Shown here: piece by piece, positions 1 to 64,000 of the stretch
How the letters are laid out: the number at the start of each line of letters is the position of its first letter
How positions within the stretch are numbered: the stretch's first letter is position 1
Assembly (NCBI GenBank): GCA_022650455.1
Contig: JALCPO010000005.1
Span: forward strand, 1 to 64,000
Source of the DNA: Oscillospiraceae bacterium
GTDB lineage: Bacteria; Bacillota; Clostridia; Oscillospirales; Acutalibacteraceae
Reading direction: 5' to 3'
Length of the DNA stretch: 64,000 nt
Program-made: the position numbers and the translations under genes
The notes under the pieces: model-generated
What the model saw: only the letters and a program-made list of their open reading frames with translations
What the model was told of the DNA's origin: nothing
The model's database searches: none

Positions 1-1042
1 ATTCCCGGTATCCGTCACGGTTTGTGGTTGAGTAGCGCAGGACCTGGTTGTTTGGGCAGAGAACACAGTCATAATATTGGTCGTACACATATTCGCAGGG
101 CTTGAAATATCCTTTTTTGCTCATTGGCCTTTTGTAAGGCAAAACCGGAATTCGGTGGTCGTCCAGAATCTGTTTGCAGATATATGGGATCTTGTAACCG
201 GCGTCGGCAACAACGTACTTGATTTCAGGGAACGTGGCCTTTACTTTGTCATAAATGCTTTTGAACATCACGCTGTCATGGACGTTGGCGGGGGAAAGTT
301 CTACACCAAGGATAAAGTTGTGCCGGTCGCAGGCTGTGTGCGCGGTGTAGGCGAAACATTTTTCATGCTCCCCTTTGTGGAACATGCCACATTCCGGATC
401 GGTGGTGCTTTTTTCAATCTCTTTCGTCTGTCCGGCCCCGCCGCCTTTTCCCGAGCCGTCATCGTCAAACGGCTTTTTCCCATGAACCTCCCGGTCCTTG
501 TTGATTTCCTCCATCAGCTCTTTTTGGTAATGCCTGACCTCTTCCTGAACCTGCACCTTCATTTTCTTGTTTCGGTTGGCGCTGGCCTTGATATGCGTGG
601 AATCAATGAACACCGCCTTCGGATCCACATACTTCAGCTTCACCGCTTCCAGCAGGATACGGGCGAATATCTTCTCAAAAATATCGGTGCCCTCAAACCG
701 CCGGGAATAGTTTTTTCCAAAGGTCGTAAAATGAGGGATCGGATCGTTCCAGTCATACCCCAAAAACCAGCGGTATGCCGCATTGACCTCGATGTCTTTG
801 ATTGTCTGCCGCATGCTGCGGATTCCAAATAAATACTGGATGAACACGATCTTGAACAACACTACCGGGTCTATACTGGGACGACCGGCGTCTTCGCTGT
901 ACTTGTCCTTCACCAAATCATATATGAAACTGAAATTTATTGCTTTTTCGATTTTCCTGAGAAGATGGTCTTGGGGGACTAAATCATCCATGCAGTAAAA
1001 GCCAATCTGCTCCCGGCTGTCTTCACCTTTTTGGTTCAGCAT
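1..1042 (-). CDS. IS1182-type (DDE) transposase, N-terminal 347 codons, runs off window
   Basis: This ORF is absent from the track because its stop lies outside the window. Reading the minus strand from ATG at 1042 gives an open frame to base 2. The N-terminal part (IDPVVLFKIVFIQYLFGIRS, MRQTIKDIEVNAAYRWFLG) is typical of IS1182/IS5-like transposases. Two stretches look like DDE-catalytic surroundings: AVFIDSTHIKASANR near residue 140 and YVVADAGYKIPY near residue 280. An acidic and Gly-rich linker lies between them, and a Cys-containing segment (CEYVYDQYYDCVLCP) follows. The start is preceded by AGGTGATGA. The protein should cut and join the ends of its own element. It is uninterrupted as far as visible. 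The other element end is outside the window, so activity is unknown. Confidence 0.9.
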   Translation of the reverse strand, partial: MLNQKGEDSREQIGFYCMDDLVPQDHLLRKIEKAINFSFIYDLVKDKYSEDAGRPSIDPVVLFKIVFIQYLFGIRSMRQTIKDIEVNAAYRWFLGYDWNDPIPHFTTFGKNYSRRFEGTDIFEKIFARILLEAVKLKYVDPKAVFIDSTHIKASANRNKKMKVQVQEEVRHYQKELMEEINKDREVHGKKPFDDDGSGKGGGAGQTKEIEKSTTDPECGMFHKGEHEKCFAYTAHTACDRHNFILGVELSPANVHDSVMFKSIYDKVKATFPEIKYVVADAGYKIPYICKQILDDHRIPVLPYKRPMSKKGYFKPCEYVYDQYYDCVLCPNNQVLRYSTTNRDGYRE

Positions 1043-1087
1043 CTTTCATCACCTGCTTCTATTTTACCATCTTCTAAGCACTAAAAA

Positions 1088-1120
1088 AAGACAAAGTACC
1101 TCTTTTCGATACTTTGTCTT
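1088..1120 (-). terminator. Hairpin plus T-run at the IS/parB junction
   Basis: AAGACAAAGTA (1088-1098) pairs perfectly with TACTTTGTCTT (1110-1120). On the minus strand the stem is followed by seven T residues, as in an intrinsic terminator. It abuts the premature stop of the parB remnant, so it may lie in the end of the inserted element and block read-through toward the transposase gene. The exact IS end cannot be fixed because only one side is visible. Confidence 0.55.
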
Positions 1121-1609
1121 CACTCTGAATGGTGTTCAACTTGAACACCATTTTCTTTGGAGAGTCTACCGGCCTGCCGTCGCATGGCTTCCAGCTTCAT
1201 TTTGAACGCAAAGGCCCGTTCGCTGGGCAGGATGGTTTCGCGTTGCAAATTGCTGTCCACCATGAGAATGGTCGCAGCGTCATCGTCGAGGTTGCGCACG
1301 ATCACCGGCATGGTTTTTCGCCCGGCCAGTTCGCAGGCGTGGCGGCGTCGATGCCCGGAAACCAGCTCGTACCCGCCCTCCGGTCGGAGGCGCGCAATGG
1401 CTGGAGAAAGCACCCACCAGCTTCACACTTTTCACGGTGCTTTTCATGGATTCGTCGTCCCGCACCTGAAACGGGTGATTTTTGAACGGGAAAAGCTGTT
1501 CAATTGGAATCTGTTGCACCCGCTCGAGAGTTTCGTCTTTTCGCTCCGCATCGGTCTTGAACAGATCGTCCAGCGGGGTGAGTTGAATATTTTTCGCGCT
1601 GCTTTTCAT
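1120..1609 (-). pseudogene. parB-type partition protein remnant (frameshift plus 3' truncation)
   Basis: Two frames together make the N-terminal half of a ParB/Spo0J protein of the kind found on Tn1549-like conjugative elements. The first frame (start 1609) gives IPIEQLFPFKNHPFQVRDDE. The second (ending 1120) gives GGYELVSGHRRRHACELAG and DDDAATILMVDSNLQRE, the DNA-binding core. The switch falls near 1417-1420, where one base appears missing after LVG. The reading stops after QVEHHSE at the IS junction, while the family continues for more than 100 residues. The start overlaps the stop of the upstream ORF (ATGA). It is probably non-functional; a sequencing error could explain the frameshift but not the truncation. 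Confidence 0.8.
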
Positions 1610-2106
1610 GGGTACGCTTTCACGCTCCTTCTGCGGGACCGGAGTTGTCCAACTCCAGTCGTGTTTTCCGTTTCGGTCGTATAAACCGGGCTTTTCGGTC
1701 GCATGGTGACCAAAAAATCCTCCAACTGCGTTTTGTCCTCTGTCATCCGCAGGCAGCGGGCTTTGGTACCGCGAAACGCAACAAAGCGTTTCCCGCCCTG
1801 CCGTTCGGCAACCAGCGCATAGGCTTCGGTCACATCCCGGAACGCGCGGGGCTGGCTGCTTTTGTCCAAAACGGGCTGAAAACGATGGGGCGTTTTCGTA
1901 TACATGCCGTCGATACCCGCGCCGCCGATGTAATTCCCGTCCGCATCCTTTTCCGATTCCAACAGGGCAAAGCCGGTTTCCAACAGGTAGCCCGGTTCTT
2001 CGCGCTTTTTCCAGAGGCCGACCGGCACCTTCCGTGACTGAATGGCAATTCCCGCGCTTTCGCGGACGGACAGGAAAAACGCCGCGCCGGTTACTTGATC
2101 GGTCAC
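1606..2106 (-). CDS. Hypothetical protein between parA and parB of a mobile element
   Basis: This is a 166-aa soluble protein with a GTG start. No enzymatic motif is recognised. It lies between parA and parB remnants on the same strand and is translationally coupled to parB by an ATGA overlap. From memory, similar ORFs sit at this spot in Tn1549-like integrative elements of gut Firmicutes, but that could not be searched here. Unlike its two neighbours it has no frameshift or premature stop, so it is either a recent survivor or has some independent use. The C-terminus is basic (LRSRRRSVKAYP). Confidence 0.55.
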   Translation of the reverse strand: MTDQVTGAAFFLSVRESAGIAIQSRKVPVGLWKKREEPGYLLETGFALLESEKDADGNYIGGAGIDGMYTKTPHRFQPVLDKSSQPRAFRDVTEAYALVAERQGGKRFVAFRGTKARCLRMTEDKTQLEDFLVTMRPKSPVYTTETENTTGVGQLRSRRRSVKAYP

Positions 2107-2124
2107 GGCGGCAATAAGGTTTTT

Positions 2125-2650
2125 TTATCGGGAGAGGGACTGGTCACGGCCTCTTTGTCGTTCACCGCGCAGAACATCCTCCGTCAGTTTTTCATAGGCC
2201 GCCACCTTGCCCTGCGGGTCGTAGGCATAGATGCTTTTCCCGGCTACGGTCGCCTCCGCCGCCCGTACGGAAAACGGGATATTCTGCTCAAAAATGTGCA
2301 GCTTGCCCGTGTAGCTATTCCGCAACAGCGCCATAATGTCCTTTGCGAAATTGGTGCGCGCGTCCACCATCGTAAACAGGATACCGTCGATTTTCAGGTT
2401 CGGATTGATCTGCCTGCGGATCTGCCCGATGGTGCGCAGCAGTTCATCCAATCCCTTGATGGGGGTACTGTGCCTGCACCGGAATGATGGTGCTGTCCGC
2501 CGCCGCGAGGGCATTGACGGGCAGCATCCCTAGGGACGGCTGGCAGTCGATCAGGATGCGGTCGTAGCTGCCGCGCACCGTGTCGATGTACTGCCGCATC
2601 ACGGTTTCGCGGCTCATCGCGTTCACCAATGAAAGCTCCAACCCCGCCAC
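2125..2650 (-). pseudogene. parA/soj-type ATPase remnant (5' truncated, frameshifted)
   Basis: Two overlapping minus-strand frames carry the C-terminal half of a ParA ATPase. The first gives LELSLVNAMSRETVMRQYID and ILIDCQPSLGMLPVNALAAA, which includes the Walker A'/B-type ILIDCQPSLG segment. The second gives IKGLDELLRTIGQIRRQINP and GILFTMVDARTNFAKDIMAL. The frame changes near 2460, where about two bases seem to be missing. The N-terminal third with the P-loop is absent: similarity stops at about 2650, where an IS3-type transposase fragment begins on the opposite strand. The gene cannot make a working ATPase. Confidence 0.8.
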
Positions 2651-2826
2651 TGAAGAAGGAAAAGCTCTATCAGATTCACACCGAAAAGATGCTGATGAGC
2701 CAGGTCAGAAGCATCGTGTTCCGTTACATCATGACTTACTACAACCGGGAGCGAATCTATACCGCCAATCCGGGCGGCCTCGCTCCTGCCATGTATCGTC
2801 AGGCCGCCAGAGGGTTGGCCGCTTAA
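2650..2826 (+). pseudogene. IS3-family transposase, C-terminal fragment
   Basis: About 58 codons survive, with LKKEKLYQIHTEKM, VRSIVFRYIMTYYNRERIYT and NPGGLAPAMYR. This is the characteristic end of an IS3/IS150-group rve integrase, covering the 'YYNxxRIY...NPGGL..Y' tail. The fragment starts exactly where parA similarity ends, so the 5' part of the IS and the 5' part of parA were lost together. The TTCTTGACTTCCCCACA stretch at about 2860-2876 may be the right terminal repeat. Non-functional. Confidence 0.75.
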
Positions 2827-2960
2827 CTTGCTGATTTTGGGTGTTCAGGTTCTGCACTGTTCTTGACTTCCCCACATATGACATCATTAACAATGATATG
2901 ACCTTTAGTAAAGGCAATTACGGAACGGGCTCTGCCGCCCGGGCCTGCGAAACGCACGGA

Positions 2961-3596
2961 TCAGACGGTGAAATACGCCAGGCCGCCGCTCATGCGGGTG
3001 GTGAGGTACCACAGGCGCAGATCCAGACGGATCGGCCGCCCTTCGTCGGACGCGCGGACGAAAATATTGTCCTTCCCGATTTCCGCCGCGGTGACGGTGA
3101 GCCAGTGCCAGCCCTGGAGGTTTTTGACCCTGCCCCGTGTCAGGTTGAGAAAGCCCAGCGGGCAGTCACAGGCCAGCCCGGCCCGGATAAACTCCGCGAG
3201 CGCGGAAACATCCGGGCGGTCTTTCGCCCGGTTGCCCGGGACACGGAAAACGTGCGGGTGCAGGGAAACACCCCGGCTCCGGGCAAACGCGGCGACGCCG
3301 TCGGAGAACATCTCGACGCGGTTCAGCCCCATGCTCCCGGGTGTGACGAACCGGTAGACCTCTTCCATGTGCCGCACAAAATCGGGACGGTTCCTCGTTT
3401 CGGGACGGTACAGGGACGAGAGCCCCGGGCGGGAAAAGGCGAGATAGGCCAGAATATTGGCCGCGCAGGTCGGCCCGCAGCCGGCCCTGCGGCTCCATTC
3501 GGCCGAGTACCAGTCCTGCGCGCCGCCGAAAAACGAACGGGCTGTTTCTTCGTCCGCAATCGTCAGCAGATCGGGGCGGGAAATGGAAATCACCAT
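2961..3596 (-). CDS. C39-like (papain-fold) putative cysteine peptidase
   Basis: A 211-aa protein. The start MVISISRP at 3596 is chosen because upstream residues of the longer track ORF are low-complexity GC translation; GAAAGGAG lies 14 nt upstream, rather far. It has a probable nucleophile motif GCGPTCAANILAYLA (Cys40, Cys44), a conserved-looking GWHWLTVTAA (His164) and later Asp residues (Asp184, Asp192). That order matches the Cys-His-Asp arrangement of C39-like proteases. There is no signal peptide or membrane segment, so it should be cytoplasmic. It is monocistronic between a decayed IS region and a terminator. The substrate is unknown, and it could instead be an inactive papain-fold protein. 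Confidence 0.6.
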   Translation of the reverse strand: MVISISRPDLLTIADEETARSFFGGAQDWYSAEWSRRAGCGPTCAANILAYLAFSRPGLSSLYRPETRNRPDFVRHMEEVYRFVTPGSMGLNRVEMFSDGVAAFARSRGVSLHPHVFRVPGNRAKDRPDVSALAEFIRAGLACDCPLGFLNLTRGRVKNLQGWHWLTVTAAEIGKDNIFVRASDEGRPIRLDLRLWYLTTRMSGGLAYFTV

Positions 3597-3643
3597 AAGG
3601 ACGGGATCGCTCCTTTCAGAGGGAGAAACAAAACGACAGGAAG

Positions 3644-3689
3644 AAAAACCCGCATCCGTACCGGAAATCCGGTATCCATGCGGGTTTTT
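3644..3689 (-). terminator. Intrinsic terminator downstream of the PNPOx-like gene
   Basis: AAAAACCCGCAT...ATGCGGGTTTTT forms a long stem extended by GTACCGG/CCGGTA, with A/T runs on both sides. It ends the 3719-4120 transcript and separates it from the C39-like gene. The symmetric flanks make it potentially bidirectional. Confidence 0.85.
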
Positions 3690-3718
3690 CTCGGTTCCAC
3701 AGCCGGGCGGAGGCCCGG

Positions 3719-4120
3719 TCAGAATTTCAGGACTTCGGGGGCGCCGTCCTGCGAGAAGATCGTGGCAGTCGCGTCCCTCAGGGAAAAGACCACGGTGTTG
3801 CCGTCGCCGGCCCGGTACATTTTCTGAAGTTCCGGGTAGGCGTCCAGCATACTCTGTGCGGCGGAAATCCGGTCGTCCTCGACCGCCGCCGCGTCGATGC
3901 GGATCCATTTGTCCCCGGCCAGGCCGCAGAGCTCCACCTTGGGATTCGCCTTGAGCTGCCGGTAGACGTTTTTCACCTTTCCGGTCTGGAAGTAGAGCTT
4001 ATCCTCGAAAACATGCGCGGTTCCAAACGGGCGGACGCGCGGCTGGCTTTCGTCTTCCGTCGCGAGAAAATACGCTTTGCACTGTTTTAAAAATCCGCAG
4101 ACCTTTTGAACGTTTTGCAT
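3719..4120 (-). CDS. Pyridoxamine 5'-phosphate oxidase-family flavin protein
   Basis: A 133-aa protein of the split-barrel FMN-binding PNPOx-like family. Visible features are FLKQCKAYFLATEDESQPRV near the N-terminus, RPFGTAHVFEDKLYFQTGK, and the KVELCGL..DKWIRIDAAA strands typical of NimA/NimC-like small flavoproteins. Such proteins reduce small substrates or bind flavin or haem cofactors; the substrate here cannot be told. The start is preceded by an ideal AAGGAGGATAACGTC. It has its own promoter and terminator, so it is a single-gene unit. True pyridoxamine phosphate oxidase is less likely given the short length. Confidence 0.75.
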   Translation of the reverse strand: MQNVQKVCGFLKQCKAYFLATEDESQPRVRPFGTAHVFEDKLYFQTGKVKNVYRQLKANPKVELCGLAGDKWIRIDAAAVEDDRISAAQSMLDAYPELQKMYRAGDGNTVVFSLRDATATIFSQDGAPEVLKF

Positions 4121-4161
4121 GACGTTATCCTCCTTATGCCTTGATGCCGGTGTTTTCTTTT

Positions 4162-4190
4162 ATGATATACCTGATCCGTCGATAAAACAA
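4162..4190 (-). promoter_or_regulatory. Sigma-A-type promoter for the PNPOx-like gene
   Basis: On the minus strand, TTGTTT (4190-4185) and TATCAT (4167-4162) are separated by 17 bp, about 40 nt upstream of the start codon at 4120. Confidence 0.5.
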
Positions 4191-4242
4191 TATGAAATTC
4201 CCCGGAGGCCGGTTCCGCATTTCCGGAAGGGTGCCCATCCGG

Positions 4243-4272
4243 TTGACCGTCCCCGCTTCCGGCTGGTATAAT
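4243..4272 (+). promoter_or_regulatory. Sigma-A-type promoter for the LytTR operon
   Basis: TTGACC and a consensus TATAAT are separated by 18 bp. The predicted start is about 130 nt before the LytTR gene, leaving a GC-rich leader in which LytTR self-binding could act. No other obvious element was seen in 4273-4412. Confidence 0.65.
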
Positions 4273-4412
4273 GGGGCCGGCCGGCGCAGAGGCCGTACGG
4301 TTCCCCGCGCGGAGAACGACCGTCTGTCGCCCGGAACCGACCGCTTATCAAAAATCGGTGGAAACCGAGCTCCATATCCCTTATGCTGGAACCGGAACAA
4401 GGAGGTGATGGA

Positions 4413-4853
4413 ATGCAAATTGAGATCAGGATCGATGAAACCTGCAAAGAACCAAAGTTCATCGTTGTGACCGACCGGATGACCGACGAACTGAACGATG
4501 CCGTCCGGAGGCTGTCCGAAACCGCCCCGCAGATGATCGCGGGGTTTCGCGGCGACACCCTGAAGGTTTTGGACCAGCCGCAGATTTCCCGTATCTATGC
4601 CGCGGCGGGAAAAATCCGCGCCGTGACGGACTCGGGGGAATACCTGCTCCGGCTGCGCCTCTACGAGCTGGAGGAACGGCTGGACAAAACCCGCTTCGTC
4701 CGAATCTCCAATTCGGAAATCATCAACCTGAAAAAGGTCCGGGACTTTGACCTGAGCTTTGCGGGAACGATTTGCGTTCATCTGCTGGACGGTACGGTTA
4801 CCTATGTTTCGCGGCGGTATGTCGCCAAAATCAAACAAGTGTTGGGAATATGA
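4413..4853 (+). CDS. LytTR-domain DNA-binding regulator
   Basis: A 146-aa protein. The start MQIEIRID at 4413 follows AAGGAGGTGATGGA, better than the track start ten codons earlier. The C-terminal ~95 residues form a LytTR domain: GKIRAVTDSGEYLLRLRLYE, then RFVRISNSEIINLKKVRDFD, then DGTVTYVSRRYVAKIKQVLG. The N-terminal ~45 residues are not a receiver domain, so there is no phosphorelay input. This is the short LytTR type that is nearly always paired with a DUF3021 membrane protein, which follows here after 10 nt. In such pairs the membrane protein is thought to restrain the regulator and autoregulation is common. Target genes are not evident; the cupin gene downstream is one candidate. Confidence 0.88.
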   Translation: MQIEIRIDETCKEPKFIVVTDRMTDELNDAVRRLSETAPQMIAGFRGDTLKVLDQPQISRIYAAAGKIRAVTDSGEYLLRLRLYELEERLDKTRFVRISNSEIINLKKVRDFDLSFAGTICVHLLDGTVTYVSRRYVAKIKQVLGI

Positions 4854-4863
4854 GGTGAACGGG

Positions 4864-5331
4864 ATGAAAAAGAAAATCCTTGTAAGGTGTCTTGTGGGCG
4901 CGCCGATCGGCCTCGCCGTCAGCGTTCTCATTTCGATCGCGATGTCGCTCGCCGTGGGGGACGGCGTCTATTACGCCGTGGTGCCGGAACTGGCCCGCGA
5001 CTGCGGGGGCGAGCTGAACGCCGTGGCGCTGCAGGCGGTTCTGTCCCTGGTTTACGGCGCGGCGTGGGGGGGAGCCTCCGCCATTTGGGAGATGGACCGC
5101 TGGAGCCTTTTGAAGCAGACGGCCGCCCACCTTGTCGTCTGCTCCCTGGCGACGTTCCCCATCGCCTATTTTACCCGCTGGATGAGCCACAGCCTGCCGG
5201 GGATTCTCGGCTACTTCGGCGTCTTCTTCCTGATTTACGCGGCCATCTGGGCGTCCCTGTATTCGGCCCTCAAAAGGCGTGTGGCGCAGATGAACCGGAA
5301 GCTGAACGGCGGGGAAAAGCCCGGCCGTTGA
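4864..5331 (+). CDS. DUF3021-family membrane protein paired with LytTR
   Basis: A 155-aa protein with about four membrane helices: near residues 6-28 (GAPIGLAVSVLISIAMSL), 50-70, 80-100 (TAAHLVVCSLATFPIAYF) and 112-135 (GILGYFGVFFLIYAAIWASL). A basic C-terminal tail should lie in the cytoplasm. The ATG at 4864 sits behind GAGGTGAACGGG, 10 nt after the LytTR stop, so the two are co-transcribed. DUF3021 proteins are typical partners of short LytTR regulators and are proposed to tether or inhibit them at the membrane. The signal sensed is unknown. Confidence 0.85.
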   Translation: MKKKILVRCLVGAPIGLAVSVLISIAMSLAVGDGVYYAVVPELARDCGGELNAVALQAVLSLVYGAAWGGASAIWEMDRWSLLKQTAAHLVVCSLATFPIAYFTRWMSHSLPGILGYFGVFFLIYAAIWASLYSALKRRVAQMNRKLNGGEKPGR

Positions 5332-5401
5332 TTTTCGGGAACTTTTCGGCGGCACGGCTCATAAGATGGAAGGATATTTCCGCGCAAAAGGAGCGATGGA
5401 T

Positions 5402-5821
5402 ATGCCGGATGGAGAATTCCGGGACTATGGGCCGGTGCCGATTGTGGTCGACATCGAGGAAGCCGCCGAACGGAACGATACGTTCCGCACGGCGCTGTGG
5501 ACGGGGAACCACCTGCAGCTTACCCTGATGAGCCTGAAAGTCGGGGAAGACATCGGGCTGGAGCTGCACCCCAACGTGGACCAGTTCCTTCGGATCGAGG
5601 ACGGGGAAGGGCTCGTCCGGATGGGAAACCGCCGGGACGATCTGAATTTTCAGAGAAGGGTCGGCTCGGACGACGCGATCGTCGTGCCGGCCGGGACGTG
5701 GCACAACGTGATCAACATTGGAAACAGGCCGTTGAAGCTCTACTCGATTTACGCCCCGCCGCAGCATCCGCGGGGGACCGTCCACCGGACGAAAGCCGAG
5801 GCCATGGAAGCCGAACGCTGA
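5402..5821 (+). CDS. Cupin-domain protein
   Basis: A 139-aa cupin. Metal-binding motif 1 is visible as ELHPNVDQFLRIEDGEGLVRMG and motif 2 as VVPAGTWHNVINIGNRPLKL, giving His, Glu and His ligands. After motif 2 the chain ends with YAPPQHPRGTVHRTK, common in mannose-6-phosphate isomerase-like single cupins. AAAGGAG is 8 nt before ATG 5402; the in-frame ATG at 5396 is too close. It lies 70 nt after DUF3021 with no terminator seen between, so it may belong to the LytTR operon. The substrate is unknown; a sugar-phosphate isomerase or small-molecule sensor role is possible. Confidence 0.8.
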   Translation: MPDGEFRDYGPVPIVVDIEEAAERNDTFRTALWTGNHLQLTLMSLKVGEDIGLELHPNVDQFLRIEDGEGLVRMGNRRDDLNFQRRVGSDDAIVVPAGTWHNVINIGNRPLKLYSIYAPPQHPRGTVHRTKAEAMEAER

Positions 5822-5832
5822 CCGATGTTGGG

Positions 5833-5879
5833 AAAAAGAGAGGCCCATGGATTTCCCCGCGGGGAGAAGTCCATGGGCC
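5833..5879 (-). terminator. Intrinsic terminator of the MMPL/heptad-repeat operon
   Basis: GGCCCATGGA and TCCATGGGCC form a perfect 10-bp stem with an inner GC-rich stem. On the minus strand it is followed by TCTCTTTTT. It lies just downstream of the stop at 5913 and may also stop the cupin transcript from the other side. Confidence 0.75.
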
Positions 5880-5912
5880 GATGCCGGTTGCGGAAAGCCG
5901 CGGGGATTTCCC

Positions 5913-7934
5913 TCAGCCCTTCCACAGGCCGAACAGCTTCAGAAATTTCTGCCATACCGTCAGCGCCGGCGCCGTCTTTTTGGCGGGGACGGCCGTTTCC
6001 GGCACTTCGATGGAACCGGTTTTGAGGACGAACTGCACGGAGTTCACGTCGGTGTTTTCCCCCGAGACGAAGGAAACCGGTTTGCTTCCGCCGCCGGTGA
6101 GCTCCGAGAGAATCTCGTCGGCCTGGCCGCTGATTTCCGTGTCGATTTTCGAGGTTTTTTCCCGGAAGGTTCCCGTTCCGCTTTTCAGGTCGGCCGCGCC
6201 GTCGTAGAGCTGGACGACTCCGTCCATGAGGTCGTTCGTGCCGTCGGAAAGCGTGCCGCTTCCTTCCGCCAGCGCCCGGCTGCCCCCGGCCAGGTCGGAC
6301 GAGCCTTTCACGACCCCCGTGTAGCCGGAAACGAGCTTGGCGACGCCGCCCGTGTAGGCGTTGATCCCGCCGTCCAAAGCGGAATACTTGGCGGCCAGCG
6401 TGTTGATGCCGTTCGAGAGCTCCGCCATGTCCACCAGCATCCCGCCGAGCGCCTGCCCGAGCCGGGCAATTTTGGAATCGAACACCGCGTACTGGGAATT
6501 CAGCTCGGCGGCCCCGCCGGAAAGCTGGGAGACGGCGGAGGACACGCCGCCCAGGTAGGTTTCGGTTCCCCCGATGGCCGCGTTGTTGCCCTCGAGCAGC
6601 GTGACGAGGTTCGTGAGCTGATCGACCTGCGCCTTCAGCCGGGCGGCCTGCGTTTCCTGGCCGGGGATATTCTTGATTGCGTTATAGGTTTGTTCCAGTT
6701 TGGCGATTTGCTTCCGGAGGTTTGTTATTGCCTGGGCGTTGCCGGCCTTCAGCGTGTCGACGTTCAGCCCGCGGGCCGCGAGGGCGGCCTTGTACTGCCG
6801 ATAGCCGACGCTGGATTTTAAAGAGCCGAGGCCGGAGGAGATTCTGCCGATCCCCGCTTTGATGCCGGAGGAGGCGTTCACAAGGGCGCGGATCCGGTCG
6901 GCGGACAGGGAAACCTTGGACAGGGCCGCCTGGATGCGGCCGAGGGCGGATTTGATCTGCGCGGAACCGGAGGTGAGCGAAGAGGATTTCCGGTTCAGCT
7001 CGTTGAGCCCGTCCTGCACCTGATCGATTCCGTCCGTCAGGGCGGCGACGCCGCGGTCCAGGTCGGCCGACCCGCTTTTCAGGCCGTCCGTGCCGGAGAC
7101 GAGCCGACCCGTTCCGTCCTTCAGGCCGGACGCGCCGTTTTTCAGGCTTCCGGCCCCGTCGTCGAGCTGGCGGACGGCGTCTTTCAGCTCGTCGGCTTTT
7201 TTCATGAGCTCGGCGTCGTCCACCTGGATGTTGAGGTTGAGCCGGATCCCGTTGATGGCGACGGCGTCCATCTCAAAATCCGTTACGTCGGAGGTGATGG
7301 TAAGGTCTGCGCCTTTGCCGGGCAGGACCGTGTAGGTCAGCTGCTTTTTCCCGCCCGCGTTGGCGACGGTGGCGCCGTCGGCCTTAATATTGCTGCATTT
7401 GTCCGAATCGAGGGAAAAGGTGGCCTGCAGGGCGTAATTTTTATAAAAGGTTTCGTCGCAGGCCGGGTTCTGGGTGATCCGCATTTTTATGGTGAGCGCC
7501 CCGGATTTTCCGGCGATCTTCTCCGCGGGATACTCTTGCCCGTCCAGAAAATACCGGATGGAGACGTTCCAGGGAAGCTCCGGGTTTTTGAGCTTCCCCT
7601 CGTAGTAAAGCTTTTTGCCGGTATTGGTGACGGTGACCCGGGTGCCGTCCTGCGTGATTTTATCGTCCGTGGTCATGTTGCGCACGGAGGAATAGTCGCC
7701 GTAGTCCACAATAGGGCCTTTTTTGTCGAAGATGTTCACGACGTACGTTCCGCCCACCGAACCGTCGCGGTTCAGCATGGCGTACACGACTTCGTCCTTG
7801 CCGCCGGACGAATCGTCGGCCGCCGCCGGGACGGGCATGGAGACGAGCAGGGCCGCGGCGAGGAACACGGCGCAGGAGCGTTTCAGCCGGCTGAAAACGG
7901 CTGTTCCGTTTTTTCCCTTTCTCATGGTTTTCAT
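5913..7934 (-). CDS. Secreted heptad-repeat (X-X-X-Leu-X-X-Gly, YhgE/Pip-like) envelope protein
   Basis: A 673-aa exported protein. A signal peptide ends near residue 40 (CAVFLAAALLVSMPVPAAA). Residues 45-230 form a beta-rich domain. From about 245 onward there are two blocks of 7-residue repeats of the form L-x-x-G (LKNGASGLKDGTGRLVSGTD; later LAGGSRALAEGSGTLSDGTN), as in YhgE/Pip proteins. Between them lies a long Ala/Gln-rich helical region suited to a coiled coil. No terminal membrane helix is seen, only an amphipathic aromatic tail (VWQKFLKLFGLWKG). The start overlaps the stop of the MMPL exporter by 4 nt, so the two are translated together. It may form an extracytoplasmic stalk or partner for the exporter; this role is inferred. 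Confidence 0.8.
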   Translation of the reverse strand: MKTMRKGKNGTAVFSRLKRSCAVFLAAALLVSMPVPAAADDSSGGKDEVVYAMLNRDGSVGGTYVVNIFDKKGPIVDYGDYSSVRNMTTDDKITQDGTRVTVTNTGKKLYYEGKLKNPELPWNVSIRYFLDGQEYPAEKIAGKSGALTIKMRITQNPACDETFYKNYALQATFSLDSDKCSNIKADGATVANAGGKKQLTYTVLPGKGADLTITSDVTDFEMDAVAINGIRLNLNIQVDDAELMKKADELKDAVRQLDDGAGSLKNGASGLKDGTGRLVSGTDGLKSGSADLDRGVAALTDGIDQVQDGLNELNRKSSSLTSGSAQIKSALGRIQAALSKVSLSADRIRALVNASSGIKAGIGRISSGLGSLKSSVGYRQYKAALAARGLNVDTLKAGNAQAITNLRKQIAKLEQTYNAIKNIPGQETQAARLKAQVDQLTNLVTLLEGNNAAIGGTETYLGGVSSAVSQLSGGAAELNSQYAVFDSKIARLGQALGGMLVDMAELSNGINTLAAKYSALDGGINAYTGGVAKLVSGYTGVVKGSSDLAGGSRALAEGSGTLSDGTNDLMDGVVQLYDGAADLKSGTGTFREKTSKIDTEISGQADEILSELTGGGSKPVSFVSGENTDVNSVQFVLKTGSIEVPETAVPAKKTAPALTVWQKFLKLFGLWKG

Positions 7935-10000
7935 GATTTCAGCTCCTTAGAAAGAAAATGAAGGTTTCCGGATGTTTTTTCAATCGGTTTATCCAGCACG
8001 TACAGCAGCCCCGGCAGGACGAAGAAAACGATGCCCATGGACAGGAGCGTGCCGGTCCCGAGCAGCCTGCCGAGCTGGTTCAGGATCCCGTGGGAGGAGA
8101 TAAACCCGAGAAGGTACCCCACGACGACCAGGATGCTGCCGGAGGTGATGATCGGCACGGTGGTCACCGCGACCGTCCGCCGGACGGCGTCCATTTTGGG
8201 AAGCGTCTTCCGGAAGCCCAGGTACCGGTTCGCGAACAGGATGGCGTAGTCCACCGTCGCGCCGAGCTGGATGGAGCCGATGATCAGGTAGGAGATATAG
8301 AAAAGCGTGGTGCCGGCGAAATAGGGGATGGCCTGGTTGATCCAGATCGCCGTTTCGATGGAGAGCACGAGGACCACCGGGACCGTCAGGGAGCGGAACA
8401 TAACCAGCAGCACGAGGAAGACCGCTCCGACGGCAATCAGGTTGACGCGCACGTCGTCCGCCTGGATGGTGTCCATCAGGTCGTAGGTGCTGACGCTTTC
8501 CCCGGCGAGGTACCATTTCCCCGGGTAGTATTTTTCCGCGGTGCCGCGGATGGTTTTCACCAGCGAGAACGCTTCGTCCCCCTCGTACGAGGTTTTGGCC
8601 GTCAGCACCATGCGGCTGTAATGGCGGGATTCCAGCTTCGAGAGGGTGTCGGCGTCCAGGTACTGGGCCGGGACCTCGGCCCCCACGTTGTTGACGTAGG
8701 ACAGGACGCTGCTGATTTGGGGGATCCCTTTCAGGGCGTTGTTCAGCTCCGTTTCCTTCGCGGTGTCGCCTTTCGGGACGATCAGCACCATGGCGTTGGA
8801 CTTGCCGAACGCGGTGTTGATGGCGTTGATGTCCCGGCCGACCTGCGTGGAGGCCTGGAAGATGTGCTCCGAGCCGTAGTAAAAATCGTTTTTGTCGCGG
8901 GCCAGGAAGCCGGGGGCGATCAGCAGGCAGAAAACGAGGGCCAGCGGCAGCATCGCGCGGCTCACGGCATGGCCAAATTTGTCGAACTTCGGCAGGAACG
9001 GGCGGTGCCTCGTCTTTTCGATCCAATGGTCCGCGAGCAGCATGAGGACGGGGAAAAGGGTAAAGACGGTCAGCAGGCTGAAGCAGATCCCCTTGGCGAG
9101 CGCCAGCCCCAGGTCGGGACCGATGCGGAACCGCATCAGGATCAGCGCGGCAAACCCGATGACCAGCGTGAGCCCGCAGGAAAGGATCGTGCCGAACGAC
9201 CCGCACAGGGCGGCGAGCATGGCCTCTTCCGCGCCCAGCCCCTTCTGCCGGTGCTCCTCGTAGCTGTGCAGGAGAAACACGGAAAAGTCGAGCGAGACGG
9301 CGAGCTGCAGGATGTTCCCCGCGCCGCTCGTGACAAAGGAAATGGTGCCGAACATCAGGTTCGACCCGGCGTTCAGGACGATGGCGATCCCGATGGCGGC
9401 CAGCATGACGACCGGCTCGGCCCAGGAGGTCGTCGTGAGGACCAGGATCAGCAGGACGACGAGGACGGCGATCTTCACGATGACGGAAAGCTCGCTCATG
9501 GTGGACTGCGTGGCGGCCGCCGTCAGCACGGCGGGCCCGCTCATGGCGTTGGAGCCGCCGATCAGCCCGCGGATGGCGTTGACTGCGGACACGCGCTTGT
9601 CGTCCGCGATGGTTACGGTGTACAGCGCGTTGTTGTTTTTATAGTACGTCTGGACGGTGTCCGCGTCCTGCGTTTCCAGCGGCTCCTTCACGTCAACGGC
9701 GTCGTCCAGCCATGTCACGTCGGTGACGCCGTCGATCTTGGCCAGCTTCTGCTTGTATTGCAGCGCCTCGGCGACGGACACGCCGGAGACCATGACCCGC
9801 GCGTTCGGGATACCCCCGCCGAACTCATCCTTCATCACGTCGATGGCCGTGGTGGAAGCGGCGCCTTTGGGGAGATAATCGTTCATATCGTAGTCGACCC
9901 GGATCTGCGGGTAAAGCAGGGCGCATACGAGACAGCCGACCGCAAAGACGGAAAGGACCGCCGCCTTATGCCCTAAGATCCATGAGAATATTTTTTTCAT
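7931..10000 (-). CDS. MMPL/RND-family membrane exporter
   Basis: A 689-aa protein with the duplicated RND/MMPL layout. TM1 is near residues 10-30 (HKAAVLSVFAVGCLVCALLY) and is followed by an extracytoplasmic domain beginning VDYDMNDYLPKGA. TM bundles lie at about 170-340 and 505-675, with a second external domain between. MMPL-type sequences include GNILQLAVSLDFSVFLLHSY and GSIQLGATVDYAILFANRYL, with acidic residues inside membrane helices, fitting proton-coupled transport. Family members export lipids, drugs or peptides. The downstream gene encodes a secreted heptad-repeat protein and a TetR gene is divergent, so substrate-induced expression is likely. The substrate is unknown. Confidence 0.9.
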   Translation of the reverse strand: MKKIFSWILGHKAAVLSVFAVGCLVCALLYPQIRVDYDMNDYLPKGAASTTAIDVMKDEFGGGIPNARVMVSGVSVAEALQYKQKLAKIDGVTDVTWLDDAVDVKEPLETQDADTVQTYYKNNNALYTVTIADDKRVSAVNAIRGLIGGSNAMSGPAVLTAAATQSTMSELSVIVKIAVLVVLLILVLTTTSWAEPVVMLAAIGIAIVLNAGSNLMFGTISFVTSGAGNILQLAVSLDFSVFLLHSYEEHRQKGLGAEEAMLAALCGSFGTILSCGLTLVIGFAALILMRFRIGPDLGLALAKGICFSLLTVFTLFPVLMLLADHWIEKTRHRPFLPKFDKFGHAVSRAMLPLALVFCLLIAPGFLARDKNDFYYGSEHIFQASTQVGRDINAINTAFGKSNAMVLIVPKGDTAKETELNNALKGIPQISSVLSYVNNVGAEVPAQYLDADTLSKLESRHYSRMVLTAKTSYEGDEAFSLVKTIRGTAEKYYPGKWYLAGESVSTYDLMDTIQADDVRVNLIAVGAVFLVLLVMFRSLTVPVVLVLSIETAIWINQAIPYFAGTTLFYISYLIIGSIQLGATVDYAILFANRYLGFRKTLPKMDAVRRTVAVTTVPIITSGSILVVVGYLLGFISSHGILNQLGRLLGTGTLLSMGIVFFVLPGLLYVLDKPIEKTSGNLHFLSKELKS

Positions 10001-10021
10001 TGTGACGCCTCGTTTTACAAC

Positions 10022-10117
10022 TCATTCTTTCGGGATCCCGGCGCGGAACCCGCCGGGACGGGATCGTTTTCCGAAAGGGCGGGCGCATTCCCGGATTTTT
10101 CGGCACGTTTTGGTCAT
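10022..10117 (-). CDS. Possible 31-codon ORF in the 5' leader of the MMPL gene
   Basis: ATG at 10117 is preceded by GGAGGTG (10-nt spacing) and opens MTKTCRKIRECARPFGKR..., ending at 10022, 19 nt before the MMPL start region. The product is short and very basic. Its good ribosome binding site, and its place in a leader of about 220 nt, make it a candidate leader peptide. There is no similarity to anything I recognise, so it may simply be chance. Confidence 0.25.
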   Translation of the reverse strand: MTKTCRKIRECARPFGKRSRPGGFRAGIPKE

Positions 10118-10208
10118 GCTGGAAACACCTCCGTTTTCTGTGTATAATAGAAGGCGGGCGGTCCGCGCCGGAAGGCGGGGAACCGGGCCTGATTTCTGAA
10201 CACACATA

Positions 10209-10258
10209 TTGTTTTATAGACACGTGAGTATTATAATACGATTGTAGTTCATTTTCAA
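10209..10258. promoter_or_regulatory. Overlapping divergent promoters with a palindromic operator (MMPL / tetR)
   Basis: For the minus strand, TTGAAA (10258-10253) and TATAAT (10235-10230) are 17 bp apart. For the plus strand, TTGTTT (10209-10214) and TATAAT (10232-10237) are also 17 bp apart. The two -10 boxes overlap inside a perfect 12-bp palindrome, GTATTATAATAC (10228-10239). A TetR dimer bound there would block both promoters. The rest of the 10001-10344 gap is leader sequence on both sides. Confidence 0.7.
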
Positions 10259-10344
10259 GCGTTAATCTTATGCATATTTGTGGGATATCCGACACGGAAT
10301 GGGGCCTGTGTCGAAGATCGATAAAATTGGGATGAAGGAGCTGG

Positions 10345-10920
10345 ATGAAAATGGTGCAGAAAGAGGACAGGCGCATCCGCAGGACAAAGCGGCTGCTGCT
10401 GCAGGGCCTGACCCAGCTGATGGCGGAGAAGAAGATCAACCAGATCAACGTTACGGAGCTCACCGAGCGGGCGGATGTCAACCGGTCGACTTTTTACCTC
10501 TACTACAAGGATATTTTCGACATGCTGGCCCAGGTGGAGACGGAAATCTTCCGGGAGTTCAGCGCGACGCTGGAAAAATACTCGAAAACGGCGGTGACCT
10601 ACGACGACTCGCTTGCTTTTTTCGTCTATGTTTTTGAGTTTATCAAGGAACATGCGGAACTCTGCAAAATCCTGCTCGGACCCGACGGGGACTACACGTT
10701 TGTGGAAAAGTTCAAAAAAGCCATCCACGAGGAACAGCCTCCCATGGGAAACTTCAACGATAAAATCGGCTGCCGCTACGCCATGCCCTTTATCGTGTCG
10801 GGGTGCATCGGAGTGGTGCAGCAGTGGCTGGAGGAAAACATGGCGACGCCTCCGAAGGAAATGGCCGCGTTTGTGCTGGAGATGATCACGAAAGGGGCCG
10901 ACCGGGTTCCCGGGCAGTGA
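10345..10920 (+). CDS. TetR-family transcriptional regulator
   Basis: A 191-aa protein. Residues 8-55 hold the TetR helix-turn-helix (RIRRTKRLLLQGLTQLMAEK, then VTELTERADVNRSTFYLYYK, where the final motif is the family signature). The C-terminal half is an all-helical ligand-binding domain similar to TetR_C regulators of the RRIxRTK group. ATG 10345 and ATG 10351 are both in frame; GAAGGAG lies 4 or 10 nt upstream, so 10351 is equally possible. It is transcribed divergently from the MMPL pair over a shared palindrome, so it most likely represses the exporter and itself. The inducer is unknown. Confidence 0.9.
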   Translation: MKMVQKEDRRIRRTKRLLLQGLTQLMAEKKINQINVTELTERADVNRSTFYLYYKDIFDMLAQVETEIFREFSATLEKYSKTAVTYDDSLAFFVYVFEFIKEHAELCKILLGPDGDYTFVEKFKKAIHEEQPPMGNFNDKIGCRYAMPFIVSGCIGVVQQWLEENMATPPKEMAAFVLEMITKGADRVPGQ

Positions 10921-10926
10921 AAACCG

Positions 10927-10965
10927 CGGCGCGCGGCGCTTCCCCGGGGGTTGCGCGCCGTTTTT
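10927..10965 (+). terminator. Intrinsic terminator of tetR
   Basis: CGGCGCGC pairs with GCGCGCCG around a GC-rich loop and is followed by TTTTT. It lies immediately after the TetR stop codon and directly before the proC promoter. Confidence 0.85.
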
Positions 10966-10966
10966 G

Positions 10967-10995
10967 TTTACATTGGGCCGGAATATGGTTATAAT
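10967..10995 (+). promoter_or_regulatory. Sigma-A-type promoter of proC
   Basis: TTTACA (10967-10972) and TATAAT (10990-10995) are separated by 17 bp. The predicted start is about 75 nt upstream of the proC ATG. Confidence 0.75.
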
Positions 10996-11075
10996 AAGGG
11001 ATAAACGACCGGGCCCGGAAAACGGGGCCCTCGGAAAGCTGCTTTTTGACGAGACGGTAAAAAGGGGATTGCCAA

Positions 11076-11873
11076 ATGGAAAAGAAGATCGGTTTTATCG
11101 GATGCGGCAGCATGGCGAACGCCATGATCGGGGGGATTTTGTCTTCCGGCGCGCTGAAGCCGGAGGACATCGTCGCTTCCAACCCCACCCTGCCGAAGCT
11201 GGAGAAGGCGAAGGAGAAGTTCCGCATCGACGTGACGCAGAACAACTGCGAGGCGGCCCGCAGCGAGATTCTGGTGCTGGCCGTGAAGCCGCAGTTTTAC
11301 TCCGCGGTGATTGAGGAGATTTCGGACGACGTGCCGGAAAACACCGTCGTGGTGACCCTTGCCCCCGGCAAAACGCTGGAGAAGCTTCAGGATATGTTCG
11401 GCAGGGACCTCAAGATCATCCGCACCATGCCGAACACCCCGGCGCTGGTCCGCGAGGGCATGACGGCCCTGTGCCCCAGTAAAATGGTGACGGAGGAAGA
11501 GCTGGCCCGGGTGCGCCGCCTGTTCGACAGCTTCGGCAGGTCGGAGGTCGTGAGCGAGGCGATGATGGACGCGGTGGTGGCGGTCAGCGGCAGTTCCCCC
11601 GCCTATGTGTTCCTGCTGATCGAGGCGATGGCGGACGCGGCCGTGATGGGCGGAATGCCGCGCGAAAAGGCTTACACGTTCGCCGCCCAGGCCGTTCTGG
11701 GCAGCGCCAAGATGGTGCTGGAGACGGGAAAGCACCCCGGCGAGCTGAAAGACATGGTCTGCTCCCCGGCGGGCACGACCATCGACGCCGTCGCCGCGCT
11801 GGAGCAGGAAGGTTTCCGCGGCGCGGTGATCGACGCCATGCGCGCCTGCATGGAAAAATCGCGCTCCATGTAA
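11076..11873 (+). CDS. proC: Pyrroline-5-carboxylate reductase
   Basis: A 265-aa cytoplasmic enzyme that reduces 1-pyrroline-5-carboxylate to L-proline with NAD(P)H, the last step of proline synthesis. The Rossmann fold opens with IGFIGCGSMANAMIGGIL at residues 5-22. The middle holds VLAVKPQFYSAVIEEI and RTMPNTPALVREGMTAL. The C-terminal dimer domain shows the family signature region (HPGELKDMVCSPAGTTIDAV, ALEQEGFRGAVIDAM). Length is normal. It forms a single-gene unit with its own promoter and a strong downstream hairpin. ProA and ProB are not in the window. Confidence 0.96.
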   Translation: MEKKIGFIGCGSMANAMIGGILSSGALKPEDIVASNPTLPKLEKAKEKFRIDVTQNNCEAARSEILVLAVKPQFYSAVIEEISDDVPENTVVVTLAPGKTLEKLQDMFGRDLKIIRTMPNTPALVREGMTALCPSKMVTEEELARVRRLFDSFGRSEVVSEAMMDAVVAVSGSSPAYVFLLIEAMADAAVMGGMPREKAYTFAAQAVLGSAKMVLETGKHPGELKDMVCSPAGTTIDAVAALEQEGFRGAVIDAMRACMEKSRSM

Positions 11874-11889
11874 AAAGCGGTTTTACAGG

Positions 11890-11925
11890 GCGAGGGCCCC
11901 GGAGCTTTTGCTCCGGGGCCCTCGC
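11890..11925 (+). terminator. Strong hairpin after proC (probably bidirectional)
   Basis: GCGAGGGCCCCGGAGC and GCTCCGGGGCCCTCGC form a perfect 16-bp stem with a TTTT loop. No long T-run follows on the plus strand. On the minus strand the sequence continues CCTGTAAAACCGCTTTTTA, so it may also terminate the holin transcript. Confidence 0.7.
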
Positions 11926-11949
11926 TGTTGAGATCCGGTTTTCGAGCCG

Positions 11950-12366
11950 TCAGTTCGCGGAACCGACCGCCGCAGAGGCGGGGGCTTCCGCCTGCTCCGG
12001 CAGGAGCGCTGCGCGGCCCTTGTTCACCTCGCCCGCGACCGCCTGCCGGAGCTGCTCGATCTCCGCGTCCGTCACGGCGGGGATGAGCTTTTTCAGCTCT
12101 TCGGCAAATTTCCGCTGCTTGGCTTCAATGGTATTCCGCGCCGCCGGCGTGATGCGGAAATACTCGTCCACCACGTTCCACGCCTGGCGCGCGAAGGCGA
12201 GGGAGCGGTCATATTTTTCCGCGCCGATGCGGGCCCGGAGCTGCTCCTGCTTTTGCCGGAGGTATTCGATTCCGGCGTCGCCGAATGCCTTTACGGCCGC
12301 CGCAAGGACCGCCGCGAGCGCCGCGGCCGCCGCCGTCAGGATGGTGTTCCATGCCGTCTGCCACAT
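11950..12366 (-). CDS. LLH-family phage-type holin
   Basis: A 138-aa protein with one N-terminal hydrophobic segment (residues 8-30, ILTAAAAALAAVLAAAVKAF). A soluble helical part follows, with EKYDRSLAFARQAWNVVDEY and EAKQRKFAEELKKLIPAVTD, matching phage holin LLH proteins. The C-terminal tail is Ala/Pro-rich. Holins make membrane lesions that release endolysin or other proteins. The gene overlaps the upstream ORF by 31 nt. No endolysin, tail or terminase gene lies nearby, so this is an orphan pair: a prophage relic or a domesticated release system. Both reading frames are intact. Confidence 0.7.
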   Translation of the reverse strand: MWQTAWNTILTAAAAALAAVLAAAVKAFGDAGIEYLRQKQEQLRARIGAEKYDRSLAFARQAWNVVDEYFRITPAARNTIEAKQRKFAEELKKLIPAVTDAEIEQLRQAVAGEVNKGRAALLPEQAEAPASAAVGSAN

Positions 12367-12794
12367 TGGGCACCTCTTTCCGCCGGGGAAACCGGCATTT
12401 TTTTTACGCGCTCAAACAGCTCGGTTCCGGTCCCGTTGCCGCCCAGAGCGTGGTAGGGGCGGTACAGGGATTCGAGGTTCCTGATGTCGTCCACGTCCGC
12501 GAAGCCCTTTTGCAGGCACCGGACGCACTCGCCGTAGATGCGGTCGCGGAGAAGAGCCTGGACGCCGGCTTCCAGCGCCTTCCGGCGTTCCGTCCGCGCC
12601 GCTTTCCGTCTACGCAGGCGGCGGGCCGCCATGACCAGAAATCCGACGGCGGCGCTGAGCAGCGGGGCGAGACAGGCATGCGCCCAGTCCGCGCCCGCGT
12701 CCAGCCCGGCGGAAAGCATGCTGCCCCAGCCGGATTCCGGGCCGTTCCGGCCGAAGCCGCCCAGACAGCGGCCGGCGTCGATTCCGCGAATCAT
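12336..12794 (-). CDS. Phage-type small membrane protein paired with the LLH holin
   Basis: A 152-aa protein. ATG 12794 follows a perfect CAAAGGAGGTGAACCG. One membrane helix lies near residues 40-58 (ACLAPLLSAAVGFLVMAARR), followed by a very basic stretch and a conserved-looking block (EAGVQALLRDRIYGECVRCL, then ESLYRPYHALGGNGTGTELF). From memory, that block occurs in small proteins encoded next to holins in Firmicute phages. The ORF overlaps the holin start by 31 nt, which implies coupled translation. A possible promoter (TTGAAA-17-TAAAAA) lies near 12925-12955. Function is inferred only from context. Confidence 0.6.
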   Translation of the reverse strand: MIRGIDAGRCLGGFGRNGPESGWGSMLSAGLDAGADWAHACLAPLLSAAVGFLVMAARRLRRRKAARTERRKALEAGVQALLRDRIYGECVRCLQKGFADVDDIRNLESLYRPYHALGGNGTGTELFERVKKMPVSPAERGAQCGRRHGTPS

Positions 12795-13024
12795 CGGTTC
12801 ACCTCCTTTGCTTTTGGAATTTGCCCCGGTTTCCCGGGGCAGGAGGGGCCCGCGCCGGTTTTTTTCGGCCGCCGCGGCCGTATCCGGTAAAAAGTCCTTC
12901 CATATAACCCGCAAACGGGGGGGATTTTTAGTTCGGAGAGGCTAATTTTTCAAAAATTTTTTTAATTTTTCTTTTTTCCGGGTCACGCGGCGCCGGAAGC
13001 AGGGGAACGGATGGGAGAAAGAAA

Positions 13025-13061
13025 GCGTCCCGAAAATGCCGTTTCGGCATTTTCGGGACGC
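13025..13061 (-). terminator. Terminator hairpin after motB
   Basis: GCGTCCCGAAAATGCCG and CGGCATTTTCGGGACGC form a perfect 17-bp stem with a 3-nt loop. On the minus strand it is followed by TTTCTTTC. The rest of the 12795-13100 gap holds an A/T-rich stretch with the possible holin promoter and a 30-nt C/G-rich repeat-like run; nothing else was recognised. Confidence 0.8.
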
Positions 13062-13100
13062 GGATTTTGATCGAAAGCCGCCCGGAAAGAGCGGGGAAGA

Positions 13101-14027
13101 TCAGCCTTTCGGCGCGGAGGAAGAGGTCTGGGAGGAAGGCGCCCGCGAAGAAGTCTCTTCGGAGGAAGCCCCGGAAGAGGACGGCGCCGGCGAAACCGAC
13201 GAAGAAGCCTGGGAGTCCATGGTGGCTTTGTCGCGCCCCGTGGAGCCGACACCCGTCGTCGGATTCTTGAAGACCGTGATCTCGACCCTGCGGTTTTTGG
13301 CCTGGCCTTCCGTCGTGCTGTTGGTCGCGATGGGGTCGTAATGCGCGTAACCCTGGATGGAAAGCTTGTTTTCGCTCAGGCCGTAGCGGATCAGCTCGTT
13401 CAGGACGGTGACGGCGCGGTCCGTGGAGAGTTGCCACGAAAGCTCGTCGCTGTGCACGGGGTCGACCACGACGTCCGCCGTATGGCCGCTGATGGTGATG
13501 TGGTCCACGCGGCCGTACACCTTGGCCAGCGCGGCCTCGATCTCCTTCATGATCGGTTCGCTGCTGCTGAGCATCTTGGCGCTGTTCGGGTTGAACAGGA
13601 CCACGTCTTTCAGATGAATCTGGACGTAGGTCCCGGTGTTTTCCAGCCCGATCTCGTTTTCCAGGTGGTTCTGCTGGATGTAATCCGAGAGGGCGTCGAA
13701 AATCTCGCTGAGCGCGTCGGACGAATGGCCCGCGACGGCGGGCGACTTGCCGCTCGAGGTGCTGCCGGAGGCCGCGGACGACGCGTTCCCCACCACGATG
13801 GGAAGGCCGGACCCGGTTCCTCCGCCGGTGCCCGTTCCCGTCCCGGTGCCGCCGTTGAACGCGTAGCGGATGCTTTTCGCGATTGCTTCGTATTTCTTTT
13901 CATTGATGGAACTCATGGAATACAGCATAATGAACAGGGCGAGCAGCAGGGTAATCATGTCGGAATAGGTCAGGAACCACCGGCTGCCGTTGGTGGGGAC
14001 GTCTTCCGGCTTTTTTCGCAGTTTCAT
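13101..14027 (-). CDS. motB: Flagellar stator protein MotB
   Basis: A 308-aa protein. The short cytoplasmic N-terminus is followed by one TM helix (residues 18-42, FLTYSDMITLLLALFIMLYS) containing the proton-carrying Asp of the 'YSDM' motif. A Gly/Thr repeat linker (GGTGTGTGTGGGTGSG) and a Ser-rich spacer follow, then the OmpA-like peptidoglycan-binding domain (residues ~125-265) with ITISGHTADV, STDRAVTVLNELI and KNRRVEITVF. A Ser-rich tail of ~40 residues ends the protein. With MotA it forms the ion channel that drives flagellar rotation. The GT repeats and the tail are unusual but in frame. Confidence 0.95.
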   Translation of the reverse strand: MKLRKKPEDVPTNGSRWFLTYSDMITLLLALFIMLYSMSSINEKKYEAIAKSIRYAFNGGTGTGTGTGGGTGSGLPIVVGNASSAASGSTSSGKSPAVAGHSSDALSEIFDALSDYIQQNHLENEIGLENTGTYVQIHLKDVVLFNPNSAKMLSSSEPIMKEIEAALAKVYGRVDHITISGHTADVVVDPVHSDELSWQLSTDRAVTVLNELIRYGLSENKLSIQGYAHYDPIATNSTTEGQAKNRRVEITVFKNPTTGVGSTGRDKATMDSQASSSVSPAPSSSGASSEETSSRAPSSQTSSSAPKG

Positions 14028-14045
14028 ACCATAAGTTCCCCCCGG

Positions 14046-14849
14046 TCAGTTTTCAATTCCGGCTTTGTACTTTTTCTCGCCGTTCGGGAACGCGTGATAG
14101 TACAGGGCCAGTTTGTTTTCGATGTTTCTGGAGCTTTCGCCGCTCGCCAGCATGCACATGCCGTCCACGATCATGTCGCGGTAGATGAGCTGGCGCTTCA
14201 GGCAGGCCTTCAGGTGGTTTGCCGCCGGAAGGTAGATGACGTTGGCGAAAAAGATGCCGTACAGGGTGGCGATGAACGCGGTGGCGATGGATTTTGCCAG
14301 CGCGTTGGCGTCGGTGATGTTGGAGAGCACCTGCACCAGGCCCATGACCGTGCCGATAATGCCGAGGGTCGGGGAGAAGCCGCCGGCCTCGGTGAACACG
14401 TCGATCTCCAGTTGCTTTTTCTGGGTGTAGGACGTGATGTCCGCCTGAAGGGTCTCCTGCATCGTCTCCATGTTTTTGGTGTCCGTCGCAAGCACCATGG
14501 CTTCCTTCAGCATCAGGAAGTTTTCGCCTTCCAAGTCGGAGTCGTTCAGCCTGGACTGCAGCTGCAGTAGCCCCTGGGAGCGGCAGAGGTCCGCCATTTC
14601 GCAGACCTTTTTAATCAGCTTGTCGGGGTCGGGCAGGTTCTTTTTAACGTAGCTCTTGAAAAGGGCCTTGACCGCCTGGGCCGTGTCGGACAGGCCGAAG
14701 GAGATAATCGTGGCGCCGATGGTGCCGACGACGACGATCAGGAACGGGCTGATGAGGAACAGCGACGCAAGGTTTCCCTTGTCGACCAGGTACCCGGCAA
14801 TGATGCCGCCGACTGCCACCAGTAGTCCGACGAGTGTTGAAATATCCAT
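14046..14849 (-). CDS. motA: Flagellar stator protein MotA
   Basis: A 267-aa protein with four predicted TM helices: near residues 3-22 (STLVGLLVAVGGIIAGYLVD), 30-52, 158-178 (GGFSPTLGIIGTVMGLVQVL) and 192-212 (IATAFIATLYGIFFANVIYL). The large cytoplasmic loop between TM2 and TM3 contacts the rotor. The two conserved channel prolines lie before TM3 and in TM4. It lies 18 nt upstream of motB in the same operon, with a promoter about 90 nt upstream. No other flagellar genes are visible, so the stator operon stands apart from the main flagellar cluster. Confidence 0.95.
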   Translation of the reverse strand: MDISTLVGLLVAVGGIIAGYLVDKGNLASLFLISPFLIVVVGTIGATIISFGLSDTAQAVKALFKSYVKKNLPDPDKLIKKVCEMADLCRSQGLLQLQSRLNDSDLEGENFLMLKEAMVLATDTKNMETMQETLQADITSYTQKKQLEIDVFTEAGGFSPTLGIIGTVMGLVQVLSNITDANALAKSIATAFIATLYGIFFANVIYLPAANHLKACLKRQLIYRDMIVDGMCMLASGESSRNIENKLALYYHAFPNGEKKYKAGIEN

Positions 14850-14935
14850 TTACCGAACGTCCTTCCTTATGTAGAATGGTGAAAAGCCGCATGGAACCAG
14901 TTAGATTTAGACACAAATTCCATGATAATACTTGT

Positions 14936-14964
14936 AGCATACCATGTTCAAGACCAACTTTCAA
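14936..14964 (-). promoter_or_regulatory. Sigma-A-type promoter of motAB
   Basis: On the minus strand, TTGAAA (14964-14959) and TATGCT (14941-14936) are 17 bp apart, with TGG just before the -10. A TGTCGAAAAC sequence like the LacI-type sites lies about 30 bp upstream. Confidence 0.55.
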
Positions 14965-14990
14965 TTAATTTGAGGAAAATGCAATAAAAA

Positions 14991-15089
14991 TGTCGAAAAC
15001 GACCGTGTCAACGCCCCCATTCCTTTGTTGACGGGGTCCGATCCGCGTGATAGAATAAACGTACTGTCGAAAACTTCGAAAATTTTTAG
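14991..15089 (+). promoter_or_regulatory. lacI-type regulator promoter with TTCGAAAA operators
   Basis: TTGACG (15028-15033) and TAGAAT (15051-15056) are 17 bp apart. Just downstream is GTCGAAAACTTCGAAAATTT (15066-15085), containing two TCGAAAA cores. A third, TGTCGAAAAC, lies at 14991-15000. The placement over the transcription start fits autorepression by the adjacent LacI-family protein. Confidence 0.6.
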
Positions 15090-15108
15090 AACGCGGGTGC
15101 GAAACGGT

Positions 15109-16116
15109 ATGACAACGATTCGGGATATTGCGGAAAAGCTGAACTTATCCGTCAGCACGGTTTCCAAGGGGCTGAACGGGGCGAGCGACGTCAGCGACGA
15201 GACCCGCCGGCTGGTTCTGGACACCGCTTTGAAGATGGGGTATGCGCCCAAACAGGCGCGCGCGGCGGCACCATACAAAATATGCGTTTTCATTGAAAAC
15301 ATGGGGTATGAGCGGATCGAGCAGTTCGGGTACGACATCATCGTGGGGTTCCGCCTTGCGGCGGCCGCCAAGCAATGGGACGTTTCCATCGTCCCCATGG
15401 CGCTGAACGAGGGGAGCGGCCTGAAATACGAGGAATTCATGCGCGCGAACCGCTACGCGGCCGGTTTTCTGCTCGGCTTTGTGCTGCACGACGACTTTCT
15501 CCGCCAGCTGGAGAAAACGACGGTCCCGACGGTCCTTCTGGACAACGTGATCTACAACAGGCATGTGGCGTGCGTCGGCGTGGACAACCAGCAGGGCATC
15601 TTCTGCGCCGTGCAGCACCTGGCGGAGCTGGGCCACACTTCCATCGCCATGCTCAACGGCGAGCCGCAGAGCCGCGTTTCCGGCGAGCGCCTGAGCGGGT
15701 TCCGGCTTGGGATGGAGCACTTCGGCCTTCCCGTGCGGAAAGAGCTGATCGGCTACGGCGACTACACCGCGGACTGCGCCGGAAAATTCGTGGACCGCTT
15801 CGTGGAAGCGGGTGCGACGGCCATCGTCTGCGCGAGCGACCGCATTGCGCACGGCGCGATGCGGGAGCTTTCCCGCCTGGGCCTGCGCGTGCCGGACGAC
15901 GTGAGCGTGGTCGGCTTCGACGACCTGCCCATCGCGGCTTACGCGACCCCCCCGCTGACCACCGTGCGCCAGGACCGTCTCGCCATCGGCAGGAACGTCT
16001 GCCTGCTGCTGGAGCAGCTGATGCAGGGAAACTGCATCAACCGCCTGCTCCTGATGCCGGAGCTTGTGGTGCGGGAATCGACGGGAAAACCCAAAAATAG
16101 TTCCGCCACTAAGTAA
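15109..16116 (+). CDS. LacI-family transcriptional regulator of the glucan block
   Basis: A 335-aa regulator. The start at 15109 places the LacI helix-turn-helix at the N-terminus (MTTIRDIAEKLNLSVSTVSK, then LNGASDVSDETRRLV). Residues 60-330 form the periplasmic-binding-like effector domain, with VPTVLLDNVIYN, CVGVDNQQGIFCAVQHLAEL and the family-typical VPDDVSVVGFDDLPIAAYAT plus PPLTTVRQD. It lies next to glycogen phosphorylase and a malto-oligosaccharide ABC operon. Shared TTCGAAAA-type palindromes occur at its own promoter and at theirs, so it most likely represses this regulon until a malto-oligosaccharide or related inducer binds. The ligand is not known. Confidence 0.92.
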   Translation: MTTIRDIAEKLNLSVSTVSKGLNGASDVSDETRRLVLDTALKMGYAPKQARAAAPYKICVFIENMGYERIEQFGYDIIVGFRLAAAAKQWDVSIVPMALNEGSGLKYEEFMRANRYAAGFLLGFVLHDDFLRQLEKTTVPTVLLDNVIYNRHVACVGVDNQQGIFCAVQHLAELGHTSIAMLNGEPQSRVSGERLSGFRLGMEHFGLPVRKELIGYGDYTADCAGKFVDRFVEAGATAIVCASDRIAHGAMRELSRLGLRVPDDVSVVGFDDLPIAAYATPPLTTVRQDRLAIGRNVCLLLEQLMQGNCINRLLLMPELVVRESTGKPKNSSATK

Positions 16117-16200
16117 TATCGGCTCGTTATAGGAAAAAAATTAATCCTTTTTTATACTTTCGCCGCGTTTTTGCCGCTTTTTCTGAATCCCGGGCCACTG

Positions 16201-16249
16201 TTTCGACAAATTCGAAACAATTGCCTTGATATTATCGAAAAGTTATGCT
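16201..16249 (+). promoter_or_regulatory. glgP promoter with inverted-repeat operators
   Basis: TTGCCT (16221-16226) and TATGCT (16244-16249) are 17 bp apart. A perfect inverted repeat, TTTCGA-CAAAT-TCGAAA (16201-16217), lies just before the -35. A second half-like site, ATTATCGAAAAG, fills the spacer. Binding would block polymerase. Confidence 0.65.
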
Positions 16250-16289
16250 ATCCTTTTCTCATCCATTTGATGCAGGGAGGAACAGCCCG

Positions 16290-18683
16290 ATGACTGATTT
16301 TTTGGATTCCGAATTTTCTTCCGAGATGAAGCGGAAGCTTTTGCTGCGGAGCGGGGGCGCGCCGGAGGCGGCCGCCCCGCAGGAACTGCACGAGGCGCTT
16401 TCGGAGTGCCTGATGGAGCGCGTCGCGCCCGTCTGGGAGGAAAGCCGGAAACGGTACGCGCGGGGAAGGCGGGTCTTTTACCTTTCCGCGGAGTTCCTGG
16501 TGGGGCGCGCGGTCTACAACAACGTTCTCGCCCTGGGGCTGACGGAAAAGGCGCGGGAGCTTTTCAAGAGTCTGGGCGCGGACTGGAACGCCATGGAAGA
16601 GGTGGAGGACGCGGCCCTCGGGAACGGGGGGCTCGGGCGGCTCGCCGCCTGCTACATGGATTCCGCCGCGACGCTCGGGCTGCCGGTGCGGGGCTACGGG
16701 ATCCGCTACCGGTTCGGCCTGTTCCGCCAGAAGTTTAAGAACGGTTTCCAGACGGAACAGGCGGACGACTGGACGCGCTACGGCGACCCGTGGTCGGTCC
16801 GCCGGGAGCGGGACGCCGCAACGGTGCGCTACGCGGACGGGGCCGTCCGCGCCGTGCCGTACGACATGCCGGTGATCGGGTACGGGGGGAAGAACGTCAA
16901 CACCATCCGCCTGTGGCAGAGCGAGCCGGAGGAGCCGTTCGACTTCGGGAAGTTCAACGGTCAGCGGTACGACGAGGCGGTCGGGCGGAAGAACCGGGCG
17001 GAGGACATTTCCCGCGCGCTGTACCCGAACGACACGACGGACGAGGGGAAGATCCTGCGCATCCGGCAGGAGTATTTTTTCTGCAGCGCCTCGATGCAGG
17101 ATATCCTGCATACTTATACCGCCCGGCACGGGGAGGATTTTTCGAAGCTCGCGGATTTCTGCGCCGTGCAGATGAACGACACGCACCCGGCGGTGGCGGT
17201 CTGCGAGCTGATCCGCCTGCTGGAAGGGCGCGGCGTCGGTTTCGAGACGGCGTTCGGAATCGCCCGCAGGACGTTCCGGTACACCAACCACACCGTGATG
17301 GCGGAGGCGCTCGAAACGTGGGACGAGGGCCTGTACGCCTCCGTCCTGCCGGAAATCTGCAAAATCATCGGCGAGATCGCCCGGTACCAGAAAGCGGAGT
17401 TCACGCGGCTCGGGGGGAAGTTCGCGGAGAACCTCGCGCCCTGCGCCGTCGTGACGGGGGAAACCGCCCGGGACGGCGCCCCGGAAAAAAGGACCGTCCG
17501 CATGGCGAACCTCGCCGTCTACGCCTCGGCCGCGGTGAACGGCGTGGCGAAGCTGCACACGGAGATCCTGAAAAACGACGTTCTGAAAGCGTGGTACGAG
17601 CTTTACCCGGAACGCTTCCACAATGTGACGAACGGCATCACCCAGCGCCGGTGGCTCGCCCTGTGCAACCCCGGGCTTGCGGCCCTGATCACGCGGCTGC
17701 TCGGTTCGCGGGCGTGGGTGACCGACCTTTCGCAGCTGAAAAAGCTGGAGCCGTTCGCCGCCGACGGAGCCGTGCTGGATGAATTCCGCAGGATCAAACA
17801 GGAGCAGAAGCGGCGGCTTTCGGAGTTGATCGCCCGGCGGGAGGGCGCGGAGATTCCCCCGGACTTCCTGTTCGACATCCAGGCCAAGCGCCTGCACGAG
17901 TACAAGCGCCAGTTTCTGAACGCGCTCTCCATCCTCGACCTGTACTACGGCATCAAGGATGGAAGCGTGCGGAATTTCACGCCGACGGCGTTCCTGTTCG
18001 GGGCGAAAGCGGCCCCCGGCTACGTGCGCGCGAAGGGGATCATCAAGCTGATCAACGAGATCGCCCGGCTGGTCGATTCCGACCCGGCCGTGCGGGACCG
18101 CCTGCGCGTCGCGTTCGTCCAGAACTACGACGTGTCCTACGCGGAGAAGCTGGTGCCCGCCGCGGACCTTTCCGAGCAGATCTCCACGGCGGGGACCGAG
18201 GCATCGGGTACCGGGAACATGAAGTTCATGCTCAACGGCGCGCCGACTCTCGGCACCTACGACGGGGCGAACATCGAGATCGTGGAGCGGGCCGGGCTGG
18301 AAAACAACTATATTTTTGGCGCGCGCGTGGAGGAGCTGGACCGCATCCGGGAAACGTACGACCCGGCAGGAATCTACCGGTCGGACGCCCGCGTGCGGCG
18401 CGTCCTCGACGCCCTGACGGACGGCACGCTGGACGACGGAGGCACCGGCGTTTTCGCGGAGCTGCGCGATTCCATCCTGAAAGGGGCGAGCTGGCACCGG
18501 CCGGACCAGTATTTCCTGCTGTACGACTTCAACTCGTACCGGGAGGCGCGCCTGCGCGCCAACCGGGATTTCCGCGACGGGCGCGCGTTCGCCCGCAAGG
18601 GGTTCCTCAACGTTGCGAACGCCGGGTATTTCTCCAGCGACCGCAGCGTGCGGGAGTATGCGCGGGAGATCTGGGGCCTCTGA
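16290..18683 (+). CDS. glgP: Glycogen/maltodextrin phosphorylase
   Basis: A 797-aa GT35 phosphorylase that releases glucose-1-phosphate from alpha-1,4-glucans with phosphate. ATG 16290 follows AGGGAGGAACAGCCCG, better than the upstream track start. Family blocks run through the protein: RRVFYLSAEFLVGRAVYNNV, GLGRLAACYMDSAATLGLPV, and FAVQMNDTHP-type CAVQMNDTHPAVAVCELIRL. NGITQRRWLALCNPGLA, FDIQAKRLHEYKRQFLNALS and the PLP-lysine motif ASGTGNMKFMLNGAPTLGT follow. The length is normal. It is a single-gene unit between the LacI gene and the ABC operon and supplies glycolysis directly. Whether its natural substrate is glycogen or imported maltodextrin is open. Confidence 0.96.
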   Translation: MTDFLDSEFSSEMKRKLLLRSGGAPEAAAPQELHEALSECLMERVAPVWEESRKRYARGRRVFYLSAEFLVGRAVYNNVLALGLTEKARELFKSLGADWNAMEEVEDAALGNGGLGRLAACYMDSAATLGLPVRGYGIRYRFGLFRQKFKNGFQTEQADDWTRYGDPWSVRRERDAATVRYADGAVRAVPYDMPVIGYGGKNVNTIRLWQSEPEEPFDFGKFNGQRYDEAVGRKNRAEDISRALYPNDTTDEGKILRIRQEYFFCSASMQDILHTYTARHGEDFSKLADFCAVQMNDTHPAVAVCELIRLLEGRGVGFETAFGIARRTFRYTNHTVMAEALETWDEGLYASVLPEICKIIGEIARYQKAEFTRLGGKFAENLAPCAVVTGETARDGAPEKRTVRMANLAVYASAAVNGVAKLHTEILKNDVLKAWYELYPERFHNVTNGITQRRWLALCNPGLAALITRLLGSRAWVTDLSQLKKLEPFAADGAVLDEFRRIKQEQKRRLSELIARREGAEIPPDFLFDIQAKRLHEYKRQFLNALSILDLYYGIKDGSVRNFTPTAFLFGAKAAPGYVRAKGIIKLINEIARLVDSDPAVRDRLRVAFVQNYDVSYAEKLVPAADLSEQISTAGTEASGTGNMKFMLNGAPTLGTYDGANIEIVERAGLENNYIFGARVEELDRIRETYDPAGIYRSDARVRRVLDALTDGTLDDGGTGVFAELRDSILKGASWHRPDQYFLLYDFNSYREARLRANRDFRDGRAFARKGFLNVANAGYFSSDRSVREYAREIWGL

Positions 18684-18695
18684 GAAGGATGGGAA

Positions 18696-18722
18696 AAGCC
18701 GGCGGGTCCGCCGGCTTTTTTT
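18696..18722 (+). terminator. Intrinsic terminator of glgP
   Basis: AAGCCGGCGG and CCGCCGGCTT form a perfect stem followed by seven T residues, 13 nt after the stop codon. Confidence 0.9.
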
Positions 18723-18770
18723 GCCCCGCGGCGGCGGAGCGCGGAAGGGTGTCCGGAACACCTTTTGTAA

Positions 18771-18970
18771 ATTCGAAAATATTCATTCAAAATTTTCGGT
18801 AAGATTATTTTTAAACCGGATACTTTTGAAAATAAAAGGACAAATTGCGCAATTATTTGGACACAATCCCTAATTTATGGTTGACATTTTCGGAATCGGA
18901 TGCTAATATAAAGACAAAGAGCCGGAAAATTTTCGAAATTAATGATCTCATTATTTTCGAATTGGACGAT
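18771..18970 (+). promoter_or_regulatory. Promoter and multiple operators of the sugar ABC operon
   Basis: A near-consensus promoter, TTGACA (18881-18886), 17 bp, TAATAT (18904-18909), is surrounded by TTCGAAAA-type sites. Upstream is an inverted repeat, CGAAAAT (18774-18780) with ATTTTCG (18792-18798). TTTTCGG lies inside the promoter spacer. Downstream are AAAATTTTCGAAATT (18926-18940) and TTATTTTCGAATT (18951-18963). This is the most operator-rich control region in the window. The remaining 18970-19080 part of the 412-nt gap is GC-rich leader with no recognised element. Confidence 0.7.
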
Positions 18971-19095
18971 CCGCGGAAGCCCTTCCGGTTCCGAAGGCCC
19001 GGCGGGCTCCGCCCTCGTTTTGGGGACGGGCGCGGAAGCCGCCGCGGCAGTCCTGCCGGCGGACGACACCGGCCATGAATGAAGGAGGATACAGG

Positions 19096-20514
19096 ATGAA
19101 ACAGTGGAAAAAAGGTTTGGCAGCCGTTCTGGCTATGCTGACGGCGGGGTCCATAGCCGCCTGCGGAAGTTCGAACACGGCGTCTTCCGGGACGGCGCCG
19201 GCCGGAACGGGGAGCGCGCCGGCGAAGAGCGCCTATGCGGGCGAAACGGTCTATTACCTGAATTTCAAGCCGGAAGTCGCGGACGTTTACAAGGAGATCG
19301 CCCAGGAATATGAGATGGAAACGGGCGTAAAGCTGAAAGTGGTCACCGCTGCCAGCAATACATACGAGCAGACCCTGAAGTCGGAACTCGCGAAGTCCCA
19401 GGCGCCGACGATCTTCCAGATCAACGGGCCGGTCGGGTACAACAACTGGAAGGACTACTGCCTCGACCTGAAGGACACCGACCTTTACAAGCACCTGACC
19501 GACAAGACGCTCGCGGTTACGAGCGGTAGCGGCGTCTACGGCATCCCGAACTGCGTGGAAGGCTACGGCATTATTTACAACGACGCGATTATGAAGAAAT
19601 ACTTCGCGCTGGCGGACAAAGACAAATCCGTAACGGCAACGTCGGCCGACCAGATCAGGAATTTCGCGACGCTCAAGGCCGTTGTGGAAGACATGACGAA
19701 GCACAGGGACGAACTGGGGATCAAGGGCGTGTTCTCCTCGACATCCTTCAGCAACGGCGAGGACTGGAGATGGCAGACCCACCTGCTGAACATCCCCCTG
19801 TACTATGAATGGAAGGACATCAACGCCACCCAGAACCCGGCGGTGACCGGCTATGCGCAGAAGGAGATCGCCTTCCGATACGCCGACAACTATAAGAATA
19901 TTTTCGACCTCTACCTGAACAACTCCGTCACCCGGAAGACGCTGCTCGGCGGCAAGTCGGTCGACGACTCCATGGCGGAATTCGCGATGGAAAAAAGCGC
20001 GATGGTCCAGAACGGAAGCTGGGCGTGGTCGCAGATTTCAAAAGTCGGCGGCAATAAGGTCCGCAAGAGCGACATCAAGTTTCTGCCGATTTACACCGGC
20101 GTTTCCGGCGAAGAAAAGCAGGGCATCTGCTACGGCACCGAGAATTTCCTGAGCGTCAACAAGAAGGCGGACGAAAAGCTGCAGAAGGCATCCGTCGAGT
20201 TTCTGAACTGGCTGTATACGAGCAGCTCCGGCAAAAAGTATGTCTACCGTTCCGACAAGCTGGGCTTTATCGCTCCGTTCGACACCTTCTCCGAAAAGGA
20301 ACGCCCGGACGACCCGCTGACGCAGGAAGTCTCCAAATGGATGAGCGGCAAGGACGTCACCAACGTGACCTGGTCTTTCCAGGCGTTCCCGAGCCAGAAC
20401 TTCAAGAACGCTGTGGGCGCGTCGCTCCTGAAATATACGCAGGGCAAGGAAGACTGGAACGGCGTGAAAGCCGACGTGGTCAACGACTGGAAATCGGAAA
20501 AAGAAAAATCTTAA
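19096..20514 (+). CDS. Extracellular sugar-binding lipoprotein of an ABC importer
   Basis: A 472-aa solute-binding protein. The ATG sits behind GAAGGAGGATACAGG. A lipoprotein signal peptide is clear (LAAVLAMLTAGSIAACGSS, with Cys23 as the lipidation site), followed by a Ser/Ala/Gly linker to about residue 48. The mature part is a family-1 extracellular sugar-binding fold, with TIFQINGPVGYNNWKDYCLD, GVYGIPNCVEGYGIIYNDAI and MVQNGSWAWSQI. It should be anchored outside the membrane and hand oligosaccharides to the two permeases downstream. With phosphorylase and MalQ adjacent, malto-oligosaccharides are the probable substrate. No ATPase is encoded here. Confidence 0.93.
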   Translation: MKQWKKGLAAVLAMLTAGSIAACGSSNTASSGTAPAGTGSAPAKSAYAGETVYYLNFKPEVADVYKEIAQEYEMETGVKLKVVTAASNTYEQTLKSELAKSQAPTIFQINGPVGYNNWKDYCLDLKDTDLYKHLTDKTLAVTSGSGVYGIPNCVEGYGIIYNDAIMKKYFALADKDKSVTATSADQIRNFATLKAVVEDMTKHRDELGIKGVFSSTSFSNGEDWRWQTHLLNIPLYYEWKDINATQNPAVTGYAQKEIAFRYADNYKNIFDLYLNNSVTRKTLLGGKSVDDSMAEFAMEKSAMVQNGSWAWSQISKVGGNKVRKSDIKFLPIYTGVSGEEKQGICYGTENFLSVNKKADEKLQKASVEFLNWLYTSSSGKKYVYRSDKLGFIAPFDTFSEKERPDDPLTQEVSKWMSGKDVTNVTWSFQAFPSQNFKNAVGASLLKYTQGKEDWNGVKADVVNDWKSEKEKS

Positions 20515-20543
20515 CAAAATCCGGATAAACGGAATCGGATGAG

Positions 20544-20582
20544 AACCGCGGGGCGCGGGCCGAAATCGGCCCGCCCCCGGTT
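20544..20582 (+). terminator. Intra-operon hairpin between binding protein and permeases
   Basis: AACCGCGGGGCGCGGGCCG and CGGCCCGCCCCCGGTT form a strong stem followed only by TTTCC. Such hairpins after a binding-protein gene commonly stabilise the upstream mRNA and let only part of transcription continue, giving more binding protein than permease. Confidence 0.65.
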
Positions 20583-20604
20583 TCCTTCCGACAGGGAGGC
20601 ACCA

Positions 20605-21450
20605 ATGCAAAAAGCTCTGAAAAAATACGCCGCTTTCTTCACACTCCCGACCCTGCTTGCGTTCGCCGTCGCCTTTTTGGCGCCGTTCCTGATCGGGATC
20701 TACCTGTCCTTTACCAAATTCTCAACGATCACCGACGCGCAATGGGTGGGGTTCGGCAATTACGCCAAAGCTTTTGAGCAAGGCGGGGATTTCTTACATT
20801 CCCTCGGCTTCACGGCGTGCTTTGCCGCGATCACCATCGTCAGTATCAATGGGATCGCCTTCCTTTTCGCGCTGATGCTGACGCGGAAACTGAGGGGGAC
20901 GAATTTTTTCCGCACGGTCTTTTTCATGCCGAATCTGATCGGCGGCATCGTTCTGGGGTATATCTGGCAGCTGATCCTCAACGGGGTCCTGTACCACGTG
21001 GGGCAGACCGTTATCTCCGACGCGACGTACGGGTTCTGGGGCCTGGTTGTGCTGGTAAACTGGCAGATGATCGGCTATATGATGGTGATTTACATCGCGG
21101 GGATCCAGAACGTCCCGCAGGATCTGCTGGACGCCGCGGCCGTGGACGGGGCGTCCAGCGGGCAGGTCCTGCGCCATGTGACCATCCCGATGGTCATGCC
21201 GTCCATCACCATCTGCCTGTTCCTGACCCTGACGAACTCGTTCCGTCTCTTCGACCAGAACCTGGCCCTGACCGGTGGGCAGCCCGGCAAGGACTCGGCA
21301 ATGCTCGCCCTGAATATTTACCAGACTTTTTACGGGACGCCGGGGTATGAGGGTGTCGGCCAGGCCAAAGCGGTCGTCTTCTTCCTTCTGGTTGCCGGCA
21401 TCGCGCTTTTACAGCTCCGCCTGACCAAGAGAAAAGAGGTGGAAGCCTGA
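20605..21450 (+). CDS. Sugar ABC transporter permease, MalF type
   Basis: A 281-aa inner-membrane permease with about six TM helices, the first at residues 10-33 (AAFFTLPTLLAFAVAFLAPF). The EAA loop that docks the ATPase is visible as LLDAAAVDGASSGQVLRHVT, followed by IPMVMPSITICLFLTLTNSF. ATG 20605 follows AGGGAGGCACCA. The stop overlaps the next permease start by 1 nt (TGATG). It forms the channel with the downstream permease. The energising ATPase must be supplied by a gene elsewhere, as for MsmX-type multitask ATPases. Confidence 0.93.
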   Translation: MQKALKKYAAFFTLPTLLAFAVAFLAPFLIGIYLSFTKFSTITDAQWVGFGNYAKAFEQGGDFLHSLGFTACFAAITIVSINGIAFLFALMLTRKLRGTNFFRTVFFMPNLIGGIVLGYIWQLILNGVLYHVGQTVISDATYGFWGLVVLVNWQMIGYMMVIYIAGIQNVPQDLLDAAAVDGASSGQVLRHVTIPMVMPSITICLFLTLTNSFRLFDQNLALTGGQPGKDSAMLALNIYQTFYGTPGYEGVGQAKAVVFFLLVAGIALLQLRLTKRKEVEA

Positions 21451-22289
21451 TGGATCGGACGAAAAAATTCGGCAGGAACGCCATGTTCCTGGTCCTCTGC
21501 GTCCTGTCGCTGGCTTTCATCGCGCCGGTTCTGGTTGTCCTGATGAATTCCTTCAAGGACCAGTTTTCCATCTCCTCCGACGAAGCGTTTCATTTCCCGA
21601 CGGGCGACACGTTCGTGGGTTTTCAGAACTATGTCGGCGGCGTGGAGAAAACAGACTACTGGAACGCTTTCGGCTGTTCCCTTTCCATAACGGTGTGCGC
21701 TCTGGCGGTGATCGTCCTGTTCACCTCGATGACGGCCTGGTATGTGACGAGAGTGAAGTCGCGGTATTCTTCCGCGCTCTATTACGGATTGATCTTTTCC
21801 ATGGTCGTTCCGTTCCAGATGGTCATGTTCTCCATGTCGAAGCTGGCGAACATGCTGCACCTGGACAATCCGGCCGGCCTGGTGGCGCTGTACCTCGGGT
21901 TCGGCGCGGGGCAGGCGGTTTTTCTGTTCTCGGGCTTTGTCAAATCGATCCCGGTCGACATTGAAGAGGCGGCCCTGATCGACGGCTGCAGCCCGATCCA
22001 GGAATTCTTCCTTGTGGTATTCCCGATTCTGAAGCCGATCTCCATCACCGTGGCGATTCTGGACGCGATGTGGATCTGGAACGACTACCTGATGCCGTAC
22101 CTGGTGATCGGCTCCGACTACAAGACGGTTCCGATCGCCGTGCAGTATCTGCAGGGCGGCTACGGCTCCAAGGACATGGGCGCCATGATGGCGGTGCTGG
22201 TGCTTTCCATCATACCGGTTGTGGTGTTTTACCTTTTCTGCCAGAAATATATTATCCGAGGAAGTGTCGCCGGGGCGGTAAAGGGATAG
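21450..22289 (+). CDS. Sugar ABC transporter permease, MalG type
   Basis: A 279-aa permease with about six TM helices; the first spans residues 11-33 (AMFLVLCVLSLAFIAPVLVV). The EAA loop reads IEEAALIDGCSPIQEFFLVV and is followed by FPILKPISITVAILDAMWIW. It is translationally coupled to the upstream permease and followed by MalQ after about 57 nt, in one operon. It belongs to the CUT1 group that imports di- and oligosaccharides. Confidence 0.93.
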   Translation: MDRTKKFGRNAMFLVLCVLSLAFIAPVLVVLMNSFKDQFSISSDEAFHFPTGDTFVGFQNYVGGVEKTDYWNAFGCSLSITVCALAVIVLFTSMTAWYVTRVKSRYSSALYYGLIFSMVVPFQMVMFSMSKLANMLHLDNPAGLVALYLGFGAGQAVFLFSGFVKSIPVDIEEAALIDGCSPIQEFFLVVFPILKPISITVAILDAMWIWNDYLMPYLVIGSDYKTVPIAVQYLQGGYGSKDMGAMMAVLVLSIIPVVVFYLFCQKYIIRGSVAGAVKG

Positions 22290-22346
22290 CCGCGTTCGCC
22301 GCAAAATCCATGCTACAGACGAACTCATTGCAAAGAAGGGGTACCG

Positions 22347-23867
22347 ATTCGCACCAGTGGGATCCTGCTGCCCGTAAGCAGTTTACCTTCCCCGTACGGG
22401 ATTGGGAGCTTGGGGAAAGAAGCGTTTCAGTTTGTCGATTTTCTAAAAAAGGCGGGCCAGAGGTACTGGCAGATTCTTCCCGTCGGGCCGACCGGGTGCG
22501 GCGACAGCCCGTACCAGAGTTTTTCCGCGTTCGCGGCGAACCCTTACCTGATTGATCCGGGCCTGCTTGCGGAGCGGGGGCTTCTGACACGCGGGGAGAT
22601 CGGGCGGTTCGATTTCGGGGACGACCCGGGGCAGGTGGACTACGGCGCGCTGTTTGCCAACCGGTTCGGCCTGCTGCGCCTGGCGGCCGGCCGATTTCCG
22701 GTGGAAGACGCGGGGTTTGAGGCGTTCCGCCGCTCCAATGCCGGATGGCTGGAGGATTACGCGCTCTTTATGGCCCTGAAGGAAGAGAACGGCATGGTGT
22801 CGTTCCAGGAGTGGCCGGCCGGCATCCGCCTGCGGAAAGCCCCCGCGCTGGAAGCGGCGCGGGCGCGGCTGGCGGGGGAGATCCGGTTCTGGAAAGTGAC
22901 GCAGTACCTGTTTTTTACCCAGTGGCGCGCGCTGAAAAACTACGCGCACCGGAACGGGGTCTTTCTCATCGGCGACCTGCCCATTTACGTTTCGCCGGAC
23001 TCGGCCGACCTGTGGGCGCACAGCGGGCTGTTCCAGGTCGACGGCGACCGCCGCCCCACGGAGGTGGCGGGCTGCCCCCCGGATGCCTTCACGGCGGAGG
23101 GGCAGCTTTGGGGAAACCCGCTGTACCGCTGGGAAAAGCACGCCGCCACCGGTTACCGCTGGTGGGTCCGGCGGCTTTCCAGCGCGGCGAGGGTGTACGA
23201 CGTGGTGCGGATCGACCATTTCCGCGGTTTTGAAAGCTACTACGCGGTTCCGGCGGGAAGCCGGAACGCCGTGCACGGAATCTGGCGCAAAGGGCCGGGT
23301 GCCGACTTTGTGGACACCGTCAAACGGAAGCTGCCGCGCCTTTCGGTCATTGCGGAGGATCTGGGCTTCCTGACGGACGACGTGCGCCGGCTGCTGGCCC
23401 GCAGCGGCTTTCCGGGGATGAAGGTGCTGCAGTTCGCTTTCGACCCGAACGGGGAAAGCGAGTATCTGCCGCACCGTTATACCCGGAACTGCGTGGTCTA
23501 CACCGGGACCCACGACAACACCACGGCCGAAGGATGGCGGCTTTCCGCCCCGGAAGAAGAAGTTGCGTTCGCCCGCCGGTACCTCGGCGCCGGTCCGGAC
23601 GGCGACCTGACGGGGGCTCTGATCCGGGCCGCGCAGGCCAGCGTGGCCGACACCTGCATCATCCCGCTGCAGGATTACCTGCGGCTCGGCGCCGAAGCGC
23701 GCATCAACACGCCCGGCACGGTCGGCGGCAACTGGCGCTGGCGGGTTCGGAGCGAACAGCTTACCCCCGGGCTCGCAGCCGGAATCCGGGGCGTCACCGA
23801 GCTGTACGGGCGCGCGAAACACAGGCGAAGAGCCGCAGGGAAGACAAAGCCCTCATCAGCCGGCTGA
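22347..23867 (+). CDS. malQ: 4-alpha-glucanotransferase (amylomaltase), apparent ATT start
   Basis: A 506-aa GH77 enzyme that transfers alpha-1,4-glucan segments, converting imported malto-oligosaccharides into longer chains for phosphorylase. The conserved N-terminus RTSGILLPVSSLPSPYGIGS is encoded from 22350. No ATG, GTG or TTG precedes it in frame after the permease gene. ATT at 22347, with AAGAAGGGG 5 nt upstream, is the only plausible start. The track start (TTG 22410) would delete 21 conserved residues. Catalytic regions are present: VVRIDHFRGFESYYAVPAGS (nucleophile Asp), LSVIAEDLGFLTDDVRRLLA (acid Glu) and YTGTHDNTTAEGW. Function is certain; the start codon is unusual. Confidence 0.93.
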   Translation: MRTSGILLPVSSLPSPYGIGSLGKEAFQFVDFLKKAGQRYWQILPVGPTGCGDSPYQSFSAFAANPYLIDPGLLAERGLLTRGEIGRFDFGDDPGQVDYGALFANRFGLLRLAAGRFPVEDAGFEAFRRSNAGWLEDYALFMALKEENGMVSFQEWPAGIRLRKAPALEAARARLAGEIRFWKVTQYLFFTQWRALKNYAHRNGVFLIGDLPIYVSPDSADLWAHSGLFQVDGDRRPTEVAGCPPDAFTAEGQLWGNPLYRWEKHAATGYRWWVRRLSSAARVYDVVRIDHFRGFESYYAVPAGSRNAVHGIWRKGPGADFVDTVKRKLPRLSVIAEDLGFLTDDVRRLLARSGFPGMKVLQFAFDPNGESEYLPHRYTRNCVVYTGTHDNTTAEGWRLSAPEEEVAFARRYLGAGPDGDLTGALIRAAQASVADTCIIPLQDYLRLGAEARINTPGTVGGNWRWRVRSEQLTPGLAAGIRGVTELYGRAKHRRRAAGKTKPSSAG

Positions 23868-23869
23868 CG

Positions 23870-23900
23870 CCGGCAGCTTCCCCAGCGGGGAAGCCGGTTT
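23870..23900 (+). terminator. Terminator-like hairpin after malQ
   Basis: CCGGC-A-GCTTCCCC pairs with GGGGAAGC-CGG and is followed by TTTA, a few nucleotides after the MalQ stop. The short T-run makes it a weak or imprecise terminator. Confidence 0.55.
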
Positions 23901-24042
23901 AGGAAGGGTTTCCGGCGGAGTCGTAACTCTGTCCAGGGGGAAAGCCGGTCCATGACCGGCGCGGAAAGGCGCCCGAAAAGGCATAAATCCGGCGGAACCG
24001 CAATACAATGACTTGTTGAGAGAATTCAGCGGGGTGATTGCA

Positions 24043-25311
24043 TTGAGAGTTCTGCGTTTGGGAACGACGGGCAGCGACGTGATGGAGGTGCAGTCCGTCC
24101 TGCGGAGGATGGGCTTGTATGCGGGCGGCGTGGACGGGGTTTTCGGGCCGCAGACGCAGCGGGCCGTGACGGAGTTCCAGAGGCGGTTCGGCCTTGCGCC
24201 GGACGGCGTGATCGGCACGGAAACCCGGCGGGTGCTGGAGCATTTCCTGCTCGGGTACGACACATATGTGATTCAGCCCGGCGACACGTTTTACGGGATC
24301 GCCCGGAAGTTCGGCGCGGACCCGTCCCTCGTCGCCGCCGCAAACCCGGAGCAGGCCCCCGATTCCCTGGTCCCCGGGGCGCGGATCGTGGTGCCGTACG
24401 GGTACGACGTCGTCGCGACGGACACCGACTATACCTACGAGGTCCTGATGCGGAACATCCAGGGGCTGAAAATGCGGTACCCGTTCCTCGCGGTGGGGAA
24501 TATCGGCGCGAGCGTGCTGGGGAAAACGCTTTACAGCCTGCGGCTCGGCGTGGGGGAGAACCACGTGTTTTACAACGCCGCGCACCACGCGCTGGAGTGG
24601 ATCACCTCGCCGGTGCTGATGAAGTTTGCCGAGGATTACCTGAAGGCCTACGCCCTGGGCCGGCCGATCGGCGGGTACGACCCGCGGGAGCTGTGGAGCT
24701 CCTCGAGCATCTGGATCGTGCCGATGGTCAACCCGGACGGGGTGGACCTCGTCCTCAACGGGCTGCAGGCGGAGAACCCCTACTACGACCGGCTGATTCG
24801 CTGGAACGGCGGGAGCACGGACTTTTCCCGTACCTGGCAGGCAAATATCCGGGGCGTGGACCTGAACCACAACTACGACGCGGCGTGGACGCAGTCGAAG
24901 CAGGCCGAGGCGGAGCTGGGCATCACCGGCCCGGGGCCGACGCGGTTTTCGGGCCCCTACCCCGTTTCCGAGCCGGAAACGCGCGCGATGGTCTCCTTCA
25001 CGCGGAGCCATGATTTCCGCCTGACCATGGCGTACCATTCGCAGGGGCGGGTGATCTACTGGAATTTCATGAACCTCGCCCCGGAAGAGGCGCGGGTGAT
25101 CGGCGAGAACCTTGCGCGCATCAGCGGCTACACGCTGGAGCAGGCGACCGGCGTGGCGTCCTACGCGGGGTACAAGGACTGGTTCATCCAGGATTTCCGC
25201 CGCCCCGGCTACACCATCGAGGTCGGCGAGGGGCAGAACCCGCTCCCGATTTCACAGTTCGGGCAGATTTACGGGGAAAACCTGGGCATGCTGCTTTATG
25301 CGGCAACCTGA
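24043..25311 (+). CDS. Peptidoglycan-binding/LysM/M14 carboxypeptidase (gamma-D-Glu-diamino acid endopeptidase type)
   Basis: A 422-aa protein with a TTG start at 24043 behind GGGGTGAT. Residues 3-58 are a PG-binding-1 domain (GTTGSDVMEVQSVLRRMGLY, FGPQTQRAVTEFQRRFGLAP). Residues 66-112 are a LysM domain (YVIQPGDTFYGIARKFGADP). From about 120 to the end is an M14 zinc carboxypeptidase: zinc-ligand HxxE in AAHHALEW, RGVDLNHNYDAAW, a later zinc His in TMAYHSQG, and catalytic Glu in GYTIEVGEGQNPLP. This layout matches the L. sphaericus gamma-D-glutamyl-L-diamino acid endopeptidase group, which cleaves peptidoglycan stem peptides, often in sporulating cells. No signal peptide is seen, which also fits that group. 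Confidence 0.9.
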   Translation: MRVLRLGTTGSDVMEVQSVLRRMGLYAGGVDGVFGPQTQRAVTEFQRRFGLAPDGVIGTETRRVLEHFLLGYDTYVIQPGDTFYGIARKFGADPSLVAAANPEQAPDSLVPGARIVVPYGYDVVATDTDYTYEVLMRNIQGLKMRYPFLAVGNIGASVLGKTLYSLRLGVGENHVFYNAAHHALEWITSPVLMKFAEDYLKAYALGRPIGGYDPRELWSSSSIWIVPMVNPDGVDLVLNGLQAENPYYDRLIRWNGGSTDFSRTWQANIRGVDLNHNYDAAWTQSKQAEAELGITGPGPTRFSGPYPVSEPETRAMVSFTRSHDFRLTMAYHSQGRVIYWNFMNLAPEEARVIGENLARISGYTLEQATGVASYAGYKDWFIQDFRRPGYTIEVGEGQNPLPISQFGQIYGENLGMLLYAAT

Positions 25312-25341
25312 CGGGCCGGGAAGCCGGCGGGATCGGACAGG

Positions 25342-25380
25342 GCGGCCCGCGGCGCGTGAAAACGCCGCGGGCCGCTTTTT
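25342..25380 (+). terminator. Intrinsic terminator after the M14 peptidase gene
   Basis: GCGGCCCGCGGCG and CGCCGCGGGCCGC form a perfect 13-bp stem followed by TTTTT. Confidence 0.9.
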
Positions 25381-25403
25381 CCGCCGCGGGGGACGGCCCG
25401 GAT

Positions 25404-25432
25404 TTGATTTGCGTCCCGGAATTTGATAAAAT
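25404..25432 (+). promoter_or_regulatory. Sigma-A-type promoter of the yitT-like gene
   Basis: TTGATT (25404-25409) and TAAAAT (25427-25432) are 17 bp apart, about 50 nt before the start codon. Confidence 0.6.
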
Positions 25433-25482
25433 ATTTCTAAGAGCAAAAAGTCGGAAGGAAAATCGGAATCAAAGGAGGCCCT

Positions 25483-26343
25483 ATGAAGAAAGAGCAAAGA
25501 AACGCGGCCGTTCAGACAATTTCACGCATCCTGTTCATCGTCCTGGGCGCGACGCTGGCGTCCGTCGGGCTGGAAATTTTCCTGATCCCGAACAATGTCA
25601 TCGACGGAGGGGTTACGGGAATCTCCATCATGGCGAGCCACCTGACCGGGGTTCCGCTGGGCGTCTTTACGTTTGCCCTGAACATCCCGTTCCTGGCCGT
25701 CGGCTACCGGCAGATCGGCAGGACGTTCGCCCTTTCCACGCTGTTCGCCGTCGGGTGCCTGTCGCTCGGCGTGTCGCTGCTGCACCCGGTCGCGGGGATC
25801 ACGCAGGACGTGCTGCTGGCGACGTTTTTCGGCGGGATTATCCTCGGCGCGGGCGTGGGGCTGATTATCCGCAACGGCGGTTCGCTGGACGGGACGGAGG
25901 TCGTGGCGATCATCCTCGACCGGAAATCGAGCTTCTCCGTCGGGGAGATCGTGATGTTCTTCAACCTTTTCATCCTGGGCGGCTCGGGGTTCGTGTTCGG
26001 CTGGGACCGGGCCATGTATTCCCTGCTCGCGTATTTTATCGCGTTCAAGGTGATCGACATCACCATCGAGGGACTGGACGAGACGAAATCCGCCCTGATC
26101 GTTTCGGAAAAATACGCGGAGATTTCGCAGGCCCTTATGGACCGGCTGGGGCGGGGCGTCACGCTGCTCCACGGCGAAGGCGGCTACCTCGGGGCATCCA
26201 TGAACGTGATTTACGTGGTGGTTTCCCGGCTCGAGATCGCGAAGCTCAAGCAGATCGTGCACGGGTTCGACGGGGACGCCCTGGTCACCATCACGAACGT
26301 GGAGGCGACGGGCAAGCGGTTCCGCAAAAAAGCGATTCACTGA
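25483..26343 (+). CDS. YitT-family membrane protein (DUF161 + DUF2179)
   Basis: A 286-aa protein preceded by AAAGGAGGCCCT. Residues 12-200 hold five or six TM helices of the YitT/DUF161 type, with LEIFLIPNNVIDGGVTGISI and IIRNGGSLDGTEVVAIILDR, two conserved family blocks. Residues 205-286 form the cytoplasmic DUF2179 domain (ALMDRLGRGVTLLHGEGGYL, VHGFDGDALVTITNVEATGK). YitT proteins are proposed transporters or sensors, but the substrate is not established. It is probably monocistronic, though the small Cys protein follows after 75 nt without a visible terminator. Confidence 0.9.
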   Translation: MKKEQRNAAVQTISRILFIVLGATLASVGLEIFLIPNNVIDGGVTGISIMASHLTGVPLGVFTFALNIPFLAVGYRQIGRTFALSTLFAVGCLSLGVSLLHPVAGITQDVLLATFFGGIILGAGVGLIIRNGGSLDGTEVVAIILDRKSSFSVGEIVMFFNLFILGGSGFVFGWDRAMYSLLAYFIAFKVIDITIEGLDETKSALIVSEKYAEISQALMDRLGRGVTLLHGEGGYLGASMNVIYVVVSRLEIAKLKQIVHGFDGDALVTITNVEATGKRFRKKAIH

Positions 26344-26418
26344 CGCGAATCTGCGGCCTTCATCCAATCTTCACATCGTTCGGTTAGAATGGAAGCGCCG
26401 ACGAAAGGGGGCTTCCCG

Positions 26419-26712
26419 ATGAATTGTTGTGGACAGGACCATAACGAAAAGAACAAAAGGGCGAAGGGCGGGATGGCGCACCTGTGGATGATGGCGCTGT
26501 GCTGCGGCGCCCCGCTGCTGATTGTGCTGGCGGTTTCCGCGCTCGGGGCGAATTTCCCGGTCGTGCGGGCATGGCTGGTTTCCATCCTGCCGTTTGCCTG
26601 CCCGGTCCTGATGCTGCTGATGATCCCGCTGATGCTTTTCCGCGGGCGGCGCGGCCGCCGCGGGGGCGTCCCGGCGGAACCGGACGGCAAAACGGACGAA
26701 AAAGAAAAGTAA
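26419..26712 (+). CDS. Small cysteine-containing membrane protein
   Basis: A 97-aa protein starting MNCCGQDHNEKNKRAKGG behind AAAGGGGG. It has two TM helices: residues 22-44 (LWMMALCCGAPLLIVLAVSA) and 48-75 (FPVVRAWLVSILPFACPVLM). The C-terminal tail is basic, then acidic. Paired cysteines (NCCG, LCCG) and a His suggest metal or redox chemistry, and similar short proteins are common in Clostridia, but none has a function I can name. It is followed by a strong terminator. Confidence 0.7.
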   Translation: MNCCGQDHNEKNKRAKGGMAHLWMMALCCGAPLLIVLAVSALGANFPVVRAWLVSILPFACPVLMLLMIPLMLFRGRRGRRGGVPAEPDGKTDEKEK

Positions 26713-26723
26713 CGGAAAAAAGA

Positions 26724-26759
26724 ACGGGGGCGCCGGGTTTCGGACGGCGCCCCCGTTTT
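26724..26759. terminator. Bidirectional terminator between convergent genes
   Basis: ACGGGGGCGCCG and CGGCGCCCCCGT form a perfect stem with TTTT on the plus side and an A-rich left flank giving T residues on the minus side. It serves the small membrane protein and the MFS gene. Confidence 0.85.
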
Positions 26760-26777
26760 GGCGGAAACGGGAAGGGT

Positions 26778-28046
26778 TCAGGAAGCTTCCCCGCGGAGCC
26801 AGCGGACCAGCTCCCCGCGGGTGAAAACCGCGATGAGCGCCAGCAGCGCCAGCGTGACGCCGCCGCAGAAGAGGAAGCCGGAATCCCCGCCCGCCCGTTC
26901 CATCACGGCGCCGGCGAGGAAATTGCCGATGGGCGTCGAACCCATGATCAGGAACGAATAGACGCTCATGACCCGGCCGCGGTATTCGTTCGAGGAGCTG
27001 ACCTGGAAAATGGAATTTGCCGTGTTCATGAAGATCAGGTTGAAAAAGCCGACTACCAGAACCAGGACGGCGCTGACGGCGTACTGGCGGGTCAGGCAGG
27101 TCGCGAGCTGCACGGCCGCCGTGCCGGTGCCGCTGATGAGGAGCAGGCGCCGGCTGACGCCGTTTTTGCTGCGGTAGGCCATCAGGATCGCCGCGCAGAA
27201 CGCGCCGAGCCCCGCCATGGAGAGCATGAACGAGTACCCGTGGATCCCCCCGTTCAGGTACTCCCGCGCGAAGACCGGGATGACGACGTCGTTGTTGAAG
27301 GCGAACGTGCAGACCACCGCCATGACGAGCACGTTGATGACGAGCGTCCGGTTCCGCCGGATGTACCGCATGCCGTCCGCGATCTCGGGGAGCATGCTCG
27401 GGACGCGGCGCGCGGCGCGCGCTTCGTCCGTCCGGATCATCAGCAGGCCGGCGATGACCGGCAGAAAGCTGACGGCGTTAAGAAAGAAACAGGCCGTGGC
27501 GCCGAGTTTTACCATCAGGATGCCGGAGACCGCCGGGCCGAGGATGCGGGCGAGGTTGACGATGGTGGAGTTCAGCGAGATGGCGTTCATCACGTTTTCC
27601 GGCCCGACCAGGTCGATGAAAAAGGACTGGCGGGCGGGCATGTCGAGCGTCTGGGTGAGGCCGAACAGGAAGCTGAGCAGAAGAATATGCCAGTACTGAA
27701 TGATTCCCAGATGGGTCAGAAGCGTCATGGCGACGGCCTGCGCCAAAAACAGGGCCTGCGTGAGCACCAGCAGCCGCCTTTTGGGGAACCGGTCGACGAT
27801 CACCCCCGCGAAGAGCGAAAGGAAGAGCAGGGGAAGGAACTGCGCCACCCCCACGAGGCCGACCCGCAGCGGGGAGTTGGTGACGGAGTAAACCAGCCAG
27901 GTCTGCGCGGTGCGCTGCACCCACGTGCCGGTCAGGGAGATGCACTGGCCGAACCAGAACAGCCGGAAGTTGCGGTACCGCAGCGAGCGGAATGTTGTTT
28001 TGAGAAAAGCGCCGGTTTGTTTGCGCAGTGTTTTGGGATGTATCAT
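26778..28046 (-). CDS. MFS exporter (MFS_3/EntS-like)
   Basis: A 422-aa transporter. The start MIHPKTLRKQ at 28046 is preferred to the longer track start, whose extra residues are GC-rich translation; AGGAGG lies about 13 nt upstream. It has about 12 TM helices. The N-terminal family block is FRSLRYRNFRLFWFGQCISL, then VQRTAQTWLVYSVTNSP, and the loop 2-3 motif is ADxxxxRR-like (AGVIVDRFPKRRLLVLTQAL). The MFS_3 group contains enterobactin and drug exporters. It is monocistronic and divergent from the lipoprotein/two-component block. Substrate unknown. Confidence 0.88.
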   Translation of the reverse strand: MIHPKTLRKQTGAFLKTTFRSLRYRNFRLFWFGQCISLTGTWVQRTAQTWLVYSVTNSPLRVGLVGVAQFLPLLFLSLFAGVIVDRFPKRRLLVLTQALFLAQAVAMTLLTHLGIIQYWHILLLSFLFGLTQTLDMPARQSFFIDLVGPENVMNAISLNSTIVNLARILGPAVSGILMVKLGATACFFLNAVSFLPVIAGLLMIRTDEARAARRVPSMLPEIADGMRYIRRNRTLVINVLVMAVVCTFAFNNDVVIPVFAREYLNGGIHGYSFMLSMAGLGAFCAAILMAYRSKNGVSRRLLLISGTGTAAVQLATCLTRQYAVSAVLVLVVGFFNLIFMNTANSIFQVSSSNEYRGRVMSVYSFLIMGSTPIGNFLAGAVMERAGGDSGFLFCGGVTLALLALIAVFTRGELVRWLRGEAS

Positions 28047-28180
28047 AAGGCGGGAACGACCTCCTGTGGCATGGCCGGGACCCGGAAAGAAAAGCCGGAT
28101 GGGCGGAATATAATTTCCTATTATAAACCCGGAAAGGCGAAAGTGCAACGCGTCCCCGCCGCGGGCGGCATGTTACAGAT

Positions 28181-28215
28181 TTGATACTTTCTTTTTACAC
28201 GGGTTATGCTATAAT
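28181..28215 (+). promoter_or_regulatory. Promoter of the lipoprotein/two-component operon
   Basis: TTGATA (28181-28186) is 18 bp from TATGCT (28205-28210). A consensus TATAAT immediately follows (28210-28215) and could be the -10 with a poor -35. Either places the start about 35 nt before the lipoprotein gene. Confidence 0.55.
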
Positions 28216-28254
28216 AATTTTGATTACACAGAATCGGCGAAAGGGGTGGGGAGC

Positions 28255-29604
28255 ATGAAACGGTGGGCGGCAGTTCCGGCGCTTTTCCTCGCGGTGGCGC
28301 TGACGCTTTCCGGCTGCTCGTTCGCGGGGCTGGATGCCCAGACGCTGATGCACGCCCCCAAGCCGACCGGGGAAAACGAGGCGGATATCCAGGAGCTGCT
28401 GGACCAGACCGCGGGCGACCAGATCATTCTGAAATATCCCGCGACCGGGGAGTACCGCTCCGCCATTCTGGAGCACGACGTCTGCGGCGACCAGAACCGG
28501 GAAGCCATCGCGTTCTACCAGAAGGACGAGGATTCCGCGACGACGAACGTCATGTTTATGCAGAAGGACGGGAAAAGCTGGAAGAGCATCGGCACGTTCG
28601 GCAGCCAGGCCGCCCAGCCCGACCGCGTCTGCTTCGGAGACCTGGACGGCGGCGGCCGGGACGAGGTGGTCGTGGGCTGGGGAAGCGGGATGAACAACAC
28701 CGGCTCCATCTGCGTCTACTACTACAAAGACGGCAGGATGAACGAGCAGAAGCTGAACCAGAGCTACACGGACCTGGAAGTGATGGATTTCGACGGCGAC
28801 GGCCGGGACGAAATCTTCACGGCGAACGTGACGGTGGGCGACCAGCCCGCCGCGGCGCATCTGCTGCGCGTTAAGGACGGCGCTATGGAAGTGATGGGTT
28901 CCGCCCCGCTGGACACCGGCGTGACGAAGTACGTTTCCGTGCAGACCGGCCTCATCAACGAGAAGCAGAAGGGCGTGGTGCTGGACGGCGTGAAAACCGG
29001 GAACGCCATGGTGACGGAGCTGCTGTACTGGGACGGGAAGAAGAAGGCGCTGGAAGCGCCGTTCTACGACCCCGCGACCAAGACGGCCAAAAGCACCGCG
29101 CGGAACACGTCCGTCGTTTCGCGGGACATCAACGGCGACAAGATTATTGAGATCCCCATCGTGACGCTGATGCCGGGGTACACCGGCACGACGGCGGACG
29201 AGGCGGATTACCTGACGGACTGGCACCGGTACGACACGGCGACGAACACGTTCGTGCGGGTGATGAGCGTGGTGATCGACTACCCCGACGGGTACTGGTT
29301 CTCGGTGCCGGACATGTGGCGGGGAAAAATCACCGCGAAAACGGACCCGTCCACGCGGTCGTTTCTGTTTTACCAGTGGATGCAGTCGCCGCAGAACGCC
29401 GCTGGGGTCTTGGGGCCGCAGCTTTTAAAAATCGAAGTATTTACGAAAAAAGAATGGGAGTCGCACGCGGGGACGAAAGGGTATTTTGAGCTCTACGAGC
29501 AGGACAGCGCCGTGTTCGCGGCGTACCTGCCGTCCCCGAAGAACCAGCTTTCCATGACGGAGCAGGAAGTCCGGGAGGCTTTTGAGCCGATCGCCCGGGA
29601 ATAA
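28255..29604 (+). CDS. Surface lipoprotein with FG-GAP-like repeats
   Basis: A 449-aa protein. ATG 28255 is three codons inside the track ORF, behind GGGGTGGGGAGC. The signal peptide ends in a lipobox (ALTLSGCSFAG, Cys22). The mature part has FG-GAP/integrin-like Ca-binding loops: CFGDLDGGGRDEVVVGWGSG, VMDFDGDGRDEIFTANV and VSRDINGDKIIEIPIVTLMP, each with D-x-D/N-G-D spacing. It probably forms a beta-propeller outside the membrane. It lies 21 nt upstream of a response regulator and histidine kinase, so it may supply a signal to, or be controlled by, that system. The exact role is unknown. Confidence 0.78.
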   Translation: MKRWAAVPALFLAVALTLSGCSFAGLDAQTLMHAPKPTGENEADIQELLDQTAGDQIILKYPATGEYRSAILEHDVCGDQNREAIAFYQKDEDSATTNVMFMQKDGKSWKSIGTFGSQAAQPDRVCFGDLDGGGRDEVVVGWGSGMNNTGSICVYYYKDGRMNEQKLNQSYTDLEVMDFDGDGRDEIFTANVTVGDQPAAAHLLRVKDGAMEVMGSAPLDTGVTKYVSVQTGLINEKQKGVVLDGVKTGNAMVTELLYWDGKKKALEAPFYDPATKTAKSTARNTSVVSRDINGDKIIEIPIVTLMPGYTGTTADEADYLTDWHRYDTATNTFVRVMSVVIDYPDGYWFSVPDMWRGKITAKTDPSTRSFLFYQWMQSPQNAAGVLGPQLLKIEVFTKKEWESHAGTKGYFELYEQDSAVFAAYLPSPKNQLSMTEQEVREAFEPIARE

Positions 29605-29625
29605 AATGGATTTGGGGGGAAGCCT

Positions 29626-30336
29626 TTGAAAACCGTCCTTGTTGCGGAAGACGAGCAGGCGATCCGTGAATTTGTGGTGATCAACCTGAAACGCGCGGGG
29701 TACGAGACGCTGGAAGCCTCCGACGGAGACCAGGCCCTGGAAGTCTACGGCCGGCGGGGGCCGGAGATTGACGTCGCCGTGCTCGACATCATGATGCCCG
29801 GCACCAACGACGGGCTTGCGGTCTGCAAGGAGCTGCGCCGGCGCAGCGGCTCCATCGGGATCATCCTGCTGACGGCGAAAACCCAGGAGATGGATAAGGT
29901 CGGGGGACTGATGATGGGCGCCGACGACTATGTGACGAAGCCGTTCAGCCCGAGCGAGCTGGTGGCGCGCGTGGACGCCGTTTACCGCCGCGTGGCGCTG
30001 GAGCAGGAGCGCGGCCGCGGCGGCCTGCGCGAGGAGATCCGCTCCGGGGATTTCGTGCTCAACCTGCGCAACCGCACGCTCCTGAAGAACGGGCAGCCCG
30101 TGGAGCTGACGCAGGTGGAGTTCCAGATTATGGAATATTTCTTTTCCAACCCGGGCGCGGCGCTCGACCGCACCGATATCCTGCGCCACGTATGGGGCGA
30201 GTCGTACTACGGCGAGGAAAAGATCGTGGACGTGAACATCCGCCGCCTGCGCATGAAGGTGGAGGACGAACCCTCGAACCCCAGGCATATTGTGACGGTC
30301 TGGGGCCTCGGCTACAAGTGGGAAAAGGGGGAATAG
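29626..30336 (+). CDS. OmpR-family response regulator
   Basis: A 236-aa regulator with a TTG start behind GGGGGGAAGCC. Residues 2-118 form a receiver: VLVAEDEQAIREFVV (acidic pocket), AVLDIMMPG with phospho-acceptor Asp near 53, LLTAKTQEMD and the VTKPFSPSELVAR lysine. Residues 140-232 form a winged-helix Trans_reg_C domain (LTQVEFQIMEYFFSNPGAAL, RHVWGESYYGEEKIVDVNIR, VTVWGLGYKWEK). It is followed 187 nt later by its kinase. It should act in phosphorylated form as a dimer on operon promoters, perhaps its own. Confidence 0.94.
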   Translation: MKTVLVAEDEQAIREFVVINLKRAGYETLEASDGDQALEVYGRRGPEIDVAVLDIMMPGTNDGLAVCKELRRRSGSIGIILLTAKTQEMDKVGGLMMGADDYVTKPFSPSELVARVDAVYRRVALEQERGRGGLREEIRSGDFVLNLRNRTLLKNGQPVELTQVEFQIMEYFFSNPGAALDRTDILRHVWGESYYGEEKIVDVNIRRLRMKVEDEPSNPRHIVTVWGLGYKWEKGE

Positions 30337-30523
30337 CTCTTTTCGGCCGGCGGCCGGGAACATCCGCGCCGTCCCTGATCCGCTGCGTTTTCACGCGTAC
30401 CCGGACGGATTTGGAGAAAATAATCTTACGGCTCCGTAAGCGCCGGCCCGCCCGGCCTGAGGACGGAGAACCGGAGAGAACCGCAGCAAATCGGCAGGCC
30501 CGGCCTGCAGGGAGGGAAACGGC

Positions 30524-31990
30524 ATGGGGAAAAAGAGCATTGCGCACCGGTGGATTGCGAACAGCCTCGGGATCATCCTGCTGATTGTCGTGATCCTCAT
30601 CGCAACGCTGTCCTTCGTGGTGCAGGGCTATGTCTACAACGGAATCCAGTCCGCGCTGAACGGGCGGTCCGACGAGCTGACCAACGTCTTTTCCAGCTAC
30701 GGGAGAAAATCTCCCTCCGAATTTGTGGACGCGGCGCGCGGCTATGTCGAGGATTTCCCCAACAAGGAGAGCATGGAGCTGATGGTCATCAGCCAGTCCG
30801 GCAAGATCGTGACCACGTCCATCGGCTTCGCGCCCGACCAGACGCAGGAGATGCCGGACTACCGGTCCGCCCTTTCCAGCAAGGGCGACTACGGCTCCTG
30901 GACGGGCAAGCTGAAAAGCGGCGAGCGGGCGATGGCCGTCACCCGGGTGATCCGGAACGAGACCGGCTCGCCGGTCGGGGCCATCCGGTACGTGGTTTCG
31001 CTGGCCGAGGCGGACCGGCAGATTTTCACCATCGTCGCGGCCCTGCTTCTGGCCGGGGGAGTCATCCTGCTCTTCGTGTTCGTTTCCAGCCACTATTTCA
31101 TCCGCTCCATCCTCACGCCGATCAAGCGCATCGGTACGACGGCAAAGCTGATCGCGCAGGGCGACTTCAAGGCGCGCATCGAGAAAATGAACGACGACGA
31201 GATCGGCGAACTGTGCGACACCATCAACGACATGGCGGACGAACTCGGGCAGAGCGAGAAGATGAAAAACGACTTCATCTCGTCGGTTTCCCACGAGCTG
31301 CGCACCCCGCTGACCGCCATCAAAGGCTGGGCCGAGACCATCCAGTCCGGCGAGACCGACAGGCAGACCTTCCGCCGCGGCATGGGCATCATCGTGAGCG
31401 AGACGGAGCGCCTTTCCGGCATTGTGGAGGAACTGCTGGACTTTTCGCGCATGCAGAGCGGCCGCATGACGCTCACCATGGACAAGATCGACATTCTGGC
31501 GGAGCTGGGCGCCGCCGTTTACATGTTCAGCGAGCGCGCGCGCGGCGAGCACAAGTTCCTGATCTACGACGAGCCGGCCATGCTCCCGCCCGTGCTCGGC
31601 GACATCAACCGCCTGCGGCAGGTGTTCATCAACGTGCTGGACAACGCCCTGAAATATACGAAGGAAGGCGGGACCATCACCGTGACCGCCGAGGAAGAGG
31701 AAGGCTTCATCCGCGTGGTGATCGCCGACGACGGGTGCGGCATCCCGTCGGAGCACCTGCCCAACGTCAAGAAAAAATTCTACAAGGCGAACCAGACCGT
31801 GCGCGGCTCGGGAATCGGCCTGGCGCTCGCGGACGAGATCATGGCCCTGCACTCCGGCAGCCTGGAGATCGACAGCCACGAAAACGTGGGCACGGCCGTG
31901 ACCATCCGCATCCCGACGTTCCGGATGCTGGAAAACGGCACGCGGGAGACGGCAAAGGCGGAAACGGAAGAAAGGAACCCCAATGCATAG
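30524..31990 (+). CDS. Sensor histidine kinase (HAMP-HisKA-HATPase)
   Basis: A 488-aa membrane kinase. TM1 is at residues 14-36 (SLGIILLIVVILIATLSFVV) and TM2 near 168-190, bounding an extracellular sensor domain of about 130 residues. HAMP follows (RSILTPIKRIGTTAKLIAQG). HisKA contains the phospho-His in SSVSHELRTPLTAIKGWAET. The HATPase domain has the N box (FINVLDNALKYTKEGG), G1 (DDGCGIP) and G2 (GSGIGLALADEI). The layout resembles WalK/PhoR-type kinases without a PAS domain. The 187-nt gap before it holds a perfect CTTACGG/CCGTAAG repeat (30425-30440) of unknown role. The end overlaps the DUF1385 gene by 8 nt. Confidence 0.94.
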   Translation: MGKKSIAHRWIANSLGIILLIVVILIATLSFVVQGYVYNGIQSALNGRSDELTNVFSSYGRKSPSEFVDAARGYVEDFPNKESMELMVISQSGKIVTTSIGFAPDQTQEMPDYRSALSSKGDYGSWTGKLKSGERAMAVTRVIRNETGSPVGAIRYVVSLAEADRQIFTIVAALLLAGGVILLFVFVSSHYFIRSILTPIKRIGTTAKLIAQGDFKARIEKMNDDEIGELCDTINDMADELGQSEKMKNDFISSVSHELRTPLTAIKGWAETIQSGETDRQTFRRGMGIIVSETERLSGIVEELLDFSRMQSGRMTLTMDKIDILAELGAAVYMFSERARGEHKFLIYDEPAMLPPVLGDINRLRQVFINVLDNALKYTKEGGTITVTAEEEEGFIRVVIADDGCGIPSEHLPNVKKKFYKANQTVRGSGIGLALADEIMALHSGSLEIDSHENVGTAVTIRIPTFRMLENGTRETAKAETEERNPNA

Positions 31991-32945
31991 AGAAAAGACA
32001 AAGACCATCACGTCCATCGGCGGACAGGCCGTGGTCGAAGGCATTATGATGCGCGGCCCGAAGAAAACGGAGCTTGCCGTGCGCATGCCGGACGGGAGCG
32101 TCTCGGTGGAGGAGGTGGCCGCACAGAGCCTGCGGGACAGAAGCGGCGTCTGGCGCCTGCCGTTCTTCCGCGGGATCGCCGGGTTCCTCGACGCGCTGTC
32201 CGTCGGGTACAAAGCCCTTTCGCGCTCCGCGGAAAAGGCGGGGACGGAGGACGGCGAAGACTCGAAGTTCGACCGGTGGCTGGAAAAACGGTTCGGCGAC
32301 AAAGCCATGAACGCGGTCGCGGCGGTCGGCTCGGTGTTCGGGGCGGTGCTGGCGGTCGCGCTGTTTTTCGTCCTGCCGACCTGGGTGTTCAACCTGCTGG
32401 AAGCCGCCGTTGGGCCCTCGCTCGCCGGTTGGCGCTCGCCGCTCGAGGGCGTGATGCGGATTCTGATCTTCCTCGGCTACCTGCTGCTGTGCGCCGCCAT
32501 GCCGGACATGCGGCGCGTCTTTCAATACCACGGCGCGGAGCACAAGACGATCTTCTGTTATGAGAACGACGAGGAACTGACCGTGGAGAACGTGCGGAAG
32601 CACCAGCGGTTCCACCCGCGCTGCGGGACGAGCTTCCTCGTGCTGATGCTGCTCATCGGTATCCTCGTGGGCTTCCTGATCCCGTTTACCAACCCGTTCC
32701 TGCGGACGTTCGCAAAGCTGCTGTGCATCCCCGTGGTGGTGGGGGCAGGCTACGAGCTGATCCGCTACTGCGGGCGCAACGACAACACGCTGACGCATGT
32801 GATTTCCGCGCCCGGCCTGTGGATGCAGCGGATTACGACGAAGGAGCCGGACGACGGGATGATCGAGGTCGCCATCGCCGCGATGCGCGGGGTCATCCCG
32901 GAAAACGGCGAGGACAGGGTCGGGGTTCCCGGGGACGCGAAATGA
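31983..32945 (+). CDS. DUF1385 (YqhQ-like) membrane protein
   Basis: A 320-aa protein of a widespread Firmicute family of unknown function. The N-terminal signature TSIGGQAVVEGIMMRGPKKT is clear. Two to four TM helices follow, at about residues 115-140 (GSVFGAVLAVALFFVLPTWV), 155-175 and 215-245 (LMLLIGILVGFLIPF). Between them is VFQYHGAEHKTIFCYENDEE, then RFHPRCGTSFLVLM, whose conserved His, Glu and Cys suggest metal binding or catalysis. It overlaps both the kinase gene upstream and prmC downstream (ATGA), so it is translated as part of this operon. Confidence 0.9.
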   Translation: MHREKTKTITSIGGQAVVEGIMMRGPKKTELAVRMPDGSVSVEEVAAQSLRDRSGVWRLPFFRGIAGFLDALSVGYKALSRSAEKAGTEDGEDSKFDRWLEKRFGDKAMNAVAAVGSVFGAVLAVALFFVLPTWVFNLLEAAVGPSLAGWRSPLEGVMRILIFLGYLLLCAAMPDMRRVFQYHGAEHKTIFCYENDEELTVENVRKHQRFHPRCGTSFLVLMLLIGILVGFLIPFTNPFLRTFAKLLCIPVVVGAGYELIRYCGRNDNTLTHVISAPGLWMQRITTKEPDDGMIEVAIAAMRGVIPENGEDRVGVPGDAK

Positions 32946-33835
32946 ACCTGGGTGAGGCGTACCGCGCGGGCAAAAGGCTGCTGGATGCGGCGGGGAACGA
33001 GTCTCCCGCGTTCGACGCGGGGTGCCTGTTCCAAAAAGCCTTCGGCCTGGACCGCCAGCAGAGGATCCTGCGTTCCGCGGCGCCGGCGGACAGGGAGAAA
33101 ACGGCGGCGTACCTCGGCATGGCGCGGGACCGCGCCGCGGGAAGGCCGCTCCAGTACATTCTGGGCGAATGGCCGTTCCTCGGCCTGACGCTCGCGGTGG
33201 GCGAGGGCGTCCTGATCCCCCGGGAAGAAACGGAGCTTCTGGTGCGCGCGGCGGCGCGGCGGCTGAAACCGGTCCGCCGCCCCGAAGTCGTTGATCTCTG
33301 CTCCGGGTCGGGGGCGGTTGCGCTCGGCCTCGCCTCGCTGCTGCCGGGCGCGCGGGTGGCCGCCGCCGAAAAATACGAAGGGGCGCTGGCATTTCTGCGG
33401 CGGAACATCCGGGAAACGGGGGTCCCCGGTGTGACGGCGGTGAAGCTGGACGTGCTCGACCCGAAGGCGGCGGAAGGCTTCCATGAACTGGACGCCGTCG
33501 TTTCCAACCCGCCCTATGTGCGCCGGGGCGAGCTTGCCTCGCTGCAGCGGGATGTGCGGCGCGAGCCGCGCGAAGCGCTGGACGGCGGGGACGACGGCCT
33601 GGCGTTTTACCGGGCGATTGCGGCCGTCTGGCTCCCGAAGCTGAAGCCGGGCGGCGTCGCGGCAGTGGAGATCGGTGAGGGGCAGGCGGCGGACATCCGC
33701 GCGCTTTTCAGCGGTATTTTGGAAGACATCCGGGTTTATCAGGACTTTAACGGGCTGGACCGGGTCGTCGCGGGGCGCCGCGGGAAAACGGAACCCGCGC
33801 CCGACCCGGGGAAAGGACAATCGTTATGGAATTGA
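32942..33835 (+). CDS. prmC: Peptide chain release factor N5-glutamine methyltransferase
   Basis: A 297-aa SAM-dependent enzyme that methylates the GGQ glutamine of release factors 1 and 2. ATG 32942 overlaps the DUF1385 stop; the longer track ORF is read-through in another gene. The N-terminal helical domain contains RPLQYILGEWPFLGLTLAVG and VLIPREETELLVRAA. The SAM motif is VVDLCSGSGAVALGLAS, and the catalytic NPPY is present in AVVSNPPYVRRGELASLQRD. The DUF1385-prmC neighbourhood is common in Clostridia and usually near prfA, which is not present here. Confidence 0.93.
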   Translation: MNLGEAYRAGKRLLDAAGNESPAFDAGCLFQKAFGLDRQQRILRSAAPADREKTAAYLGMARDRAAGRPLQYILGEWPFLGLTLAVGEGVLIPREETELLVRAAARRLKPVRRPEVVDLCSGSGAVALGLASLLPGARVAAAEKYEGALAFLRRNIRETGVPGVTAVKLDVLDPKAAEGFHELDAVVSNPPYVRRGELASLQRDVRREPREALDGGDDGLAFYRAIAAVWLPKLKPGGVAAVEIGEGQAADIRALFSGILEDIRVYQDFNGLDRVVAGRRGKTEPAPDPGKGQSLWN

Positions 33836-34625
33836 GCGAATTGCAGAAAAACGCGGACCGCTTTACGGGCTACGCGGACCTCTACGAGAAAGCAAGGCCC
33901 CGCTGCCCCGGCGCGGTTCCGGAAATCCTGACGGCGTACCTCGGCCGCAGGCCGGACACGGTGGTGGACCTGGGGTGCGGGACCGGGCTTTCCACGCTGG
34001 CGTGGTCGGCGTGGAGCCGAGCGCCGATATGCGGAAAACGGCGGAGAAAAAGGCGCGCGGTGTCCCGAATGTGGAATTCCGCGCGGCGTTCGCGCACGCG
34101 ACCGGCTTGGACGCGCGCAGCGCGGACCTTGTGACGTGCTCGCAGTCGTTCCACTGGATGGAGCCGGTGGGCACGCTTGCGGAGGTCGACCGGATTTTAA
34201 AGCCGGGCGGCATTTTTGCGACCTACGACTGCGACTGGCCGCCCGTCTGCAGCTGGAAGGCCGAAATGGCCTACGAAAAGCTGTTCGGCCTGGTGAAACG
34301 CCTGGAGCGTGACCTTCCGGACGTGCGGGATTCCTTTGTCCGGTGGGAAAAAAGCGGGCACCTGAAACGGATCACGGACAGCGGCTATTTCTGTTACACG
34401 AGGGAAATTGTGTTTTCCAGCACGGAAGACTGCACCGCGGACCGCTTCCTTCTGCTTGCGGAAAGCCAGGGCGGGCTGCAGAAGATCCGCAAAACCGCGC
34501 CGGACGCTGTGGAAGCGGAATGGGAGGAATTCCGGAAGACGGTGCGGAGCCTGTTCGGGGAAAAACGGTTCAAGATCCGGCTGTGCTACCGGATGCGCGT
34601 CGGCGTGAAACCGGAAGGCGCGTGA
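33826..34625 (+). pseudogene. SAM-dependent methyltransferase, broken by an internal deletion/frameshift
   Basis: The first frame (start 33826, overlapping prmC by 10 nt) runs ELQKNADRFTGYADLYEKAR to TVVDLGCGTGLSTLAW, the SAM-binding motif I of a class I methyltransferase. At about 34000 the similarity moves to another frame: VVGVEPSADMRKTAEKKARG, LVTCSQSFHWMEPVGTLAEV and DRILKPGGIFATYDCDWPP, to the stop at 34625. About eight residues usually found between the motifs are missing. The switch lies at GGCGTGGTCGGCGTGG, a short direct repeat, so a slippage or recombination deletion is likely. Product and substrate are unknown. A sequencing error is possible but would not explain the missing residues. 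Confidence 0.75.
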
Positions 34626-34750
34626 CCCGGGCGTTTTCTGCCGGGAAGCCGCGCCGTTCCGCGGAAATGAGGAAAAATGAAAGTTTCGTGAGAAACGCGG
34701 GCGGTGCGTCCCCGGCGGTCCGCGGGTAAGGCGGATGCCATGCGCCCGCC

Positions 34751-34779
34751 TTGCTTTTCCGCCCGGAATCCACTATAAT
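34751..34779 (+). promoter_or_regulatory. Sigma-A-type promoter of recA
   Basis: TTGCTT (34751-34756) and TATAAT (34774-34779) are 17 bp apart, about 35 nt before ATG. No CGAAC-N4-GTTCG type LexA box is visible around it. Confidence 0.7.
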
Positions 34780-34816
34780 GAATTTGTTGGAAAAGTGCAG
34801 GACGGGAGGAACGATT

Positions 34817-35995
34817 ATGGCGGAAAAGGGAATGGCAAGCCGGAAGCCGACAAAAACGGTGAACACCAGCGCCGACAAAAAAGCGGCCCTGGAAACGGCC
34901 CTGGCACAGATTGAAAAACAGTTCGGCAAAGGGGCGGTCATGCGCCTGGGGCAGGACCGGACCATGCAGGTGGAAGCCATCTCAACCGGCTCCATCGGGC
35001 TCGACCTCGCGCTGGGGATCGGCGGGCTGCCGCGCGGCCGCATTGTGGAAATCTTCGGGCCGGAAAGCTCCGGCAAGACGACTCTCGCCCTGCACTGCAT
35101 CGCACAGGGACAGAAAAAGGGCGGAAACGCCGCGTTTATCGACGTGGAGCACGCCCTCGACCCGGTTTACGCCGCGGCCCTCGGGGTGGACGTGGACTCG
35201 CTGCTGGTTTCGCAGCCGGACACCGGCGAGCAGGCGCTGGAGATCACCGAGGCGCTGGTCCGCTCCGGCGCGATCGACGTGATCGTTATCGACTCCGTGG
35301 CGGCGCTGGTTCCGCGCGCGGAGATCGAGGGGCAGATGGGCGACAGCGTGGTCGGCCTGCAGGCGAGGCTGATGTCGCAGGCGCTGCGCAAGCTGGCGGG
35401 AGCCATCTCCAAATCCAACTGCGTCGCCATCTTCATCAATCAGCTGCGCGAAAAGATCGGTGTCGTCTACGGGAACCCGGAGGTCACGACCGGCGGCCGC
35501 GCGCTGAAATTCTACGCTTCGGTGCGGCTCGACGTGCGCCGGGGCGAGGCCCTCAAGTCCGGCAGCGAACAGGTCGGCTCTCGCACGCGCGTGAAGGTCG
35601 TGAAGAACAAGATCGCGCCGCCGTTCCGCACTGCGGAATTCGACATGATGTTCGGCCACGGCATTTCCCACGAGGGCGAGGTGCTCGACCTCGGCGTGGA
35701 GCTGGAGATCATCCAGAAGAGCGGGGCATGGTTCTCCTACGGCGAGACGCGCCTGGGGCAGGGCCGCGACAACGTGAAGAATTTTCTGGCGGAACACCCC
35801 GAAATGGAGCAGGAGATCGAGGCCAGGATCCGGGAAAACACCGACAAGCTGTTCGGCAGGCCCGGCGCCTCGAAGCCCGGCGTTTCCAAACGCGGGGAAC
35901 CCGGCGTGAAGCCCGTGAAGGCGAAAGAGCCTGAAACCGGAGGCAAGGATTCCCGCTACGGCGCGGATATCGACATTGAGGCGGACGACACATGA
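34817..35995 (+). CDS. recA: Recombinase RecA
   Basis: A 392-aa protein. ATG 34817 follows GGGAGGAACGATT; the upstream track start is not supported. Walker A is [20 protein letters not shown], preceded by [20 protein letters not shown]. The signature loop is [14 protein letters not shown], and [20 protein letters not shown] is the L2 region. It coats single-stranded DNA, catalyses strand exchange and stimulates LexA self-cleavage. The C-terminal tail ([20 protein letters not shown]) is longer and more basic than usual but ends in the expected acidic residues. It overlaps recX by 4 nt, so the pair is coupled. Confidence 0.98.
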
Positions 35996-36606
35996 TGCTT
36001 TCCGCCGTGGAGCCGCGCGGGAAAGGGCTTGTGGCGCTTTTCGCCGACGGGGAAAAGGCGGCCGACCTCGACGCGGAAACCTACCTGAAATCCGGCCTGA
36101 AGCCGGGCGACTGCCTGACGGACGAGCGTCTGCGCGAATTGGTCGGGGCGAGCGACATCCGCAGGGCGGAGCAGAAGGCGATGAACCTGCTGGGCTACCG
36201 CGCCCATTCCCGGAGGGAGCTTGCCCGGAAGCTGGGCAGGACGTTCCCCCGGGAAGCCGCCGAAAAGGCGGCGGAGAAAATGGAAGAACTCGGGCTTGTG
36301 GACGATGCGGAGTACGCGCGATCGCTGGCGGCGGAGCTGTTCCGCGGGAAAGGCTACGCCGCTTCGCGCGTGCGGCTGGAGCTGATGCGCAGGGGCGTGG
36401 ACCGGGAGCTGGCCGAACAGGCCGCGGCAGAGGCGGAGCCGGAGCCGCGCGAGGCGGTCCGGCGGATCGTGGAGCGCAAATACGCGCGCTTCCTGGGCGA
36501 CGAAAAGGGCCGCCGCCGGACGGCGGCGGCCCTGCAGCGCCTGGGTTACCGGTGGGACGACATCCGGGGCGCGCTCCGGGAATTTACAGTGGATGAGGAT
36601 GAATAA
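35992..36606 (+). CDS. recX: Regulatory protein RecX
   Basis: A 204-aa protein rich in Arg, Glu and Ala that modulates RecA filaments. The RecX three-helix repeats are visible: [20 protein letters not shown], then [20 protein letters not shown], then [20 protein letters not shown], and a last unit ending [21 protein letters not shown] overlaps the recA stop (ATGA). The start of rimO is directly abutting (TAAATG), so recA-recX-rimO-pgsA form one operon. Confidence 0.93.
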
Positions 36607-37953
36607 ATGGCGGATTCGGTGGGGCTGGTCAATCTCGGCTGTGCGAAAAATCAGGTGGACGGCGAAAGGATGCTGGCCGCCCTGCAAGGGGCCGGCTACA
36701 CGGTAAAGGACGACGCCGCGCTCGCGGACGCCGTCCTGGTGAACACCTGCGGGTTCATCACCTCCGCCAAGCAGGAGGCCATCGGGGAGATCCTCGAAAT
36801 GGCGCGCCTGAAAAAAGAGGGAAAGATCCGGGCGATCATCGTCACGGGGTGCCTGGCCGAGCGCTACCGGGAGCAGGTGAGGAAGGAAATCCCCGAGGCC
36901 GACGCCGTGGTGGGGATCGGCGGGGACGCGGACATCGTTTCGGTGGTGAGGAATGCGCTCGCCGGGCGGAAGGAAGAGCTGTTCCCGGAAAAGACGGAGC
37001 TTCCGCTGTGCGGCGAGCGCCTGCTGCTGACGCCGAGCTGGTCGGCCTACCTGAAGATTGCGGAGGGGTGCGACAACCGCTGCTCCTACTGCGCCATCCC
37101 GATGATCCGCGGGCGGTACCGTTCCCGCACGATGGAGGACGTCGAGCGGGAAGCCCGGTCGCTGGCGGAAAACGGCGCGAAGGAATTGATCCTGATCGCG
37201 CAGGACACCACGCGGTACGGCGCCGACCTTTACGGAGAGCCCTCGCTGCCGGAGCTGCTCCGCCGCCTGTGCCGGGTCGACGGGGTCGAGTGGCTCCGCG
37301 TGCTGTACGGGTACCCGGAGACGGTGACGGACGAGCTTCTGCGGACCATGGCGGAAGAGGAAAAGGTCGTGAAGTACATTGACCTTCCGCTCCAGCACTG
37401 TAACCGGGCGATCCTGCGCTCCATGAAGCGCGGAGGGAGCCGGGAGGAGCTGACCGCGCTGATCCGTAAAATGCGGAAAGCCGTGCCCGGCCTTGTGCTG
37501 CGCACGACGCTGATCGCCGGCTACCCCGGCGAGACGGAGGAGCAGTTCGACGAGCTGTGCTCCTTCGTGCGGGAAATCCGCTTCGAGCGCCTCGGGTGCT
37601 TCGCCTACTCGCAGGAAGAGGACACGGCCGCGGCGGGGCTGCCGGGACAGATCGACGAAGAGGAAAAGCAGCGGCGCGCGGAAATGATCCAGGAAATCCA
37701 GATGAACATCATGCAGGAGCAGGGAGAGCGGATGGCGGGAAAGACCCTGCGCGTGCTGGCGGAAGGCTTCGACCGCTACGCGGACTGCTGGTTCGGGCGG
37801 TCGTACAGGGACTCGCCCGACGTGGACGGGAAAATCTTTTTTCAGGCAAAAGGGAAAAAGCCTGTGCCGGGCCGTTTCGTCCGGGTGAAAATCACGGGCT
37901 GCGTCGACGGTGACCTGACGGGGGAAGCCGTGGAACAGGGGGATGAAAAATGA
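36607..37953 (+). CDS. rimO: Ribosomal protein S12 methylthiotransferase RimO
   Basis: A 448-aa radical SAM enzyme that methylthiolates an aspartate of ribosomal protein S12. The N-terminal UPF0004 domain carries three cluster cysteines (VNLGCAKNQVD, VNTCGFI, VTGCLAERY). The radical SAM cluster motif is EGCDNRCSYCAIPMIRGRYR. Later blocks include YIDLPLQHCNRAILRSMKRG and TLIAGYPGETEEQFDEL. A C-terminal TRAM domain follows (GKTLRVLAEGFDRYADCWFG, VPGRFVRVKITG). The conserved SxPEGCD-like site and the S12-type sequence favour RimO over MiaB. It begins with no gap after recX and overlaps pgsA by 4 nt. Confidence 0.96.
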   Translation: MADSVGLVNLGCAKNQVDGERMLAALQGAGYTVKDDAALADAVLVNTCGFITSAKQEAIGEILEMARLKKEGKIRAIIVTGCLAERYREQVRKEIPEADAVVGIGGDADIVSVVRNALAGRKEELFPEKTELPLCGERLLLTPSWSAYLKIAEGCDNRCSYCAIPMIRGRYRSRTMEDVEREARSLAENGAKELILIAQDTTRYGADLYGEPSLPELLRRLCRVDGVEWLRVLYGYPETVTDELLRTMAEEEKVVKYIDLPLQHCNRAILRSMKRGGSREELTALIRKMRKAVPGLVLRTTLIAGYPGETEEQFDELCSFVREIRFERLGCFAYSQEEDTAAAGLPGQIDEEEKQRRAEMIQEIQMNIMQEQGERMAGKTLRVLAEGFDRYADCWFGRSYRDSPDVDGKIFFQAKGKKPVPGRFVRVKITGCVDGDLTGEAVEQGDEK

Positions 37954-38522
37954 ACCTGCCGAACAAGCTGACTCTGCTCCGCGCCCTGCTGGTGCCGGTG
38001 TTTGTGGTCTTTGCGCTGTACCCGCAGATCCCCATGCACTACCTTTGGGCGCTGATCGTGTTTCTGGCCGCGTCCCTGACCGACCACTACGACGGGAAGA
38101 TTGCGCGGAAGCGGAACCTGATTACGAATTTCGGAAAATTCCTCGACCCCCTCGCGGACAAAATCCTCGTGATCTCCGCCCTCGTCTGCCTGATGCAGCT
38201 CGGGTTCGCGAACGTCTGGTGCGTGCTCATCATCATCGCCCGCGAGCTGATGGTGACGTCGCTGCGCCTGCTCGCCGTGGAAGCGAACGGCACCGTGATC
38301 GCGGCGAACAAGTGGGGGAAAGTGAAGACCGCGAGCCAGATGACGGCCGTTCTGTTCATCCTGTTCTTCCAGAGCCTGCGCGACCTTCTGCACCTCACCG
38401 CCGGCGCCGGGACGCTGCTGCTGATCGGGAACATCCTGGTCTGGACCGCGGCCCTGTTCACGGTGATCTCCGGCGCCGTTTACATGAAGGAAAATCTCCA
38501 TTTTATCAGCACCACGAAGTAA
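37950..38522 (+). CDS. pgsA: CDP-diacylglycerol-glycerol-3-phosphate 3-phosphatidyltransferase
   Basis: A 190-aa membrane enzyme that makes phosphatidylglycerol phosphate, the first step to phosphatidylglycerol and cardiolipin. The N-terminus MNLPNKLTLLRALLVPVFVV is typical. The CDP-alcohol transferase motif D-x2-DG-x2-AR-x8-G-x3-D-x3-D is complete in TDHYDGKIARKRNLITNFGK followed by FLDPLADK. About five TM helices are predicted. It is the last gene of the recA operon, as in many Clostridia and Bacilli. The Cys T-box unit starts directly after it. Confidence 0.95.
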   Translation: MNLPNKLTLLRALLVPVFVVFALYPQIPMHYLWALIVFLAASLTDHYDGKIARKRNLITNFGKFLDPLADKILVISALVCLMQLGFANVWCVLIIIARELMVTSLRLLAVEANGTVIAANKWGKVKTASQMTAVLFILFFQSLRDLLHLTAGAGTLLLIGNILVWTAALFTVISGAVYMKENLHFISTTK

Positions 38523-38528
38523 AGGGTG

Positions 38529-38557
38529 TTTACAGATGCGGCTTTCTGTATTATACT
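38529..38557 (+). promoter_or_regulatory. Sigma-A-type promoter of the cysE-cysS T-box unit
   Basis: TTTACA (38529-38534) and TATACT (38552-38557) are 17 bp apart, directly after the pgsA stop. Confidence 0.75.
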
Positions 38558-38563
38558 GAAAAG

Positions 38564-38836
38564 TAACAGCCGGACGGGGTCCGGATTATACTGGAATGAG
38601 AAAATGCGATGAGCGGAAGAAGTAACCGCCAACGAGGGCACCAGAGAGAAAGCGTCACCGGCTGAGAGCGCTTTTTTGCCCGGCAGGCGGCCAAATGCGT
38701 CCGTGAGCGGGCGGGGGGAAACGAAGTATCCCCGCACGGGTGGCTCCGTTAACGGCCGCCATGAGCAAGAAAACGGAGTGGAACCGCGGATTTTTTCGCC
38801 TCCGTCCCCTTTTTGGGGGACGGAGGCTTTCTTTTT
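38564..38836 (+). ncRNA. T-box leader with UGC (Cys) specifier
   Basis: The leader has the T-box order. AGAAGTAACC (AGTA-type bulge) comes near its 5' end, followed by AGAGAGAAAGCG...GGCTGAGAGCGC. The specifier-loop strand CCAAATGCGTCC has codon TGC at 38696-38698. The antiterminator bulge is GAGTGGAACCGCGGA (38776-38790), and a terminator (GCCTCCGTCCCC/GGGGGACGGAGGC plus T-rich tail) ends at about 38836. Uncharged tRNA-Cys would pair with UGC and the UGGA bulge and allow read-through into cysE-cysS. The 416-nt gap between pgsA and cysE is filled by this element. Confidence 0.93.
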
Positions 38837-38938
38837 GCAGGCCGGTGAAACCGGGGAAAGGAAGGACCCCGCCGGTCTCCCATGACAAAACGCGAAAGTT
38901 TTCGCAGGGCCTTTTCCAAGAGGCCGAGGAGGGTTTCT

Positions 38939-39613
38939 ATGTTTGACGAACTGAAGGCGGAACTGGATTCCATCATGGACCGTGACCCGGCGGCCCGGTC
39001 CCGGCTGGAAGTCTACTTTCTGTATTCGGGGTTCAAGGCGGTGCGCTCCTACCGCAGGGCACACTGGTTTTACGAGCATAACCATAAATTCATCGCGCGG
39101 TATATTTCCCAGCGCTGCCGCCATAAAACGGGGATTGAAATCCACCCGGGCGCGAAAATCGGGAAAGGGCTGTTCATCGACCACGGGATGGGCGTCGTTA
39201 TCGGCGAGACGTCGGAGATCGGCGACAACTGCACGCTGTACCAGGGCGTGACGCTCGGCGGCACCGGCAAGGACCACGGCAAGCGCCACCCGACGCTGGG
39301 CAACAACGTACTGGTGGGCGCGGGCGCGAAAATCCTCGGGCCCTTCCGCGTGGGGAACAACGCCCGCGTGGCCGCGGGCGCCGTGGTGCTGGACGAAGTC
39401 CCGCCGAACGCGACGGCGGTGGGCGTGCCGGCCCGCATCGTGCGCCTGGACGGCGTGCGGCCGGCGAACCTGGACCAGATCCACATCGGCGACCCGGTTT
39501 CCCAGCAGCTCTGCTACCTGGGCTGCGAAATCGGGCGCCTTCAGAGGCAGCTGGAAGCAATGGGGAAAAAACCCGGGGGAACGGATTCCGGGAAGAATTC
39601 CGGAAAAAAATAA
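38939..39613 (+). CDS. cysE: Serine O-acetyltransferase
   Basis: A 224-aa left-handed beta-helix enzyme that makes O-acetylserine, the precursor of cysteine. ATG 38939 follows GAGGAGGGTTTCT; the track start 19 codons earlier lies in the leader. The helical N-terminus is followed by hexapeptide repeats with the active-site region IHPGAKIGKGLFIDHGMGVV, TSEIGDNCTLYQGVTLGGTG and VLVGAGAKILGPFRVGNNAR. The C-terminal tail includes VGVPARIVRLDG. It is co-transcribed with cysS behind a Cys T-box, so it is made when charged tRNA-Cys is scarce. CysK is not in the window. Confidence 0.95.
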   Translation: MFDELKAELDSIMDRDPAARSRLEVYFLYSGFKAVRSYRRAHWFYEHNHKFIARYISQRCRHKTGIEIHPGAKIGKGLFIDHGMGVVIGETSEIGDNCTLYQGVTLGGTGKDHGKRHPTLGNNVLVGAGAKILGPFRVGNNARVAAGAVVLDEVPPNATAVGVPARIVRLDGVRPANLDQIHIGDPVSQQLCYLGCEIGRLQRQLEAMGKKPGGTDSGKNSGKK

Positions 39614-39661
39614 GAGAGACGGCCCGGCTGGCCGGATAAAAACAGACAGGAGGAAACAAAA

Positions 39662-41068
39662 ATGAAAATCTACAACACGCTGACCCGGAAGAAGGAAGAA
39701 TTTGTCCCCCTTGTTCCCGGCGAGGCGAAAATCTACGCCTGCGGCCCGACCGTTTACAACTTCATCCACATCGGAAACGCGAGGCCGATCTGCATTTTCG
39801 ACGTACTGCGCCGCTACCTGGAGTACCGCGGCATGAAGGTGACCTTCGTGCAGAATTTCACCGACATCGACGACAAGATCATTCGCCGCGCGAACGAGGA
39901 GCACACCGATTACCTGACGGTTTCCCGCCGGTACATCGAGGAATACAAGACTGACGCGAAAGGGCTGAACGTGCGCCCGGCGACCGTCCATCCGCTCGCG
40001 ACCGAAAACATCGACGAGATCATCGGCATCATCTCCACGCTGGTGGAAAAGGGATACGCGTACCCCGTCCCCGGCGGCGACGTGTATTTCCGGACCCTCA
40101 GGGACAGGGAATACGGGAAGCTTTCGCATCAGCCGCTGGACGACCTGAAGTCCGGCGCGCGCATCGCCGTTGGGGAGCAGAAGGAGGACCCGCTGGACTT
40201 CGCCCTGTGGAAAGGCTCGAAGCCCGGCGAGCCGAGCTGGATCTCCCCGTGGGGGAAAGGGCGCCCCGGCTGGCACATCGAGTGCTCCGCCATGGCGCGC
40301 CGCTACCTCGGCAGGACCATCGACATCCACTGCGGCGGGCAGGACCTGATCTTCCCGCACCACGAAAACGAGATTGCGCAGAGCGAATGCTGCAACGGCG
40401 TGCCGTTCGCCCATTACTGGATGCACAACGGGTACATCAACATCGACAACCGGAAAATGTCGAAATCCCTCGGCAATTTCTTCACCGTGCGCGACGTGGC
40501 GGAAAAGTACGGCTACGAGCCGATCCGCTACCTGATGGTTTCGGCGCATTACCGCACGCCGATCAACTACAGCGTGGACGTCATTGAGCAGTGCCGCGCC
40601 TCGCTGGAGCGTCTTTACAACTGCCGCGGCAACCTGGAATTTTTGATGCGGCATTCCCCCTCGGGCGAAAAAGAAGGGGAAAGAGCCGTCCGCCGCAGGC
40701 TGGAAGGCTACCAGGACAAATTCATCGAGTCCATGGAGGACGACCTGAACACCGCCGACGCGCTTTCGGCGCTGTTCGACCTGGCGAAGGACATCAACAC
40801 CAGCCTGAACGCCGCGGCCGCGCCGTCGAAGGAGCTCTGCGCGTCTGCGCTGGACCTTTTCAACGAGCTGGCGGACGTGCTCGGCCTTCTGTACGCAAAA
40901 AAGCAGGACTCCGCCGACGGGGAGATCGAGAAGCTGATCGAGGCGCGTGCGAAAGCCCGCAGGGAAAAGAACTGGGCGGAAGCCGACCGCATCCGCGACG
41001 AGCTGAAAGCCCGCCATGTGGTTGTGGAGGATACTCCGCAGGGCGCGAAGTGGAAGATCGTGGAATAA
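39662..41068 (+). CDS. cysS: Cysteinyl-tRNA synthetase
   Basis: A 468-aa class I synthetase. The HIGH-type motif is IHIGNARP at residues 35-42, and KMSKS is in [12 protein letters not shown] near 265. Zinc ligands are Cys27 (YACGPTVYN), Cys in [14 protein letters not shown], and the His/Glu in [12 protein letters not shown]. The C-terminal helical anticodon-binding part ends [20 protein letters not shown]. The start follows AGGAGGAAACAAAA, 48 nt after cysE. Control through the upstream T-box couples charging capacity to cysteine supply. Confidence 0.98.
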
Positions 41069-41187
41069 AGCATGGGCGCTCGATAATATCCGAAACCGGA
41101 TGCCGGCGGTCCGGTATTTCGTGATTCAGACTCCGTTTCTTTTCACCCGGCCTTTTCTTTCCGGAGAGAAAAGGCTGGCACAAAAAT

Positions 41188-41214
41188 CCCCCGGGGCATA
41201 AACTGCTCTGGGGG
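41188..41214 (+). promoter_or_regulatory. Hairpin enclosing the Nramp-like gene's ribosome binding site
   Basis: CCCCCGGGGCA and TGCTCTGGGGG can pair across a 5-nt loop. The only ribosome-binding-like sequence before ATG 41222 is the GGGGGTG in its 3' arm. A second hairpin (GCCTTTTCT/AGAGAAAAGGC) lies 15 nt upstream. The structure could also end the cysS transcript (TGTTTT follows), which would place the terminator directly on the next start. Confidence 0.45.
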
Positions 41215-41221
41215 TGTTTTC

Positions 41222-42442
41222 ATGCGCGGAAAAAAGCGGCGGCCCTTTTTTCTGTTCCTGTTCCTCGGGCCGGGCCTTCTGGCCGCCATGGCGGACAACG
41301 ACGCGGGCGGGCTGATTTCCTACACCGTGACGGGCACGAAATTCGGCTGGGCGGTATTCGTGCCGCTCACCCTGTGCCTTGCCGCCGTGACCTACACCGT
41401 GCAGGAAATGGCGATGCGGCTCGGCGTGGCTTCCGGCCGCGGGTACACCCGGCTGCTGCGCGAACGCTATGGCACGGGCTGGATGGTGTTTCAGGTCGCG
41501 GCGCTTTTTCTGGAAAACCAGCTCACGCTCCTGACGGAATTCGTGGGGATGTCCGCCGGGCTGGAGCTTCTGGGCTTCCCGGTCTGGGCTGCCGTGGCCG
41601 TGAGCGTGGGGCTGGCGCTCTCCATCGCCGTGCTGAGCGGGTATAAGGCGAAGGAGCGCTTCGGGCTGCTGATCGGCTCGTTTCACCTGCTGTTTCTTTT
41701 TTTCGCGCTTTTTGCGCGCCCCGCCGCCGGGGTACAGGAGAGCGTGCGGCTCTGCTCCGGGCCTTCGTTCCGGTGGTACGCGGCGGCACTGGCGGGAAAC
41801 GCGATCGCCCCGTGGATGATCTTTTACCAGAACGGGGCCTATGCGGACAAAGGGATGAAAGCGCGGCACATCCGCGCCGGCCGGGCGGATACGCTGGCCG
41901 GCTGCGTGTGCCAGGGGCTTGTGGCGGCGGCCCTGATCTTCATCGGCTCCTCGCTGTACGGGATGGTCCCGGACCTGGAGAACGCGGGGGCGCCGCAGAT
42001 CGTCGCGGCTCTGGACGCGCGGTTCGGGCCGGCCGCGGGCGTGCTGTTCGCGCTGGGGCTGTTTGATTCCGGCCTGCTCGCGGCCGTGACGGTTTCGCTT
42101 TCTTCCTCGTGGAGCATCGCCGAGTCGTTCGGATGGTCGAAAAGCCTGAACGACAGCGTCCGCGAGGCGCCCGGGTTTTACGGAATCTACGCGTTCAGCG
42201 TCCTGCTTGCGGCGGGGATGGCCCTGGCGCCGGGCCTCAGGCTGAACGGGATCTCGGTATTCGTCCAGGTTGCGGGGGGCGCGCTGATGACCCCGATCCT
42301 TTTTTTCCTGACGCTGCTCACGTCGAATCGGGATGTGATGGGGGAACATGCGAACAGCCTCCGGCAAAAGGTCCGGGCTTGGGTCTGCGTGGGAATTTTA
42401 ATGGCGGTGTCGGCGTTTGCGGCCGCTCTGGCTATTGTTTAG
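41222..42442 (+). CDS. Nramp-like divalent metal transporter with an altered metal site
   Basis: A 406-aa membrane protein with about 11 TM helices of the Nramp/LeuT-fold superfamily. TM1 reads GPGLLAAMADNDAGGLISYT: the canonical DPGN is replaced by DAGG (Asp27). TM6 reads LAGNAIAPWMIFYQNGA: the canonical metal-binding MPH is replaced by APW. Loss of the soft Met ligand is known in Nramp-related magnesium transporters of Clostridia and suggests Mg or another hard cation rather than Mn/Fe; that is inference. It follows cysS by 150 nt, with an RBS hairpin just before the start. No metal-responsive operator was recognised. Confidence 0.82.
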   Translation: MRGKKRRPFFLFLFLGPGLLAAMADNDAGGLISYTVTGTKFGWAVFVPLTLCLAAVTYTVQEMAMRLGVASGRGYTRLLRERYGTGWMVFQVAALFLENQLTLLTEFVGMSAGLELLGFPVWAAVAVSVGLALSIAVLSGYKAKERFGLLIGSFHLLFLFFALFARPAAGVQESVRLCSGPSFRWYAAALAGNAIAPWMIFYQNGAYADKGMKARHIRAGRADTLAGCVCQGLVAAALIFIGSSLYGMVPDLENAGAPQIVAALDARFGPAAGVLFALGLFDSGLLAAVTVSLSSSWSIAESFGWSKSLNDSVREAPGFYGIYAFSVLLAAGMALAPGLRLNGISVFVQVAGGALMTPILFFLTLLTSNRDVMGEHANSLRQKVRAWVCVGILMAVSAFAAALAIV

Positions 42443-42524
42443 GGGGAACCGGAGCTTGCGCGGTTCCCGGTTTGGGGATACAATGGGAAGCGGACGGATT
42501 TGTGAATCGGGAAGGGAAAGCGGA

Positions 42525-43013
42525 ATGGCAAAAGAGCTGAAGACCAATGTGATGCGGATTCTGGAACAGGCGAAAATCCCTTACAAGGCGTGGTTTTACG
42601 ACAACAAGGACGGGAAGATCGACGGCGTTTCCGTCGCGCGCAAGCTGGGCGAGAACGTGGACCAGGTATTCAAGACGCTGGTGACGCGCGGCGCGGACAA
42701 AAACTACTATGTGTTCGCGGTTCCCGTCGCGATGGAGCTCAACCGGAAGGCCGCGGCGAAAAGCGTGGGCGTCAAGTCGGTCGAGATGATCCATGTGAGT
42801 GAGATCAACCGGGTAACCGGATATATCCGCGGCGGATGCTCGCCCGTGGGGATGAAAAAGCAGTTCCGCACGGTCATCGACCGGCGGTGCGAGGCGCTGG
42901 ACACGATCCTGGTGAGCGGCGGGAGAATCGGCACGCAGGTCGAGGTGAACCCGAAACGGCTGCTGGACCTGATCGGCGGCACGACGGCGGAGATTGCCGA
43001 GCAGGCAGACTGA
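42525..43013 (+). CDS. ybaK: YbaK/EbsC-type Cys-tRNA deacylase
   Basis: A 162-aa protein of the YbaK/ProX editing-domain family, which hydrolyses Cys mischarged on tRNA-Pro (and possibly Cys-tRNA-Cys). ATG 42525 follows GAAGGGAAAGCGGA. Family blocks are KTNVMRILEQAKIPYKAWFY, KLGENVDQVFKTLVTRGADK with the conserved catalytic-type Lys, and GYIRGGCSPVGMKKQFRTVI with the GxxSPxG motif. It lies downstream of cysS in the same direction, fitting a cysteine-tRNA quality-control role. Confidence 0.92.
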   Translation: MAKELKTNVMRILEQAKIPYKAWFYDNKDGKIDGVSVARKLGENVDQVFKTLVTRGADKNYYVFAVPVAMELNRKAAAKSVGVKSVEMIHVSEINRVTGYIRGGCSPVGMKKQFRTVIDRRCEALDTILVSGGRIGTQVEVNPKRLLDLIGGTTAEIAEQAD

Positions 43014-43084
43014 GTCTGCACGTACGGCCCGGCGCGGGGCATGGAGTGGATTTTCGGCTTGTGCGGATTTCGGAAAACGGATCC

Positions 43085-43462
43085 TTATTTCAAAACCGCG
43101 GTGACCTCGACCTCGCACAGGGCGCCCTTCGGAAGGGCTTTGACCGCCACGCAGGAGCGCGCCGGCTTCCCGGTGAAATACTTGGCGTAGACGGCGTTGA
43201 ACGCGGCAAAGTCGTTCATATCCGCAAGAAAACAGGTGGTTTTCACCACGTCGGCGTAACCTGCCCCGGCGGCCTTCAGAATCTCGCCAACGTTCCGGAT
43301 GGCCTGCTCCGCCTGCGCGGAAATATCGCCCCTTGCGAGCTCGCCCGTCGCCGGGACGATGGGAATCTGGCCGCTGGCAAAGACGGTGTTCCCCGCCACG
43401 AGGGCCTGCGAATAGGGCCCGATCGCGGCCGGGGCGCTTTTTGTGGAAACGGTTTTCAGCAT
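43085..43462 (-). CDS. ridA: RidA-family enamine/imine deaminase
   Basis: A 125-aa YjgF/YER057c/UK114 protein that hydrolyses reactive 2-aminoacrylate and related enamines to keto acids. ATG 43462 follows GAAAGGAAGC. Conserved blocks are APAAIGPYSQALVAGNTVFA, SGQIPIVPATGEL, QAIRNVGEILKAAGAG and ARSCVAVKALPKGALCEVEV, with the substrate-binding Arg near residue 105. It lies 224 nt downstream of threonine dehydratase, the main producer of its substrate, and has its own promoter. Confidence 0.95.
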   Translation of the reverse strand: MLKTVSTKSAPAAIGPYSQALVAGNTVFASGQIPIVPATGELARGDISAQAEQAIRNVGEILKAAGAGYADVVKTTCFLADMNDFAAFNAVYAKYFTGKPARSCVAVKALPKGALCEVEVTAVLK

Positions 43463-43496
43463 GACAATGCTTCCTTTCTGAATTCGGCTTTGTCTT

Positions 43497-43525
43497 AGTT
43501 TAATCTCTGGCCGGGAAAATGTAAA
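43497..43525 (-). promoter_or_regulatory. Sigma-A-type promoter of ridA
   Basis: On the minus strand, TTTACA (43525-43520) and TAAACT (43502-43497) are 17 bp apart, about 35 nt before the start codon. Confidence 0.7.
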
Positions 43526-43686
43526 GCGGAGGTTTCGGATCCGCCCGGGCGGGCGGCCCCGCCGGGAAGCCGTCCTTTTTGCCGCAGCGTCTTTTTGAAC
43601 CGCTCCCGGCCGGAAAACTTTCAAAACTTCCGTTTTCGGGGGAATTTCGTTTCTTTTTGCGGAATTGCTGTCCCGCGGGGAAAAGC

Positions 43687-44880
43687 TCAGCCGATAATCC
43701 GGTAGCCGGCTTTGACGATGGCTTCGCGGATTTCGTTCCGGTGTGCGCGGTTCCGCGTTTCGATGCCGATGGAGAGCGTGCAGGCGGTGATGTCGGTTTC
43801 CTCGCCGCTGCGGTCGTGCCGCACGCTGATAACGTTGCCGCCGAGGTCGGCAATGATGGCGGAGACTTCTTTCAGCTCCCCGGGGCGGTCGGTCAGCTCG
43901 ATGGTGAGCCGCCCCTGGCGCCCTTCCTTGAGCAGGCCTCGGTTGATGACGCGCGAGAGGATGGTCACGTCGATATTGCCGCCCGAGACCACGCAGACCG
44001 CTTTTTTCCCTTTGATGTCCGCCTTGCCGAACATGGCGGCGGCCACGGACACGGCCCCCGCGCCCTCGGCGACCATTTTGTGCTGCTCCATTAAGGCAAG
44101 AATGGCGGTGGCGGTCTCGTCGTCCGTCACGGTGAGGATGCCGTCGACATAATTCGCGCAGAGGTTGTAAGTCAGCTTGCCGGGGCATTTGACGGCGATG
44201 CCGTCCGCAAACGTGGAGACGCTTTCGAGCGGCTCGATCTTTTTATCCCGGAGAGCCCGGGCCATGCTGGGCGCCCCCGCCGCCTGGACGCCGTAGACCC
44301 TGCACTGAGGACGGAGCGCCTTCACCGCGTAGGCCACGCCGGAGACCAGACCGCCGCCGCCGACCGGGACGAACACCACGTCCGCGTCCGGGAGCTGCTG
44401 GAGGATTTCGAGCCCGATGGTTCCCTGCCCGGCAATGACGTCCTCGTCGTCGAAGGGATGGATCAGCACGGCGCCGCTTTCCTTTTGCAGGCGGCACGCC
44501 TCGCGGTAGGCGTCGTCGTAAACGCCCTTGACCAGCCGGACCTCCGCGCCGTAGCGGCGCGTCGCCTCGACCTTGGAAATCGGGGCGCCGTCCGGGATGC
44601 AGATGAGCGCCGGGATCCCGTTCTTCGCCGCGGCGAGGGCGACGCCCTGCGCGTGGTTCCCGGCGGAGCAGGCGATGACGCCGCGTTTCTTCTCTTCCGG
44701 GGACAGGCGGCTGATCTTGTTGTACGCCCCGCGGACCTTGAACGAGCCGGTCACCTGAAGATTCTCCGTTTTTAAGTAGATGTCGCTTTCCGGGTTGAGG
44801 CGGGGCGCCTTGATCAGGTCCGTCCGGCGGGCCACGTCCTTCAGGGTAAAGGCCGCCTGGTAGATTTTGTCCAGCGTCAT
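43687..44880 (-). CDS. ilvA: Threonine ammonia-lyase (threonine dehydratase)
   Basis: A 397-aa PLP enzyme that converts threonine to 2-oxobutyrate, the entry to isoleucine. The PLP lysine is in LQVTGSFKVRGAYNKISRLS. The substrate/cofactor loops include ACSAGNHAQGVALAA, VFVPVGGGGLVSGVAYAVKA and KAVCVVSGGNIDV. Residues ~320-397 form an ACT domain (RQGRLTIELTDRPGELKEVS, RNEIREAIVKAGYRIIG). The sequence is of the ~400-aa type, also seen in catabolic TdcB/YgkB-like enzymes, but its place directly after ilvB-ilvN behind an Ile T-box supports a biosynthetic role. Confidence 0.93.
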   Translation of the reverse strand: MTLDKIYQAAFTLKDVARRTDLIKAPRLNPESDIYLKTENLQVTGSFKVRGAYNKISRLSPEEKKRGVIACSAGNHAQGVALAAAKNGIPALICIPDGAPISKVEATRRYGAEVRLVKGVYDDAYREACRLQKESGAVLIHPFDDEDVIAGQGTIGLEILQQLPDADVVFVPVGGGGLVSGVAYAVKALRPQCRVYGVQAAGAPSMARALRDKKIEPLESVSTFADGIAVKCPGKLTYNLCANYVDGILTVTDDETATAILALMEQHKMVAEGAGAVSVAAAMFGKADIKGKKAVCVVSGGNIDVTILSRVINRGLLKEGRQGRLTIELTDRPGELKEVSAIIADLGGNVISVRHDRSGEETDITACTLSIGIETRNRAHRNEIREAIVKAGYRIIG

Positions 44881-44932
44881 GGCCGGTTCCTCCTTTTCTG
44901 TGCTGTTCTGTGTTGTTTGATCTGCTGCGCCG

Positions 44933-45421
44933 TCACGTTGCCATGGCCATGGAGCCGGTGCGCAGGATCTTGAGAATGTGGTAGGGGCTGTAAAGCTCGA
45001 TGAGGGAGTTGAGGGTACCGGCGTCGCCGGTCAGCTCGACGATCATGAAATCTTCCGCCACGCTGAGAATGTTCGCGCGGAACACGGCGGCGATCTGAAC
45101 CAGGTGCCAGCTGTTCCGGGGCGTGCGTCTCACTTTCAGCAGGAGATGCTCGCGCACCACGGATTTTTTGGGGTCCAGAATGTCGACTTCCTCGATGTCC
45201 ACCAGCTTGCAGAGCTGTTTGTCCGCCTGGCGCACGATGCGGTCGTCGCCCGAAACGACGATTAAAATGCGGGAATACTCCGCGTTTTCCGTCTGCGACG
45301 CGACAATGCTGAGAATGTTGTAGCACCTGCGGCTGAACAGCCCCGCGATCCGGAGCAGGACCCCCGGGTTGTTTTTTGCCAGCACCGAAAGAATATATTC
45401 CTTTTCGCCTGTCTCCTGCAA
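44933..45421 (-). CDS. ilvN: Acetolactate synthase small (regulatory) subunit
   Basis: A 162-aa subunit. The N-terminal ACT domain (residues 8-80) reads YILSVLAKNNPGVLLRIAGL, then FSRRCYNILSIVASQTENAE and SRILIVVSGDDRIVRQADKQ. The C-terminal domain contains VLLKVRRTP-like HLLLKVRRTPRNSWHLVQIA. It confers valine feedback inhibition and raises the activity of the catalytic subunit encoded just upstream (66-nt gap). Some homologues are named ilvH; the symbol choice is conventional. Confidence 0.94.
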   Translation of the reverse strand: MQETGEKEYILSVLAKNNPGVLLRIAGLFSRRCYNILSIVASQTENAEYSRILIVVSGDDRIVRQADKQLCKLVDIEEVDILDPKKSVVREHLLLKVRRTPRNSWHLVQIAAVFRANILSVAEDFMIVELTGDAGTLNSLIELYSPYHILKILRTGSMAMAT

Positions 45422-45487
45422 TTCCGTTTCCCCCTTCGATAAAATTTCGTTTTTGCAACGGAGTCTGCTGACGGGAGATTCCCCGCG

Positions 45488-47155
45488 CTACATTTCCAGG
45501 ATCGGGTCTTCCACCGACCCGCCCGCGGGGACCATGGGCAGCACGTTCTCGTCTTTGCTGATGAGACAGTCGATCAGCACCGGGCCGCGGGACGAAAGCG
45601 CCTCGCGGAGGACCGGCTCGATCTCGTGCTTTTTGGCGATTTTCAGGGCCTTCACGCCGAACGCGCCGGCGAGCTTGGCATAGTCCGTATTGCCGTCCAC
45701 GTCCGTCTGGGAGAACCGGCCGCCGTAAAACAGCTTCTGCCACTGGCGCACCATGCCGAGCGTGCGGTTGTCGAAGATCAGCTCGACGACCGGGATGCTG
45801 TACCGCGCCAGCGTGGAGAGCTCCGCGCAGTTCATGTGGAAGCTGCCGTCGCCCGCGCAGTTGACGACGGTTTCCTCGGGCTCCGCCGTTTTCGCGCCGA
45901 TGGCCGCCCCCAGCCCGAACCCCATGGTGCCGAGCCCGCCCGAGGTGATGAAATGCCGCGGTTTGCGGAAGGTGTAGTACTGCGCCGCCCACATCTGGTG
46001 CTGGCCGACCTCCGTCGTGAGGACCGCCCCGCCGCCCGTGAGGCGGGAGAGCGTTTCCAGCACGGCCTGCGGCGTGACCTCGTCCGGCCCGCCGGCCTGC
46101 CGGAGCGGGAAATCGCGCTTCCAGCCTGCCGCCTGTTTCATCCAGCCGGCGTGGTCCTGCTGCGGAAGCAGCCCGTTGAGCCTGGCGAGGATGCTTTTCA
46201 CGTCGCCCTGCAGCTTCCAGTCGACATCGATGTTCTTGCCGAACTCCGCAGCGTCGATGTCGATCTGAAGGATTTTGCAATGGCGGGCGAACAGCCCGGC
46301 GTTGCAGAGGACGCGGTCGGAGAACCGGGTGCCCGCCGCGACCAGAAGGTCGCAGTTCTTGATCGCCTCGGCGGAAGCCTTGGTTCCGTGCATGCCGAGC
46401 ATCCCGAGGTAGCGGCCGCCGCTCTGGTCGTAGCCGCCCTGGCACATCAGCGAGCAGGAGACGGGCGCGTCGGCCTTTTCCGCGAACTCCGCCGCTTCCC
46501 GCGCCGCGCCGCCGGAAACGACGCCGCCGCCGCAGTAGAAGAACGGCCGTTTGCTGCTCCGGAGCATCGCGAGCGCCCGGGAGAGCTGCCCGTCGGGCGG
46601 AAGGTCCGCGGCGGGGAAAGGCTCCGGGCGGCGCGGCGTAAACTCGGTTTTGAGCGCGGTGATGTCCTTCGGGATGTCCACCAGGACCGGGCCCTTGCGG
46701 CCGGAGCCGGCGATTCGGAACGCGCTGCGCAGCGTGTCCGCCAGGCGCTCCACATGCTTGACGAGGTAATTGTGCTTGGTGACCGGCATGGTGATGCCGG
46801 TGATGTCCACTTCCTGGAAGCTGTCCAGCCCCAGGAGGTCGCGGGTCACGTTGCCGGTGATGGCCACCACGGGGACGGAATCCATGTACGCCGTGGCGAT
46901 TCCCGTGACCAGGTTGGTCGCGCCCGGGCCGGAAGTGGCGATGCAGACCCCCGTCCGGCCGGAGGCACGCGCGTAGCCGTCCGCCGCGTGGGCCGCCGCC
47001 TGCTCGTGGCAGGTGCGGATGTGCCGGATCCGGTCCCGGTACTCGTACAGGGCGTCGTAGAGGTTCAGCACGGCGCCGCCCGGGTAGCCGAAAACGGTGT
47101 CCACCCCCTGCTCCAGCAGGCATTCCATTACGATTTGCGCTCCCGTCAGCAACAT
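45488..47155 (-). CDS. ilvB: Acetolactate synthase large (catalytic) subunit
   Basis: A 555-aa ThDP/FAD enzyme that joins two pyruvates, or pyruvate and 2-oxobutyrate, for branched-chain amino acids. ATG 47155 follows GATAGGAGGAGCCGAA; the longer track ORF reads into the T-box terminator. The ThDP-activating Glu is in TCHEQAAAHAADGYARASG. FAD-region and ThDP-binding motifs include GVCIATSGPGATNLVTGIAT, then NCAGDGSFHMNCAELSTLAR and FDNRTLGMVRQWQKLFYGGR. It heads the ilvB-ilvN-ilvA operon behind an Ile T-box. Confidence 0.96.
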   Translation of the reverse strand: MLLTGAQIVMECLLEQGVDTVFGYPGGAVLNLYDALYEYRDRIRHIRTCHEQAAAHAADGYARASGRTGVCIATSGPGATNLVTGIATAYMDSVPVVAITGNVTRDLLGLDSFQEVDITGITMPVTKHNYLVKHVERLADTLRSAFRIAGSGRKGPVLVDIPKDITALKTEFTPRRPEPFPAADLPPDGQLSRALAMLRSSKRPFFYCGGGVVSGGAAREAAEFAEKADAPVSCSLMCQGGYDQSGGRYLGMLGMHGTKASAEAIKNCDLLVAAGTRFSDRVLCNAGLFARHCKILQIDIDAAEFGKNIDVDWKLQGDVKSILARLNGLLPQQDHAGWMKQAAGWKRDFPLRQAGGPDEVTPQAVLETLSRLTGGGAVLTTEVGQHQMWAAQYYTFRKPRHFITSGGLGTMGFGLGAAIGAKTAEPEETVVNCAGDGSFHMNCAELSTLARYSIPVVELIFDNRTLGMVRQWQKLFYGGRFSQTDVDGNTDYAKLAGAFGVKALKIAKKHEIEPVLREALSSRGPVLIDCLISKDENVLPMVPAGGSVEDPILEM

Positions 47156-47220
47156 TTCGGCTCCTCCTATCAGACTTGTTTTCCCGGGCCGGCGGATTTT
47201 TCCGCGCGGTTTGGGAAATA

Positions 47221-47489
47221 AAAAAAGCTTCCGCCTCTTTGTTAGAGGCGAAAGCTGTAAGCTTCGCGGTACCACTCTACTTGCCGCAGCGATGCGGCAT
47301 CTCTGTGTGCATCCGACAATGCACTTCCCTGTAACGGGGGAAAACCGGGATCCGCTTACTCGCTGACGCTTTCGGCATCCTGCTCCAGGGTGATCTCCTG
47401 CAGACTCCGCACCGCCTCACACCAACCGGCGGCTCTCTGGATGCGGGATGTTCTGCAATCCTTCCCTTTCGGCGCATTTGATTTGATTG
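47221..47489 (-). ncRNA. T-box leader with AUC (Ile) specifier, ilv operon
   Basis: Read on the minus strand, the leader has AGAGAGCCGCCGGTTGGTG in stem I. The specifier strand GCAGGAGATCACCC has codon ATC at 47394-47392. The antiterminator bulge is GAGTGGTACCGCGAA (47277-47263), and a terminator (AGCTTTCGCCTCTAAC...GAGGCGGAAGCT plus seven T residues) ends at 47221. Uncharged tRNA-Ile should allow transcription into ilvB-ilvN-ilvA. The T-box class is certain; the codon is assigned by position and fits the operon. Confidence 0.92.
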
Positions 47490-47495
47490 CCTTCC

Positions 47496-47524
47496 AGCAT
47501 ATGCCGTTTCCGCGGATTTGTCAA
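47496..47524 (-). promoter_or_regulatory. Promoter of the ilv T-box operon
   Basis: On the minus strand, TTGACA (47524-47519) and TATGCT (47501-47496) are 17 bp apart, a near-consensus sigma-A promoter. The 120-bp A/T-rich stretch between it and the cstA promoter holds no other recognised element. Confidence 0.85.
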
Positions 47525-47645
47525 CCGGTTTTTGATAAAAATTTTAAAAAATTGTTGCCGGAAACGAAATTTGTTGGATTTTAACAATTTAATCTGCAAA
47601 AGTGGAGAAGCGGTTTGGAGTTTTCCACAATTCGTGAAAAAACGG

Positions 47646-47675
47646 TTGACAAAGTTTCAAAGCGCGTGCTAAGAT
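47646..47675 (+). promoter_or_regulatory. Promoter of the cstA T-box unit
   Basis: TTGACA (47646-47651) and TAAGAT (47670-47675) are 18 bp apart, divergent from the ilv promoter. Confidence 0.8.
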
Positions 47676-47681
47676 GGTGCA

Positions 47682-47967
47682 CAAAGAATACTGCGAAATG
47701 CAGCGATCGGGTAAAAGTTTCGGATTTTTCCCTTGCAGAGAGCCGCTGGCTGGTGCAAAGCGGAAGGGTATTCCGGGACGACATCTCCCGTGAGCAGCCG
47801 GGTTGAACGCGCAGCCATTAGATCCGGCCGGTTCTAGACCGTTACATCTGGCCGCATGGGGCGGGGCCCGCCCGTTGCGGATGAGCAGGCCGCGAAACAG
47901 CGGCAAGCAGAGTGGTACCGCGGAACAGAACCTCCGTCTCTGAATCAATCAGAGACGGAGGTTTTTT
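47682..47967 (+). ncRNA. T-box leader upstream of cstA, probable AUC (Ile) specifier
   Basis: Stem I contains GCAGAGAGCCGCTGGCTGGTGC. Its 5' arm TTTCGGATTTTTCCCTT pairs with AAGGGTATTCCGGGA, leaving GACATCT as the specifier-loop strand, with ATC at 47783-47785. The antiterminator bulge is GAGTGGTACCGCGG (47910-47923). The terminator AACCTCCGTCTC/GAGACGGAGGTT plus TTTTTT ends at 47967. The T-box assignment is firm. The Ile reading depends on a hand fold; Asp (GAC), Thr (ACA) or His (CAT) would need a shifted register. Confidence 0.88.
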
Positions 47968-48050
47968 AATTTGCCGGAAACCGCCGCGGCGGTGTTCTTT
48001 GCGGGGATCCATCATCGTTTTTTATACGGATGAGGAAGGGAAGAGAAGGT

Positions 48051-49781
48051 ATGAACGGTTTGGCGATCATCTTAGTTTCCATGGCCGTTTTGGGCGGCGG
48101 CTACCTCTTTTACGGCAGGTGGCTGGTAAAAAAGTGGGGCATCGACCCGAAGGCGAAGACCCCGGCGTATGCCCATGAGGACGGGCAGGACTATGTCCCC
48201 GCCCCGAAATCCATCGTCTTTGCGCACCAGTTTTCCACCATTGCGGGCGCGGGGCCCGTTACGGGGCCGATCATCGCGGCGATGTTCGGCTGGGTGCCGG
48301 CGCTGCTGTGGATCCTGGTCGGCGGCGTGTTCTTCGGCGCGGTGCAGGACTTCGGTTCTTTGTACGCGTCGGTGAAAAACGAGGGCAAGTCCATCGGGCT
48401 GATTATCGAGCAGTACATCGGAAAGACCGGCAAGCGCCTGTTCCTGATGTTCTGCTGGCTGTTCTCGCTGCTTGTGATCGCGGCGTTCGGCGACATGGTG
48501 GCCTCGACGTTCAACGCCTCCGCGGTGAAGGCTTATTCGCTCGGCGCGCCGGCGGTCGTGAACGGCGCGACCGCCCCGGGCGCGGCGGCGGGGGCGATCT
48601 CCCTGTTTTACATCCTCGGCGCGGTTCTGTTCGGCCTTTTCCTGAAATACGCGAAGCCCAACCAGGCCGTGATGTTCTTCGCCGGCGTCGCCCTGTTCGT
48701 CGCCATGATGGCGGCGGGCATGGCGTTCCCGGTCTACCTGAACAAAATCCAGTGGCTGCTGGTCGTGTTCGCCTATATTTTCTTCGCGGCGGTCGTGCCG
48801 ATGTGGATCCTGATGCAGCCGCGCGACTACCTGAGCTCGTTCCTGCTGATCTTCATGATCCTCGGCGCGGTGGTCGGCATTTTCATGACGAACCCGGACA
48901 TGAACCTGAAGGCGTTCACCGGGTTTCAGGTGGACGGGAAGCTGCTTTTCCCGACGCTGTTCGTCACCATCGCCTGCGGCGCGATTTCCGGCTTTCACAG
49001 CCTGGTTTCCTCCGGGACGTCGTCCAAGCAGGTGAAAAATGAGAAAGACATGCTTCCCATTGGCTACGGCGCGATGGTTGTGGAGTGCGTGCTCGCGGTT
49101 GCGGCGCTCGTTGTGGCGGGCGCGGCGGCGAAAAACGGCAGGCTGCCGGACGGCACCCCGTTCCAGATCTTTTCCGCCGGGGTCGCGGGCTTCTTCCAGA
49201 AATTCGGGATGTCGCAGTATGTGGCGAAGTGCAGCATGACGATGTGCGTTTCCGCCCTGTGCCTGACGACGCTCGACTCCGTCGCCCGCATCGGCCGCAT
49301 GTCCATGCAGGAGCTGCTGTATGACGAGGACGGCAAGGCGCACACGCCGGTGACCAGGTTCCTGACCAACAAGTATGTTTCCACGGTCGTCACCCTGCTG
49401 TTCGGGTTCCTGCTTTCGCTCGGCGGCTACAACAACATCTGGTCCCTGTTCGGCTCCGCCAACCAGCTTCTGGGCGCGCTCGTGCTCATCGCGCTGGCGG
49501 TGTTCCTCAAGACGACGGGCCGCCAGGGCTGGATGCTCTACGTGCCGATGACCGTCATGCTGGTCGTCACCATGACCGCCCTCGCGATGGCTGTCGCCAA
49601 CATTTTTGTAAAGATCGGCGCGGGCAAGTTCGCGTTCCTGACGGACGGGATGCAGCTGATTGTGGCGGTCGCCCTGATGGCTCTCGCCGTTCTGGTGGCC
49701 TACCACTGCCTGCGCAAGCTGGTGGAAAAGCCGGAAAAGAAACGGGACCCCGCAAAAAGCGCCGCAAAGGACGCCGTATGA
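48051..49781 (+). CDS. cstA: CstA-family pyruvate/peptide transporter
   Basis: A 576-aa membrane protein with about 15 TM helices. Start 48051 is chosen inside the track ORF because the helical N-terminus MNGLAIILVSMAVLGGGYLF begins there. CstA family blocks include YVPAPKSIVFAHQFSTIAGA, GPVTGPIIAAMFGWVPALLW, FGAVQDFGSLYASVKNEGKS and SGTSSKQVKNEKDMLPIGYG. E. coli relatives (CstA, BtsT) take up pyruvate, and CstA was earlier linked to peptide use. It is shorter than E. coli CstA, as usual in Gram-positives. Control by a T-box next to the ilv operon suggests it supplies pyruvate or peptides for branched-chain amino acids. Confidence 0.92.
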   Translation: MNGLAIILVSMAVLGGGYLFYGRWLVKKWGIDPKAKTPAYAHEDGQDYVPAPKSIVFAHQFSTIAGAGPVTGPIIAAMFGWVPALLWILVGGVFFGAVQDFGSLYASVKNEGKSIGLIIEQYIGKTGKRLFLMFCWLFSLLVIAAFGDMVASTFNASAVKAYSLGAPAVVNGATAPGAAAGAISLFYILGAVLFGLFLKYAKPNQAVMFFAGVALFVAMMAAGMAFPVYLNKIQWLLVVFAYIFFAAVVPMWILMQPRDYLSSFLLIFMILGAVVGIFMTNPDMNLKAFTGFQVDGKLLFPTLFVTIACGAISGFHSLVSSGTSSKQVKNEKDMLPIGYGAMVVECVLAVAALVVAGAAAKNGRLPDGTPFQIFSAGVAGFFQKFGMSQYVAKCSMTMCVSALCLTTLDSVARIGRMSMQELLYDEDGKAHTPVTRFLTNKYVSTVVTLLFGFLLSLGGYNNIWSLFGSANQLLGALVLIALAVFLKTTGRQGWMLYVPMTVMLVVTMTALAMAVANIFVKIGAGKFAFLTDGMQLIVAVALMALAVLVAYHCLRKLVEKPEKKRDPAKSAAKDAV

Positions 49782-49805
49782 TTGGAGCCGACCATCCCGC
49801 TTTTC

Positions 49806-49851
49806 AAGCCGGGCTGCCGGGGAACTTTCCCCCTGCCCGGCTTCCTTTTTT
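49806..49851 (+). terminator. Intrinsic terminator of cstA
   Basis: AAGCCGGGC and GCCCGGCTT close a longer stem with an inner CCGGGGAA/TTCCCCCT pairing, followed by CCTTTTTT. Confidence 0.88.
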
Positions 49852-49965
49852 GCCAAAAGAAAAAGGAAGCGAAAAAGAAACGGCGGAAGGGAAGGACGGG
49901 TCCGCCGGACGGCCGGACAAGGATTGCCGCAGGCAAGGATAGAATTCGGCGCCCAACCGCGCGGC

Positions 49966-50775
49966 CTACTTGCGGTAGCGGATTTTTTTCGCGCGGTTCT
50001 GCAGGGCCTTGCGGACGCGCTGTAAGGACTCGTTGCTGCGGAGCGACTCCATATGCGGGAACGCGCGGATGATGCGGCGCTGGATGGCGTACAGGCCGGA
50101 CTCCAGCCTGGACTTGTTTTCGTAGAGGACCCGCAGGCGGGCTTTGGTGGTGTCGTCCAGGTGCACCAGGATGGAAGCCTGCAGGGCTTCCACGGTTTCG
50201 ACGGTTGCGGTGTGCGCGCGCTCCTTGATTTCGTCGAGGACGTTCTGGAGCTCGGCGAGCTTCCCGTTCAGGTTGTAGATCGCGTTGACGGTGAGGGCGG
50301 TGTCGAGCAAAAAATAAACGGAGAGGACGATGCCGGCCGCCGGGATCAGCAGAGGGTGGGCCCGCGCGGTCAGAAACGTGAACGCCGGCTGGAGAACGTC
50401 CACCGCAAGGACGCTCAGCCCCCCGAACATCAGGGAATTTTCCAGGCAGACGCGTCCCTGAATATTAAACCGGAGGCCCGAATAATCCCAGTATTTTGTG
50501 TGGAACAGCGCTTCCAGCAGGACGGCCGTCAGGTATTCCAGCAGGCTGGTCAGCACGACGGCGGCGAGAAACAGCAGGAACAGGTTGTCCCGGAAAGGGT
50601 CCAGCACGGTTACGACAAGGACCGCCCCGAACCCGTAAACGGGGCAGAACGGCCCGTTCAGGAAGCCGCGGTTGATCCATTTCCGGGCATGGAGGGAACA
50701 GTAGATGCTTTCGACAAGCCACCCCAAAAAACTGTAAACGGTAAAGGCCAGGAATAGAATCCAGAATTGATTCAT
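49966..50775 (-). CDS. CmpB-type (PF06541-like) putative ABC permease membrane protein
   Basis: A 269-aa protein. The N-terminal part has about five TM helices, and the signature of the 'ABC-transporter type IV'/CmpB family is clear: YSFLGWLVESIYCSLHARKW followed by INRGFLNGPFCPVYGFGAVL. A further family block is SLLEYLTAVLLEALFHTKYWDYS. Residues ~175-269 are cytoplasmic, charged and helical, ending in a basic tail (ALQNRAKKIRYRK). No ATPase or binding protein is adjacent, so transport function is not proven. It is monocistronic, with an unknown substrate. Confidence 0.8.
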   Translation of the reverse strand: MNQFWILFLAFTVYSFLGWLVESIYCSLHARKWINRGFLNGPFCPVYGFGAVLVVTVLDPFRDNLFLLFLAAVVLTSLLEYLTAVLLEALFHTKYWDYSGLRFNIQGRVCLENSLMFGGLSVLAVDVLQPAFTFLTARAHPLLIPAAGIVLSVYFLLDTALTVNAIYNLNGKLAELQNVLDEIKERAHTATVETVEALQASILVHLDDTTKARLRVLYENKSRLESGLYAIQRRIIRAFPHMESLRSNESLQRVRKALQNRAKKIRYRK

Positions 50776-50920
50776 GCCGACTCCTCGAAACGGATCCGCG
50801 GACGGACAGCGTCCTTCTCCCCGGCCTTCCGAAAGACACCGGGGGATCCGTTTTGTTCTTTTTCGCAGGATTTCGTACCCATAGTTTATCTTTTTTCCGC
50901 TGTTTTGTCAATTCGGCGCG

Positions 50921-52297
50921 TCAGGCCCAGAATCCGATCAGCTTTTTCAAAAAGAGCAGGACATAGTAGGCGAGCCCGCCGCAGACTGCCGGAAAGACGA
51001 TCCATTCCGAAATGCTGACCTTCAGCGCGGTGATTTTCAGCAGCTTCCCGATGCTGAAAGAGGCATTGAATATCTCGCTGGCGAATAGAATTACAAGGTA
51101 CGCCCGGATTCCGAACCGCGGGACGAGGACGGCGATCAGCGCGACGCGCATCAGGGAGTCGCACAGGTTGATTTTCAGGGAATACATCTGCTGGTCGAGG
51201 CCTTTCAGGAGGTTGTCGACCACGTTGTCCACGTACATCAGCGGGGCCAGGGGAGCCACGATGCGGAGAATTTGGGCGGCCTGTTCGCTTCCGAAGAAAA
51301 CGGTGCCGAGCTCGCCGGCGAACACGAGGAAAACGGCCGCCGCCGGAAAGCCGAAAAGCAGGGTGTACCGGAAGGCGTATTCCGCCGAGCGCCGCACCGA
51401 GCGGGGGTTGCGGTGCGCCGTGGCCTCGGCGATCTCCGGGATCAGGAGCATGGCCGCCGAGCTGATGAGCGACATGGGAAAGGAAAGAATCGGCATGACC
51501 ATGCCCTGCACCACGCCGTACTGCGCCAGGGCCGCCGTTCCGCCCGCCCCGTTTTTCTGCAGCCCGATGGGAATCAGGACGTTTTCCGCGCTGGCGAGGC
51601 CGTTGCGCAGGAACGACCCCGCCAGCATCGGCCCGGCGATATGGACGATGCTGCCCATGACGCCCCCGCAGCTTTCCGCCATGCCGTGCTTCCGGGTGTA
51701 ATGCAGGAAGACCGGAACGAGGTAGAGGATGGAAGCGACTTCCCCGAGCGTGGAGCCGGCCATCAGGCTCTCCAGCGGGGGGAGGGGGGAGCGGTCCATC
51801 AGGACGAGGGACACGGCGATGGTGACGGTCTGCTCCCAGAAATCGCCCAGAACGGGGATGACGGTGTTGCGCAGCGCAAAGAAATATCCCTTGAGGCAGG
51901 CGCAGCAGGCGATGAACGGCAGCCCGAGCGCGAGGATCCGGAGGGGACGGACCGCGAGCGGGCTGCGGATGAAGTGCAGGGAGATGAAGTCCGCGCCGGC
52001 GAACAGCGCGCCGAGCGCCGCTCCGCTGAGCGCCAGGGCAAGGGCAAGGCAGCGGAGCACGCATCCCCGGGAGCCGCGGCCTTCCGCCACCAGGCGGGTC
52101 ATCGCGAGGCCGAAGCCGGAGGTGCAGACGGTGATCCCCAGCAGGAAGATGGAGAAGATCAGCTGGTACAGCCCCATGCCGCTGGCCCCGATCCGCCCGG
52201 TGATGACCGAGCGGAACCACAGCCCTAAAAAGCGCAGCAGGATGGAACTTACGGTCAGCACGGCGGCGTTCATGATGAACTTGTGTTTTCTTCCCAT
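50921..52297 (-). CDS. SpoVB-like MOP-superfamily flippase
   Basis: A 458-aa membrane protein with about 14 TM helices of the polysaccharide/lipid flippase (MVF) type. ATG 52297 follows GGGTGATTTTCAA; the GTG five codons upstream is less likely. Typical blocks are LRFLGLWFRSVITGRIGASG, MGLYQLIFSIFLLGITVCTS, GFGLAMTRLVAEG and, later, VDNVVDNLLKGLDQQMYSLK. SpoVB and relatives move lipid-linked precursors across the membrane for spore-cortex or cell-wall polysaccharide. It is divergent from the GNAT-prmA pair. Whether it acts in sporulation here cannot be told. Confidence 0.88.
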   Translation of the reverse strand: MGRKHKFIMNAAVLTVSSILLRFLGLWFRSVITGRIGASGMGLYQLIFSIFLLGITVCTSGFGLAMTRLVAEGRGSRGCVLRCLALALALSGAALGALFAGADFISLHFIRSPLAVRPLRILALGLPFIACCACLKGYFFALRNTVIPVLGDFWEQTVTIAVSLVLMDRSPLPPLESLMAGSTLGEVASILYLVPVFLHYTRKHGMAESCGGVMGSIVHIAGPMLAGSFLRNGLASAENVLIPIGLQKNGAGGTAALAQYGVVQGMVMPILSFPMSLISSAAMLLIPEIAEATAHRNPRSVRRSAEYAFRYTLLFGFPAAAVFLVFAGELGTVFFGSEQAAQILRIVAPLAPLMYVDNVVDNLLKGLDQQMYSLKINLCDSLMRVALIAVLVPRFGIRAYLVILFASEIFNASFSIGKLLKITALKVSISEWIVFPAVCGGLAYYVLLFLKKLIGFWA

Positions 52298-52436
52298 TTG
52301 AAAATCACCCAAAGAGTCGTGATAGTCAAATGTATTCGCAGAAAGCCGAAAATAAGTCTATATTTTTTTGCCGGAATCGGATATAATGAGTTTTACACGT
52401 CGCCGACGGCACGGGCGGCAGAGGGAGGAAACAGAG

Positions 52437-52925
52437 ATGCCTGCCGATATGCTGGTGAAACTTTACGACTTGAAAGAAAAACGGGAGCTTTACGAAAACC
52501 TGAAGAAGCAGGGGATTTCCATCAAACGGGCCATGCCGGCGGACGAGTCGCGCGTGGTGCAGTTCGTGAAGAACAATTTCGGCGGCGGCTGGGCGCACGA
52601 CTGCTCGTACGCGTTCTCGAACCACCCCGTGAGCTGCTATGTCGCCGTGCGGGAGAAAAAGCCGATCGGGTTCGCCTGCTACGACTCCGCGGCAAAGAAC
52701 TTTCTTACGCCCGTGGGGGTTTATGAAAAATTCCGGGGCATGGGGATCGGCGAGGCCCTGCTGCGCGCGTGCCTGGAAGCGATGAGAGGCGAAGGGTACG
52801 GCTACGCGGTCGTCGGCTGGGTGGAGGACAATACGGCCGGATTCTTTGAAAACACGGTGGGGGCCGCGGCGATTGCGGGTTCGTTTCCCGGGGTCTACCG
52901 AAACCTGATTGCCGTGGAAGAGTGA
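52437..52925 (+). CDS. GNAT-family N-acetyltransferase
   Basis: A 162-aa acetyltransferase. ATG 52437 follows GAGGGAGGAAACAG; the track start lies upstream in leader sequence. After an N-terminal helix (VKLYDLKEKRELYENLKKQG) the GNAT fold shows CYVAVREKKPIGFACYDSAA and the acetyl-CoA loop VYEKFRGMGIGEALLRACLE (motif A, GxGIGxAL-like), then YAVVGWVEDNTAGFFENTVG. The substrate is unknown. TATAAT at 52382-52387 is a likely -10. The gene ends 11 nt before prmA, so they are co-transcribed. Confidence 0.9.
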   Translation: MPADMLVKLYDLKEKRELYENLKKQGISIKRAMPADESRVVQFVKNNFGGGWAHDCSYAFSNHPVSCYVAVREKKPIGFACYDSAAKNFLTPVGVYEKFRGMGIGEALLRACLEAMRGEGYGYAVVGWVEDNTAGFFENTVGAAAIAGSFPGVYRNLIAVEE

Positions 52926-52936
52926 GGAGACGGGAA

Positions 52937-53860
52937 ATGGACTGGACGGAAGTTAAAATCACGGTGGACGCGGAAAACGTGGACCTGGCCGGGGATATTG
53001 CGCAGATGACGGTTCCCTGGGGCATCTACATTGAGGACTATTCCCACCTGAACGAGGAAGTGGAAGAAGTCGCGCACATCGACCTGATCGACGAGAAGCT
53101 GCTGAAAAAAGACCGCACCAAGGCGGTCGTGCACGTTTACATCAGCCCGGAAGACAACCCGAACGAGGCGGTCGCGTTTCTGCGGGAGCGCTATGCCGCG
53201 GCGGGAATCCCGAACCGGATCAAGACGGACCCGTGCGTGCAGGAGGACTGGATCAACAACTGGAAAAAGTATTTCCACCCCATCCCGGTCGGGAAGAAGC
53301 TGCTCATCCGGCCGGACTGGGAGAAGGCGGAGAACCCGGAGGGCCGCGTGGTCGTGGACCTGGAGCCGGGCATCGCGTTCGGCACCGGCACCCACGAGAC
53401 GACGCGCCTGTGCATGGAGTTTCTGGAGGAAACCGTCACGCCCGGCTGCTCAATGCTGGACGTGGGCTGCGGAAGCGGGATCCTCTCCGTGGCGGGGCTG
53501 TTGCTCGGCGCGGGGCGCGCGGTCGGCGTGGACATCGACCCGCTCGCCGTGAAAACCGCCGCGCAGAACGCGGAGCGCAACCATGTGGCGGACCGCTTCA
53601 CGGGGATCTGCGGCAGCCTGACGGAAAAAGTCGAAGGAAAGTTCGACGTGGTGGCGGCGAACATCGTCGCGGACGTGATTCTCCAACTGGCGCGGGACAT
53701 TGAAAAGTTTCTGGCGCCCGGCGCGGTTTTCCTTGTCAGCGGCATCATCGACGAGCGGGAACAGGATGTGCTGGACGCGCTGAAAGGCAGGTTCGACGTG
53801 ACCGCCCGCAAAGAGGAAAAGGGCTGGGTGGCGGCGTGCTGCCGCCTCCGCGCGAAGTGA
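52937..53860 (+). CDS. prmA: Ribosomal protein L11 methyltransferase
   Basis: A 307-aa SAM-dependent enzyme that trimethylates ribosomal protein L11. ATG 52937 follows GTGAGGAGACGGGAA. The N-terminal L11-recognition domain precedes WINNWKKYFHPIPVGKKLLI. The methyltransferase core has EPGIAFGTGTHETTRLCMEF, motif I LDVGCGSGILSVAGLLLGAG, GVDIDPLAVKTAAQNAERN and the substrate-site VAANIVADVILQLARDIEKF. Length and motifs are normal. Confidence 0.95.
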   Translation: MDWTEVKITVDAENVDLAGDIAQMTVPWGIYIEDYSHLNEEVEEVAHIDLIDEKLLKKDRTKAVVHVYISPEDNPNEAVAFLRERYAAAGIPNRIKTDPCVQEDWINNWKKYFHPIPVGKKLLIRPDWEKAENPEGRVVVDLEPGIAFGTGTHETTRLCMEFLEETVTPGCSMLDVGCGSGILSVAGLLLGAGRAVGVDIDPLAVKTAAQNAERNHVADRFTGICGSLTEKVEGKFDVVAANIVADVILQLARDIEKFLAPGAVFLVSGIIDEREQDVLDALKGRFDVTARKEEKGWVAACCRLRAK

Positions 53861-53923
53861 GTTTTCGGCTTTTCCGGGCGGACATTCGCGGGATATTTGT
53901 TGGATGGAAACGGGGCGGGGAGA

Positions 53924-54535
53924 ATGCGAAAACGCGTCCTTGTGTTTCTGCTTCTGGTTCTTGCCGCGGGTTTGATTATCCGGCAGTGCCGGGCGGGCAG
54001 GGCCGCCGCCCCGGCGGCGAAGGCGGCGTCATCCGCCGCGCAGGTCATGACGGCGGCGCAGGTGAAAACCGGGAAGCTGAACAGCCTGACGGTTCAGCGG
54101 GGAAAAACGGCCCGGGAAAAATTTCCGAACGACCCGTCGGACGTTCTGCATACCGCGGGCAGCTATGGGATCGCGCGCGACGTGGAGAGCCTTCTGTGGA
54201 TTTCCGCGCGCGGCGGCGCGGGGATCGAAGCGAGCTCCGTGGAACAGGACGCGTCGAAGCTCCCCGCCGTTCAGGAGAGCGAAAAAAGCGGCCCGGCGGG
54301 CGACGGCGTATGGGTCCGGCTCGCATACGATGCCTATACCCCGGCCGCGGGGGAAAACGCCCGGGCGCATCAGGACGTGATGGTCTACGCCGACCCGGCG
54401 GACGCGAAAAACGCCGTGCTGGCGGTGCAGAACCCGAAGGAGACGGCGAAGTGGAGCGTGACTGAACTGCCGGGCTACGGGGACTGGCTGCGGCGGGAGG
54501 CCGACGTCCTGCTCCGCGTCACGAAGGGATACTGA
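53924..54535 (+). CDS. Membrane-anchored protein of unknown function
   Basis: A 203-aa protein. ATG 53924 follows GGGGCGGGGAGA. It has an N-terminal hydrophobic segment (KRVLVFLLLVLAAGLIIRQC, residues 3-22), probably an uncleaved anchor, then an Ala/Ser-rich linker to about residue 45. The remaining ~155 residues form a compact soluble domain with VLHTAGSYGIARDVESLLWI, WVRLAYDAYTPAAGENARAH and MVYADPADAKNAVLAVQNPK. It should lie outside the membrane. I do not recognise the family. It follows prmA by 63 nt and ends at a strong terminator. Confidence 0.6.
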   Translation: MRKRVLVFLLLVLAAGLIIRQCRAGRAAAPAAKAASSAAQVMTAAQVKTGKLNSLTVQRGKTAREKFPNDPSDVLHTAGSYGIARDVESLLWISARGGAGIEASSVEQDASKLPAVQESEKSGPAGDGVWVRLAYDAYTPAAGENARAHQDVMVYADPADAKNAVLAVQNPKETAKWSVTELPGYGDWLRREADVLLRVTKGY

Positions 54536-54567
54536 AACAGCCTCCGGCATAAAAACCGGAGGCTGTT
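54536..54567. terminator. Hairpin between convergent transcripts
   Basis: AACAGCCTCCGG and CCGGAGGCTGTT form a perfect 12-bp stem, with GTTGTTGTG following on the plus side. It overlaps the stop of the anchored protein and lies 20 nt past the pheA stop, so it can serve both directions. Confidence 0.75.
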
Positions 54568-54587
54568 GTTGTGCCGGGACAAGGAAG

Positions 54588-55700
54588 TCAGGAGATTTCC
54601 CGATAGTTGCCGAGGAAGGTAAAGAGCGGAAGCTCGTCGCGCAGGGCGCACAGAAGATCGAGCGTGTGCCCGTCGCGCACGTCCCCCGCGAAATCGAGGT
54701 AAAAATCGTACTCGAAATTTTTCCCCGGAATGGGGCGCGACTCGATTTTCGTCAGGTTCAGCCCGGCGGCGGCGAAGCGCGCCAGCACGGCGGAAAGCGT
54801 TCCGGTGCGGTGGGGCAGGGAAAAGCACAGGCTGATTTTATCCGCGTCCGGCGGAAGGCACAGCCTGCGCCCGACGGCGAGGAAGCGCGTGCGGTTGGCG
54901 CTGGTATTCTGAATGTCCCGCGCGAGGATGTTCAGGCCGCGTTCCCCTGCCGCGCGCAGGGAGCAGACCGCCGCGGCGCCCGGCTTTCCGGCCGCTTCCG
55001 CCGCTTCCGCCGTGCTGGAGAACGGCTCCGTTTTGAGGCGGTGCGCGGTAAGAAATTCCGAGCACTGGCGCAGCGCCTGCGGGTGGGAATACACGACGCG
55101 GACGTTTTCCAGCACGGGCTCCGCGGACGCGAGGCAGTGCCGCACCGGCAGGCTGAGGGCGCCCGCGATGGAGAACCGGTACTTCAGGATGAGGTCGTAC
55201 ACCTCGCCCACGGAGCCCGCCGAGGAATTCTCCACCGGAAGGACGCCCAGCCCGGCCCGGCCGGTTTCGACCGCTCGGAAAACGGCCGGGAAATCCGGGA
55301 AGAACAGCGGCTGCGCGTCCGGGTACAGGCGCAGGAGCGCTTCGTGCGAAAAGGAACCCTTTTTCCCCAGGCAGGCGACGGTTTCCGCTTTGGGAAGCTC
55401 CCGGGGCGCGCGCTCCACGGCTTCGCGCAGCGGCGCCCCGCTGCCGAGCAGACGGTGCTGCGCCGCGCGGCTCATGGCCAGCAGGTCGGAAAACAGGGCG
55501 CGCGCTTCGCCGCCGTACTCCCCCGCGCTTCGCGCGATGCCGTCCAGAATCTCCCGCTCGCGCTTCTCGTTGAAAACCGGGAGCTTCTGTTCCCGTTTGA
55601 CCGCGGCGACCCGTTCGGCGCATTTCATGCGGCGCAGGAACAGCGGCAGGAGCTCGGCGTCGATGGCGTCGATTTCTCCGCGGATTTCTTTGAGTGTCAT
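54588..55700 (-). CDS. pheA: Bifunctional chorismate mutase/prephenate dehydratase
   Basis: A 370-aa fusion enzyme that converts chorismate to prephenate and then to phenylpyruvate. ATG 55700 follows GGGGATGGGAAA. Residues 1-90 are an AroQ-type chorismate mutase (LKEIRGEIDAIDAELLPLFL, RMKCAERVAAVKREQKLPVF, REREILDGI). Residues ~105-285 are the dehydratase (CLGKKGSFSHEALLRLYP, GVLPVENSSAGSVGEVYDLI, RDIQNTSANRTRFLAVG, with the catalytic Thr replaced in register by Ser/Asn-Arg-Thr). Residues ~295-365 form the ACT domain for Phe feedback (ISLCFSLPHRTGTLSAVLAR, TKIESRPIPGKNFEYDFYLD). It is the last gene of the aro operon. Confidence 0.94.
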   Translation of the reverse strand: MTLKEIRGEIDAIDAELLPLFLRRMKCAERVAAVKREQKLPVFNEKREREILDGIARSAGEYGGEARALFSDLLAMSRAAQHRLLGSGAPLREAVERAPRELPKAETVACLGKKGSFSHEALLRLYPDAQPLFFPDFPAVFRAVETGRAGLGVLPVENSSAGSVGEVYDLILKYRFSIAGALSLPVRHCLASAEPVLENVRVVYSHPQALRQCSEFLTAHRLKTEPFSSTAEAAEAAGKPGAAAVCSLRAAGERGLNILARDIQNTSANRTRFLAVGRRLCLPPDADKISLCFSLPHRTGTLSAVLARFAAAGLNLTKIESRPIPGKNFEYDFYLDFAGDVRDGHTLDLLCALRDELPLFTFLGNYREIS

Positions 55701-55732
55701 TTTCCCATCCCCTAAAACTTTGGCTTTCAACG

Positions 55733-56800
55733 TCAGGAGAGCAGATCCAGCAGCGCCACCGCCGCCGCGGCTTCCACGGCGGGGACGGCGCGCGGGACGA
55801 TGCAGGGGTCGTGCCGGCCGCGTACGGTCAGCTTGGCATTTTTCTTTGCCGCGAGGTCGACGCTGTCCTGTTCCCTGCCGATGGACGGCGTGGGCTTGAA
55901 CGCCGCGCGGAAGACGAGCGGCATCCCCGTCGTGATGCCGCCGAGGATCCCGCCCGCGCGGTTGGTTCGCGTTCTGACCGTGCCGCCGTCGTAGTAAAAC
56001 GGGTCGTTGTTCTCGCTGCCGAACAGGTCCGCCGCGGCAAACCCCGCGCCGAACTCGACGCCCTTGCAGGCTGGGATGGCGAACAGCAGCGAGGAAAGCA
56101 CGGACTCCGCCCCTTCGGAAAGCGGCCCGCCGAACCCGGCGGGAAGCCCGACGGCGGCGCACTCCGCGACCCCGCCGACGCTGTCGAGGTTCCGGCGGGC
56201 GGCCTCGATCTCGGCGCGCATGGCCCGCTCGGCATCCGGTCCGAGGGTCGGAAAATAGCGCGATGAAAGGTCTTCCAGAAGGGCGGCGGGCAGATGGACC
56301 GGGTCAAACGGGACGTCTTTCACGCCGTGGACGGAGAGGACGTGTGCGCCGACCGTCACGCCGCGCCGCTTTAAAATTTGGCGGCAGACCGCGCCCGCGA
56401 AAACCAGCGGGGCGGTCAGGCGGCCGGAAAAACGGCCCCCGCCGCGCACGTCCTGAAACCCGTGGTAGCGGACGTACGCCGTGTAATCCGCGTGGCCGGG
56501 GCGCGGAATGTTTTGAATCTCCCCGTAGTCGGAAGAACGGGTGTCGGCGTTGGCGATCACGGCGCAGAGCGGCGCCCCCGTAATCCTGCCGTTCCAAAGG
56601 CCGCTCAGGACGCGCGGCTCGTCGCTTTCCTTCCGCGGCGTGGAAGAACGGTCGTGCCCCGGAGCGCGGCGCGCCATCTGCGCCAGGACCTCCTCCATGT
56701 CGATCTCCCCGCCCGCGGGCAGGCCCTCCAGCACCGCGCCGACGGCAGGCCCGTGGCTTTCGCCGAAAACGGTCAGGCGGATTTTATTCCCCCATGTCAT
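55733..56800 (-). CDS. aroC: Chorismate synthase
   Basis: A 355-aa FMN-dependent enzyme for the last common step of aromatic synthesis. The family signature GESHGPAVGAVLEGLPAG is at residues 13-30, RRAPGHDRSSTPRKESDEPR follows, and the second signature is RYHGFQDVRGGGRFSGRLTA. The FMN/substrate region GSENNDPFYYDGGTVRTRTN and GGILGGITTGMPLVFRAAFK are intact. Its start overlaps the aroA 3' end by 17 nt, so translation is coupled. It lies 32 nt upstream of pheA. Confidence 0.97.
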   Translation of the reverse strand: MTWGNKIRLTVFGESHGPAVGAVLEGLPAGGEIDMEEVLAQMARRAPGHDRSSTPRKESDEPRVLSGLWNGRITGAPLCAVIANADTRSSDYGEIQNIPRPGHADYTAYVRYHGFQDVRGGGRFSGRLTAPLVFAGAVCRQILKRRGVTVGAHVLSVHGVKDVPFDPVHLPAALLEDLSSRYFPTLGPDAERAMRAEIEAARRNLDSVGGVAECAAVGLPAGFGGPLSEGAESVLSSLLFAIPACKGVEFGAGFAAADLFGSENNDPFYYDGGTVRTRTNRAGGILGGITTGMPLVFRAAFKPTPSIGREQDSVDLAAKKNAKLTVRGRHDPCIVPRAVPAVEAAAAVALLDLLS

Positions 56801-58019
56801 ACGCTTTTCCCCCCAGACGGTTGTAGTCCCGGAAAAAGCCCGGGTAGCTTTTGCGGACGCTCTGCGCGTCCGTCAGGACGGTTTCGCCGTCCGCTTTCAG
56901 CGCGGCCACGGCGAGGGCCATCACGACGCGGTGGTCGCCGCGGCCTTCCGCCTCGCCGCCGCGCAGGCGCTCCACGCCGGCGATCTCCAGCCCGTCCGGC
57001 CGTTCGCGCACCCGCGCGCCGAGCCGGTTCAGGCCGTCCGCCATGGCCGAAAGACGGTCGCTTTCCTTCAGCCGCAGGCGTTCCGCATGGGCGATCACCG
57101 TGCGCCGTCCGGGAAGGAGCGCCGCCGCGGCGGCGAGAGCCGGGACGAGGTCGGGAATCTGCGACGCGTCGATGGCGCGGTCCGAATCCGGAAGCCGCCC
57201 CGCTTCCGCCGTGAGAATTCCGTCCTTCCATGCGGTCTTTGCGCCGAACCGGCGGAACAGGGTTTCCGCGGCGCGGTCACCCTGGCAGGACGCGGGGTTC
57301 AGCCCGCGCAGGCGGACCGGCCCGCCGAGCATCCCGGCGGCGAGGAAAAACGCCGCCTGCGACCAGTCGCGTTCCACGGGAAAGCCGGGACGGGGCCGGT
57401 AGCTCCGGTTTCCCGCGACCGTCCAGCCGGTTGCCGTCCGTCCGGCGGGAACGCCGAACGCGCCCATCGTCCGCACCGTCATGTCCGCGTAGGCCGCGGA
57501 CTGGAGCGGCGAGGTCAGGACGATCTCGCTGTCCCCGTCCAGGAGCGGGAGGGCGAGCAGCAGGCCCGTGACGAACTGGGAGCTTACGTCGCCGGGAAGG
57601 GAAAAGACGCCTGGCCGAAGGGTTCCGCTCACCGTCAGCGGCAGGCCGCCGCGCGTTTCGCAGCGCACGCCGTGCCGCGGCAGGCAGGCGAGGTAGACCC
57701 CGAGGGGCCGCTCCGGCAGGCGGCCGTGCCCGGTGAACGTGGCCTTCACCCCCAGAGCGCAGGCGAGCGGGATCAGAAAGCGGAGCGTGGAGCCGGATTC
57801 CCGGCAGTCCAGCGTGACGGGCCCGCCGCCCGCCGCAAGCAGCCGAGCGACGGAATCCCGCGTGGCGAGAAGGTCGTCGCTCAAAGGCCCGCCCGGCGGA
57901 AGGACGTCCCCGCCGCCCGCGAGGGCGGAGCAGATGACGGCGCGGTGCGCGGCGCTTTTGGAGAGCGGGACGTCCAGCGTCCCGCTCAGCGCGGACGGAA
58001 GGATGCGGACCCGGCTCAT
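56784..58019 (-). CDS. aroA: 3-phosphoshikimate 1-carboxyvinyltransferase (EPSP synthase)
   Basis: A 411-aa enzyme that adds the enolpyruvyl group to shikimate-3-phosphate. The substrate-binding N-terminus reads SGTLDVPLSKSAAHRAVICS. ESGSTLRFLIPLACALG and TGHGRLPERPLGVYLACL follow (the G-L-R-P-type region). LPGDVSSQFVTGLLLALPLL and RLRLKESDRLSAMADGLNRL carry active-site Ser/Gln and Lys/Glu residues. The protein is somewhat shorter than the 427-aa E. coli enzyme. It overlaps aroC by 17 nt and aroB by 4 nt. The N-terminal loop differs from the usual PGSKSxxNR (here PLSKSAAHR). Confidence 0.95.
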   Translation of the reverse strand: MSRVRILPSALSGTLDVPLSKSAAHRAVICSALAGGGDVLPPGGPLSDDLLATRDSVARLLAAGGGPVTLDCRESGSTLRFLIPLACALGVKATFTGHGRLPERPLGVYLACLPRHGVRCETRGGLPLTVSGTLRPGVFSLPGDVSSQFVTGLLLALPLLDGDSEIVLTSPLQSAAYADMTVRTMGAFGVPAGRTATGWTVAGNRSYRPRPGFPVERDWSQAAFFLAAGMLGGPVRLRGLNPASCQGDRAAETLFRRFGAKTAWKDGILTAEAGRLPDSDRAIDASQIPDLVPALAAAAALLPGRRTVIAHAERLRLKESDRLSAMADGLNRLGARVRERPDGLEIAGVERLRGGEAEGRGDHRVVMALAVAALKADGETVLTDAQSVRKSYPGFFRDYNRLGGKAYDMGE

Positions 58020-59071
58020 CGCAGCGCCTCCGCCAGCTTCAGCAGCCCGGCTTTGTCCACGGGGCGGAGGAAGCTTTCCCCGATTTTCCGGAGCATGACG
58101 AGGCTGAGGACGCCCCCGCGGGCCTTTTTGTCCAGCATGGCGGTGTCCACGATTTTGGAAACGTCCGCGCCGTCGGAGACCGGGAGACCGTATTTCCGCA
58201 GCACGCCGGCGATCTCATCCGCGGTGCCCGGTTCGGTCAGCCCGGCTTTTTCGCCGCACCTCGCCATCATGACCATGCCGATGCCGACGGCCTGCCCGTG
58301 GGAAAGCCCCCGGTATCCGTGCAGCTTTTCGAGGGCGTGGCCGAACGTGTGGCCGAAGTTCAGGAGCATGCGCTCCCCGTTGTCGAATTCGTCCTGCTCG
58401 ACGGCGGCGCGCTTGATTGCGAGGTTTTCCGCGATGACGCGCTCCATGTCGGCGCGGACGTCGGTGTCCCGAATGCGGTCGAACAGCGGGCGGCTCTTGA
58501 TGCACCCGTGTTTGACGGCCTCGCCCATGCCGTCCGCAAAAAAGCGGGGCGGCAGGGTTTCCAGCGTGCGGGGGTCGATGAGGACGAGCGAAGGCTGGTG
58601 GAACGCGCCCACGAGGTTTTTCCCCTGCAGGATGTCCACGCCCGTCTTGCCGCCGATGGACGAGTCGATCTGCGCGAGGAGCGAGGTGGGAATCTGGATG
58701 AACCGGATGCCGCGCAGCCAGGTCGCCGAGGCAAACCCGGCCATGTCGCCCGTTACGCCGCCGCCGAGGGCGACGGCAAAGTCGCTGCGGGTCAGGCCGT
58801 TTTCCGCAAACGAGCGGTACATGGCCTCCACGGTGGAAAGCCGCTTGCTCGTTTCGCCCGCCGGGAACTCGAACGTCCCGACGGAAAAGCCCGCCGCGCC
58901 GAGGGAAGACGCCACCCGCTCCGCGTACAGCGGCGCCACGTTCGAGTCGGAAACGACGACCGTCCGGGTCCCGGGCCGGAACAACCCGGCGGCGTACTCA
59001 CCCGCGCGGTCCAGGCAGCCGCGCGCGAGAATGATCTTGTAAGGGGACGATGTGTGTACGGTAAGCTCCAT
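58016..59071 (-). CDS. aroB: 3-dehydroquinate synthase
   Basis: A 351-aa NAD- and metal-dependent enzyme for the second shikimate step. ATG 59071 overlaps the tyrA stop by 1 nt; the longer track ORF is antisense-type read-through into tyrA. NAD-binding sequence is VALGGGVTGDMAGFASATWL. Other blocks are FIQIPTSLLAQIDSSIGGKT, VDILQGKNLVGAFHQP and FADGMGEAVKHGCIKSRPLF. The metal-ligand region is NFGHTFGHALEKLHGYRGLS, followed by HGQAVGIGMVMMARCGEKAG. Normal length. Confidence 0.97.
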   Translation of the reverse strand: MELTVHTSSPYKIILARGCLDRAGEYAAGLFRPGTRTVVVSDSNVAPLYAERVASSLGAAGFSVGTFEFPAGETSKRLSTVEAMYRSFAENGLTRSDFAVALGGGVTGDMAGFASATWLRGIRFIQIPTSLLAQIDSSIGGKTGVDILQGKNLVGAFHQPSLVLIDPRTLETLPPRFFADGMGEAVKHGCIKSRPLFDRIRDTDVRADMERVIAENLAIKRAAVEQDEFDNGERMLLNFGHTFGHALEKLHGYRGLSHGQAVGIGMVMMARCGEKAGLTEPGTADEIAGVLRKYGLPVSDGADVSKIVDTAMLDKKARGGVLSLVMLRKIGESFLRPVDKAGLLKLAEALR

Positions 59072-59907
59072 TATTCTCCCAGTCCTTCCTTTACCAGCCT
59101 TCCCCTGCGCAGCAGCGCCCGCAGGGCGGCGCCGTCGCCCGCGGCGACCGCGTTGCGGATCTCCGCGATGTGGCCGGTCAGCGTGTCCAGCTCTTCCACG
59201 AGGGCTTCCCGGTTCTCGAGGAACAGCTCCGCCCACATGGTTTCGTTGATGTTTGCCACGCGCGAGACGTCGCGGTAGCTCCCGGCGGAAAAGCCCTTGT
59301 GCCCGGGGCACCGGGGGCTCATCACATACGAGCATGCCAGCACATGCGGCACCTGGCTGGTGAACGCGATCATCCGGTCGTGCTCTTCCGGCGTGGTTTC
59401 CACCGTGCGGGCAAAGCCGAGCTTCGGCGCGAGGCCTTTCAGGGCTTCCACCGCCTGCTTCGGCGCGCCGCACGGAACCAGGATGTAGCTGGCCCCGCGG
59501 AACAGGTCCGCGTCGCTCTGCGCGAAGCCGTTCTTTTCTTTCCCGGCCATCGGGTGGCCGCTCACGAAAGAGAATCCGCGTTCCTTCGCAAGCCCCGCCA
59601 GGCGGGGGCAGAGGCGGGACTTGACCCCGCAGGTGTCCGTGACCAGGCAGCCGGGCCGGATGGAGGCAAGGTGCTTCCGCACAAAATCGACGTCCGCTTT
59701 CGGGTAGAGGCACAGGAAGAGGATGTCCGCCTTTTTGAGGTCCTCTTCCGTGCCGATCTTCCCGACCGCGCCGGATGCGAGGGCGGCGACCCGCGCGCTT
59801 TCGTCGCGGTCGATCCCGGCGACGGAGCAATCCGTGTATTTTCGAAACGCTTTGGCGAGCGAGCCGCCGATGAGCCCCAGACCGACGATGACCACATTCC
59901 GTTTCAT
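59071..59907 (-). CDS. tyrA: Prephenate dehydrogenase
   Basis: A 278-aa NAD(P)-dependent enzyme that oxidises prephenate to 4-hydroxyphenylpyruvate for tyrosine. ATG 59907 follows GGAGGAATCGCCC. The Rossmann motif is VVIVGLGLIGGSLAKAFRKY. The active-site region is FVSGHPMAGKEKNGFAQSDA, with the conserved His, and HDRMIAFTSQVPHVLACSYV carries the second conserved His. There is no C-terminal ACT domain, so feedback control is probably exerted elsewhere in the pathway. It sits between aroF and aroB in the operon, 52 nt from aroF. Confidence 0.95.
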   Translation of the reverse strand: MKRNVVIVGLGLIGGSLAKAFRKYTDCSVAGIDRDESARVAALASGAVGKIGTEEDLKKADILFLCLYPKADVDFVRKHLASIRPGCLVTDTCGVKSRLCPRLAGLAKERGFSFVSGHPMAGKEKNGFAQSDADLFRGASYILVPCGAPKQAVEALKGLAPKLGFARTVETTPEEHDRMIAFTSQVPHVLACSYVMSPRCPGHKGFSAGSYRDVSRVANINETMWAELFLENREALVEELDTLTGHIAEIRNAVAAGDGAALRALLRRGRLVKEGLGE

Positions 59908-59959
59908 GGGCGATTCCTCCGCTTTTCCAGTTTCCCCTATTATAGCAGAAAAGCGCCCG

Positions 59960-60985
59960 CTATTCCACCGCCCGCCCCAGGGCTTTCGCGGCGGCCCGGA
60001 CCCGCCCGGCGGTGTGGTCGAACTGGTCCGGCGTGAGAGACTGCGCGCCGTCGGACAGGGCCTTTTTCGGGTTGTTGTGGACTTCGATGAGAAGGCCGTC
60101 GGCCCCCGCGGCGACGGCCGCGAGCGCGAGCGGCTCCACCAGCCACGAAATGCCGGAGGCGTGGCTCGGGTCGACGACGACCGGCAGGTGGGAAAGCCGT
60201 TTCAGCACCGGCACGGCGGAGATGTCCAGCGTGTTGCGGGTGTACGTCTCGAACGTGCGGATCCCCCGCTCGCACAGGATGACCTGCTCGTTGCCGCCCG
60301 CCATGATGTACTCGGCGCTCATCAGGAGCTCTTCCATCGTGTTGGAGAGGCCGCGCTTCAGGAGAATCGGCTTGCGGATTTTGCCGAGCTCCTTGAGCAG
60401 CTCGAAGTTCTGCATGTTCCGCGCGCCGACCTGGATGATGTCGACGCCCTTTTCGAGGAACAGGTCGATGTACTTTTCGCTCATGATCTCCGTCACGATG
60501 GGGAGGCCGGTTTCCCGTTTCGCCTGCGTGAGGAGCTCCAGCCCTTCCGCCCTCAGGCCCTGGAACGAATAGGGCGAGGTTCTCGGCTTGAAGGCGCCGC
60601 CGCGCAGGAACTGCGCCCCCGCCGTCTTGACGCGCCGCGCCACTTCGCAGATCTGCTCCGGGGTTTCGACGGAGCACGGGCCGGCGATGAGCGCGAGGCC
60701 CCCGCCGCCGATCTTCTGGCCGCCGGGGAGCGTGACGACGGTGTCGTCCGGGTGAAATTTGCGGTTCGCCTTTTTGTAAGGCTCCTGCACGCGCTTGACG
60801 TTTTCCACGCAGTCCTGCGCGGCGACGGAATCGATGTCGATCGACGAGGTGTCGCCGATCAGGCCGAGCACGGTGCTCTGGGTGCCGAACCAGATGTTGA
60901 CCTTGACGTTATACTCTTTTTCCAGCGCCGCAGCGAATTCTTTGGCCTGCCCGGGAAGACAGCCGGGCTTCAGTACGATGATCAT
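59960..60985 (-). CDS. aroF: 3-deoxy-7-phosphoheptulonate synthase (DAHP synthase, type I-beta)
   Basis: A 341-aa enzyme that condenses PEP and erythrose-4-phosphate, the entry step of aromatic synthesis. ATG 60985 follows GAGGAAACCGTC; the much longer track ORF continues upstream into the leader. Residues 1-75 form the ferredoxin-like regulatory domain of I-beta enzymes (MIIVLKPGCLPGQAKEFAAA). The barrel has ALIAGPCSVETPEQICEVAR, LRGGAFKPRTSPYSFQGLRA, GARNMQNFELLKELGKIRKP and PVVVDPSHASGISWLVEPLA. It is the first gene of the six-gene aro operon and is preceded by a terminator-bearing leader. Confidence 0.96.
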   Translation of the reverse strand: MIIVLKPGCLPGQAKEFAAALEKEYNVKVNIWFGTQSTVLGLIGDTSSIDIDSVAAQDCVENVKRVQEPYKKANRKFHPDDTVVTLPGGQKIGGGGLALIAGPCSVETPEQICEVARRVKTAGAQFLRGGAFKPRTSPYSFQGLRAEGLELLTQAKRETGLPIVTEIMSEKYIDLFLEKGVDIIQVGARNMQNFELLKELGKIRKPILLKRGLSNTMEELLMSAEYIMAGGNEQVILCERGIRTFETYTRNTLDISAVPVLKRLSHLPVVVDPSHASGISWLVEPLALAAVAAGADGLLIEVHNNPKKALSDGAQSLTPDQFDHTAGRVRAAAKALGRAVE

Positions 60986-61028
60986 GACGGTTTCCTCCAT
61001 TCGTTCTTTTCGGTTCGGAACCGAAAAG

Positions 61029-61062
61029 AAAAAAGCGGCGGAGCTGCTGTCAGCTCCGCCGC
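61029..61062 (-). terminator. Intrinsic terminator in the aro leader (attenuator candidate)
   Basis: On the minus strand, GCGGCGGAGCTG and CAGCTCCGCCGC form a perfect 12-bp stem with a 4-nt loop, followed by TTTTTTCTTTT. It lies between the promoter at 61286 and aroF at 60985, so every aro transcript must pass it. Just upstream, CGCGC (in GGCGCGCAACTCG) can pair with GCGCG at the foot of this stem, giving a possible competing structure. Confidence 0.88.
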
Positions 61063-61080
61063 GCTTTTTGTCCGAAGACC

Positions 61081-61224
61081 CTACGAGTTGCGCGCCAAGG
61101 GTTCCGATACTGCGGAACCCAAGCTTACCGGCAGTTTTCTGCATGGCGAAACACCCCACGCCGCAAAGAAATAGCGGGGGTAGCAATAGCCTGTAAATCG
61201 TGCGCTGCAGAAAAACCGCTTCAT
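61081..61224 (-). CDS. Candidate aromatic-rich leader peptide of the aro operon (47 aa)
   Basis: This ORF is below the track's size limit. ATG 61224 opens MKRFFCSARFTGYCYPRYFF, then AAWGVSPCRKLP, and stops at TAG 61083-61081, 19 nt before the terminator stem. Nine of residues 4-23 are Phe (5), Tyr (3) or Trp (1). The likely ribosome binding site is AAAGGTG about 12 nt upstream. RNA around it can form GTTTTTCTGCA/TGCAGAAAAC, pairing the Phe codons with sequence 70 nt downstream. This fits transcription attenuation by ribosome stalling when Phe/Tyr/Trp tRNAs are uncharged. It could also be chance coding within a structured RNA. Confidence 0.6.
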   Translation of the reverse strand: MKRFFCSARFTGYCYPRYFFAAWGVSPCRKLPVSLGSAVSEPLARNS

Positions 61225-61257
61225 GGTTAAGTTTCACACCTTTGCCGTTTGTTGACT

Positions 61258-61286
61258 ATCTTAGTACATTCCCCAGTGGGTGTCAA
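61258..61286 (-). promoter_or_regulatory. Promoter of the aro operon
   Basis: On the minus strand, TTGACA (61286-61281) and TAAGAT (61263-61258) are 17 bp apart. Transcription should begin near 61250, giving a 265-nt leader before aroF. Confidence 0.85.
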
Positions 61287-61371
61287 GCAATTTTTCGGAA
61301 AACCGGGGACCGACAAAATGGGGCAAAATGGAAAGAAAATTAATATTTTCAAAATATATACATTATTTTAC

Positions 61372-61400
61372 TTGAAATGCCGAAAATTTATTGATAGAAT
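61372..61400 (+). promoter_or_regulatory. Promoter of the PAS-GGDEF gene
   Basis: TTGAAA (61372-61377) and TAGAAT (61395-61400) are 17 bp apart. The following 170 nt up to the start at 61575 are A/T-rich, then GC-rich, with a GGCCGGGCGGCC repeat near 61525. No riboswitch was recognised. Confidence 0.6.
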
Positions 61401-61574
61401 AAAGAAGTAAGTATTTAATATAGGATAAACTTAGAAATATTGGCACTGCGATTTCTGCAAAAAAATATATCGAAAACCGATAGTTTCCGACATGACGGTT
61501 CTGTTTTAAAAGTGTCCCGGATCGGGCCGGGCGGCCAAACAGGTCCGGCCTGAAAGACGAGAGGAACGGTTGGG

Positions 61575-63287
61575 ATGGGTGAAATCGATCGCATTGATTC
61601 GGAACGGCTCCTGGGGGAACTGGGCTACAGCGTTTTGTGCGTCCGCAGCGATGAGGAACTCACCATTGCCTATGCCGGCGAGCCGTTTTACGAGGCCCTG
61701 GGCTTTCGGGACGGGGAAATCACCGCCCTGCTGCAACGGGGGGAAGATACGGTCCTGCGCAACGAACCGCCGATCGACTGGAAACGGGTCAGGGACGAGA
61801 TCCGGAAAAACGGCTATGCCGAGCTGGAGCTCCGGCTGATTAAAAAAAACGGCCACCACATCTGGGCGGCCTTCCGCACGCGGCTTTTTTCCGAAAACGG
61901 GAAAGAGTATTTCTGCGGCATCCTGAACGACATCACGCTGACGCGCCGCTCCCGCAGGATCCAGCGGGAGCAGGCGGAAGAGCTGGAAGCCCTGACCGCC
62001 AACGTGCCCGGCGGCGTCCTGTGCTGCCGCGCGGACGAAAACATGACGCTGAACCTCGTCAGCAGCGGGTTCTGCCGGATCACGGGCTACACGGCCGGGG
62101 AGATCGCCGAACGCTTCGGGAACCGGTTTATCGAGATCGTTTACCCGGAGGACCGCGGCCGGCTGATGCTCCACCTGAAAAACTGCACCTGCCGGAACGA
62201 CATCACGGAAATCACGTTCCGTATCGTGGGGAAGGACGGGAACGTGATGTGGGTGCTGGACAAGGCACGCTGCACGGCCGACTGCAGCGGGAACCTCTGG
62301 GTTTACAGCGTCCTGATCGACATTACCGGCATGAAGAAGGCCCAGGACGAGCTGGCCGCCAGCGAGGAACGCTACCGCCTGATCCTGGAGCATGTGGCGG
62401 ACCCGGTGCTGGACTGCAACTTCAAGACGCAGCAGCTTTACTATTCGCCGACATTTCTGCAGAAATTCGGCGATTTTTATCCCGATCACGGCGATATTCT
62501 GGAGATTGCGGAGAAAAGCGGAATCCTGTACGACGGGGACCGGGATGTGCTCCGCAAAAAGGTCCGGGAGCTGTCGCAGGCGAAATTCCATGAAAAAGAC
62601 TTCGGGAACATGGAGTTCCGCCTGCGGGACCGGAACGGGAAGTACCTCTGGTGCAGCATCCACGCCTTTCTGTTTAACGACGGGATGGGGGAGCCCGAGC
62701 GGATGATCGCCGTCGTTTCGGACATCGACCGGCAGAAGCGGGAGAATATCGATCTCCGCCGGAAGGCGGAGCACGACCTGCTGACCGGCCTTTACAACCG
62801 CGTGACTACCACCGCCATGGTCGACGGGGCCATCGCGCGCAGCGGACCCGGCCAGCGGCACGCGCTTTTCGTGATCGACATCGACAACTTCAAGCTGGTG
62901 AACGACAGCCTCGGCCATCTTTGCGGCGACCAGCTGATCGTGGAAACGGCCGGGCAGATCCGCAGGCAGTTCCGGGAGGATGACGTCGTCGGGCGGGTCG
63001 GCGGCGACGAGTTCGTCATCTTTCTCAAAAACGTTACGTCCGGGCTTGTTCTGAATAAGGCCGGCATCCTGCAGCGCATGTTTGCGGACCTGCAGATCAA
63101 CGAAAAAGTCAGCAATCCCATTTCCGGGAGCATCGGCGTGTCGTTTTACCCCATTGACGGGCGGAATTACGAGGAATTGTTCCGGAAAGCGGACGCGGCG
63201 ATGTACGCCGCGAAAAACAGCGGGAAAAACGCGTTCCGCATTTATGTGCACGGCATCGAGGCCATCGCGCACGGGGACGTCAGGTAG
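61575..63287 (+). CDS. PAS-domain diguanylate cyclase (GGDEF)
   Basis: A 570-aa cytoplasmic protein. ATG follows GAGAGGAACGGTTGGG. It has three PAS-like modules, at about residues 15-125 (ELRLIKKNGHHIWAAFRTRL), 140-260 (FCRITGYTAGEIAERFGNRF, KDGNVMWVLDKARC) and 275-395 (FRLRDRNGKYLWCSIHAFLF). The GGDEF domain follows (residues ~405-560): HDLLTGLYNRVTTTAMVDGA, FVIDIDNFKLVNDSLGHLCG and an intact active site GRVGGDEFVIFLK. There is no EAL domain. It should make cyclic di-GMP in response to a PAS signal. It lies inside the aro neighbourhood and converges on the aroE-aroK fusion with an 8-nt overlap. Confidence 0.92.
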   Translation: MGEIDRIDSERLLGELGYSVLCVRSDEELTIAYAGEPFYEALGFRDGEITALLQRGEDTVLRNEPPIDWKRVRDEIRKNGYAELELRLIKKNGHHIWAAFRTRLFSENGKEYFCGILNDITLTRRSRRIQREQAEELEALTANVPGGVLCCRADENMTLNLVSSGFCRITGYTAGEIAERFGNRFIEIVYPEDRGRLMLHLKNCTCRNDITEITFRIVGKDGNVMWVLDKARCTADCSGNLWVYSVLIDITGMKKAQDELAASEERYRLILEHVADPVLDCNFKTQQLYYSPTFLQKFGDFYPDHGDILEIAEKSGILYDGDRDVLRKKVRELSQAKFHEKDFGNMEFRLRDRNGKYLWCSIHAFLFNDGMGEPERMIAVVSDIDRQKRENIDLRRKAEHDLLTGLYNRVTTTAMVDGAIARSGPGQRHALFVIDIDNFKLVNDSLGHLCGDQLIVETAGQIRRQFREDDVVGRVGGDEFVIFLKNVTSGLVLNKAGILQRMFADLQINEKVSNPISGSIGVSFYPIDGRNYEELFRKADAAMYAAKNSGKNAFRIYVHGIEAIAHGDVR

Positions 63288-64000
63288 CGGGCCTCAGCGC
63301 TTCCAGCACCGCCGCGGCCGTTTCTTCGGGGGAACGGCCGGCGTCCACCGCAAGGTCGGCGGCGGCCCGGTAGGCCGCGCTGCGCGCGAGGTACAGCTCC
63401 GCCAGGCGGTCCCCTCCGCCGTCCCGGCGGAGCAGCGGGCGGGACCGGTCGCCTTTCAGGCGTTCCCGCACCGTTTCGAGGGGAGCGTCCAGCAGCACTA
63501 CGACGCCGTTTGCGCGGAAGGCGGCGGCATTCTCCGGGTCCAGCACGGTGCCGCCCCCGGCGGCGACGACCAGCCTGCCCGACCGGGAAAGCCCGCGCAC
63601 CGCCCGCCGCTCCATTTCTCGGAAAGCCGCTTCGCCTTTTTTTGCAAAGATCTCGGGGATGGACATCCCTTCCTCCCGCTCGATGGACTCGTCCAGGTCG
63701 AGAAACCCGCAGCCCGTTTTTTCGGCGAGAAGGCGGCCCGCGGTGGTTTTCCCGCTTCCCATGAAGCCGCAGAGCACCACGCTGCCGAACTTTTTTTTCA
63801 TTTCAAACGCCGTGTCCGCGCAGAGGCGCTTGAGGCTGTCTTCGGAAAAACGGGAGCCGAGCCAGATCTCCTCCGACGCCGCGGCCTGGAACACCAGCAT
63901 TCCGACGCCCCCCACGGCTTTTCTGCCGTGCTTTTTCGCCAGGGCGAGCAGCTTCGTTTCGTTCGGGTTGTAGACCGCGTCGAACACGCAGGCGGAACCG
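63280..64000 (-). CDS. Shikimate dehydrogenase-shikimate kinase fusion, C-terminal part (runs off window)
   Basis: The frame is open from the window end. Its first visible residues, GSACVFDAVYNPNETKLLALA then GRKAVGGVGMLVFQAAASEE, are the C-terminus of shikimate dehydrogenase (AroE). After a ~25-residue linker (SRFSEDSLKRLCADTAFEMK) the same frame continues as shikimate kinase (AroK): FGSVVLCGFMGSGKTTAGRL (Walker A), FLDLDESIEREEGMSIPEIF, FREMERRAVRGL and VVAAGGGTVLDPENAAAFRA. GTG 63987 in the track is an internal Val. The fusion would do two successive steps, dehydroshikimate to shikimate to shikimate-3-phosphate. The N-terminal part is outside the window. Confidence 0.88.
   Translation of the reverse strand, partial: GSACVFDAVYNPNETKLLALAKKHGRKAVGGVGMLVFQAAASEEIWLGSRFSEDSLKRLCADTAFEMKKKFGSVVLCGFMGSGKTTAGRLLAEKTGCGFLDLDESIEREEGMSIPEIFAKKGEAAFREMERRAVRGLSRSGRLVVAAGGGTVLDPENAAAFRANGVVVLLDAPLETVRERLKGDRSRPLLRRDGGGDRLAELYLARSAAYRAAADLAVDAGRSPEETAAAVLEALRPAT

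Follow-up and report, generated by a model that had tools for sequence, protein, structure and literature searches.

A conserved Phe/Tyr-rich leader peptide upstream of aroF in Clostridia as a probable transcription attenuator

Results

The aro operon and the elements upstream of it

The window analysed here is a stretch of 64,000 nucleotides from an Oscillospiraceae bacterium. Its minus strand carries six genes recognised by NCBIfam, namely aroF (DAHP synthase; 59960..60985), tyrA (prephenate dehydrogenase; 59071..59907), aroB (3-dehydroquinate synthase; 58016..59071), aroA (EPSP synthase; 56784..58019), aroC (chorismate synthase; 55733..56800), and pheA (chorismate mutase/prephenate dehydratase; 54588..55700), with aroF as the first gene of what amounts to an operon for Phe and Tyr synthesis, as the first-pass annotation had it. 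Upstream of aroF, between 61286 and 61029 of the same strand, lie all the elements described in that annotation, viz., a promoter, an aromatic-rich ORF of 47 codons, and a perfect 12-bp terminator. The promoter (TTGACA-17-TAAGAT; 61286..61258) comprises a -35 hexamer TTGACA (61281..61286) and a -10 hexamer TAAGAT (61258..61263) separated by a 17-nt spacer; it occupies the same place in the related genomes G001 and G009, and, with slight changes, in G005. The predicted transcription start lies near 61251. The ORF (MKRFFCSARFTGYCYPRYFFAAWGVSPCRKLPVSLGSAVSEPLARNS; 61081..61224) is followed by the intrinsic terminator hairpin (61035..61062), whose 5' arm (61062-61051) we term region 3, and by its U-tract, TTTTTT (61029..61034). 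The terminator thus sits between the leader ORF and aroF, and in the wider leader set described below the median distance from the leader stop to the terminator is 33 nt.

An Rfam scan of the aroF leader gave no family above cut-off, its sole match being the Xoo2 sRNA (RF02241) at 26.5 bits against a gathering cut-off of 45. We rejected this identity as sub-threshold; the model matches both strands, so what it sees is the terminator hairpin. The absence of a T-box from this leader holds as first claimed, with no RF00230 match at E<=5 in 59000-64000. We did not retain the 425-aa in-frame extension of aroF that would begin at a GTG (61237), since the equivalent GTG in G009 directly precedes a TGA. 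Adjoining the aro promoter is a divergent gene of the PAS/GGDEF (diguanylate cyclase) type (61575-63287, plus strand), and a similar gene also occurs near an aroF leader module in L284. Beyond it, a minus-strand gene (63280-63999) that runs past the end of the window codes for a fusion of shikimate kinase with the C-terminal part of a shikimate dehydrogenase. The same genome has a second aroF paralogue (G000:C1:104422-105432; 51% identical), which is devoid of leader peptide, terminator, and T-box.

The leader ORF and its relatives

The first 23 residues of the window's leader include 5 Phe, 3 Tyr, and 1 Trp, as previously noted. When the interval from promoter to terminator was shuffled 2000 times with dinucleotides preserved, no ORF had these 9 aromatics in its first 23 codons (maximum 7). 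Its start codon is preceded by a weak, poorly spaced Shine-Dalgarno-like AAAGG (61239..61243, about 14 nt 5' of the ATG); in most relatives an AGGAG stands at a better distance.

A DNA search of 60 relatives recovered few true leaders because these diverge fast; hence, the loci were found by searching for AroF and then reading the region upstream, which covered 80 named loci, the window's family, and its genus. About 90 aroF leaders obtained from relatives show the same anatomy as the window. Most aroF upstream regions contain an SD-preceded, F/Y-rich ORF of around 35 codons and then an intrinsic terminator; among the named species with this arrangement are Clostridium tyrobutyricum (L043, MKNIIGKGIEKLNKKFYFEFSFSWGYYYFSAGYLFCKK...), C. 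weizhouense (L044), and Marasmitruncus massiliensis (L055). Compared with background, the 90 leaders are enriched 4.4-fold in Phe (16% of residues), 4.3-fold in Tyr (10%), and 2.5-fold in Cys; Trp is enriched 2.7-fold, yet it makes up only 1.4% of residues against a background of 0.5%.

Within the window's family an SD-preceded start lies in frame with a conserved CGATTT in 32 of 34 leaders, aromatics per 20 codons number 6.3 in this frame but 2.2 and 3.5 in the other two, and the alignment gaps between the start codon and the hairpin P2 (see below) are mostly multiples of three. To extend this set we ran a covariance model on 300 genomes of the family; with just three base pairs it is in effect a nucleotide profile, and it matched 71 of them, some also represented in the model and many outside it. 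Among the 62 matches that were read out, 60 lie upstream of a same-strand aroF, and in 61 the expected frame still holds an F/Y-rich ORF. The one without it, L309, has the look of a chance match, and L269 ends near a contig edge. We looked for relatives that keep the RNA structure and have lost the frame, and saw none among these 62 matches; rather, in alignments of relatives the frame, the Phe and Tyr codons, and the alternative stems are conserved together. The codon-position differences from the three closest relatives (8, 11, 10; 9, 13, 13; 2, 8, 7) show no third-position bias and so are no evidence for or against coding; the +1 frame, too, is often open (42/59).

Several loci depart from the simple arrangement. 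In L160 (2523-3879; G001, same genus) about 1.2 kb with an opposite-strand gene resembling an XRE-type regulator parts the leader and terminator from aroF, and because of this insert the attenuator may be uncoupled from the gene. In L288, L290, and L306 a same-strand epimerase/dehydratase-like gene stands between leader and aroF, and would share the attenuator (both kinds of intervening gene were recognised by reading). L284, L286, and L287 (G150, G422) show two leader-aroF modules within one genome, some 3 kb from each other, which suggests a joint duplication of attenuator and gene.

A rare arginine codon fixed next to Phe

In the leaders of the window's family an Arg-Phe pair at codons 7-9, or slightly later in a few, is always written CGA-TTT (61195..61200 in the window). 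The six nucleotides form invariant columns in an alignment of 30 sequences and are present in all 34 curated leaders and in 58 of the 61 true model matches (the remaining three lack the RF altogether), counts that are inflated by shared ancestry. Hardly any Arg codon, if any, is rarer than CGA, which accounts for 5 of 171 Arg codons in the window's aro operon and 3 of 156 in aroF genes of the family (2-3%). Slow reading of the codon, with a pause of the ribosome there, could account for its fixation, as could a fixed RNA contact or the two together.

The Arg-Phe pair also bears on whether the peptide itself is the sensor. In TnaC, the nascent peptide stalls the ribosome in response to Trp, and by the same token a peptide of the form M..RF[TSMI].[FY]... 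might stall it on free Phe or Tyr. The near-fixed distance of RF from the start in this subfamily would suit such an arrest; however, the peptide is otherwise conserved only in scattered aromatics, and what is fixed in RF is its nucleotides, CGA-UUU, which a peptide effect does not need. We therefore consider arrest by the nascent peptide highly improbable.

Three kinds of pairing in the leader RNA

The folded window leader is more stable than its shuffles (z -2.37), and three kinds of pairing, namely 1:2, P2, and antiterminator, each exceed chance across the leader set. The first, P1, links codons just after the ATG (region 1, GUUUUUCUGCAG; 61205..61216) with codons after P2 (region 2, UGCAGAAAAC; 61134..61143). 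The downstream pairing of the Phe/Tyr-codon segment proposed in the first-pass annotation is realised here as a perfect 10-bp match, GUUUUCUGCA/UGCAGAAAAC. P1 takes the form of a 12-bp version of different sequence in G005 and of yet another version in L010. Its z is -1.98 in the window (p 0.043) and on average -1.24 over 34 leaders (Fisher 1e-8; like the Fisher values that follow, this one assumes independence among related sequences and is therefore too strong).

P2 (61153..61181; arms 61181-61173 and 61162-61153) is a hairpin with Tyr and Phe codons in its loop, whose stem differs in sequence between leaders: CCCCGC/GCGUGGGG in the window, UUUCGGCUA/UAGUCGGAA in L015, CUCCCAG/CUGGGAG in L101, and CCAACAG/CUGUUGG in L110. 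RNAalifold returned just three P2 pairs from the family alignment because the loop is misregistered by 3 nt; hence, each sequence was folded and compared with random synonymous recodings of the same peptide. By this measure P2 is stronger than expected both in 34 family leaders (mean z -1.72, Fisher 2e-14) and in 55 others (mean z -1.51, Fisher 7e-17); in the window alone its z is only -0.65. Since P2 exceeds what the peptide requires, the P, R, A, and W of the YPRY..AW segment are dictated in large part by the hairpin. This applies to the Trp that the first-pass annotation had counted among the aromatics: its UGG lies in the P2 stem (GCGUGGGG), it varies in relatives, and Trp is scarce in the leaders as a whole, on which grounds it is probably incidental and not sensed.

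The antiterminator pairs region 2 with the 5' arm of the terminator. Over 85 leaders it has a mean z of -1.40, with 30 at p<0.05 (Fisher 1e-20), and 57 of the 85 duplex midpoints fall near the leader stop, where 46.1 would be expected. The segment UUGGGUUCCGC...GGCGCGCA (61088..61122) is the candidate in the window, with a predicted pairing to the terminator 5' arm and foot. Its best duplex, with GCGCGGCGGAGCUGAC, has -21.1 kcal/mol and is no better than shuffles (z -0.10) because of the high G+C. CGCGC can pair with the GCGCG terminator foot, as the first-pass annotation had proposed, and UUCCGCAG is kept in G001 and G009. The alternative stems are thus borne out over the set for P1, P2, and the antiterminator, and fall short for the window's own antiterminator, whose exact partner is a predicted candidate.

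Stems that covary around a near-invariant CGAUUUA, together with an RNA constraint exceeding that of the peptide, raise the prospect of a riboswitch-like element that binds a metabolite or tRNA, with P1, P2, and the fixed loop as its sensor and the ORF as a secondary feature. Against it stand the lack of an Rfam match, the conservation of frame, SD, and aromatic codons in leaders that otherwise differ over most of their sequence, and the more distant clostridial leaders, which retain F/Y-rich ORFs without CGAUUU. Such an element is in our estimation very unlikely.

Leader peptides and T-boxes at aroF across Clostridia

Strict criteria call a leader at 48 of 76 named aroF loci; shuffled sequences give a mean of 0.9 such calls, and the reverse strand gives 1. 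These figures speak directly to the idea that the hairpin is merely a terminator or the end of a small RNA and the aromatic ORF a coincidence. That idea draws on the weak Xoo2 match, which covers just such a terminator, and on the genomes in which a gene stands between leader and aroF; it is already contradicted by the conservation data, including the placement of 60 of 62 model matches upstream of aroF, and by the failure of all 2000 shuffles to attain the aromatic content of the window, and we give it almost no credence.

In a class-wide sample of 69 genomes, taking the best aroF of each, there are 36 strict leader calls from 24 families (that in L247 probably spurious) and 8 T-box motifs (three of them called by the motif scan only), with 25 genomes lacking a strict call of either kind. 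By these counts, as read from sequence, aroF in the class Clostridia is commonly preceded by a putative leader peptide, which T-boxes replace in some lineages. The expectation of the first-pass annotation that leader-peptide control would be unusual for Clostridia accordingly fails. Rfam confirms T-boxes at aroF in four of the named loci; in all, the confirmed cases are L027, L051, L074, L083, L192, L200, L203, and L205. The Rfam score of L195 does not rise above the cut-off, and the T-box called in L089 by a simple motif scan was discarded as false on the lack of Rfam confirmation.

T-boxes do occur elsewhere in the window's genome, with 12 matches, some upstream of tyrS, pheS, and trpE (identified from translations by reading, not by family search). 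Three T-box matches lie within the window at 47241-47481 (minus strand), 47694-47944 (plus), and 38600-38806 (plus; score just under the Rfam cut-off), and precede genes that read as an acetolactate synthase, a carbon-starvation CstA-like transporter, and a serine acetyltransferase, respectively.

Discussion

A proposed Phe- and Tyr-responsive attenuator

Comparison across the leader set establishes a shared anatomy, a conserved frame, Phe/Tyr enrichment, and three kinds of pairing. We propose, with a probability of roughly 0.87, that the region is a ribosome-mediated transcription attenuator responding to how much charged Phe-tRNA and Tyr-tRNA is available; from these patterns we infer that the ORF is translated, that the ribosome stalls on it, and that the switch operates, along with any dominance of Phe or Tyr. 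The attenuation first suggested from the window alone is in this respect upheld by the frame, the aromatic codons, and the alternative stems seen in relatives; what falls away is its supposed rarity in Clostridia and, probably, any role of Trp.

In the proposed scheme RNA polymerase would start near 61251, and a ribosome would begin the leader peptide as the P1-P2 hairpin (regions 1 and 2, within the coding region) forms. With Phe and Tyr plentiful, the ribosome would reach the TAG at 61081 and mask the sequence just 5' of the terminator, whereupon the terminator would form and transcription end before aroF. With charged tRNA-Phe or tRNA-Tyr scarce, it would stall at the F/Y codons (codons 4-20) and mask region 1, and RNA behind these codons would then pair with the 5' arm of the terminator before its 3' arm is made. 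With the 5' arm so sequestered, the aroF-tyrA-aroB-aroA-aroC-pheA operon would be transcribed.

We modelled this by placing a ribosome at each codon and computing what share of the terminator 5' arm is paired with upstream RNA at the stage when the 3' arm has yet to be made. For the window the modelled occupancy is 0.7-0.8 when the ribosome sits on the aromatic codons, and 0.14 when it has reached the stop; the corresponding values are 0.79 and 0 in G001, 0.56 and 0 in G009, and 0.74 and 0.16 in L010. In the model, a ribosome at the aromatic codons would thus favour antitermination and one at the stop codon termination. At equilibrium the completed terminator always wins, which means that kinetics must decide, as they do in known attenuators. 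The equilibrium model also predicts antitermination without a ribosome, an outcome that real attenuators prevent through 1:2 pairing.

Significance and comparison with known systems

The amino-acid operons of Firmicutes are usually described as the territory of T-boxes; at clostridial aroF, leader peptides outnumber them about 4:1 in our sample, and the window's own leader occurs in a genome where tyrS, pheS, and trpE have T-boxes. The gene thereby offers a natural experiment in which two sensors of tRNA charge replace each other, and its leaders supply candidate Phe/Tyr-responsive switches for anaerobes. We found no description of clostridial aroF leaders in the open-access papers searched. 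The mechanism itself is classical and belongs to textbooks. More tentatively, and with considerable doubt, these leaders might constitute an undescribed, class-wide Phe/Tyr attenuator family that is the main alternative to the T-box at aroF, with the rare CGA and its UUU, fixed ahead of the sensing codons in the window's subfamily, as a built-in ribosome pause timing translation against transcription.

The enterobacterial attenuators pheL-pheA, trpL, and hisL have a short SD-led ORF with codons for the pathway product, alternative 1:2, 2:3, and 3:4 pairings, and a terminator before the first gene. The aroF leader resembles them in its ORF rich in pathway-product codons, its predicted alternative pairings, and its terminator upstream of the first biosynthetic gene. 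It differs in that it would govern a whole aroF-to-pheA operon, would read a mixture of Phe and Tyr instead of one amino acid, and has aromatic codons in the loop of P2. The T-box (RF00230) has the same input, tRNA charge, and the same output, and occupies the same place before aroF in some relatives; however, it binds tRNA directly and needs no ORF.

When a survey of 2010 (PMC2965389) made its find in bacilli, the only regular leader-peptide systems it knew of until then came from Proteobacteria and Actinobacteria. His leader attenuators have been described in Firmicutes, where regular leader peptides replace T-boxes in lineages including Peptostreptococcaceae (PMC9413887, PMC2965389); these have His codons, concern his and hisS genes, and occur sporadically, in contrast to the aroF leaders, which are common across the class. 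Along with these, the closest published element is the uORFC-13-1 motif (PMC8632094), reported upstream of aroF from 24 examples in Acholeplasma and environmental sequences only. It shares with the clostridial leader, going by its text description, the position at aroF, a promoter, an RBS, a short ORF in which a U-run codes for at least one Phe, a terminator just downstream, and a further stem; its reported range sets it apart.
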